Source: Antedon mediterranea
Lineage: Eukaryota > Echinodermata > Crinoidea > Comatulida > Antedonidae
DNA: 64,000 bases
Direction of reading: 5' to 3'
Assembly (NCBI RefSeq): GCF_964355755.1
Contig: NC_092671.1
Location: 36,039,304-36,103,303 of the forward strand
Both the position numbers and the translations under genes were made by a program. Shown piece after piece: positions 1-64,000 of this stretch. The notes under the pieces are model-generated. The model was given only the letters and a program-made list of their open reading frames with translations, made no database searches and was not told where the DNA came from. Every line of letters begins with the position of its first letter. Position 1 is the first letter of the stretch.

Positions 1-1796
1 GTCTTATACACCGAACATAAATGCCTCACCGTACAGAGTGTACATATCGTCACCTTGTTGGCTAGGCCTGAGTAGGCTAGGCCTAGCTACAGTGTACTAA
101 CGTAACGGCAACCTGCTTCTGCCTAGTTTTCAAGGCATTTTAGCGTGATGTTATACTAAATATGATGAAAAGATTTGTTTATTATGGAGCTGTTTTTTGC
201 TCCGATAAAATTTCATTTGTAAACGTTTACGATTGGAATAGTATTTATTTATAGTTATACGCACGATCGCCGACCGCCGTACCCCCAGCGCAAGCCCTTC
301 TTGGCGGCCACATGTTGTACGGTATTGGACTAGTATATTCTCCAGTTGATTATAGCATGGACCTAGCGTACACACTTCTTGGATACATAGATACTAATCG
401 AATACGGTTGTCCCTGAAAACGTGCGCCCTCTCGAAATGATCGAGCGAGGCTAGCCCACACACGTGCGTGTTACACACACGGTCATGCACTCGATGTTGC
501 GGGTGCGAAACTCATGAATAACAAGTTAGAAACAACTTGTTGAGGCTGGGCGCGGCCGAGCCTAGGTAAGAAAAAACCTAAATAAAGGACGCTGTTGTAG
601 ATATAACAAAATATATTATTACAATAATATTGATTACAATTTAAAAAAAACATTGTTTTGATGAAATATAAGGTGCGTCTTATACATCGACGATATAAAA
701 AATACCGATTTTTTACTCTCAGTTAGGGGGTGCATCTTATACACAGGTGCGACTTATACACCGAAATATACGGTAATTATGTTTGTACAGTATGATGTAG
801 TATGTTTAAGCGGATATTAGCCCTTGATGGCATTTGCAGCAATAAAGAAATTGAATTGAATTGAAAAATCATGTTTATAACCAGAAACATCATGTTACAC
901 TATACATTATTTTATTTACTCAATATTTCTGAAATTATAAATTATTTTCGAGATTTAAAAATTTTTTTTTTTAAACCAATACTGTATGGATTACAATGAT
1001 TTTACAAAAGAAAACACGATTTCCAATCAATTCCAAGCTATCCATACTACATTTTTCAGCGTATTATGAGTTCACTAACATTTCCCCCTATTATTAGTTA
1101 AAGCTGATTTTTGCTAAGAGCATGATTACGCTAAAATAACAAAACATCATTTTATAATTAGGATCAATCTTATCGCACAACAGTATATACCCAGTGGAGA
1201 TAACAACTACAAACTTGATTATACCGAACCTGAACTACAACACATACCTAATTAAGAACTTAATTAACTAATTACCAATGGCGGTATACATGGTAAACGA
1301 ATGCTTTTAATAAAAACCACTTTGAAAACTTAAGCCGTTTTACTTCACAAGGTAGTCTAGACTTTTCACTAAGTTTCTATCGTGGAAAATGTTTCTCTCT
1401 GAATGATTTCCTTTACATAATTACTTAGTCACTTAAAATGATATTTTTAGTCACTTTCCTAAGAGTGGCATAGTAAAAACATTTAGCCTGAAAGATATGA
1501 GTTTCTACATTAAGCAAGAATTTTATAATACGGTATATTCCTTTTGAAACTAAATTTAATTGTTCCACATGACTTGATTTAACTGATCATATGACATAGT
1601 GTAATAGGGATATGTGGGTTATTAATGATATTAGGGTGTCATTTTTTGTTTTGTTTTTATATATTTAGCCAAATTGCCAAGGATAACCATAAGCGAATTC
1701 AATCACTATTTTCTTAAAGGTGGCAATATACACAAGATGTTCTACATAAACAATATTGTATTACAAGTCTTTGGGGATGGAGTTGTAATTGGTTAT

Positions 1797-1880
1797 TAGA
1801 CAATGGCAGGACTCAAACCACAGTACCTTTGGATTGATAGCCAAGCATTATAACCACCAAGCCACAACTCCACTCATTAG
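1797..1880 (-). repeat. tRNA-like segment, probably a SINE head
   Basis: The minus strand reads GTGGAGTTGTGGCTTGGTGG TTATAATGC (A-box region) and GGTTTGAGTCCTGCC (B-box). There is no closed acceptor stem. Confidence 0.45.
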
Positions 1881-2883
1881 GTTTGACAAGAAAACTCTGT
1901 AGGCACTGGAATCTGTTTTACCACTTTTTTTTATCCAGGTAGGCTATGCACAAATTGAAACATACATCCACACAATTTTAGGCAAAGGCACCCTCTCTCC
2001 CTAGTTGAAATCAACATTATATCTAATTATTGCCATATAGTTATACCTTGATACCTGGTCCATCACAAATCACCACTCAAAGAAACCTACATCACATGGG
2101 AAATCCTGTGTTACGAAGATCAAGACTTGGACATATAGTAATGAAACATACACACCACACATTTCCATATACGAATTATGATTGGATAATGATCAAGCCT
2201 TTAAAATTTAAAGTTAAATTAATAGAAATATTGTTCTCCAGGTTGTATATCTCTGTATAAACACATTAGTACGTCTGAGAGCATTCAAAACTCCCCTGAC
2301 TGCACATAATTATATTGAATGGTTCATTTCCCGAATTCTGTTATCGCGATAAGCAATTCTCGACGACTGCGGCTGAATCTTTAATAATTTTATTAACAGA
2401 ACTGTTTTCAAATAAGAGTAATTGACGGCAGCAATTGTACACTACAGGTTTGTTGCGGTTTATATCGGTTCAATAGCACGATCAATTTGTCGTTGTTCGT
2501 AACAAGTTAGCTTTGTCTTGGCAGCGTACACGTCCCATGTCCCAGTCACGTCATCGCAATCCATGTCCAAGACACAATGGAAATCAAGCCATTTAGCATG
2601 GCACCTATTGTCTATCCTGTTGCACGCCAATAGGGAGAGCATTTAACGACATTGGCAAGATTAAGAATTTTTTTTCATTTTAAACCGTTCTTTTTTTACT
2701 CCTACACAAAAAAACTATTTCAATAATTTAATACAATTCTAAATAGTAATAGTTTGTAATAGTTATTCCTTGCCACTGCCTTTGTTCCATACATTTTTTA
2801 TTATTAAACGGCTTTGTTTAAATAAATTTTGTTAATAAAAAGAGTAGCTAAGCAAAGAGATTTGATAAAATATTTATGGCATT

Positions 2884-3325
2884 GGCCCATTCACACTAGG
2901 ATGATAACGATCGATGATAAATATATAAATATGCATTTTTCATACATAAAACAAAATAAATCTAACAAGTTTTCATCCTATAACTATAAGAAAACCATCT
3001 ATGCTTCCTTTGATGAAAATGATATTTTGACACATGCAATCAAATGATGTCATGTTAAGTAATAATATAAGAACAATAATATTGTGACAATTTTAATCTT
3101 TTTATTAATCATTTGATTAGATTAAAAAAAATATTAATTTTAATAACATCATAAATGATTATTCTATAGCTCTAGAATGAAAACCTTTCTAATTTTATGT
3201 TATGTATGAAAAATGCATTATTATCTATTTATCGTCGATCGTTATCGTCCTATCCTTTAATTGATGTAAAAAAAAATGCCTATTTATTTATCTATTGATC
3301 ATTATCATCCTAGTGTAAATGGGCC
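2884..3325. mobile_element. foldback-2 MITE
   Basis: GGCCCATTCACACTAGGATG at the left and CATCCTAGTGTAAATGGGCC at the right are inverted copies, with GATAACGATCGA...ATAAATATA inside each arm. An extra inner copy of the arm is seen at about 3225-3255. Confidence 0.88.
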
Positions 3326-3380
3326 TTTAATTATTTCAAATAATGTACCACGTAGTAAATCCGTTCATTACATAACTTAC

Positions 3381-20511
<17,131 letters not shown>

Positions 20512-21437
20512 GTTGAAAATGCAAAATGTTTTTTTCATATGGTTTTTTTTATAATTGGACTCTAGAGGGCACTATACCGTTTTTTTAGTTTGTTCTGATC
20601 TCCATTATTGTATGTTAGTTTGTTTGTCCAAATATCGGTTCGTCGCCTTGTATGCTTTTCCTTTCGAAATTATCATTAAAATACAAAATGCATGTATGTA
20701 TATGTAAATAAAAATGACAAGACAATTTGGTGGTGGTTTGTCATTGTACATTTGACGAGCTCATGCGGCGTTTAAACACGCATTATAAATAACATAGGCC
20801 TAAAGTTTCCTCAAACACGATTTGTTAGTCATTAAGTGACGTAAATGAAATTAAAAAGTATAATGTGTTACTGTTAATGACATATGTAATTGTATATACT
20901 TAGGCCTAACTCTACTTTGAATAAAAATTTGATTAAAAAAAATTATTAACCTGAATAACTGTAATTTAAAGCAAAAAAAAGTCAATTTGACTGCCAGCCA
21001 ATGGTTTTTTGATTAAAATTGACCATTTATTTTGTCAATTTATATGAGAAAACTATTATTTTTTCCGTCTTTTTACGGAAGGGATTAACTTTATAAAAAC
21101 TACAAAATAACCTATTCAAAGTCTGATTTAATTAATTCCTTTTCATGTTTTGGGGGGACAATACATCTTTAATCGTAGTAGAGATAATGGCACTACCCTA
21201 CCAACTATTAAAATAAACATGTACCTCTTATTGTATTCGATCTATTTCCATTTTTTTAAATTTTCTTTTCGAATTTATTATAGCTATCCAAGATGTGATG
21301 ATACGACAAAGGTTGTAGACCTACCATACCGGACAGACACGCCTCAATTTGGAATTAACTCGGATTCCCAGATTAAACAACTGAGGTTTAGGATATGAAG
21401 TGACTATTCTTACAAAACTATCAAAGTCAGGTCCACG
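20512..21437. promoter_or_regulatory. head-to-head intergenic region between SMARCC and antistasin-like gene A
   Basis: The two start codons (20511 minus, 21438 plus) are 926 bp apart on opposite strands, so both promoters must lie here unless distal 5' exons exist. The middle (about 20925-21172) is one arm of a foldback repeat ending GGGGGGACAATACATC. The 110 bp before gene A resembles the promoters of genes B-D (a shared CTCAATTTGGAATTAACTCG block) but lacks their TATATAAAAT. Confidence 0.5.
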
Positions 21438-24400
21438 ATGAAGTCGGAGTTCTCAATCCTGCTGGTGCTAACAGCGCTGTCTATTTATATTGCATCAGGT
21501 AATATTCTTATTAATACTAATTATATAAAATACCGTACTACCGCAATAATAATAATAGGTCTATGCAGCAATGTATGACGCTTCAGGCCTCATCATTTAT
21601 TTTTGTTCAAACTTAATAACTTTATGGGACGAAAGTTGTTGAAAATTTATTTACAATTTTAGGTAATCCAGTTTGTGAAGTTTGTAACTGTAAAAATCCT
21701 GATCTTAGTGCAGAAGTAGTAGATGGCTGTCAGCTGTGTGTTTGCCTAATAGTCCCTCCGTCTAATCCAATACCAGATAAGGGTAAGTTTAGTTTTATAT
21801 TTATAGGCCTATAATTAAAAGAGAATTTAGTTTTTATTGCATAGTTAAAGATGTATTGTCCCCCAAAACATGAAAAAGGATTAATTAAATCAGACTTTGA
21901 ATAGGTTATTTTGTAGTTTTAATAAAGTTAATAACTTCCGTAGAAGAAAAAAATGTTTTCACTTATAACCATGAGAAAATAAATGGTTAGATTCTACCAA
22001 AAATCCATTGGCTGACAGCCAATTTAACTATTTTTGGCTTTACAGTTTTTGCAGGTAAATACGCATTGTTTCGATCTAATTTTGGTAAAATTGGATAACT
22101 ATTATGTGACCTTAAAACAGCATATACAAAAAATAATAATGTCAATAATTATTTTTTCAGGGGGACAATACATCTTTAATGTTTCCCATTCTTCTACTGA
22201 TAATGTTTTTGTCTTAAAAAATAGTGACATACTGTATAGTAACATTAATATTAACTGCTTAATATAATATTTGTGTACAAATTTTAAATAGTTATTAAAT
22301 AGTTATACTCACACTCCTTTTGGCTTTAAATTATACTTTCCTAACCGGACTTGACACACGAGAGGTGTGGTGGTTGGGTCGTTTTGAACGTGTTGAAACC
22401 ATATCAACAGTACTGTATAATATAACTCCAAAGTTTAAATAACTATCAGTAATAAGTTTTTTGTTTTTTTTAAAGGGTAATTTTGAATAATAATAGTCGG
22501 CCACCTGACCACCAATCCCCACGCCCAGCAAAGCAAACCCCGTTACTAGGCGATTAATCAGACACATTATTCATCAGAATGCTTTTCCCACAGACTGTCC
22601 TCTGCACTGTTCGTTTGGTTGTTTGGAAACCGGTTCTGATAGTAAAGGATGCCCTGTATGTGACTGTTTTCCATCTCAGCCTAAACCACCTACTTGTGAG
22701 TTCATTTTATTGTAGTTTATTGAAAAATTAAAAGTAGTAGTATTACTGTACAACTCATGTTCATTATGTTTCATTAAAAAATATCGACTACAACGACATA
22801 CAGACAAACTGACTCAAAATTGGTCAAGTAACAGATTTAATGACAGAATACAATTTTCAATTCAATTCAAATTCTTTATTGCAACAAAGTAAACATTGTT
22901 GAATTTACAATATTAAAATAGCAATTAATAAATAATTAAAATTACAAGTTCACATTACAACATATACAAATATAATGATAAAATGTTAAAATTAATTTAT
23001 TTTATTTTAATAATAATTTTCAAAAAAAATTATAAAACAAGCGCTGTGAATCATGTATTTCTTAGTCTGCCCTCTTGTCTGTCCGTTCGACTGTGTGAAG
23101 GACCTACTTAGGTCTATATTTATAATTACTATGACCTAAGTTAATGCTTTTAATTGAATTCTGGTGGGATCCAGGTGGAAGTTTTAAAATGATAATTCAA
23201 TTCAATTCAATTCAAAGCAAAATTTATTTACTCCTTTCACATTACAAAACTGAATGAACTCAATGAACAATATATATTTTTAAAAATTAGAAAGAAGAAG
23301 ATACAAACCCAGAAAGATGAAAAACACATCGTGTGGAGGGCGTACCTATCACTGACAGACAATTAAAAAAATAATAATAATAAATAAATAAATAAATAAA
23401 AAATTGACCGAAGAATAGTTAATATTTGGAAATAAGGTGACTTTTAAGTTTAGATAATTGTTATCCTTTAGTTTGTAAACCATGTGAATGTGAAACAATC
23501 GATTTACCAGCTGGTATCGGTGGATGTCCAATATGTGACTGTTCTCCATCTCTGCCTAAACCTCCTACTAGTGAGTTATTCTTATTTGTATTGCAGTTTC
23601 TTGAAAATGAAAAGTAGTACCTGTAGTAGTGTTAACGTACAATTCATGTTTATTGTGTTTCATTTAATATCGACTACAAAGAAATACAGACAAAAGATTG
23701 ATCAAGTAACAATTTTAATGACAGACTTTTACAATTTTCTTAGTCTGCTCTCCGTTTTGTCCGTTTGGCTGTGTGGAGACTGGATTAGATGCCCTAAGTT
23801 GCCCAATTTGTGATTGCTCTTCTCAGGATCCGGAACCTCCCACAGGTAAGTCAAATCTATCTTTCTATTTATTCTTCTTCTTTTTAATTTTACTGAAAAC
23901 CATTTTTACAAAATTAAAGGTCCACGATGAAATATGTGTTCTTAATCCTGGTTCATAATAATTTTTCTTATTAATAATAATTATATCAAAATACTACCCC
24001 AATATCAATAGGTGACGTCTATTCAGACATGTATAAATTTGTTTGCACTTCAGGCCCCAGCATTTTATTTTTTTTCAAACTTAATCACTTTTTGGAGGAA
24101 ATCTTGCTAATTAAGGTGTTTAAGAGGAAACATGAGTACGACGAGATAGTTAGTATGTAAACCTTTATGAGGATTAGAACATTTTGATTGTTATGCTTTA
24201 GACTGTAAACCATGCGAATGTAAAGAAATCGAGATACCAGGTATCGTTGGATGTCCACTGTGTATCTGCGACGACCCCGAGCCGCCACCAAGTAAGCTAA
24301 CATCATTTTGTTAATGTTGTAAATTGACATGAATAAAAATATCTGGCATTGTATAGTGAGATTGATTTTGTTGTAGGTCTGACCATCAATGTACAGTCAA

Positions 24401-27400
24401 CAACAAGGCGAAATGAACTCTGAACCCAACATACTTAAAAACTAAATCAACTCAAAAGTTAACGTTATATCATCATTTTATTTACATTTATTTTGGAAAA
24501 TCCAGTTTGTGAAGATTGTAACTGTAAAAATCCTGACCCTGATGCAGAAGTAGTAGATGGCTGTCAGCTGTGTGTTTGCCTAATAATCCCTCCGCCTAAT
24601 CCAATACCAGATACGGGTAAGCTTAGTTTTATATTCATAACTATGATATAAATTTAGTTTTTCATAAACAATACAAGTTCCTTGTTTTATTCTTTTTTAA
24701 CTTTCGTGATCCATGTTGATTTGTTCTTTTTACTTTGCAGAGCCCCTTCGGGGAGTCTTAGCAAATCCATATGCCAATGTAGTCTTTGTTTTTTTAATTG
24801 TACTCGAGTTTTTTTTCTGTGTTAGGCTTTAATGAAAGTGACAATGTCAACGTTGGTAGACAATGTATTTTATATGAGGCAAAGATGCTCCAGATGAAAT
24901 AGTATTTTAAGATTAGAGCGCGTCATTGTACTCACTTTTATTTAAATGCAATGTATACGAAATGGGTGTTATTATATGTGTTTACATAAAATGTCTTTCG
25001 TTAAAACTGCCTCAATATAAATTTATTAACAAAACATGTCATTTATTCTAAAGTTATGTTTATTTCGACAATTTTTTTTTTTTTTTTTTTTTTTTCTGTA
25101 AGCTTCCATTAGAGCGGTTTACTACATAAAGTTTGTAGGCAAAGCTTCCATTAGAGCGGTTTACTACATAAAGTTTGTAGGCAAAGCTTCCATTAGAGCG
25201 GTTTACTACATAAAGTTTGTAGGCAAAGCTTCCATTAGAGCGGTTTACTACATAAAGTTTGTAGGCAAAGCTTCCATTAGAGCGGTTTACTACATAAAGT
25301 TTGTAGGCAAAGCTTCCATTAGAGCGGTTTACTACATAAAGTTTGTAGGCAAAGCTTCCATTAGAGCGGTTTACTACATAAAGTTTGTAGGCAAAGCTTC
25401 CATTAGAGCGGTTTACTACATAAAGTTTGTAGGCAAAGCTTCCATTAGAGCGGTTTACTACATAAAGTTTGTAGGCAAAGCTTCCATTAGAGCGGTTTAC
25501 TACATAAAGTTTGTAGGCAAAGCTTCCATTAGAGCGGTTTACTACATAAAGTTTGTAGGCAAATTTATTATTATGTTAAGTTATTGTATCGTGATTATGT
25601 AACATTAATACTTTTTCTGCTCATAATTGTGTACAGAGTTAAAATGAAGTAGAAATATTATTTGATAAGACTAATGTTTGTCCTTCACAAATAGTTATAC
25701 TAGAAAAATAAATATTTGGTACTCATTGTATTCGGCCTTAAATGGCACTCCTAACTTTCTAACCGATTTTACACATGAGAGGTGTGTGTGGTGGTTGGGT
25801 CGTTTTGTACGTTGTTGAAGCAAATACCAAAACAAACATCAACTACTGTATATAACTGAAAACGTCCACAATGTACACTTTTATATTAAGTTATCGAATT
25901 GGTCGCATGACCACCAATATCCACGCACACGCCCAGCAAAGCAAGCCCTGTTTTACTAGACGTACTGGAAAGACCAATACAACGATCATCAGACACATTA
26001 TTCATTACAATGGGTTTTTTTCACAGACTGCATACTGACTTGTCCGCTTGGTTGTATAAAAACCGGTTCTGATAGTAAAGGATGCCCAGTATGTAACTGT
26101 CTTTCATCTCAGCCCAAACCACCTACTTGTGAGTTCGTTTTATTGTAGTTTATTGAAAAATTAAAAAGTAGTAGTATTACTGTACAATTCATGTTTATTG
26201 TGTTTTATTAAAAAATATTATATAATCGACTACAACAAGAAAACATTTTAATCACAGAATTTTACACTTTATTTTTATTTTATTTTATTTTTATTTTTAT
26301 TTTATTTTATTTAACACTTTTCTTAGTCTGCTCTCCTGTGTGTCGGTTTGGCTGTGTGGAGACTGGATTAGATGCGTTAGGATGTCCAATTTGTGATTGC
26401 TCACCTGATGATCCGAAACCTCCTACTGGTAAGTGAAGTCTATTTCATTCTTCTTCTTGTTCATTTTACTAAAAACCATTTTTTTACAAAATTATCAAAC
26501 TTCAAAGGTCCATGATGAAGTCTGTGTCCTTAATCCTGATTCATATTATCAGGTAATATTTGTATTAATAATTATTATATCAAATACTACCCCAATAATA
26601 ATTAGTCTATGCAGAAATGTATTTATGACGCTTCAAGCCCCATCAGTACTTCATAATTTTTTGGGGGAAAACACAATTTAATCCGCCGTGATACGTGTAA
26701 AAATTATTATCATTACGGTGTTTAAGAAGAAACTTGAGTACCACGGGATGGGTATGTAAATCTAACTTTTATGATGATTAGAACATTTTGATGAACTGGT
26801 TTTTTTATATTGACAATAAAAATATCTGGCATGTTTTATAGTGATTTTGTTGTGATTTTCAGTACAGTAAACAACAAGGCGTAATAAACTCTGAACCCAT
26901 CATACAAACTAAATCAACTCAAACGTTATACCATCATATTTTATTGACATTTTTTGGAAAATCTAGTTTGTGAATTTTGTAACTGTAAAAATCCTGATCC
27001 TGATGCAGAAGTAGTAGATGGCTGTCAACTGTGTGTTTGCCTAATAGTCCCTCCTAAACCAGTACCAGATAAAGGTAAGAATTCTTTTATGATTAAAATA
27101 AATATATTTTTCATGAACAATAATACATTTTACAGAATGTAGAGTTCCTTTTTGATATGAATTTGTTGAAAAGAAATGATATATTATTTGCTGTGTTATC
27201 ATCAGTTACGCCTCTCGTTTTTCTACATAACCCTTTTTACTGTTTCTACTGCTATTTTCTTTTGTTATGAGCAGCAGCAGGATGGTTTTGTGTTGTGTGT
27301 ATATAATTTTCAATTTCTTTTATTTTTATTTCGCCCACTAAATCGTGTACAAAGTTTAAATGAAGTAAAATATTAATTATTAAGACTATTGCCCGTCCTT

Positions 27401-30400
27401 CATAAACTAATAATATTTTTTTTTGATAAATAAATATACTAAATATTTTACACTCCTTGTATTTGGCCTTATAAGCACTCTGATCCTAACTTTCCTAGCC
27501 GGATTTAAAGCCGGTAGTTGGTCGTTTTGAACGTTGATGAAGCAAACTGTAACAACACTACTATATATAACTCCAAAGTTTAAATAACTATCAAAGTATT
27601 TTTTAAAGGGTAATTTTCACCCGACCACCGGTCAACTGACCACCAATCCCCACGCCCAGCAAAGCAAACACTAGGCGTACTGGACAGACCAATAAAACGA
27701 ATAATCAGACACATTACTCATCAGAATGTTGTTTCCTCAGACTGCCCTCTGCATTGTCCGTTTGGTTGTTTAGAAACCGGTTCTGATAGTAAAGGATGCC
27801 CAGTATGTGACTGTTTTCCATCTCAGCCCAAACCACCTACTTGTGAGTTATTTTCATTGCAGTTTTGTGAAAAACAAAAGTAGTAATAGTATTACTGTAC
27901 AAGTCATTATGTTTCATAAAAAAATATCGACTACAACGATATACAGACAAACGATTGATCAAGATTGGCTTTTACAATTTTTTAGTCTGCTCTCCGATAT
28001 GTCCGTTTGGCTGTGTGGAGACTGGCTTAGATGCGCTAAGATGTCCAATTTGTGATTGCTCTTCTCAGGATCCGGAACCTCCCACAGGTAAGTCAAATCT
28101 ATCTTTCTATTTCTTCTTCTTCTTTTTAATTTTACTGAAAACCATTTTTACTAAATTAATGGTCCACGATGAAGTCTGTGTCCTTAATCCTGATTCATAA
28201 AAAAACATCAGGTAATAATTATTCTTATATAATATTAATTATATCAAGAAGAGCGTGTAACATAATATGCCCCGATGGTACCTCGTATGATACCTTAACA
28301 TCATCACTCTATCTGAACGCCGCGAGAAGTTTTCAAGAAAATTCTTTGATAAAATGAAAAAAAAAGATCATATATTACACACTCTCTTACCTAAACCTCC
28401 CACACACAACCATCAGCTCCGACGCGTTAGATCGTTCACCCTCCCCAAAGTCCGGACACAACGCACAAAAAACTTCATTACTTTCTACGGAGTTTTCAAT
28501 GATTGGTGAATGATCAGTAACTGAGTTATGATAAGCAAATTGTGAACCTCTATTGGTTTGTGTTACTGGATGTACTATGATGGCCATTGAAAGACTGGTT
28601 TGTGGACTATGATATATTTTAGTATTACTTGTTTGGACTGTGTTATACTATGAGTTTACATATTTACTATTATATTTATGTCAACTTCATCACTGCTTAC
28701 TTGATGCAATAAAGGAAATAAATAAATAAATAAAAATCAAAGTACTACCCCAATAACAATATTGACGTATATACAGAAATGTTGTAAAATCTTGTAAATA
28801 CGGTGTTTAGGAGGAAACTTGAGTACGACGAGATTGTTATGTAATATTTTATGAGGATGAAAACATTTTGATTGTTATCATTTAGATTGTAAGCCATGTG
28901 GCTGTAAAACAATAGATATACCAGGTATCGGTGGATGTCCACTGTGCATCTGCGACGACCCTGAGCCTCCACCAAGTAAGCTACATCATTTTGTTAATTG
29001 AATGCAGATATCTGGCACCGTATAGGGAGATTGTTTTTTTGTTGTAGGCCTAATCATCAATATACAGTCAACAACAAGGCGTAATGAACTCTGAACCCAT
29101 ACACCTAGAAACTAAATCAACTCAAACATTAACGTTATAACGTTTATTTACAATTTTAGATAATCCACCAGTTTGTGAAGTTTGTAACTGTAAAAATCCT
29201 GATCTTAGTGCAGAGGTAGTAGATGGCTGTCAGCTGTGTGTTTGTCTAATAGTCCCTCCGTCTAATCCAATACCAGATAAGGGTAAGCTTAGTTTTATAT
29301 GTATGTGACTAAAATATAAATCTAGTTTTTCATGAACAATAACATATTTTACAGAATGTAGAGTTTTTGTTTGCTGTGTTATCATCAGTTACGCCTCTCG
29401 TCTTTCTACGTAATCCTTTTTTACTTTGTTATGAGCAGCAGCATGATGGTTTTGTGTTGTGTGTATATAATCTTCAATTTCTTTTTTTTTCATTTCGACA
29501 ATTAAATCGTGTACAAAGTTTAAATGAAGTAAAATATTAATTAATAAAGACTATTGTCCGTCCTTCATATACTAATATAATATAATAAAAATAAATATAC
29601 TAAATATTTTACACTCCTTGAATTTGGCCTTAAGCACTCCTTAAACTTTTCTAACCGGATTTGACGCATGAAGCAAACACCATGTTACTCCTCTCTATTG
29701 AGAGTGAGGTGTGGTAGTTGGTAGTTTGATAATTATTAGTATAACTATCTTCCATAAGGCAAACTGTTATTAACAAGTTATCAAATCGGCAATCTGACCA
29801 CCAATCCCCATGCCCAGCAAAGCAAACCCTGTTACTAGGCGTACTGGAAAGACCAATAAAACGATCAGACACATTATCTGTTTTTTCCACAGACTGCCCT
29901 CTGCACTGTCCGTTTGGTTGTTTAAAAAGCGGTTCTGATAGTAAAGGATGCCCCGTATGTGACTGTTTTCCATCTCAGCCTAAACCACCTACTAGTGAGT
30001 TATTCTTATTTTTATTGCAGTTCTTGAAAAAGAAAAGTAGTATAGTAGTATTACTGTACAATTCATGTTAATAATATATATAATAATAACAGGATTTTTA
30101 TAGCGCACATACCACCACTCAAGAGTGCTCAAGGCGCATTTAAAAAATAAAAAACAAATCATACAAATTCCTGACAAATGTTTATTATGTTTCATTAAAA
30201 GATATGCCAAACGTACAGGGAATGGCTTAGCAATTGACATTAAAGATATAGTTGTATAGCTACCCAAGAGAGACACGTACGACGAAAAAAAAACGTATTC
30301 AAATTATTAATTATCAATATTATTACATTATTGACGATAATTAACCAATAATTAACCGATAAACTGCCTGTGGAAACGGCAGTTTAAGAACCTCAACTAA

Positions 30401-32986
30401 ATCTGCTTCTTCCTTTATTCACGCTCCAAAAGAAAATATAAAATGAAATACAGTACATGCTGCGATTTGCTTTGGAATGTTCCATTCATGTAAAGGACCT
30501 AGTTATGCTTGGTTCACACTTGGACGCAACGCACGGACGTAAGCGAAACGCAAGTAAATCCTGTTTTGCTGTCGACGTTATTCGACTCTATCGTCGTTGA
30601 TTGTTAACAGTTCAACGACGATCGTCTGAAAACGATTAATTTGAAATGATAACGATAGAGAGTACCTTTTTCTGTAAATCGTTAACTTTTCAGTGTTGAA
30701 AATCGCCGATTATTGTTAACGATAGCATCGAATAACGCCGACAGGAAAACAGGCTTTAGTGAATGTTCGAATTATCCATCGCTTGTGATTTGCCAAATCA
30801 CAAGCTTTGCGTTGCGTCTTTAGTGGGAACCAAGCATTAGGCCTATATTTTCTAATTATATTAGCGATGAAGTTGATGCTTTGAATTTAATTCTACATTA
30901 TTTTTAAAAAAATGATATTCAATTGTTATCCTTTTAGATTGCAAACCATGCGGATGTAAAACAATCAATATAGGTATCGGATGTCCACTGTGTCTCTGCA
31001 TCCCTAAGCCGCCACCAAGTAAGCTAACACCGTTTTGTTAATTTTAGTTGTCAAATTTATATGTTGCATAGTAGTAATACATATTGTAAGTAATACATAT
31101 TGTCCAAAGCGTCTAAAAATAAAGATGGGAGAAAACAGACTTTGAATTCCAAACTATAGTCTAATGTGTATTGAAAATATTCTTTTTTCCAAACCAATAA
31201 TTAGTAAAAACTAACCTTGACAGTTTCGCTGTCCTGATCGGACAGCTTCTTCAGAAATAATGACGATCTATCATCAAACAGACTGACCTCTAGAGGGCCT
31301 ATTCTGCTTAATGACAGGGTCATACACGTGACTGAGTTGGTGGGTGCCCTCGTCTCTGTTGATGATTTGGTTTCCTCGTCTGCGGATCCAGATGGCTTCT
31401 CTGATGCGTCGGTTGTTTGTATCTGATTCCCTGTCGATGATTTTCAATATACTTATACCTACCTACAAACCAGATGAACATTTTCAATATAGTCTAATGT
31501 ATTAACAAACATCATATCGTGTAAACTTACTTATTCAATTTAATTTAATTTAGGCCTAATTTAATTTATTTCCACAATATTATAACATGGATAATAAATA
31601 CAATGTAATACAAGTAATCATGTGAAGGGAGAGTCATAAGTCAGAAAGACTTTAAGTTTGACCCACCCCAAGATAACATTAAATACAAAAAAGAAAAAAA
31701 AATACATAAACTAATAATAAATAAAAGAAAACAAAGCTACAATTTCTATTCTTTTCTATTATGAAATATATATTTAACGTTTATCATATCTTGAAAGTAA
31801 AGCTTGGTTCCCACTAGAACGTAACGCAAGGACGTCAACGCAACGCAAACGTTTTAACCAATGACAAGCGAAGTTATAGACAGTTAGCAATAATCACAAG
31901 CGAATAAGCCATTGCTTGTGATTGGTCAATTCACTTGCGTTGCGTTACGTCCTTGCGTTGCGTCGCTAGTGGGAACCACGCTTTAATAGTTCTTGTATAC
32001 TAACTTAAATTGCGAAGTTGTAGATGCAGTTTTAATATCTACATGGATTGAAATACAAACATACATAATATGCAAAGCAAGTAATAGGCCTATACTTGGC
32101 AAAAGCAATGGAGAAAAACAAACATTTAGAATTTTTATATAAGTCTTTCTTACTTATTAATAGAATGTGATTTGTTCTGTCCAATTGGATGTAAAAAAAT
32201 TGGTGTATCTCGAGATGGATGCGCAAGATGTGATTGTAGTTTATCTCTCCCTGAACTTCCACCACCAAGAAGTAGGTTTCTTAGATTTTACAAAGTATTT
32301 TCTTTCTTATCTGTATATAATTGTAATAATAATATATAATAATATAATTGCATGAATATATACGTGTGCGACGTTTCGACTTGTTTCCAATGAGTCTTCA
32401 TCTGGCAATGACAAGATGTTAGTGTTGATATAAAGAGAATCTCACTCTTGATAAATTCAAAGCATATTGATCGAAACGTCGAGAAACTTTTCAGAACTAA
32501 TATACGGGGTGTACCGCAAACTTTATATCACATTAAGATTTCGCCATGCAAACCTTCAAACAATATATAGATGTTGGTGTTACCAACCGTACATAATTCA
32601 ATATCTAACGAAATTTTGATTATCTATTTCTATATAACAGTTTTTTTGTCTTATGTAGGTCCGATCCACTTTTATTTCCTCATCAGTAAAAATGTTACAA
32701 TTACATTGCACTTGATATTAACAGTTTTTATCAATAAAGATAAAGGATGAAAAATATAAATTATTTGTTTAACTTTGATGATAAATGTATCATTTTATTA
32801 AGCCTATAATAATTTATAAAAATACGATTTTTTTTTATAGTAGCATGTCCTAAATGCTTTTGTCTACCAGACGGTCCTCCTTTCAATGATGAGAATGGGT
32901 GTATTATTTGTAGCGCCTGCCCTGGACCTCAACTACCACCACCACCGCCACCACCATCACAAAGAAAAAAGAGAGAACTGAATTAG
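21438..32986 (+). CDS. secreted multi-domain antistasin-like protein (gene A), 18 exons, 616 aa
   Basis: Exons: 21438-21498, 21663-21782, 22594-22695, 23472-23570, 23744-23845, 24202-24291, 24506-24616, 26027-26128, 26327-26428, 26967-27074, 27741-27842, 27986-28087, 28886-28975, 29160-29282, 29893-29994, 30938-31018, 32164-32271, 32841-32986. All introns are phase 1 and the summed length is 1851 nt with one stop. Exon 1 is a signal peptide (MKSEFSILLVLTALSIYIAS). Most later exons are one six-cysteine module ending GCxxCxC, as in CPLHCPFGCLETGSDSKGC, followed by a Pro-rich linker. This fits the antistasin family, known as serine-protease inhibitors in leeches and cnidarians; inhibition here is inference. 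The last exon adds a PPPPPPPP run and ends SQRKKRELN, a dibasic, furin-like tail. A polyadenylation signal AATAAA lies at 33069. Modules fall into three sequence types repeated in order, which indicates internal duplication. Confidence 0.85.
21845..22180. mobile_element. foldback-6 MITE, complete
   Basis: TTAAAGATGTATTGTCCCCC against GGGGGACAATACATCTTTAA. Gene A intron 2. Incomplete or rearranged relatives lie at about 4933-5205, 16757-17650, 20925-21172, 44600-44715, 49330-49395, 53325-53430 and 58818-58860. Confidence 0.88.
22860..23395 (-). repeat. two LINE-type 3' ends in gene A intron 3
   Basis: Two segments begin with TTCAATTCAATTCAAATTCT-type words (22858 and 23196), the reverse of an AATTGAATTGAA tail. 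The same tail, forward, lies at 845-865. The relic exon at 23066 sits between them. Confidence 0.6.
23066..23112 (+). pseudogene. relic antistasin-like exon in gene A intron 3
   Basis: After TTTCTTAG the sequence reads CPLVCPFDCVK, close to the start of the exon at 23744 (CSPFCPFGCVETG). It then loses similarity and has no GCxxCxC half or donor. It is best read as a truncated, unused copy of that module. Confidence 0.5.
23919..24085 (+). pseudogene. ghost copy 1 of the signal-peptide exon and its flanks
   Basis: GGTCCACGATGAAATATGTG repeats the start of gene A (GGTCCACGATGAAGTCGG). The similarity continues into the following intron sequence (TATTAATAATAATTATAT, then the CTTCAGGCC and TTCAAACTTAAT words). 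The donor is lost and the frame stops soon after. Confidence 0.7.
25099..25560. repeat. minisatellite, 11 x 42 bp, in gene A intron 7
   Basis: A 42-bp unit beginning AAAGCTTCCATTAGAGCGGT and ending AAGTTTGTAGGC repeats 11 times head to tail with no visible difference between units except the first base. A run of about 25 T precedes it (25071-25095). Confidence 0.95.
26503..26660 (+). pseudogene. ghost copy 2 of the signal-peptide exon
   Basis: ATGATGAAGTCTGTGTCC followed by CTTAATCCTGATTCATATTATCAG and GTAATATT copies gene A exon 1 with about 21 bp of the hydrophobic core deleted. A donor survives at 26553, but it is in phase 2, so it cannot join the phase-1 exons in frame. Confidence 0.7.
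28161..28239 (+). pseudogene. ghost copy 3 of the signal-peptide exon, still open and phase 1
   Basis: ATG at 28169 encodes MKSVSLILIHKKTS, and a GTAATA donor follows at 28212 in phase 1, so it could splice in frame to the exon at 28886. The peptide is short and carries KK where the hydrophobic core should be, so export is doubtful. A LINE fragment interrupts the copied intron at about 28240. Confidence 0.65.
28240..28733 (+). mobile_element. 5'-truncated LINE 3' end in gene A intron 12
   Basis: One frame reads ERREKFSRKFFDKMKKKD and on to FITFYGVFNDW, the C-terminal style of LINE reverse transcriptases. The element ends CAATAAAGGAAATAAATAAA with a simple AAAT tail. Sequence homologous to gene A intron 1 resumes at once after ATCAA, which also precedes the insertion, a likely 5-bp target duplication. 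Confidence 0.8.
30505..30838. mobile_element. foldback-4 MITE
   Basis: GCTTGGTTCACACTTGGACG and the inverted AGTGGGAACCAAGC, with GACGCAACGCA-like inner arms and a second inverted pair inside (GACGTTATTCGACTCTATCG and its mirror). Gene A intron 15. Confidence 0.85.
31205..31447 (-). mobile_element. Penelope-like element fragment (C-terminal endonuclease region)
   Basis: The minus strand encodes KIIDRESDTNNRRIREAIWI then RRRGNQIINRDEGTHQLSHV. This resembles the conserved block (RE...R.KEAI.IR......NRDEG..LSH) at the end of GIY-YIG-bearing Penelope-type polyproteins. A tail with GAAGAAGCTGTCCGATCAGG follows. No reverse transcriptase part is present. Confidence 0.65.
31530..31700 (-). repeat. 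LINE-type 3' end in gene A intron 16
   Basis: TCAATTTAATTTAATTTAGG followed by GTTTGACCCACCCCAAG resembles a reversed LINE 3' UTR and tail. No coding part. Confidence 0.45.
31800..31984. mobile_element. foldback-4 MITE
   Basis: AAAGCTTGGTTCCCACTAGA against TCGCTAGTGGGAACCACGCTTT, with CGTAACGCAAGGACG arms. Gene A intron 16. Confidence 0.88.
32350..32520. repeat. retroelement tail fragment (GACGTTTCG motif)
   Basis: Contains GCGACGTTTCGACTTG, GAGTCTTCATCTGGCAATGA and the inverse CGAAACGTCGAG. Such a motif is common next to Penelope-like and similar element ends; the assignment is tentative. Confidence 0.4.
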
Positions 32987-33068
32987 ACGAAGAGGATTTC
33001 ATAACATTCACTCACAGATCACTGAATATCGGCTACAGTAACAAATTAGGGTGTTTTTTGTATGCACA

Positions 33069-33074
33069 AATAAA
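33069..33074 (+). terminator. polyadenylation signal of gene A
   Basis: AATAAA lies 83 bp after the stop codon at 32984-32986. Confidence 0.6.
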
Positions 33075-33308
33075 TATCTTTTGTTTTACTTCAGCTCGCT
33101 GGATACCACCGCACTGAATAGTTTAACATTCCTATGAATCGTAATATTATAAGAAATTGTTCTTTTATTTTCATTCTTTATATTTAAAAACTTTCTTTAT
33201 CATAATAACATTTTCAACATATTAAAATTGTGGGTTGCTGGGGTATATCTTAGTATACACGGGAGTTTAGGCGTTAAAAGTTCACGTAGTGAGTTACCGT
33301 TAGCGTTT

Positions 33309-33522
33309 AAGCGTGGTTCCCACTAGAACAACGCAACGCAGCGACGTATTGACGCAAAGTGATGTATTTCGTAATCACATGTGGAAACCGACGACGCAAC
33401 AGTGATGCAAAACTCGCAGGTTTGATTTCACGCAGACGGAGGCAAACGCAATTATTAAAAGGGCATTTTCTTACGTAGCGTAGGTTGTGTTAGGTTGCGT
33501 CGGTAGTGGGAACCAAGCTTTA
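33309..33522. mobile_element. foldback-4 MITE
   Basis: AAGCGTGGTTCCCACTAGAA against GGTAGTGGGAACCAAGCTT. Downstream of gene A. Confidence 0.85.
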
Positions 33523-33839
33523 GGAGGCCTCAGTGTACGCTAACATTAGGCGTTAAATGTTGAAGTACTGCGTTTACCGTTTAGGAGGTATTTGTGTACG
33601 CAGAAGCTCAGGTAGATATTGATATTGTTTATGCTCCATTGTAATAAACATGATTAGCTAATGTATTTTTTTTAGTACTTACACACCGTAATAAATAAAA
33701 GAATTAGATATAAAAGATATAAAACATTTTTTTTTTTTCAAACTTTACGGTCATCCGGGTTATCAAGGTATATCCAGAAACACAGGCACAGAACATTAAT
33801 TATAAACTGTTCGATGACATTTAATTAAATAATTTAAAG

Positions 33840-34015
33840 CGATAAAGATGAGGGAATCTGTGAGAATGAGAGGAAAAAAAACTCGTCCAAACCGAGATTC
33901 GCACCTGGAACTTTCTGCTTGATATGCAAATGTTCTAAAAACTACACCACTTGGGCTTCATGGTATTGTTCAAATTCGATTGGATATCGACTCTTTAACA
34001 CACTCGGCGTAAAAA
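33840..34015 (-). repeat. tRNA-like dispersed repeat, second copy
   Basis: Diverged copy of 5600-5760, with TTGCATATCAAGCAG and CGAATCTCGG on the minus strand and the same TTCATGGTATTGTTC and GACTCTTTAACACACTCGG flank. It sits about 150 bp upstream of gene B. Confidence 0.65.
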
Positions 34016-34130
34016 TTACTCAATCCCTCCCAAGATCACTGATTAGGATTACGTAAAAAGGCGTATGTATCCGGAGCAGCACGCCTCAAATTGGAATTAA
34101 CTAGGATTTACAGATTAGAAAACTAAAGCC

Positions 34131-34140
34131 TATATAAAAT
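34131..34140 (+). promoter_or_regulatory. TATA box of gene B
   Basis: TATATAAAAT lies 50 bp before the ATG inside a block of about 100 bp shared with genes C and D (AAACTAAAGCC before it and CATTTTACAAAATAATAATG after it). It predicts a 5' UTR of roughly 20 nt. Confidence 0.65.
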
Positions 34141-34180
34141 CATTTTACAAAATAATAATGATAAGACTTAAAAAATGTCC

Positions 34181-37100
34181 ATGATGAAGTCGGTGGTCTT
34201 TGCTCTCCTGCTCACAGCGATCTGTGTTCATGCTTTTCCCGGTAAGTTTCTTTTTTTTTTATAATGGAGGAATTGGAATGTGAACTTTACTAACATTTTA
34301 AACTGATGTACATTATTTAAATTCATATCTTGTGTTAGAAAATTATGTTAATTTTTAGGCCTAGTAGTTGAAGTGGATATTTTGCCAGTCTGTAGGCCTA
34401 ATGATAAGAAAATGCAATACTCAAATTCCATTATAAATAAAGTTAATTTTAAGAATAAAGATAAAGGTCTATATGGAGTATATTTTACGTTTGTAGTAAA
34501 TTATATATTGTTTGTTTTTTATAATTTGTTAGTTAGTTTCACAATAAATAAGATATGCCAACACTTTCATCTATTAACATACCCTCCTGTTGTTTCAGGT
34601 CCGGGCATAATTTTGTTCTAATAATAATTATTAATGTATAGGCTGCCCTCCGATCTGCCCGTTTGGTTGTTCAAACATTGGTCTTGATTCTTTCGGATGT
34701 CCAATATGTGAGTGTTTTCCTCAACAACCTGGACCACCACCTGGACCACCACCACCTGGACCACCACCACCTGGACCACCACCACCTGGACCACCACCAC
34801 CTGGACCACCACCACCTGGACCACCACCACCTGGACCACCCGGTGGTAAGTTACTCATAATTATTAATGTCTATCTTTTTAGCTGTTTTCACACATTATA
34901 CTAATTTGAAAAAAAATAGGCCTTACAGTACTATAGTTAAGATAAAGAAAATTAGTAATCAAAATAATTCAACAACAAGGATGAAGTAGGCCTAACACTC
35001 CTTGCAGTTGGCCTTAACGGCCGATCCCGAAGTCTTTCCTAGCCGGATTTGTCAGGATGATAATATGGGCGATGGCCAGTCGTCTTCCAGCCCGTTTCCG
35101 ATTGTGTTCCATATTTTTAAAGTTTGAATTTGAATAACGACACAACAACACAACATGAAAATTACAAGTAGCCTTACTCCTTAGGTCCATCATTATCATT
35201 CACTAGAGGGTGAGCTCGCTTCGCTCGCTTCCCCCCTAGACAATGGTTCTCGGAATGATAATGACTCGGGTAAAAAGGTTTTAGAAGGACGTTCTTCTTG
35301 TACGTTTTTTGTCGGTTACCATTATTGAAAATGCTTGATATTCGTAAAACTAAACCTACTCTGTTTCACAGTGTCTTAGATAACTAAGAACATTTTAAAG
35401 TATAGTGTTTATTGTTTGGTAGGGCCCTTATAGGGGAGGGGAGGAGGAGTTCGTTTGATGAAGGCGCTTATTCGAGAGATATGTTTAATTTGTTAGTTTT
35501 AATAATATGGTAGCATTTATAATCAAATGAAATCTTCTAATAGATATGAAAAGTGGTAAAAAAGAATCACAATAACTTGGTAAATTGTAGATAACAGTGC
35601 GATGAATTCTACTACAAATAGTATAATTGTGTTATTATAAATAATACAATACTGTGTGTATTATAAATGTGGATGAGTTAGATAGTTGGGTTGGGAGGAG
35701 GGGGGGGGGGGATTATTAATCAAAGTGATGATTTATTGAAGAGGCCTTTATTCAAATAAATAACATCCTAATAATTAATACATTATTTCATTTAAACATC
35801 TTTTGAAACTAACTTTCGCGACGGAGTGGGCCGTTTCGGCCCAAGAAAGAAGACATTTTAGACGGCTTGCAACATGGGCAGACATCCCGGTCCAAAAGGG
35901 ACACAGAACAGATAGCCTAAAGTTATTCCTGTCAGCTTACTCAATAAAACTCGGCTATCGGGATTCCACTCGATTTTAAACAAAATATCTTATCATCAAA
36001 TCTCCCAATGTAATTTCATAATAATATTGCCCACAATATATTCCGATGCTTCATGGCGTAGGCCTATATCTAATTGCATCTTTATTAATTTGCATTATAA
36101 TTTTTATTTTTTAACTACTGTACCTTCACACACGCGCTGTCCGTTCCTAAAATAACAAAAAACTAAAATGGCTATAGCCACTAAGGGCCAACTTAGTTGA
36201 AACCAGGTTGTTGCAATGTGATCTCATCTTGAACCCGGAAATTACTTTGACCGCGTAGAATTAAAATTGAGTTGAAAATCTACCGTTGAAATCATACATT
36301 TTGTTTAAAGAGCAGTACATCTGAGATAGATCAGGTAGGTATTCAAGGCAGAGATTTTTACCGAAGTGTTTCCATTGTGCTCGCCTATGTCAGAATTAAC
36401 CATAATTTATATATAGATGAAACTAATGAGTCTGGGCATATTACCCGTACTAGTACAATAATAATTATATCCTGAACACTAAAGTAGATCACAAAAATCT
36501 AATAAAGGGCATTGTTTCCCAAAGTTTGCACGGCTGTTGCGTTTCGTCTTTGCGGAGGTTATGTTATTAAAAGGGAATCACACATTTTCCGGGCAATGAT
36601 GATGAACTTAGTTTTGGGCGCAATTGATTAACAAATATTCAACGGAACGATTTCACATTTCTAGTCTGTCCTCCTCCAGACTGTCCACCTGATTGTTTTT
36701 ATAGTGGTTTTGATGGTAATGGATGTCTCAATTGCGAGTGTCCCCTTCCTCATCCTGAACCCCCACCACCTGGCGATGGTACGTTTTTTTTAAAAGGAAA
36801 TATGATAATATTTGAATAAATTAGATGTCAATTATTGGAAAATAACAAATTCTGGACGTGTATACCTATAGCTTTCAGTCGAGAGGTTGACTTAAATCTG
36901 TTCAGGGTGAATTTGATTGAATAAATAGTTTGTTTGATTGATTGATGGATGCTTGAGGGAAAAAAAGTCTAAATAATTATATTCATTATTTTCGAGTAAC
37001 TAGGCCTATAAGTTGTTATAAATATGCACTATATGGTTATGGCTAATTACCACGTTGGGATTAAGAAAAGATAGTGTTTCCTTTTGAATTACTCTATTCT

Positions 37101-38154
37101 ATATCTTTTATTTAAAAAATGTTCGTATGCCTAGGTTAATACTTTGAATTGACTTGCATTTATATTCTTTAGGCTGTGGAGCTTGCTCCTTCTCGTGTAC
37201 ATCAATCACTACACCAGATGGGATATGTCAATGCCTCTGCTACGAACCTCCAAGTAAGCAAACACCGTTCTCAGCTTCTTGTCTGATTTCCTTTAAAATG
37301 TAACACGTTCAGGGAGCCTTGATTCGTTCAGGTGTCCGACGAAAACTCACATACATAATACATTTTGTACAGAATTCGGAATTATTAAACACTGCACCCA
37401 TTTCCCATGGTGTTGTTATCCGGTCTAATGGATCGGAATCCATAATGTAATAATAATAATAATTGGACTGGAAGATTATTCATCAGCATTTGTTTACATA
37501 GAATGAAGTCTGTTCTGCCCGTTCGATCGTCCGTTCGCTCGTCCGTTCGCTTTGCTTACCTCACTTACTTGCTTGCTTACACATTGTGTTATTATGGCAT
37601 ATTTTACAGGATGTCCGCTATGCCCATGTCTAACCGACGGCCCTCCACAGTACTCTGAAGATGGATGTCTTATTTGCAACTGTCTTGAGATCTTTCGAAA
37701 GAAGAGAGCACTCAAAGCTCGTTGGCCTCGTAGACGTAAGATGATTTCAGATACATTTACATATTATAGTTTATTATTATTAGTTTCAAATGAAAGCATA
37801 ATCGGTTTATATTCGATTGTAATTGAAGTGAAATAAAATATGTAATAAGTAACAAATGGTTGGGTAAAAAGATGCATGAGAAAATATTTAAATCACTGGA
37901 ATGATAAATGTATTGGAATTAATAATTGATTTATAGTCTGTGAAGAATAAGAAACAACTCAACCGAGATTCGAACCCGGAATCTTCTTCTTGATACAGTA
38001 CAGTAACAGGCCATTGGAGCATTTATGGATCGACTCTTGTCGTGGCATGTTACACGTTAAAACCAGACAATCATGAAATGTGTGGTAAAGATGTGTGGTT
38101 ATGATCTGTTTTTTTCTTTATATTTTAGCCCTGGCTGGAAAAAAGGCGCACTGA
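34181..38154 (+). CDS. secreted antistasin-like protein with (GPPPP) linker (gene B), 6 exons, 203 aa
   Basis: Exons: 34181-34241, 34642-34845, 36665-36778, 37173-37253, 37610-37735, 38129-38154; total 612 nt, all introns phase 1. Exon 1 encodes the signal peptide MMKSVVFALLLTAICVHAFP; an in-frame ATG at 34175 could add two residues, but the paralogues start here. Exon 2 has a CPPICPFGCSNIGLDSFGC module followed by six GPPPP units. Exons 3-5 add three more modules: CPPPDCPPDCFYSGFDGNGC, CGACSFSCTS and CPLCPCLTDGPPQYSEDGC. Exon 5 ends in a basic stretch (FRKKRALKARWPRRR), and exon 6 closes LAGKKAH. Exon 5 corresponds to the last exon of gene A. Protease inhibition is inferred from the family; the proline linker resembles extended spacers in matrix or mucus proteins. 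Confidence 0.82.
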
Positions 38155-38449
38155 ATTAAGATGCGAACCATCAACTTTGGAATTCGGTGATCAATGATGC
38201 GTCACATTCATGAAAATACTTTTCTTCAAGTTGTTTATATCATTTAATTATCTCTTTTTTTTCTTCATCATCATTATACCAGTTTCTAAAATATAGGGAT
38301 GTTATTTAAGTTCAGGTTATGTCTTAGTACGGGTCTTTTTGTGGTATGTGGTCTTATAATACTTTCACATGTTTCTTTATGATCACCACATAAACTGGCA
38401 ATTAATCTCAATAACGACAATAAGCACTGTATATTTTCGGCACAACTTG

Positions 38450-38455
38450 AATAAA
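38450..38455 (+). terminator. polyadenylation signal of gene B
   Basis: AATAAA lies about 296 bp after the stop, in a block (CGGCACAACTTGAATAAAAA) that is copied twice more downstream within the 27-bp array. Confidence 0.5.
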
Positions 38456-39205
38456 AAATGAAATTGTAATAAAAAATTAAGAAAACTTACAAAACAATAT
38501 CGTTTCTTTATTTGTATTACAACATATTAATTAATTATTATCATTATTAATATTACATCAATTATTATTATTAATATTACATCAATTACTATTGTTATTA
38601 ATATTACATCAATTATTATTGTTATTATTATTACATCAATTGTTATTGTTATCAATATTACATCAATTATTATTGTTATCAATATTACATCAATTATTAT
38701 TGTTATTAATATTACATTTCGGCACAACTTGAATAAAAAATGAAATTGTAATAAAAAATTAAGAAAACTTACAAAACAATATCGTTTCTTTATTTGTATT
38801 ACAACATATTAATTAATTATTATCATTATTAATATTACATCAATTATTATTATTAATATTACATCAATTACTATTGTTATTAATATTACATCAATTATTA
38901 TTGTTATTATTATTACATCAATTGTTATTGTTATCAATATTACATCAATTATTATTGTTATCAATATTACATCAATTATTATTGTTATTAATATTACATC
39001 AATTATTATTGTTATCAATATTACATCAATTATTATTGTTATTATTATTACATCAATTATTATTGTTATCAATATTACATCAATTATTATTGTTATCAAT
39101 ATTACATCAATTATTATTGTTATTAATATTACATCAATTATCATTGTTATTATTATTACATCAATTATTATTGTTATCAATATTACATCAATTATTATTA
39201 TCAAT

Positions 39206-40495
39206 ATTTTCTCAATATTCAATTTATCAATATTTTTCTGGTTTTCTTATTTTGATAATCAGGATTGTTTTGATTGTATCTACCTTGACTACAAGAAGGC
39301 TTTCGATAGTGTGCCTCATCATAGACTCCTTCTGAAAATGAGTGCATTGGGTATTAGAGGTAAACTTCTAAACTGGTTTCAAGAATTTCTTAACGATAGA
39401 CAACAACGGGTTAGTGTCAATGGATGTGTTTCAGATTGGGCTGATGTTCGTAGTGGTATCCCGCAAGGAAGCGTCGTTGGACCTGTTCTTTTCATTATGT
39501 TTATAAATGATTTACCTTCTGTTATTTCCTCCTCTGTATGCATGTTTGCAGATGATACTAAATTGTATAGAGTAGTTAACACTGTGAATGATGCTCAAGT
39601 TCTACAAGAAGATTTAGAGAAAGCATGTGACTGGTCTGACAAATGGCAATTACCTTTTAACGAGGGTAAGTGCAAAGTAATGCACTTTGGGAAGAAAAAC
39701 AACAAACATCTGTATGCCATGCGTGGTTTCTTATTGAATGAAGTTGATCATGAAAAAGACCTCGGTGTTACTATTGACTCTAAACTTGTTTTTAATGTAC
39801 ATGTGGCAGATGTAGCAATGAGAGCAAATCGGAAGTTGGGCATGGTATATCGAGCTTTCAAGTTTTTAAATATGGATGGGTTTCTTCGTTTATATAAAGC
39901 TATTATTCGTCCGACCTTGGAATACTGCAACGTTGTTTTTAACTCGCTACATTGTAAGGAGGAAGACCTATTGGAAAAAGTCCAAGAACGTGCCACCAAG
40001 CTTATTTTTTCCATTCGTCATTTACCTTATTCAGAAAGGCTGAAAATTCTCAACCTACCTACTCTCGCATACAGAAGGCAAAGAGCTCATTTGATACAGA
40101 TTTTTAAAATTTTACATGGAGTGGATAGTATTTCTGCTGATTCTTTTTTTGAGCGTGATGAAGATGTTAGAACACGTGGTCATTCTTTTAAATTAAAATT
40201 TAAGTTCTCACACACAAATTGGATGAGGGACTCATTTGGTCGAAAAGCTATTATATTATGGAATTCGTTATCGGAGGATGTAGTAGCTTCAAGATCAACC
40301 AATCAATTTAAGTCCGGTCTTGAACGGGCATGGTCCAACCACCCTCTTAAATTTGCGCCATATTCAAGAGTTGATGTAATTATCAAGAGGGGCTTATAGG
40401 CATAGCCTAGCCTCGACTCCGGACCCAGCATTGCTGAGCTCCGGAAACAAGTAAACAAGTAAACAAGTAAACAAGTAAATATTACATTTTAATAA
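39206..40495 (+). mobile_element. 5'-truncated LINE inserted in the 27-bp array
   Basis: It contains an open reverse-transcriptase frame from about 39242 to 40399 and ends with four AAACAAGT-type units (40445-40478), a simple-repeat tail typical of some APE-type LINE clades. Array sequence resumes afterwards. The 5' junction is blurred by AT-rich sequence. The long uninterrupted frame indicates a recent insertion. Confidence 0.88.
39242..40399 (+). CDS. LINE reverse transcriptase, C-terminal two thirds
   Basis: The frame starts inside the palm with IYLDYKKAFDSVPHHRLL, followed by GIPQGSVVGPVLFIMFINDL and the catalytic FADDTKLY. A thumb and C-terminal region follow (YCNVVFNSLHCKEEDLLEKV, then FGRKAIILWNSL), ending IIKRGL. 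The APE endonuclease and the fingers are missing through 5' truncation. Non-LTR retrotransposon of the CR1/Jockey-like group, inferred from motif style only. No stop or frameshift over 386 codons. Confidence 0.9.
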   Translation, partial: FSYFDNQDCFDCIYLDYKKAFDSVPHHRLLLKMSALGIRGKLLNWFQEFLNDRQQRVSVNGCVSDWADVRSGIPQGSVVGPVLFIMFINDLPSVISSSVCMFADDTKLYRVVNTVNDAQVLQEDLEKACDWSDKWQLPFNEGKCKVMHFGKKNNKHLYAMRGFLLNEVDHEKDLGVTIDSKLVFNVHVADVAMRANRKLGMVYRAFKFLNMDGFLRLYKAIIRPTLEYCNVVFNSLHCKEEDLLEKVQERATKLIFSIRHLPYSERLKILNLPTLAYRRQRAHLIQIFKILHGVDSISADSFFERDEDVRTRGHSFKLKFKFSHTNWMRDSFGRKAIILWNSLSEDVVASRSTNQFKSGLERAWSNHPLKFAPYSRVDVIIKRGL

Positions 40496-42100
40496 AAAAA
40501 AAAAATAAAAAAAAAAACAAAAAAAAAACCATCAATTATTATTGTTATTAATATTACATCAATTATCATTGTTATTATTATTACATAAATTATTATTGTT
40601 ATTATTATTACATCAATTATTATTTTTATTAATATTACATTTCGGCACAACTTGAATAAAAAATGAAATTGTAATAAAAAATTAAGAAAACTTACAAAAC
40701 AATATCGTTTCTTTATTTGTATTACAACATATTAATTAATTATTATCATTATTAATATTACATCAATTATTATTATTAATATTACATCAATTACTATTGT
40801 TATTAATATTACATCAATTATTATTGTTATTATTATTACATCAATTGTTATTGTTATCAATATTACATCAATTATTATTGTTATCAATATTACATCAATT
40901 ATTATTGTTATTAATATTACATCAATTATTATTGTTATCAATATTACATCAATTATCATTGTTATTATTATTACATCAATTATTATTGTTATCAATATTA
41001 CATCAATTATTATTGTTATCAATATTACATCAATTATTATTGTTATTAATATTACATCAATTATCATTGTTATTATTATTACATCAATTATTATTGATAT
41101 CAATATTACATCAATTATTATTGTTATCAATATTACATCAATTATTATTGTTATTAATATTACCTCAATTATCATTGTTATTATTATTACATAAATTATT
41201 ATTGTTATTAATATTACATCAATTATTATTGTTATTAATATTACATCAATTATTGTTGTTATTATTATTACATCAATTATTATTGTTATCAATATTACAT
41301 CAATTATTATTGTTATCAATATTACATCAATTGTTATTGTTATCAATATTACATCAATTATTATTGTTATCACTATTACATCAATTATTATTGTTATTAA
41401 TATTACATCAATTATTATTGTTATTATTAGTGTTATTATTATTACATCAATTATTATTGTTATTAATATTACATCAATTATTATTGTTATTATTATTACA
41501 TCAATTATTATTTTTATCAATATTACATCAATTATTATTGTTATCAATATTACATCAATTATTATTGTATTAAAATTACATCAATTATCATTGTTATTAA
41601 TATTACATCAATTATTATTGTTATTACTATTATTTACATATTTAACATATATCAGCTTTAAATATCTTACGAATAATTACCCCATTGCAACAATTTTAAG
41701 CAAAAATAAAATAACATCATCCTCTAGACTGATCATAAAGAAGGAAGTCCTAAATACTAAAGTGCACCAATTTCTGTAGACTTCTTGAACTAAGTGTCTA
41801 TAACTTGTCTTTTGTATGTTGTTGTATGTGGTTCAGATCAAAATGATATTTCAAAAAGAAAATATAAATGAAATATATTTAACAAGCTCCTTTCATGTAT
41901 TGAACCAAGCTACCTATGTTTTACCCCATAATCAAAATTAACGATCATCCCTGTATCGAGGTATATCCATATAAAGGAAATATTAAAATTGCTTTTAATC
42001 CCTTTAAGATCCTGATTAGGATTATGTAAAACGACGTATATATCCGGAGCAGCACGCCATTTGGAAGTAACTTGGATTTACAGATTAGAAAACTAAAGCC

Positions 42101-42110
42101 TATATAAAAT
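42101..42110 (+). promoter_or_regulatory. TATA box of gene C
   Basis: TATATAAAAT lies 48 bp before the ATG in the block shared with genes B and D. Confidence 0.65.
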
Positions 42111-42148
42111 CATCTTACAACATAATAATGATAACACTTCAAAGGTCC

Positions 42149-43483
42149 ATGATGAAGTCGGTGGTCTTTGCTCTCCTCTTGCTTACAGCACTCTGTGTTC
42201 ATGCTAGAATACCCTACGGTAAGTTTTTTTCTTTGTTATCATGAAGAAATTGGAAACGTGTATTAGTATTACATTTAAATTGATGTACATGTTTAAATCC
42301 ATATTTATTGTTAGAAAATTATAGGCCTAGTAGTTAAAGTGGATATTTTTACAATATGTAATTATAAGAAATTACAATCCTCAAATTCTATTATAAAATT
42401 ATTTTGAAAAATAAAGTTATATAAAGAGTATATTTCAGTTTAGGAGTAAAATTATATATCGTCTTTTATAGCTTCGTATACGTACAAAAGAAGGTCAGAT
42501 ATGCCTACAAAAAGTTTTCATTTGTCATCATACCTTCTTGTACTGTGTAGAACCTCGTTTGAGATAGTCGCACATTATGTTTCAGCTCTGGCATAATTTT
42601 GTTCTAACAATATTAATGTATAGGCTGTTCTCAGGTTTGTCCACTTGGCTGTGCAAACCGTGGTCTTGGTCCTGACCTATGTCCAAGATGTGAGTGTTAT
42701 CTTTATCCTAAAGAACTCCCTCCACCTCGACCACCACCACCTGGACCACCCGGTGGTAAGTTACTCTATATCTATATACAGTTCTTTTTTTTTCAGGGAA
42801 ATAACTTTTTTTTAATCTAATCTTTGGATATTATGTGACATTATGTGCATTCTAAACAAAAAAATTATTTGTTCAGAGAGAGAAAACACAATTTCAAAGT
42901 AAACGAATCTATCATTAGTTTTTAACTGTTTTCACACATAATTTTAAATTAAGGACTATAAATTGATCTATCTGTCTTTCAAAATAATTCGACAACAAGA
43001 GCTTTAGACGGTCGCTCCCGAAGTCTTTCCTAGCCGAATTTTGCCAGGATGCAGGATGGTATACACGGCGATGGTGTGTCGCCTCTTCATTTACTCCATA
43101 AACTAAATAGGTGATCACGTGCTACATTCATCGGAATTTCAATATCAATTTATAGGTTGTTCTCCTATTTGTCCGAGTGGTTGTTTAAACATTGGTATTC
43201 GTAACGGATGTGCAAAATGTCTGTGTTCTCGTCGTGATGTGGATCGTGGAACACGTGAGAGGATTTCAAATACATTCTCATAGCAATGACTATTAGTTTC
43301 AGTAACTGCCAAAGTGTTATCAGTTTATATCTGATTGTTATCATGGCAGAAAATATGTAATTATAACAAACAGTTCAAAAAGGGTACATAAATGACAATC
43401 TTATCAGCCAGAGAAATGTGCTGGAGTTATTAATTAATCTACAACTGTGAAGATGTTTTCTTTATATTTTAGGTCTGGGATAA
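42149..43483 (+). CDS. small secreted antistasin-like protein (gene C), 4 exons, 103 aa
   Basis: Exons: 42149-42218, 42624-42755, 43156-43254, 43473-43483; total 312 nt, phase 1 throughout. Signal peptide MMKSVVFALLLLTALCVHAR. Two six-cysteine modules follow: CSQVCPLGCANRGLGPDLC with a PPPGPPG linker, and CSPICPSGCLNIGIRNGCAK. The last exon adds only RLG before TAA; the paralogous exon of gene B reads on to LAGKKAH, so the tail here is shortened. AATAAA lies at 43598. It is the simplest and probably the intact minimal member of the cluster. Function as a protease inhibitor is inference from the family. Confidence 0.8.
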
Positions 43484-44267
43484 TATAACAGACGCACTGA
43501 TTTAAGATGCGCGAAACAGCAACTTTGGAATTCGATGACCAATGACGTGTCACATTCATGAAAATACTGTTTATATAATTTCTTTATCTTTGCAATTAAT
43601 AAAAAAATGAAAAAAGAAAACTTAGACAGCAATATCGTTTCTTTATTTTGTGTACGTAGCAAGACTAAGCTCCTACTTATATGGATCGGCCACCATGGAT
43701 CGGCCATCATAACAGGCAGGCATGTAGTCTGGGTTCCAGACGGTGTTTTGACTTAATACTAGTAAAACGATAAACATTTTGGCACATATGGCGTTTCATA
43801 CGTATACTACTTGAGCGTCAAACATAAAAAATAAACTACAGACTTATCATAAATAGGTTTTTTTATACCAAACACGGCTATATTACGAAGAAAATCGTTT
43901 GGCACCAAGGTACCATCTTCGAGACGTCATGGCTGCATCCGGTTTGAAATAAAAAAAATCCAGCTCTAAAGCTTTGACTTGAGGATACATGTCCCTGTAG
44001 TATAGTCATGCCAAATCTCAGCTCAATACCACAACGAATACGGGAGGAGTAGTACTTTATCAATCGCACTTTTTTCGATTGGTACCATGTTTATGACGTC
44101 ATAATTCTGCATCCGGTTGAAGTACGAATATTTTCTCTCTAGGCCTATAGCTTTGTTTACCTATTACCCTAGTATATGCATGCCATGTTTTCAAAACCGT
44201 CGGACGACGCGTAGAGAACTAGTATGACTTGAAAGTTGGATCAATAGTGTCCAGATGGAAGAGGATA

Positions 44268-44451
44268 AAGGGTCTTTCACACCTGTTCCGGCACGGTTCC
44301 GGTCCGGCGAATCGAACATCAATGTTTCGTTTTCACGCGGCTATGCACCAATCGATATGCGCGTAGCCGCGTAAAATCGAAACATTGACGTTCGATTGGA
44401 TTTTTCGGCGCCGGACTGGAACCGTGCCGGAACAGGTGTGAACGACCCTTT
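44268..44451. mobile_element. foldback-5 MITE
   Basis: AAGGGTCTTTCACACCTGTT against AACAGGTGTGAACGACCCTT, with CCGGCACGGTTCCGG arms that mirror CCGGACTGGAACCGTGCCGG. A worn part of the same family lies at about 13855-13930. Between genes C and D. Confidence 0.88.
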
Positions 44452-44853
44452 AAACAGCGAACTCAAACGCTCTCGATGGGACGTCTTAAATAAGCTATTA
44501 TAGGTGGACATTTGGAATTAGAAAAGGTACACACATCGTCTTTAGGCTATTCTGATGACAATGCCGTGTGGGGACGCAATTTAGTTTATTTTAAATTTTG
44601 TTTTAGCTTATAAAAGATGTATTCTCCCCCAAAACATGAACAATTAGGATTAATAAAATCAGACTTTAAATAAGCCATTGTGCACTTCTGTAGAAAAAAA
44701 AAATGTGATGATGGTCCATTGAAAAATATTGGCATTGTTTAATCCCTCCCAAGATCTCTTAATAAAGATTATGTAAAAACGTATGTAATTGGAGAACGCC
44801 TCAAATTAAAATTAACTCGGATTTACAGATTAGCAAACTAAAGCCTATACGCC

Positions 44854-44863
44854 TATATAAAAT
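44854..44863 (+). promoter_or_regulatory. TATA box of gene D
   Basis: TATATAAAAT lies 48 bp before the ATG, with the same flanking block as genes B and C, so this promoter looks intact although the gene body is damaged. Confidence 0.6.
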
Positions 44864-44901
44864 CATCTTACAAAATAATAATGATAACACTTCAAAGGTC
44901 C

Positions 44902-46751
44902 ATGATGAAGTCGGTGGTCTTTGCTCTCCTACTCACAGCGCTCTGTGTTCATGCTATGCCCCATTTTTTTTTTTTTTTATCATGGAGGAATTGGAAACTT
45001 GTATTAGTATTACATTAAATTGATGTACATATTTAAATCCATATCTATTGTTAGAAAATGTTAGGCCTAGTAGTTCAAGTGGATATTTCGCCAATCTGTA
45101 GGCATAATGATAAGAAATCGCAGTACTCAAATTCCATTATAAAGGTATTTGAAAAATAAAGCTATAAGAGTATATTTTAGTTTTAAATGGAGTAAAATTA
45201 TAAATAAAGTTTAGATCAATGATCAAGACTATAAATTGATCTATCCGTCTTTCAACAATAATATTCGACAGACACTTTCATTTGGCCTTAAACGGTCGTT
45301 CCCGAAATCTTTCCTAGCCGGATTTTGTCAGGATGCCTGGCTGACGATGGTAAGTTTTTTTTTTTTAAGGAAATAGATAATAAATATGTTTAAATAAATT
45401 ACGAAGCAACCATGGAGATAAAAAATAATTTGTTTACCTCCATAAATCAACACTTTCATTTAAATTTAAATTCTAAATAACTAATTATTATTTAAAGGGA
45501 ATCAAACGCTGTCAGGGAAATGATAAGGAACTTAGTTTTGGGTACAATGTGCAAAACAAAGATTAACGGAACGATTTCACATTAATTTCTAGGCTGTCCT
45601 CCTGTCTGTCCACCTGGTTGTTCTATAAGTGGTTCTGATGATAAAGGATGTCCAACATGCGATTGTCCTGACGATGGTAAGTTTTGTTTATGATATTATT
45701 ATTTGAATAAATTACGAAAGCTACGCTATTATTTAGATGTCAATGATTGGAAATAACTAATTCTGGACGTGTAGGCCTATAACATTCAGTCGAGAGGTTG
45801 TATTATTTGTTCAGGAGTGTGAATTTTTTTTTTGATTGATTGATGGAAGCGTTCGATGGTGTAATACGTACGCTAACACACACAACTAAAAAATTGGCGC
45901 GAGGATAAAGTCTAAATAATTATATAAATATTAATGCCAACACTTTTGTACAGTAAGATAGTAAATAATACTGTGAGTTGAATTAAACTAACTAACGATG
46001 GACGCTACTTATTAACCTTATTCGGAATTTCTTCGATGAAGAATCTTTTCTAAGGGCACCTTTTCTCCCTTCTCCCCATGATCACGTGAGAGATTCATAT
46101 GAATTTTATTATTAATTTATAGGTTGTTCTCAATTATTATGTTCGGTCGATTGTATATTGGTTGATAATACTCACGGATGTGCAACGTGTGTATGTCCTC
46201 CTGAAATACGTAAGTGAAACTCATATTGAATTTTCCTGAAAATATGTTGTAAATTGTACTAAGAAAAATCAAAGCAAGTTTCATAGGCCTACAGTCATTT
46301 TAATGAATCATTTAACATGATGAACCGATACAAAATCAAGTTACAAATTGTTAATTTTCTTTTTATCCAGGTGATGATCTTGAAAATATTACATAGAAAA
46401 TATGACTCAATTTCTATCTTTAATTTCATACTTTAAATTCGCATAGACCTAAAGTAACTAAAGTAAAGTAACTTTGAATTGACTTGCATTTATTATTCTT
46501 TAGAAGCTCGGTGTACTGAGTGTTACCCATGTAGTGGATTTCGCGGTCATAGTGGGAGATGTAGATGTTTCTGCGATGTTCGAGACTTACGTAAGCAAAT
46601 ACTTTTTTGAACTAATAAAGTATGGAACGCAAAAAGTGCAAACAAAGTGAATTGATTAAATAATGATATTAATAATAAAATCTGTTTTCACATATCATCT
46701 GCATATCTTACAGTTTGTGGACAATGCATCGTCTTACCGGATGTAGCATGA
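44902..46751 (+). pseudogene. antistasin-like gene D, signal-peptide exon without a donor site
   Basis: The first exon (from 44902, MMKSVVFALLLTALCVHAMP) matches genes B and C, but the CCGGTAAGT donor seen there is replaced by CCCCA and a T run, so it cannot splice as in its paralogues. Downstream exons look sound: 45593-45676 (CPPVCPPGCSISGSDDKGC), 46123-46209 (CSQLLCSVDCILVDNTHGC), 46504-46590 (CTECYPCSGFRGHSGRC) and 46714-46751 (CGQCIVLPDVA, stop), all phase 1. An alternative terminal exon (46371-46396, RDDLENIT) also fits. The 3' UTR may be spliced (donor 46771, acceptor before 47505), with AATAAA at 47614. Either a recent pseudogene or a gene using another first exon. Confidence 0.65.
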
Positions 46752-47667
46752 ACATTTCTATTCACTGGGGTAAGTTACAGATAGGCCTAACCTACAATTG
46801 ACAGTTAAGCCTAACCTACAGTTGACAGTTAAGCTGAAGGAAAATACTGTAGGCCTATATATAACCCACTACATTTTTAGGAGATTATATATTCTCTTAT
46901 TTTGTTCATTTTCTAATATGAGCATAAAGATACCATAAAATATTCCAAAAAGAAGCCGATGTTGTTTGCAAAAGTAATCTTGAAAAGAAGCCTACAGTTT
47001 AGTCAAACATTTGATTATTATCAGAAGTAGAAACTGACAAAACATGAAAATTCATTTTTTTAACCAACATTTTGATTTGAAATGTTCTATTCATTTGCAT
47101 TGCTAAGAAATTAAAAGTAGATATTTCTTTCTTCTTTTTTTCTTTATTTCCATTCATCTTGAACATTACATAAATAAGCAAAATTCAAAGAGAAAAAAAA
47201 GAATAGATCTCCATCTAAAAAAAATATCCAGAAAATATTTCATGATTATGTTTATAAAGCCTTTTTCTCTAAAACTTAAAAATCAGTTTTTCATATGGTG
47301 AGTTAGTAACAATTGACTCTGAAAACTGGTATAAACCTAACTTTAGTTTTATTGCAATAAAATATTGAAACATAAATGCAGTAATGTGACCCACCATATA
47401 ACAATTTGACTCAGCATTACTAAGATTGAAGTACGTTACTTCCATTATACAGTACTTACTTAAACATTATTATAGTATTGTAACTATTTCTTTTTTTATT
47501 ATAGGCATACCGATGTTTTAAATTCTGGCCATATTTGCTGCTGAAATGAAAGTACATCATGTCAACATACAGTAATAACTTTGATCATATCATCATCGAT
47601 CAATAATTATAGAAATAAATAAAATAATTATGGTGTATTGTATTCATATTTGCTTTCTAAATTGTAG

Positions 47668-48035
47668 TTACCTCCGCCAAGGAGGTTATGTTTTCACCCC
47701 TGTAGGGGTGCGTGTGTGTGTGTCTGTGAACAGCCTGGAGGCCACAGTTCAATTCTCACAAAAACTTAACCACAATGATCAATGATTCATCATATTATAA
47801 TTGTGGTTAAATTTTGAAGGGTCAGGGTCAAAGATCAATTAGGTTCACAAAAAAATAATTTAAAAAAACTGTGAGAGGCTGGATACATAACCATTACACC
47901 AAACTCTCATCCACAACTTTGTAGTGTGCAGTTAGCCTATTTACACTTAGAACTAATAAAGAAAATTAAAAAAGAAATATATATATATATTTTCCGGGGA
48001 TATTTTATGTAGGCGGAGGTTTGTAGTCTCAGAGT
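47668..48035. mobile_element. DNA transposon-derived element with CCTCCGCC ends
   Basis: The left end reads ACCTCCGCCAAGGAGGTTAT and the right end AGGCGGAGGTTTG, giving an inverted ACCTCCGCC/GGCGGAGGT pair. There is a GTGTGTGTGT stretch and no coding capacity. This is a familiar non-autonomous repeat type in marine invertebrates; superfamily not decided here. Confidence 0.6.
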
Positions 48036-48114
48036 ACCCTCTAGTTTAACCATGTTTTTACACCTTTTAAACAAGAAAAAAATTAATATAATTCAGTATT
48101 TTTTAATGTGATTA

Positions 48115-49020
48115 TTTTTCTTTTACATACCCATAAATATAAAGTATAAATATTTTAACATAAATAAAACATAGGGCCTACTATATAAAAGAAAGGGCTA
48201 AAAAATAAATTAAAAGTTCAGCTAGGCCCTAAACATTGAAAAATAAATAGTTATATAAATAAATCAGGGCTACCTTTCTAAACATGAATACACATAAAAC
48301 ATTTTTTTAAACAGACTTTCTCTCCAATATATACTTCTCTTTTAGAAATAAATAAATATCTTAAATTAAACAAACAAATAATATTTCTTTATTTATTTTA
48401 AAATTTGCTTTTTGTTAAAAAAACATTAAATCACCAGAATACCTGATAAAATGTCTATTTGTATATACACATTTCACTTGTATGTGACCTTGTTGAAAAA
48501 TGAAATATTTAGGAGTTGTCTCCGAAAATTGACCATGTAAACTATCATAGACAAATAAAGTAGACAAATACTGATACTGCTGATAAATATTTAAAATTTG
48601 AAGTTATATATATGATATTGGTGCTAAATCTATCAGAATAAGGCAATGTGAGTATAGGCCACTAATACGTTTTTGTGTCAAATATACTGGTTTTAAATGA
48701 GTTTTATAAGTGTTACCCCAAGCTTCTAATGCAAATTAAATATGAGGCAAAATAAAACAATTATATAAAAGCACCAAAATTGTTTGTACAATAAACCGGC
48801 CTAAAGCTATGTATACCTACATTATCAAACTAATTTAACAAAAAAAATGTGATGTGGCCAAATAATTATGGTAGTGATATGCTCAAATATGGTAGTGATA
48901 TGACATCATCATGTCCGTGTGGCACATCACATTTTTTGTCACATAAAGTTTGATAGTGCAGACAGAGCTTTAGAACTAATAATCATTAACTTTAGCCTAT
49001 AATTGGAATGCGCATTTCAA
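48115..49020 (-). mobile_element. decayed LINE 3' end, split by a MITE
   Basis: 48115-48802 and 48972-49020 match, base for base over long stretches, the 3' part of the LINE at 59646-60510 (for example ACTGGTTTTAAATGAGTTTT and GTTACCCCAAGCTTCTAATG). Frames are broken. The MITE at 48804-48971 lies between CCGGCC and GAACTAATAAT, which are adjacent in the intact LINE. Confidence 0.85.
48804..48971. mobile_element. foldback-1 MITE inserted in a LINE relic
   Basis: AAGCTATGTATACCTACATT against GATAGTGCAGACAGAGCTT. The LINE text is continuous across the site once the element and one TA are removed. Confidence 0.88.
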
Positions 49021-49433
49021 GTTTCCACATTCATCTAATTTAGGTTTTGAACAAAACTTATAGAATACAGAACAAAATAATGTAAACTTGTTTTATTGTC
49101 GTATTTCTAATAATTCAAAATATGATTTATTTCGTTTAATTATTGAATAACTCAAAATGTATTTTTATATTAATCAATAATATGAAAACATCAGTAACGC
49201 CTCATAGTTGACCGCTGAATACAATACACAATAGACACGGATGAAAGCGTTCGTTTGTTAGGCCTACTATTAATATGATGATCAAACGCATTCGAATGAT
49301 TGGAGAGAAATTTGAAAATTCAAAATTTAAGATTAATAAAATCAGACTTTAAATAGGCCATTGTGCACGTAGAAAAATAAATAAATAAATGAATGAATCA
49401 TTTTACTTATAAACCATAATTATATTATAGTCT

Positions 49434-49535
49434 AAAGCTCTACATACAAATGACAAATGTGATGAGCCCGATCGACACGATGATGTAATAAAAACACTAC
49501 CAACATTTTTGTCAAACTAGTTTGAGTGAAGAGTA
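49434..49535. mobile_element. worn foldback-1 MITE
   Basis: AAGCTCTACATACAAATGAC and a TTTTTGTCAAACTAGTTTGA half remain; the rest is diverged. Confidence 0.5.
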
Positions 49536-49599
49536 AATTTAGACGGACAATTTGAACAATGTTACTTTTTCCAGGCCTACAGTTTTTCAGGTAAATTTT

Positions 49600-49745
49600 T
49601 CAGATCCAATGTTTGGTCCATAGCTTGAGAAAATTTAACTTAATATTTCTCCATGGTCAGTTTCTGCCTAATTTCAGATCCAATATTTGGTCCATAGCTT
49701 GAGAAAATTTAACTTAATATTTCTCCATGGTCAGTTTTTTCCTAA
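49600..49745. repeat. two tandem copies of a ~75-bp unit
   Basis: CAGATCCAATGTTTGGTCCA with the following text to TTCTCCATGGTCAGTTT occurs twice directly before the left end of the long-TIR transposon. Confidence 0.85.
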
Positions 49746-49747
49746 TA

Positions 49748-50490
49748 GCAGGGTAACTTAGCACTTTTTTTGTGCACTTTGTGACAAAAGCACCAAATTT
49801 GGCACAAACCTTCTTTAGGGTATATCTAACAATCCTAGAAGGGGTGCCCAAAAATCGGAACAATTTAACGACGTCATTTGGACCACGCCCTTTTTTAGTA
49901 TTACGTAATTAGGTGAAAACTTAAATCTTCGTATATACATACCAAGTTTGGTATCAAATAAAAACTCATGACATGTACATTACAATACACACATAACAAA
50001 TATATGATTTCTCTTCAGACGTGACGAAATATATAGGTCAAATAATGTAATTTTCTGTCATATTGAAGGGTATTTCAATCAAAACGTGCCAATATTGTGC
50101 TATGTTATGAACATTGTAGTTATAAGAACAACAACATTCATTTTTGTAATAGTACGAATATATTTATCCTGTACCAGTTACTTTCCTTTAAAATAATATT
50201 AGGAACCACTGAAAAAAAGTATATAAAACATATACTGTATCAAACTTGGGCTCAATAACCACTGGACTATTAGTAAACCGACAAAAGACCATTTGACTGA
50301 CAATTATGGCGTTAGCATCCATAACAATACATGGAGGTGATTATCAACTTTACTTTTATGAAATTATTTATCTGGAAACAAACACTTATAATGGTACAGA
50401 GTTGCTAGATGACGAACAAGTTCCACGGCATGGGTAACAAGACCAGTGCACTGCTGAACGGCACTTGCAGTTCCCTGAGCAAAAAGGCAA
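49748..50490. repeat. left terminal inverted repeat
   Basis: Inverted copy of 52497-53257. It contains a plus-strand frame MALASITIHGGDYQLYFYEI (50306-50437) and, on the minus strand, the cysteine-rich C-terminus of the element's protein ending at 50386. Confidence 0.85.
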
Positions 50491-52689
50491 CTTTTTGCAG
50501 CCACACTTTAGCAATTCCCTACATGCCTTGGATGCTTCAGGTAGTATTGTCCAGACTGGTGTCCATGTACTGCCGGTTTTAGTAATAATAATAATAATAA
50601 ACAGTATTTATATAGCGCCTAATGGATCACTGACCCCTCTAGATGCTTTACATAGGACCTTAACTAATGGTAATAAACTATCCCCCGCCGGACACCATTC
50701 CGGTATTTCTTAGTCGAGGTTTCGGTCCAACCAAAGTCTTCTGGTGATGGAGCATTCTGCTGTGGCTGTAGACTGGTGGTCCAAATCCTTGCTTGGTATA
50801 TGGATCTGTTGGAATGCTGTAAAAGTGCATCCTGCAATAAACAATTTAAAGATTGGTGTTACCTTTTAATAAAAGAAAAACATGAACCTGATAATAAATT
50901 ATTAAACGACAATTGACAATTATATGGAAGCTCCCCTTACCTGTGTAGGAGGAATGTTGTCCATTGTCCGTGCCTTTCTTGAAAAAAGATCTTGTCTTAG
51001 CTTAGTAACACTTCTTAAAGTACTTGTCTTGTCGTATAGATGACATGTAAACTCCTCTAGCAACTGGAATTGAGATGAGTTGACTCCTAGAGATTTGAAA
51101 AGGTGATGTGCCATGAAAAGAAAGGCTTCTGTAACTTCTGGAAATGAGTTCCACGTCTCCCATGCGGAGTGTTTTGCTTTTCCGAAGAACTGGGATGTAG
51201 TATCGGACCCAGTAAATGCATGAAAAACTGGCAGCCCTCTTGACTTATCCTCTCCTAGGTTATGGCAGATGGTATTTATATTAAAATATTGGAAGTGCTT
51301 ACCCATGCCAAATGCGACCCAGATACACGTACCAGGATAACAGGCTATTAGATTGCAGAAAATACCAACCAGGATAACAATGACATCAGTATCAACTGTA
51401 CGCACCAAAATAACCCTGCTACCTTTCTTTAAGGCATCATCAATGTGAATGCACATCTTGGAGTCGGCCTCTTCATGGTCGCAGATTGACATAGGTTGAG
51501 TAGATGTCAACATACAAAAGACTCGCCTACAGGACATATATCAAGAATTACTTACTATTTAATATGCCTTTTTAATTAATTATTGGTATGAAACTGTATA
51601 AGTAAATTAATCGTTTGGTTACAAACAAAATAAATTAGTATGTATCATAATAAAACTTACCTGATGCAGTCAGAGTAATCATGGGTAGACACCTTTGTAG
51701 TTAAAAAGTTAAATAACTCCTCTTTATTTACTGGATCTTTCAGAAAGTCTGGAAAATTCCCTGGAATCTTTGTTTGTCCCCCAACTTTCCTCCTGACCCC
51801 TTTTCCTCTTTTTTCTCCTGTAGACTGCTTAAGACTATCTGTTCTGTAAGTGTCCCACACTATATCAATTCTGTTACTATTCTGCATCTGCTGTCTGGTC
51901 CACGGTAGAAAGACCTGTCATACAAATGATACAAGAATAACGATCCGCATATAGAAGTGACCAATTATATGGTGGTTAAACAATAGATACAATCCTGAAT
52001 GCAAAGAAATGTACTCACCTTATCACCGTAGTCATCAAATGTAAATGCATGGTTGCTGGAAAGAGCATGGACAATAGCAGCTCCGTCAAACACCTTTACA
52101 TCAAAATATGTAGGAGGTTCAGGCTGGCCTTCAGTCTCCAAATGCTGTAGCAACTCAGACTTCTTAGTTGGTAGTCGAAGCTTTCCATTTACTGCCAAAG
52201 AGGGTGGCCATGGCTGGTTTTCGTGCATGAAGAAGTCTTCCAAATCTCCATCACGAGATTGACTTGCAATATACTCTTAACTTGTTGCTTTGTTTTGGAC
52301 ACTGATTTTGACCATGGTGTTTGATGGCTTGTTGAATAATTGCAACACTTCTGTCGAGAATAACTTCCTTGAAATATTTTTGGTACTGGGTAGTACCTAC
52401 ATCCTGAATTGTACGAACTGTCACTACTGCACTTTCATTGGCACAATCTCGAGCATCCAAGACCAGAAGTTCTGAACAATTATCGAGGAATTGGTTGCCT
52501 GCATTGCTCAGGGAACTGCAAGTACCGTTCAGCAGGTCTTTCTTGCACTGGTCTTTGTTATCCATGCCGTGGAACCTGTTCGTCATCTAGCAACTCTGTA
52601 CCATTATAAGTGTTTGTTTCCAGATAAATAATTTCATAAAAGTAAAGTTGATAATCACCTCCATGTATTGCTATGGATGCTAACGCCAT
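50386..52689 (-). pseudogene. transposon gene with HEEAD-DTDV-TGSDTT motifs and Cys-rich tail, broken
   Basis: The N-terminal part (52586-52251) reads MDNKDQCKKDLLNGTCSSLS and LVLDARDCANESAVVTVRT. After a frame break comes YIASQSRDGDLEDFFMHENQ and PEPPTYFDVKVFDGAAIVHA. An intron (52018-51915, GTGAGT...CAG) leads to VFLPWTRQQMQNSNRIDIVW and EKRGKGVRRKVGGQTKIPGN. A second intron (51660-about 51513) precedes CDHEEADSKM, VILVRTVDTDVIVILVG and VFHAFTGSDTTSQFFGKAK; a third (50940-50832) precedes ALLQHSNRSIYQARIWTTSL and PEDFGWT. A repeat insertion (50580-50716) separates this from TWTPVWTILPEASKACREL and the tail KCGCKK...CSGNCKCRS...CRGTC. The acidic motifs recall PIN/FEN-type nucleases; that is inference. 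Two frame breaks and the insertion mean this copy is inactive. Similar proteins are, as I recall, common and uncharacterised in invertebrate genomes. Confidence 0.8.
50580..50716. repeat. short repeat inserted in the transposon gene
   Basis: An AATAAT run leads into CAGTATTTATATAGCGCCTA and ends before TTTCGGTCCAACCAAAG. It interrupts the frame between FGWTET and STWTPVW. A related AATAATAACAGGATTTTTAT...GCGCAC stretch lies at 30070-30150. Confidence 0.65.
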
Positions 52690-53257
52690 AATTGTCAGTC
52701 AAATGGTCTTTTGTCTCAGTTTACTTAGTCCAATGATTATTGAGCCAAGTTTGATACAGTATATGTTTTATATACTTTTTTGCAGTGGTTCCTAATATTA
52801 TGTTAAAGGAAAGTAACTGATACAGGATAAATATATATTAGTAGTTGTATTACAAAAATGAATGTTGTTGTTCTTATAACTACAATGTTCATAACATAGC
52901 CCAATATTGGCGCGTTTTGATTGAAATCCCTTTCAATATGACAGAAAATGACATTATTTGACCTATATATTCCGTCTGAAGAGAAATCATATGTTTTTTA
53001 TGTGTGTATTGCAATGTACATGTCATGAGTTTTAATTTGATACCAAACTTGGTATGTATATACGAAGATTTAAGTTTTCACCTAATTACGTAATACTAAA
53101 AAAAGGGCGTGGTCCAAATGACGTCGTTAAATTGTTCCGATTTTTGGGCACCCCTTCTAGGATTGTTAGATATACCCTAAAGAAGGTTTGTGCCAAATTT
53201 GGTGCTTTTGTCACAAAATGCACAATCTTCATAAAAAATGGAAGTTAGCAACCCTGC
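52497..53257. repeat. right terminal inverted repeat
   Basis: Mirror of the left repeat. On the minus strand it has the same MALASIAIHGGDYQLYFYEI frame (52689-52558) and the N-terminal GMDNKDQCKKDLLNGTC. On the plus strand it preserves the C-terminal frame CSGNCKYRSAGLSCTGLC, which is a dead reflection at this end. Confidence 0.85.
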
Positions 53258-54318
53258 TATAATAGGACAAGAAATATTTCTTACAAAAAACGCTGCTCAC
53301 TTATTGAAAAATATTTTTTATTTCAACTGTTTTTGAATGTGTCATTTTATTGTCACATAATAGTTATTTTACCTGAAAAAAATGTAATTTAAAGCAACAA
53401 ATACTTGTCTGTCAGACAATGGTTTTTGGGTTTCTTTTCTTTTCGCGCCGCGGCTCTAGCCAGCTATGTCCCAGGAGGACACATTCATTAATAAGCTGTT
53501 TCATAGCGGTAGCTTTAGTATCTAAGGCTGACAGTTTTGTGAATTTGGAAACTCGACTATAATTTATAGGTAGCTGCTGGACCCAAAAAACGTCTGGGAG
53601 AAGAGAGTCTATATGAAAGCCTTTGCTGATAATACAGTATTATTGAGATGTAGACGGAAATCTGTAAAATCTTGATCAATAAATAATAACTTCGTTTTTG
53701 CTGTCAACCAGGCCGGTATTATAATAAGTCACTGTTATCATTCGATAATGGTCAAAACTTTATTTTGGCTCTGTCAACATAAAGGGAGGTATTTACAATG
53801 ACTTTCTTTGACTGTCAATCTAGGCCAATGTTATAATAATACGCCGTCAGATATTAAATCATTGAAACAGTCCTCGTAAATTTTTTGTTGGTTATCAGAT
53901 GCCGTGGGGGGTCCAATCAATTATCGTCAGAAGGTGAACAATCAGTCTAGGTAGCAGCAGCAGATTATTAGGAACGCCTGCTCCATTAATTAATCCAGAA
54001 AAAGGTTTGTACATTATCTATTTGTTTATTAGCCTTCTCCTAACACAATTATATTTTCTTTAAAAAAAAGGTTTTATAAGTGGTTTCAACATTTATGATA
54101 GTAATGTCACAGTTCTGTGTCTGGACGCAAGTTCATAGACCTACTAGTTATATTATTCATATTAACTGATACTTACTCTTCATTTACCGTAAAGTTCAGT
54201 TTTAATGAAATATATAATATAAATTGGCTTCGTAACAATTAATTAGTTTTGAAAAGGTTAGTTTTTTGGTGATAGGTGAAAATGACATGTAACTTCGTAA
54301 TCAATTTATTTTTTTTGT

Positions 54319-54686
54319 ATAAAGGCCCAATTACACTATGACGATAACGACGGACGATAAATATATAGCATGCATTTTTTTTACATAAACCAAAAGAAAT
54401 TAGAAAGGTTTTCGTTCTAGACCTATAGGATAATCATTTATGCTGTCTTTGATAAAAATAATGTTTTTCAAATTCCAATCAAATGACGTCATGATAAATA
54501 AAAACAATAAAATCGCTGTATTGTCACGATATTATTGGTCTTACTAATCATGACATCATTTGATTGGACGTGTGAAAATATAATTTTCATCAAAGGAATT
54601 GTTTATATTTCTTTTGGTTTATGTATTAAAAATGCACATTTGTCTATTTATCGTCGATCGTTATCGTCCTAGTGTATGGGCCTTAT
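54319..54686. mobile_element. foldback-2 MITE, second copy
   Basis: AAAGGCCCAATTACACTATG against CGTCCTAGTGTATGGGCCTT, with GACGATAACGACGGACGATA inside the arm. Confidence 0.88.
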
Positions 54687-54903
54687 GCTGTAAATGTTCA
54701 ATTAATTGATAATTCCGATTTTATTAGTTGGACTCTTGCACAGTTGCTGTCTAATCGTTGTTGTGTAATATCATTTCGAACCATATTAAAATCATAAAGA
54801 GATTCATATTCCTTAACATGTGGCTGTGCATGGAAGTCTGGTCTACACAAACTCGGCCCCGGGCCTGAAAGTGTTGGTGAATTCATAATTATACTTAATA
54901 TTA

Positions 54904-54939
<36 letters not shown>

Positions 54940-54979
54940 TATTATTATACAATTGAAAGCAAAACCCGTTGAATCTCAA

Positions 54980-56160
54980 ATCATTAGGACTAGAAATTTG
55001 GCTTATCAATCAAATAAATACTTTCGTTCAAAATGAAACTCCAACCTCTCTAATCAAAAGATTGAACTCGAAAACGGACCGTTTTTTTTAATTGGTTATG
55101 TTGAAACATTTCAATATTCATTTAAAAAAGTACATTAATTATGGTATTGATCAGTGGCTATAGAGGCGTAAAAACCCTCGGTCAATATTATGTAAAATGC
55201 ACTGTGGAAGGGTCATTATTAAGACTGCAAAATTGGGCTTATCAACAAATAAATACTTTCGTTCAAAATGTAAAATCAAGGCTGAAAAATTGGGCTTATC
55301 AACAACAAAATATTTTATTATTAGACGCGATAACATCAAGGATAATCAGTATAATTATTAATATAGCCACTGTTACTAGTTTTATTCTACATGCTAAAGT
55401 AAATAAAAATCCACTAGAAAACAAGCAAGTCTGAATGTTATGCTTATTTAATATTAGCCATGTTATGTTTGTTACTGTAGGCCTATGATTGTTTGCAATG
55501 TCCACATATTATTTCCGTGGGCATATCCATAGTGTATCACTCACAAAAAAGACGTGTGAGGTTCTTTCTTTAGATTTTGAAGAATGATTTGTGTTATAGG
55601 TTGACACAAGAGTCAAATGCTCAAGATATCGGCTAACGCCATGGGACCCTTGGCTTATCAATGAATAATAAATACAGTACTACTTTCGTTCAATTGAAAT
55701 CGGAATCTGACCGTTTCATTAAATTGGGTGTGATTAGGCCTAAACATATAATAATTTATTAAAAAGGTACAATAAAAACAAATGCATCAGAGGCGTAAAG
55801 AACCCACGGTCAATATCATGTAAAATGTATATGGTATAAGTACTGTGGAAGGGGTCATTATTATTAAACTGGAAAATTCGGCTTATCAACAAATAAATAC
55901 TTTCGTTTAAAATGTAAAATAAGACTGCAAAATTGGGCTTATCAACAAATAAATACTTTCGTTCAAAATGTAAAATAAGACTGCACAATTGGGCTTATCA
56001 ACAAATAAAATACTTTTTTTTTCAAAATGTAAAATTAAGACTGGAAAATTGAGCTTATAAACAAATAAATACTTTTTTTCAAAATGTAAAATTAAGACTG
56101 GAAAATTGGGCTTATAAACAAATAAATACTTCCGTTCAAAATGGAAGAAAACTTTTTTTA
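54980..56160. repeat. imperfect ~57-bp tandem repeats (GGGCTTATCAACAAATAAAT)
   Basis: GGGCTTATCAACAAATAAAT followed by ACTTTCGTTCAAAATG recurs at about 55228-55310 (two units) and 55865-56150 (five to six units), with single diverged units near 54990 and 55650. A larger block with AGGCGTAAA...CCCTCGGTCAATAT is also duplicated (55160 and 55790), so two levels of duplication are visible. Confidence 0.85.
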
Positions 56161-56171
56161 AATATAATCCT

Positions 56172-56327
56172 TAAGCTCTGTCTATACTATCAAACTAAAT
56201 ATGATGTGCCCATATTATATAGACATGACGATGTCATATCACTACGATAATCGGGCATATCACTACCATATTTGGGCACATCACACTTTTTTTGTTAAAC
56301 TAGTTGGGACAGTGTAGACACAGAACT
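56172..56327. mobile_element. foldback-1 MITE
   Basis: AAGCTCTGTCTATACTATCA against GGGACAGTGTAGACACAGAAC, with the typical GGGCATATCACTACCATATT middle. Confidence 0.85.
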
Positions 56328-57503
56328 ATGTGATCGAAACATAAGTCGGAATTGGACTGACGCGATTGATTTAATTGGGTATTTTTATTAATGTAATGAT
56401 TCATTAAAAATAATACCGATACGCGTTATGTATTGATCAATGGTGCAAAAAACCCTGAGAAATAATGTTATAACGCGATTTGGTGATAGCTTAGCAATAA
56501 TACAACCCATATACTATTATTATAAATACCTATTACAAATCCATTCATATAACTTTTCATCGCGAACCGAAAATGTATAAATGTTATTCTACAGACAGTA
56601 ATTACATATTCAAAAGCCATATTATTATTATTATCAATACCTAAATGCGATAGTAATAACCACATACATTATTCCCAATACAAGTTTGTGCGTTTAATTC
56701 TAGAAAGAAACGACTGTGCTGACAGGCCAATGACATAAATCACAAGTCCCAATTGTTCACTTGCGTTTTGATTGGCCGACCTGTTATATTAGATTAATGA
56801 AGACTGTTCTTACAACTGTCCAGTCAAAAAGTTACGCGGCGTTTTTTGTAAGAAATATTTCTTGTTTTATATGTGAATAAATATTATTTTTTTGTTACAG
56901 AAGTCACGTGAATACTCAATTTCTGTCACTTTAGTTAATTTTATTGCTAAGGTCAAATCTGGGGGTCACTTCATCACCCGAGATATTTCAATTGTGAAGT
57001 ATCCTATTACAAACACAAACTTTAATGGACTGTTTCGATAATAATTCAATGAATATCTGACAGAAATGCTTAGGGATTTGTAATTTTAGCATGACATGTC
57101 CTAATAGACTCTTTCCCAGACGTTTTTTGGGTCTACTGTAGCAGCTGGAAGAATCAATAAATCATAGTGGAGTTTCCATTTTCACAAAACTGTCTGTCCT
57201 TAGAACTATAACTGCTGCTTGCTTTAGCTTCTGATTGAGTAGTCCTAATGGGACATAGCGGGCTAGAGCAGCAGCGTGAAAAAAAATAATGCGGTCGAGA
57301 TGGTTGAGGAGAGAGAAAAGAACGAATGGATAATACGTCTAGCAGTGTCAAGGGTCAGATATTTATTTACATTTCAAAATCGTTCCAAAAAAATCTGTCA
57401 AGTTGTGAAATACATTCAGCTAGAAAATGTTAATAATGTGTGCTGTACCTAATAGAACCGTCATTTTAATGAAAAACCAAACTTAGGCTAGGTTGCCAAC
57501 AGA

Positions 57504-58215
57504 ATGGCGGGTGTAGAAGAACGAGATTGGAACCCAAGTGAACAGGTTTTCCACGATGCTGTCCGAGAGAACTTGGTAAGACACGAGCTCGCTAGCCTAG
57601 GCCCTAGGCCTAGTAGTATAAGTTAGCCTCACTCAAAAAAAGGGGAGTAGGCCATCCGCCTCCTAGCTAGGCCAAGGCTTAAGCCTAGAGTGGAGACCGG
57701 AGAAGCAGGCAGGTTGGAGCCTGCCTGGCAGTCAACTAGTCTTATGCCCTTAGATAGCCCAGTATACAGTCAGTGATAGTTTATGTAACTAGACATTAAA
57801 GCTTAATGATTTGATTATGATGAAGGAAAGTAACATGATGCTTCCCCTAATTAATAAATAATCAATAATTATAATAAATAAGCCTAGGCCTAGGCCTAGT
57901 ATTATCTAGGCCTAGCTAGCCTACTGTTGTTATAATATTAATAATACAGTACTTAATTAATAGTTTATTTTATAGGTTAGAGAGGGGCTACTAGAGCCTA
58001 GCTACAACAAGTTGTTTTAAAATTATAAAAAGCTCACGCATGCACATTATTTATGCAAATAAATGTTAAAAAAACACAATTAGTTTCTATGCCTCTACAA
58101 TGTGTTTCTCTTTTTTTTTAGATTGATTTCCTATTCTTTGCATTCCTATATATGGTGTCATATGCAATCATTTATAAATTCAAGCGACGCCCAGATAAGG
58201 AGGATTATTTCTCAT
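57504..58215 (+). CDS. LMBR1: LMBR1-family membrane protein, first two coding exons
   Basis: Exon 1 (57504-57575) encodes MAGVEERDWNPSEQVFHDAV RENL; exon 2 (58122-58215) continues IDFLFFAFLYMVSYAIIYKF, a first transmembrane helix, then KRRPDKEDYFS, with a GTGAGT donor. The pattern REQ.FH..VRE..I..LLFA.LY..S and a basic RFKR after the helix is that of the limb-region-1/lipocalin-receptor family (nine-helix plasma-membrane proteins). The expected next segment (EDA...LCTFTLA) is not found before the window ends, so the intron exceeds 5.7 kb and contains a full LINE. Assignment rests on about 55 residues. Confidence 0.72.
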
Positions 58216-59645
58216 GTGAGTATTTAGAAAAAAAGTTCATTACAGCTCAGCTCATACAGCTCAAAAAGGTTGCTGCCTATCTCTGTTCCATTTCTTGACA
58301 AATATCGTAAATAATAGTTTCTTACACTTTACAGTCTCGTTTGTGCTACATTTTTTGCATTCAAACAAGAGAATTTATTAAATTAAAATACAATCTACCA
58401 ATGATGCACTTGTCAATTGTATGACCCACTATACGACCCCCGGGAGAGGTGCGTCATTTACAAATAATTACTGACGCAGGGGTGCGTCAAAAAACCTAGA
58501 TGGTACGTCACATCAATAAACAAGGTGTGTCAATGTCCGTCACTTTACCACCCACCATATCATAAACAACATGGTCAGAGTGCGTCAAAATGGGTGCGTC
58601 ATGGTCACCTAAAGGTAAGTCACCTTTTTGACGCACGGGTGCGTCATGGTATTTAAAAGTATGACGCACATCGGACAAATGACGCACCTCTCCCGGGGGT
58701 CGTATAGTTGGTCATACAATTGACAAGTGCATAATGATAAAGATTTTTAAATATTTAAAAATATCTAGGAAGACATATGAGTTAACTGTATGCACATGTT
58801 GAGGGACGCAATTTATTTTTTAGTTTATAAAAGATGTATTGCCCCAAAAACATGGGGGAAAAAGAGAGAGAGAAAAGGACAATTGGATAATACATCTAGC
58901 AGCAGTGTCAGGGGTCAAATATCATATCGAAATCACATCGTTGATTTTCTTATGGACAGATTAAATATTAACTTTATATCATTTATTTGACATCAACTGT
59001 AAACTTGTATCACATACAAACATTCAATACATAATTGTTAAGAATAACTATAGGAAGAACCCAACTACCTTTTGTTGTTTCAGTTCATTTTATGTACTGT
59101 ATATTGTAATTATCAAATGTAAACAAAACATACAGAGAAATAACTTTTTTTTATTAATGCAAATTAATAGGTTTTCTGTGTAAATGTTTTGTATGTGAAA
59201 GCAATAAATTACTGCCAATCCATTAGTTTGGGCACTTGACTGAATAAAAAATACAGACGATTTAAATGGTCTAGCCTTAGGCAAGTTTTACATTTTTACT
59301 GGTCGCATTGATACAGAATTTAGAGTTCCTTTTTTATTAATAATTTAATAACATAATTAATCAACAGCTATTTTGATTTCAAGTGTAAACTGTTTAGTTT
59401 GATGCGTTGTTGGTTAGATGCTACAGTACCACCAATGTGTAATTGTCGGAGTACTAAATACTAATAGAATCAGTACACTCTAAATTTGTGACTTTAAGTA
59501 TGTATACCCATCTGTATTAATTATGGGTAATTTTCCATGGAATTTAAATTTGAAACAAAAGGCCCCTATTTTGTTTTCTTCATACTCATCCAACAGCAAA
59601 AACTGTAGTGTAATTCTCTAATTTACAGGATGGTTGGATAGCATT
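58216..59645. other. LMBR1-like intron, part before the LINE
   Basis: Contains the TGACGC-rich foldback element (58403-58731) and a short foldback-6 fragment (58818-58860). Nothing else is recognisable. Confidence 0.5.
58403..58731. mobile_element. foldback-7 element rich in TGACGC/GCGTCA
   Basis: GCACTTGTCAATTGTATGAC and its inverse flank a second inverted pair (ACGACCCCCGGGAGAGGTGC). Between them GTGCGTCA or TGACGCAC occurs about ten times. LMBR1-like intron. Confidence 0.85.
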
Positions 59646-59924
59646 ATCTTTCTTTCTTTCTTTCTTTATTTACCCATAAATATAAATTATAAACATTGTA
59701 ATATACAAATAATAATAATTATATCAAGGGAAGGGCTAAAAAATAGTTAAAACTAATCAAGTTCAGCCCCTAAACATTGAAATATAAATAGTTATATAAA
59801 TAAATTAGGGCTACTTGTCTAAAATAAAATTAATATACATAAACATTTTTTTTTTTTTTTTTTTTAAATACACTTTCTCTCAAATATATACAATATAATT
59901 CTCTTATAAAATAAATAAATATCA

Positions 59925-62869
59925 CTATACAAACAAATAGTATGTTTTCATTTCTTTTTTGAATTTGCTTTTTGTTAGAAACCTTAAATCATCCGGGATT
60001 TCATTCCAGAGCTTTGCACCAGAATACTTGATGGAATGTTGTCCTATGTTTGTTCTATATTTTGGTACATACAACTTTTCTCTAGTCTGAGACCTTGATG
60101 AATAACGAAAATTAATATACAAAAAATATTTAGGAGTTGTATCTGGAAATTTACCATGTAAACTATCATGAACAAATAAAGTAATTAAATACTGATGCTG
60201 CTGATAAATATTTAAAATTTTAAGTTCTTTGAATAATAATGATGTTGGTGCTAGTCTATCAGAATGAGTCAATGTGCGTATAATACGTTTTTGTGTTAAA
60301 TATACTGGTTTTAAATGAGTTTTATAAGTGTTACCCCAAGCTTCTAATGCAAATGAAATATGAGGCAAAATAAAACAATTATATAAAAGCACCAAAATTG
60401 ATTGGGGTACAACATATTTAAGTTTGTACAATAAACCAGCCTTAGAACTAATAATTTTATTAACCTTATTAGAATGCACTTTCCATGTAAGTCTATTATC
60501 TATATCTACCCCAATGTAAGTTGTAGCTTCAACTTCATCTAATTTTGATTCCTTTATGTATATCCCCCTTTACTTCAATTATTGTATGCCGATTACGAAA
60601 TATAATATAATTTGTCTTTTTAGAATTAATTGTCAACTTATTAACATCACACCAATCTACTATATGTTTCAACTGCTCATTTACATTTGTTAGGTCAACA
60701 ATTTCATGTGGATTAAAAGAACAAAATAAACTAGTATCATCTGCAAATAATCGTGTATCAAAAAAGTCAGAAGAGTTTACAATATCATTTACATAAATAA
60801 GAAACAATGTAGGTCCTAAGACCGACCCTTGTGGTACTCCACAAGTTATTGAATTCTCATTAGACTCTATTCCATTTACACTGATACATTGCTTCCTATT
60901 ATATAAATAATTTTTAAATAAAGCTAATGGCAACCCTCTTATCCCATATGCACTTAACTTATCCAGTAGTATTTGATGATTGACTGTATCGAATGCTTTC
61001 TTTAGATCTAAAAATATTCCAACAACTATGTTTCCCTTATCTAATTTCTCAGACAAATTTTGTACTAACTCAATAATAGCAAGTTTTGTGCTGTACCCTT
61101 CTCTAAATCCATACTGTTGATGATATAATAAATCAAATTTACTTAAATAACATAAAAGTTGCTTATTTATAATTTTCTCAAATACTTTACTAAATTGTGG
61201 CAATACAGATATTGGTCTGTAATTCCCTGGATCTGATGGCAGACCCTTTTTAAATAATGGAAATACCTTTGCTTTTTTTAAGTCATCAGGGAAGATCCCT
61301 GTAGATAGTGACAAATTAATTATATACGTAAAGGGTCTAGATATATAATCTGCTGCATATATAATTAATTTAGGATTAATTTGGTCCAAGCCTACAGCTT
61401 TATTCTTATCTAAACCCTTTAAGATATCATTTACTTCTTCATCAACAACATAATTGAAAAATAATGAATTCTGGGGTACAGTTGATAAATATATATTATG
61501 ATTTACATTTGTGTTATCAATACATTCTTCTGCAAGATTTTTTCCAATTGAAACAAAATAATCATTAAAACCATTAATTATTGCTGTTTGATTAGTTTCT
61601 ATATTAACATTGCCATCACATGATTTAATTTCTAATTTATTAGGTAATTTCATTTTTTTCTTACCTCTTCCTAAAATATCATTAATAATTTCCCATATTT
61701 TATTTGTATTACCACACTTTTCTTCAAATTGATCTGAGTAATATTTCTGTTTTGCTGTTCTTAAGGTGTTTGTAAGACAATTTCGATATCGTTTATACTT
61801 TGCTAACATATCTACATTGTAATTACTTTTTATTACCTTTGAAAATAACCTATGTTTATGCTTAATTGATTTTTTTATACTAGAATTAATCCATGGTTTC
61901 TTTAGTTTCTTTCTTGGGTTAACAGTTTTTAAAACTAATGGTGCATGTTTATTACAAACTTCTAGAAATAACCTTTTAAACTCTGTGTAAGCAGAATTTA
62001 CCTCTTGACTATCAAATACTTCAGACCAATTTACACTCATAAGATCATGTTGGAAGTGTTGGATTTTAAACTTGGAAAATTTTCTAAATTTGATTTGATC
62101 AGTCTGTTGGAAGTAGTCATTAAAGTTCTCTAACATACAAAAAGTAGCCAAATGGTCTGATATATCTAATTCTATGGTTCCTGAAGTTAAAAATCTAGAA
62201 TGGATATTTGTATATACATGATCAATTGTTGTTCTTGAACTACTGGTTATTCGTGTATATACATTAATAAGTTGTATAAAGTTTAAGCAAGACAAGCTAT
62301 TTTTTAGACTTAAAGCATCTGCAGCATTTAAATTACTTGCATTAATATCAAAATCCCCAATTAATATGCATTCAGTACCTTGTTGTTTAATATTTGCAAG
62401 TGACAATTCTAGGCTTTCAATAAATTCCTCAACGTTTGTATTTGGTTGCCTATATAAAACTCCAACTATGAGGGATTTATTTTGACCAACATCTATTTCC
62501 AGCCATAAAGACTCAGAATGATGTACATTATAATCAATAGCCGTATAATTAATTGAATCATGTATGTACGCTCCTACTCCACCTCCTCTTTGATTAATAC
62601 GACATTTAGTTTCCAACGAGTAATTATTCATTTTAAACAAATCCTTGTTTGTAACTTGCCACACTTCCGACAAGGCTATAATTTTAAATTTACTTTGAAC
62701 CAATTCCTCATAAAATAATTTAAATTCTTCAAAGTTCTTGTTAAGCGATCTAATATTAATGTGAGATACTGAAAACACTGATTGAGATTTATTATCAAAA
62801 AAATTACAAAATTCAGATGACGAATATGTCTTACAGATGTAATTGATAATCTAGATTTTGGTTAGCCAT
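59925..62869 (-). pseudogene. LINE ORF2: APE endonuclease plus reverse transcriptase, two single-base breaks
   Basis: A likely start is ATG at 62869 (MANQNLDYQLHL), with a one-base break before VFSVSHINIRSLNKNF. The endonuclease shows NIRSLN, ALSEVW, GVLYRQP, GDFDIN and ISDHLA motifs. The reverse transcriptase shows PLFKKG...NYRPISVLP, FLDLKKAFDTVNH, GVPQGSVLGPTLFLIYVNDI and RLFADDTSLF. A single extra base in a run of five G (60564-60568) shifts the frame before IYIKESKLDEVEATTYIGVD, and the C-terminal region (59925-60540) ends EMKTYYLFV. The total of about 980 codons is full length for such an ORF2. Clade unresolved (CR1/Jockey/Crack-like). Confidence 0.88.
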
Positions 62870-62924
62870 TAAAACCATATAAATAAATATTTAAGTACAG
62901 AAAAACTATTAGCATTATTATACA

Positions 62925-63698
62925 ATTTTACCAATATCATCTTCACTATTAATAACAATCAACATTGAACCCTGTTGTTTGCGTACATAGATGCGCCCAT
63001 TGTATGTCCACAAATACTTATAGTTCTTTGTCTTCCTTATATCGTTTATTTTTCCCATAAGACTACGTTTCTTTTGAGTTAAGTTTTCATTAACATATAT
63101 GTGGTTTTTACCTGTCTATCCAAGCATATCAGTAGTTGTATTCCTAATCTTTTTCCTGTCATTATATACTTGATCACGCTTCTTTCTGCTGCAAAATTTG
63201 ACAATTATTGGTCTGTCTGTTCTATCTCGATTACCAATCCTATGTGACGCCTCGATGTCCTCTTTTTTTATACTAACTGTCGATTTCCTTTAGAACTTTC
63301 AGTGCAATATCTTCAGTATTTTCATTTGCAATTTGTGATATACCTCTTATTTCAATATTCTCTCGTCTGCTATACTGATTCTGTTCATCCTGCTCTTTCT
63401 CTAATTTCTCCACTCTTCTCGTAAGATCTTCGTTATCTTCTTTCAGTTGTTTATTTTCTTGCTCAATGCTTTTCATCTTAACACAGTTTTCTTCAATTAG
63501 TTTGTTAAAGAATTCCATGGACGATTTGATTTCCCTCATATTTTCTAAGAGACTGGGTATAAACTTGACTTGGTCTTTTATATCAGATAGTTGTTTCAAA
63601 ACTGCATCTGTTGGAATATCATCTGCCGAGTCTTCATCTCCAACTATTAACACCTCATCCTCTTTCCCTTTTCCTTTAACGGTCTTAGGTCTAGGCAT
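62925..63698 (-). pseudogene. LINE ORF1 (coiled-coil nucleic-acid-binding protein), frameshifted
   Basis: Starts MPRPKTVKGKGKEDEVLIVG. A coiled coil with heptad-like EENCVKMKSIEQENKQLKED and EDLTRRVEKLEKEQDEQNQ leads into SRRENIEIRGI, the usual start of the ORF1p RNA-binding part. A one-base shift at about 63274 separates it from VSIKKEDIEASHRIGNRDRT and IIVKFCSRKKRDQVYNDRKK. A second break at about 63110 precedes the final NHIYVNENLTQKKRSLMGKI and RIYVRKQQGSMLIVIN. It acts with ORF2 in the RNP in related elements; this copy cannot make the full protein. Confidence 0.82.
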
Positions 63699-63967
63699 CC
63701 TTGTTTGTTGTATAGCCTATTCCCACGTGTACTCTTGCTCACCTCACTCAGCTAGTCACTAGAGTGAACACTGCCTGGCTAGTAGCTTCCGGTTTGTGGC
63801 CTAGGCCTAGCTTTTGGATAACGTGTTAACATCAGATTCAAACCAAACCAGGTGCTAATTTTACAGAATCCCAACATAAATAAGATATAAATGACACTTA
63901 ACCACAAATTCTGTTTATAAAATAATTAAAACCGGATAATTTTGGAGCCCTTGAGAGAGCAAATGTC

Positions 63968-64000
63968 AAACTCTGTTTATACTACTAAACTTTATGTGAC
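63968..64000. mobile_element. left end of a foldback-1 MITE cut by the window edge
   Basis: AAACTCTGTTTATACTACTA followed by AACTTTATGTGAC matches the family's start and the window then ends. Confidence 0.7.

Follow-up and report, generated by a model that had tools for sequence, protein, structure and literature searches.

The window, a 64,000-nucleotide stretch at C2:36039304-36103303 of the Antedon mediterranea genome, contains a transposable element of 3514 bp (49746..53259) whose gene lies on the minus strand and whose ends, TAGCAGGGT...ACCCTGCTA, were set by comparing 20 copies and correct those given in the preliminary description. The element is flanked by the target-site duplication TAA on the left (49743..49745) and on the right (53260..53262), as read in the window sequence and in line with the 3-bp rule found in 18/20 copies. 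Two 74-bp tandem copies, 96% alike, occupy positions 49598-49745 and abut the element's left border.

Self-comparison of the region 49400-53600 of the window revealed inverted arms (49745-50482 versus 52504-53260) made up of eight pieces, seven of them 90-99% and the outermost 70% complementary. The left terminal repeat (49746..50482, plus strand), delimited by these arms and by those of other copies, represents the 3' end of the gene and extends across its last codons. The right terminal repeat (52504..53259, minus strand), delimited by the arms and by the unextended 5' end of a relic, L040, represents the 5' end of the gene. Within the left repeat lie the gene's last ~31 codons and the stop (50386..50482, minus strand), a cysteine-rich C-terminal frame, CSGNCK...CRGTCSSSS, which ends at 50386 and carries an 8-bp and a 1-bp deletion relative to its reflection. 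Within the right repeat, a minus-strand ATG frame of 111 aa begins at 52586; its first part, the ATG with ~27 codons (52504..52586), gives an open stretch of ~28 codons that forms the apparent start of the gene and, according to the frames and a homology search, is the antisense of the gene's own tail. The reflected C-terminal frame (CSGNCKYRSAGLSCTGLCYPCRGTC; 52490..52609, plus strand) represents an older form of the tail, lies outside the gene, and belongs to a plus-strand reading that is open across 52394-52609. The preliminary description held that terminal repeats of ~0.75 kb overlap coding sequence on both strands and that each contains a reflection of the other end; arms of ~740-760 bp and the frames found in both of them confirm this, and its placement of the C-terminal codons in the 3' repeat is borne out for the window family.

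Between the repeats, the minus strand carries the remainder of a four-exon gene, with all exon borders read by eye. The remaining exon 1 (52020..52503) is homologous to relatives elsewhere in the genome, and in the window copy its frame is broken by 25-bp and 34-bp deletions. Exon 2 (51657..51915) is followed by the best conserved part, exon 3 (50942..51535), with the motif series EEAD...TVDTDV...GSDTTSQFFGK. Exon 4 (50386..50825), the last, is split by a nested insert of ~142 bp (50583..50724) with a probable AAACC duplication, likewise read by eye.

Copies in the genome and comparison of their arms

A search of the 354-Mb assembly with the right end of the element returned at least 41 matches (40 of 136 candidates were scored), so that the other copies the preliminary description had proposed to look for exist by the dozen. 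An exact search with the 18-letter 5' end identified 40 places, compared with 0 for the control; 31 of these lie in or at fetched stretches, and the other 9 have exon-1 matches nearby. The fetched end at C1:33598974 is a single repeat fragment. Besides the window copy, 20 copies were cut out, and self-comparison found inverted arms in every one of them, ~650-740 bp long in 19 and 319 bp long in L009, the 3' arm of which is broken.

Target-site duplications, which had also been suggested as a check, were found in most copies. With the window copy counted and L009 excluded, the flanking 3-bp sequences match in 18/20 copies, the exceptions being L004 and L006, while mismatched flank pairs taken as a control agree in 21/380 cases; none of the 20 copies tested has a 4-bp flank match. 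Reading by eye added matching triplets in all seven additional copies whose fetched sequence includes both ends (L031 and L034-L039); L032, L033, L040 and L041 were left out of this reading because both ends are not visible.

The arms were compared across 28 copies, of which 27 have two readable arms, giving 55 arms. The inverted-arm structure is not a product of chance: in these 27/28 copies the two arms are 96.1-98.3% identical over ungapped columns, with a mean same-copy 5'-3' identity of 0.971 (0.961-0.983). Mean identities of 0.973 between 5' arms, 0.976 between 3' arms and 0.968 between the 5' and 3' arms of different copies differ by only a small contrast. The nearest arm, however, is the same-side arm of another copy in 52/55 cases, the exceptions being L008_3, L019_5 and L019_3, with the two arms of L019 nearest each other. 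This pattern leads us to reject ongoing conversion; judging from the arm sequences, recent conversion is not what keeps the repeats alike, as the preliminary description had proposed.

The distribution of small deletions points the same way. The copies belong to three subfamilies, A (which includes the window copy), B and C, and the tail is shortened by two deletions, of 8 bp and 1 bp, in most 3' arms of A and B (82-91% per column); adding up to 9 bp, they restore the frame. The majority of C lacks these losses, and they are absent from the reflections. The reflected frame at 52490-52609 is indeed open and better preserved, as had been noted, but it seems so because most of the used tails in A and B took deletions.

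Subfamily C (L034-L039) differs in another respect: compared with A, B and the relic L040, its two ends have traded their outermost ~48 bp. A crossover between the arms that inverted the interior would be expected to leave this arrangement, and two further columns common to both C arms may record an early exchange or conversion. A similar process, inversion through recombination between end repeats, has been reported for IS elements (PMC3004938); unlike that case, the present element is eukaryotic and the exchange is common to six C copies instead of being a polymorphism at one locus.

Relatives, relics and the probable derivation of the long repeats

A genome search with exon 3 returned 151 matches, of which those at ~50% identity or lower represent other families, and ten loci from these matches (L021-L030) were fetched as a set of relatives. 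On the window-family frame, homology to exon 1 sets in at residue 22-31 for 8/10 relatives and at residue 165 for L030; L022 has no exon-1 match, and none of the ten shows homology before residue 22. Since the repeat encodes approximately the first 28 residues, homology begins at its inner edge or at most 6 residues inside it. In four relatives the open frame continues unbroken upstream of the homology onset, for ~180 (L025), ~220 (L027), ~500 (L028) and ~250 residues (L029). Taken together, the onset of homology and these longer frames indicate that the apparent start has no counterpart in the relatives and that the part preceding it there is gone here: at the level of sequence comparison, the first ~28 residues mirror the gene's tail in antisense, and the window family has lost the N-terminal half that the relatives carry.

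The 3' side of the gene gives a complementary picture. The C-terminal tail matches 8/10 relatives up to residues 79-93 of the ~100-residue exon-4 query, reaches residue 39 in L030, and finds no match in L027. In all six relatives in which both features are readable, the stop codon falls outside the main repeat, at a distance of 122-391 bp; broken frames make its position less sure in L023 and L026. In L023, L024 and L025, small inverted pieces of 21 bp approach the stop to ~100 bp. For L027, L028 and L029, the fetched stretches gave no recognisable pair of repeats enclosing the entire gene, and the six exclude these three and L030. The claim that the gene spans both repeats therefore holds for its end, which lies in the left repeat, but not for its start in the right one, which is contradicted by homology, by the upstream frames of the relatives and by the relics L040 and L041 described below.

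As separate observations on the relatives, L023-L026 make up a related family; on the 5' side, its terminal repeats align in several registers spaced by ~160 bp, as though tandem subrepeats were present. In L025, three frames are open across ~2463-3434, and by eye a peptide of the type HVCSLCAQFLHYSFLL recurs there.

Members of the window family itself preserve earlier states. A search with the extra coding piece of one intermediate copy, L034, identified 10 places (10/10 candidates scored), corresponding to the six copies of subfamily C, the relics L040 and L041, and two distant relatives. By coordinates, all six C copies have the repeat joined straight to the relatives' coding sequence, the junction in L034 reading ...SSLSKKA followed directly by IPIHIRDM, and they retain ~360 bp more coding sequence, upstream of where it resumes in A and B. 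By eye, a short AGCAA is common to both ends of this ~360-bp deletion.

The relics retain upstream exons. L040 shares the family 5' end for ~266 bp, of which ~180 bp are nearly identical and the remainder weaker; it then continues with a 5' sequence of its own, matched only by L041 among 32 other sequences compared, and with an upstream exon that is homologous to relatives and absent from the window family. The extended part of the repeat has no match in either relic. No 3' end of L040 turned up in the 5.6 kb that follow, the 5' end of L041 is interrupted, and no match to the N-terminal half was obtained farther out from the relics in the fetched stretches. On the basis of L040, with its unextended end, its own sequence and its upstream exon, we take the part of the right repeat beyond the outer ~200-266 bp to be the 3' end copied in inverted orientation, in place of the original 5' region.

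We therefore consider it highly probable that the element is a non-autonomous derivative of an AcademX-like DNA transposon whose repeats were extended over the tail of its gene, whose 5' half was lost and which was moved in trans. The ancestor would have had shorter terminal repeats, roughly 200-270 bp by an estimate based on one relic, and a long transposase gene, of which it then lost the 5' half. In the same event or near it, the 5' repeat would have gained length from a copy of the 3' end in inverted orientation, comprising the 3' untranslated region and the last ~31-38 codons. Break repair, with the two repeats serving as mutual templates, is the most likely route: a broken 5' end may have paired with the 3' repeat of the template, and copying may have run inward past the repeat until the copy was joined with what was left of the coding sequence. 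In A, B and L040 the 5' arm has kept an outer end of the 5' type, a pattern consistent with copying that set out from inside the repeat and proceeded inward. A later ~360-bp deletion would have given rise to subfamilies A and B, the ends presumably remaining functional throughout, and the ATG frame of the right repeat would be a by-product.

Some observations weigh against this derivation. The repeat ATG and the coding sequence are joined in frame in both C and A/B, for which we estimate a chance of about one in nine. Neither the ancestor nor a trans-acting source appeared in our searches; the end-sequence search (40 of 116 candidates scored) and an exact-letter pattern search both failed to yield an intact, autonomous element sharing these ends. 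In addition, the ancestral repeat length is an estimate from a single relic, the 3' end of L040 not having been found and the 5' end of L041 being interrupted. The four open exons of the reference copy L014, the small contrast in mean arm identities, the mutual proximity of the two L019 arms and the two columns common to both C arms also count against it.

Coding state and alternative readings

Most copies are disabled, and often in the same way. A 25-bp deletion in exon 1 is common to all 11 copies of subfamily A. Counted from the end of the repeat-derived part, exon 1 of subfamily C has a TAA at position 333 in 6/6 copies and another at position 210 in 5/6. Among 29 copies, L014, which served as the reference, is alone in keeping all four exons open; every one of the remaining 11 copies of subfamily B carries one or more frameshifts or stops. 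The ATG with the exon-1 frame is open in several copies. Among 32 sequences searched, the ~142-bp insert in the last exon is found only in the window copy and L002, which lie at different genomic sites; this means that transposition has occurred in a copy whose last exon was broken. The comparison of sequences likewise shows that two of the three subfamilies, A and C, spread while sharing a disabled frame.

The pattern of substitutions gives no sign of selection on the encoded protein between subfamilies. The majority sequences of B and C differ at 3 synonymous and 17 nonsynonymous positions (307 and 1118 sites), and those of A and C at 5 and 20 (303 and 1089 sites); these ratios are close to the ratio of sites, and the two comparisons are not independent, since both include C. 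The differences between A and B, 3 and 3, are too small to be informative. In the repeat-derived start, where B and C were the only pair open to comparison, they show 0 differences in 82 sites (18/29 copies aligned). The shared disabled frames, together with the lack of purifying selection, indicate that the copies are non-autonomous, and from their spread with broken frames we infer movement in trans.

Several other readings of the locus were weighed against this derivation. The one that survives best, improbable as it is, supposes that the truncated C-terminal half is made as a regulator, for instance a dominant-negative form of the full transposase, with the repeat supplying the start codon. 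In L034 and in A/B the repeat ATG leads in frame into the coding sequence, and the exon borders seem intact by eye, both of which would suit such a protein; there is, however, no synonymous excess between subfamilies, and the shared mutations of A and C break its frame. To a related proposal we give a slightly smaller chance still: in a founding copy, the antisense of the gene's own tail could have acted as a working N-terminus, and a spliced, translated transposase half could have regulated the full element, from a messenger whose complementary ends could fold together. RNA folding of the repeat-derived start region gave nothing beyond what shuffled sequences give.

It is very improbable that the element is autonomous, with a gene that has its true start in one repeat and its end in the other. 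The open ATG and exon-1 frame of several copies, the four open exons of L014, albeit the reference, and the high identity between copies, which implies recent activity, would all agree with autonomy, yet the relatives' N-terminal part is missing, A and C have spread with shared disabled frames, and purifying selection between subfamilies is not apparent. We reject a true gene start in the repeat in view of homology, the relics and the shared disabled frames. Least probable of all is that long repeats are ancestral, that the relatives shortened theirs and that ongoing conversion keeps the arms alike: arms 96-98% identical and the exchanged ends and shared columns of C could be cited for it, but same-side arms are nearest in 52/55 cases, the relics do not match the extended part, and the stop codons of 6/6 relatives lie outside the repeats. 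The structure is real and was misread as a gene architecture; it is that of a non-autonomous element with a repeat lying over its own gene tail.

Precedents and classification

The preliminary description knew of no named element built in this way, but Galileo of Drosophila willistoni, a member of the P superfamily, provides a precedent. There, the last 69 bp of the transposase frame lie in the 3' repeat and are present in reverse at the 5' repeat, the repeats measure ~760 bp, copy 147 has at least 545 bp of the transposase frame in the repeat, and no putatively functional copy was found (PMC4168063). The window family resembles it in repeat length and in having the end of the transposase frame within the 3' repeat and inverted at the 5' repeat; it differs in belonging to another superfamily, in having lost the 5' half of the gene and in a reflected tail that happens to supply an in-frame ATG. 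Similarly, Galileo of D. mojavensis has repeats extended by recruiting adjoining non-repeat sequence in inverted orientation, with the longest repeats in non-autonomous copies; recombination and post-excision breaks are discussed in that study (PMC3573991). Inverted recruitment and long repeats in non-autonomous copies are shared with the window family, the difference being that D. mojavensis Galileo recruits the spacers F1 and F2 and not coding sequence. The relic, intermediate and derived copies, found in one genome, display how an end repeat can swallow its own coding sequence, now outside Drosophila Galileo, where this had already been described. They also carry a warning for annotation, as an open frame that begins inside a repeat of this kind can mirror the tail of the gene instead of marking its real start.

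The motifs EEAD, TVDTDV and GSDTTS of exon 3 resemble, we presume, those of XPG-type nucleases. Galileo and the P superfamily are characterized by a P-type transposase with a THAP domain and by a longer target duplication. The window family has 3-bp duplications, Pfam lists no THAP or P-type match for it, and the end of the transposase frame lies inverted in both terminal repeats. Our AcademX-like label rests on the 3-bp duplications (18/20 copies; control 21/380), on the presumed likeness of the exon-3 motifs and on the published definition of AcademX, which has 3- or 4-bp target duplications and is linked to a nuclease (PMC10045372). The likeness comprises the duplications, a long gene and a conserved C-terminal half that is XPG-like by those motifs; unlike AcademX, the window element has no N-terminal half and cannot be autonomous. 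No DDE transposase was recognised, as the N-terminal part carried by the relatives is absent here, and this absence makes the element a derivative and not an autonomous AcademX member. Among openly licensed publications, judged by titles and the beginnings of abstracts, no AcademX element with coding sequence in its repeats was found.

Database profiles added little to the label. Pfam gave no match above cut-off, XPG included, for the window protein or its relatives, and a PDB profile search produced no match with the query A1 and only unrelated matches with the query A2, at E 0.078 or worse. A genome search with PF00867 identified 6 places, none at a listed element copy, and a single-sequence fold prediction, with a pLDDT of 37.8, was too poor for comparison with XPG. 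Below the cut-off, the tail of the window protein weakly matches DUF7736, and the relatives weakly match DUF6589, a Rop-like family, DUF6984 and a cysteine-rich TCR model. A literature search pairing DUF6589 with Academ returned nothing. The DUF6589 matches, also below cut-off, fall in the N-terminal part of L027 and L029 (E 0.0036 and 0.012), and a link between DUF6589 and Academ-like transposases is possible on this basis.
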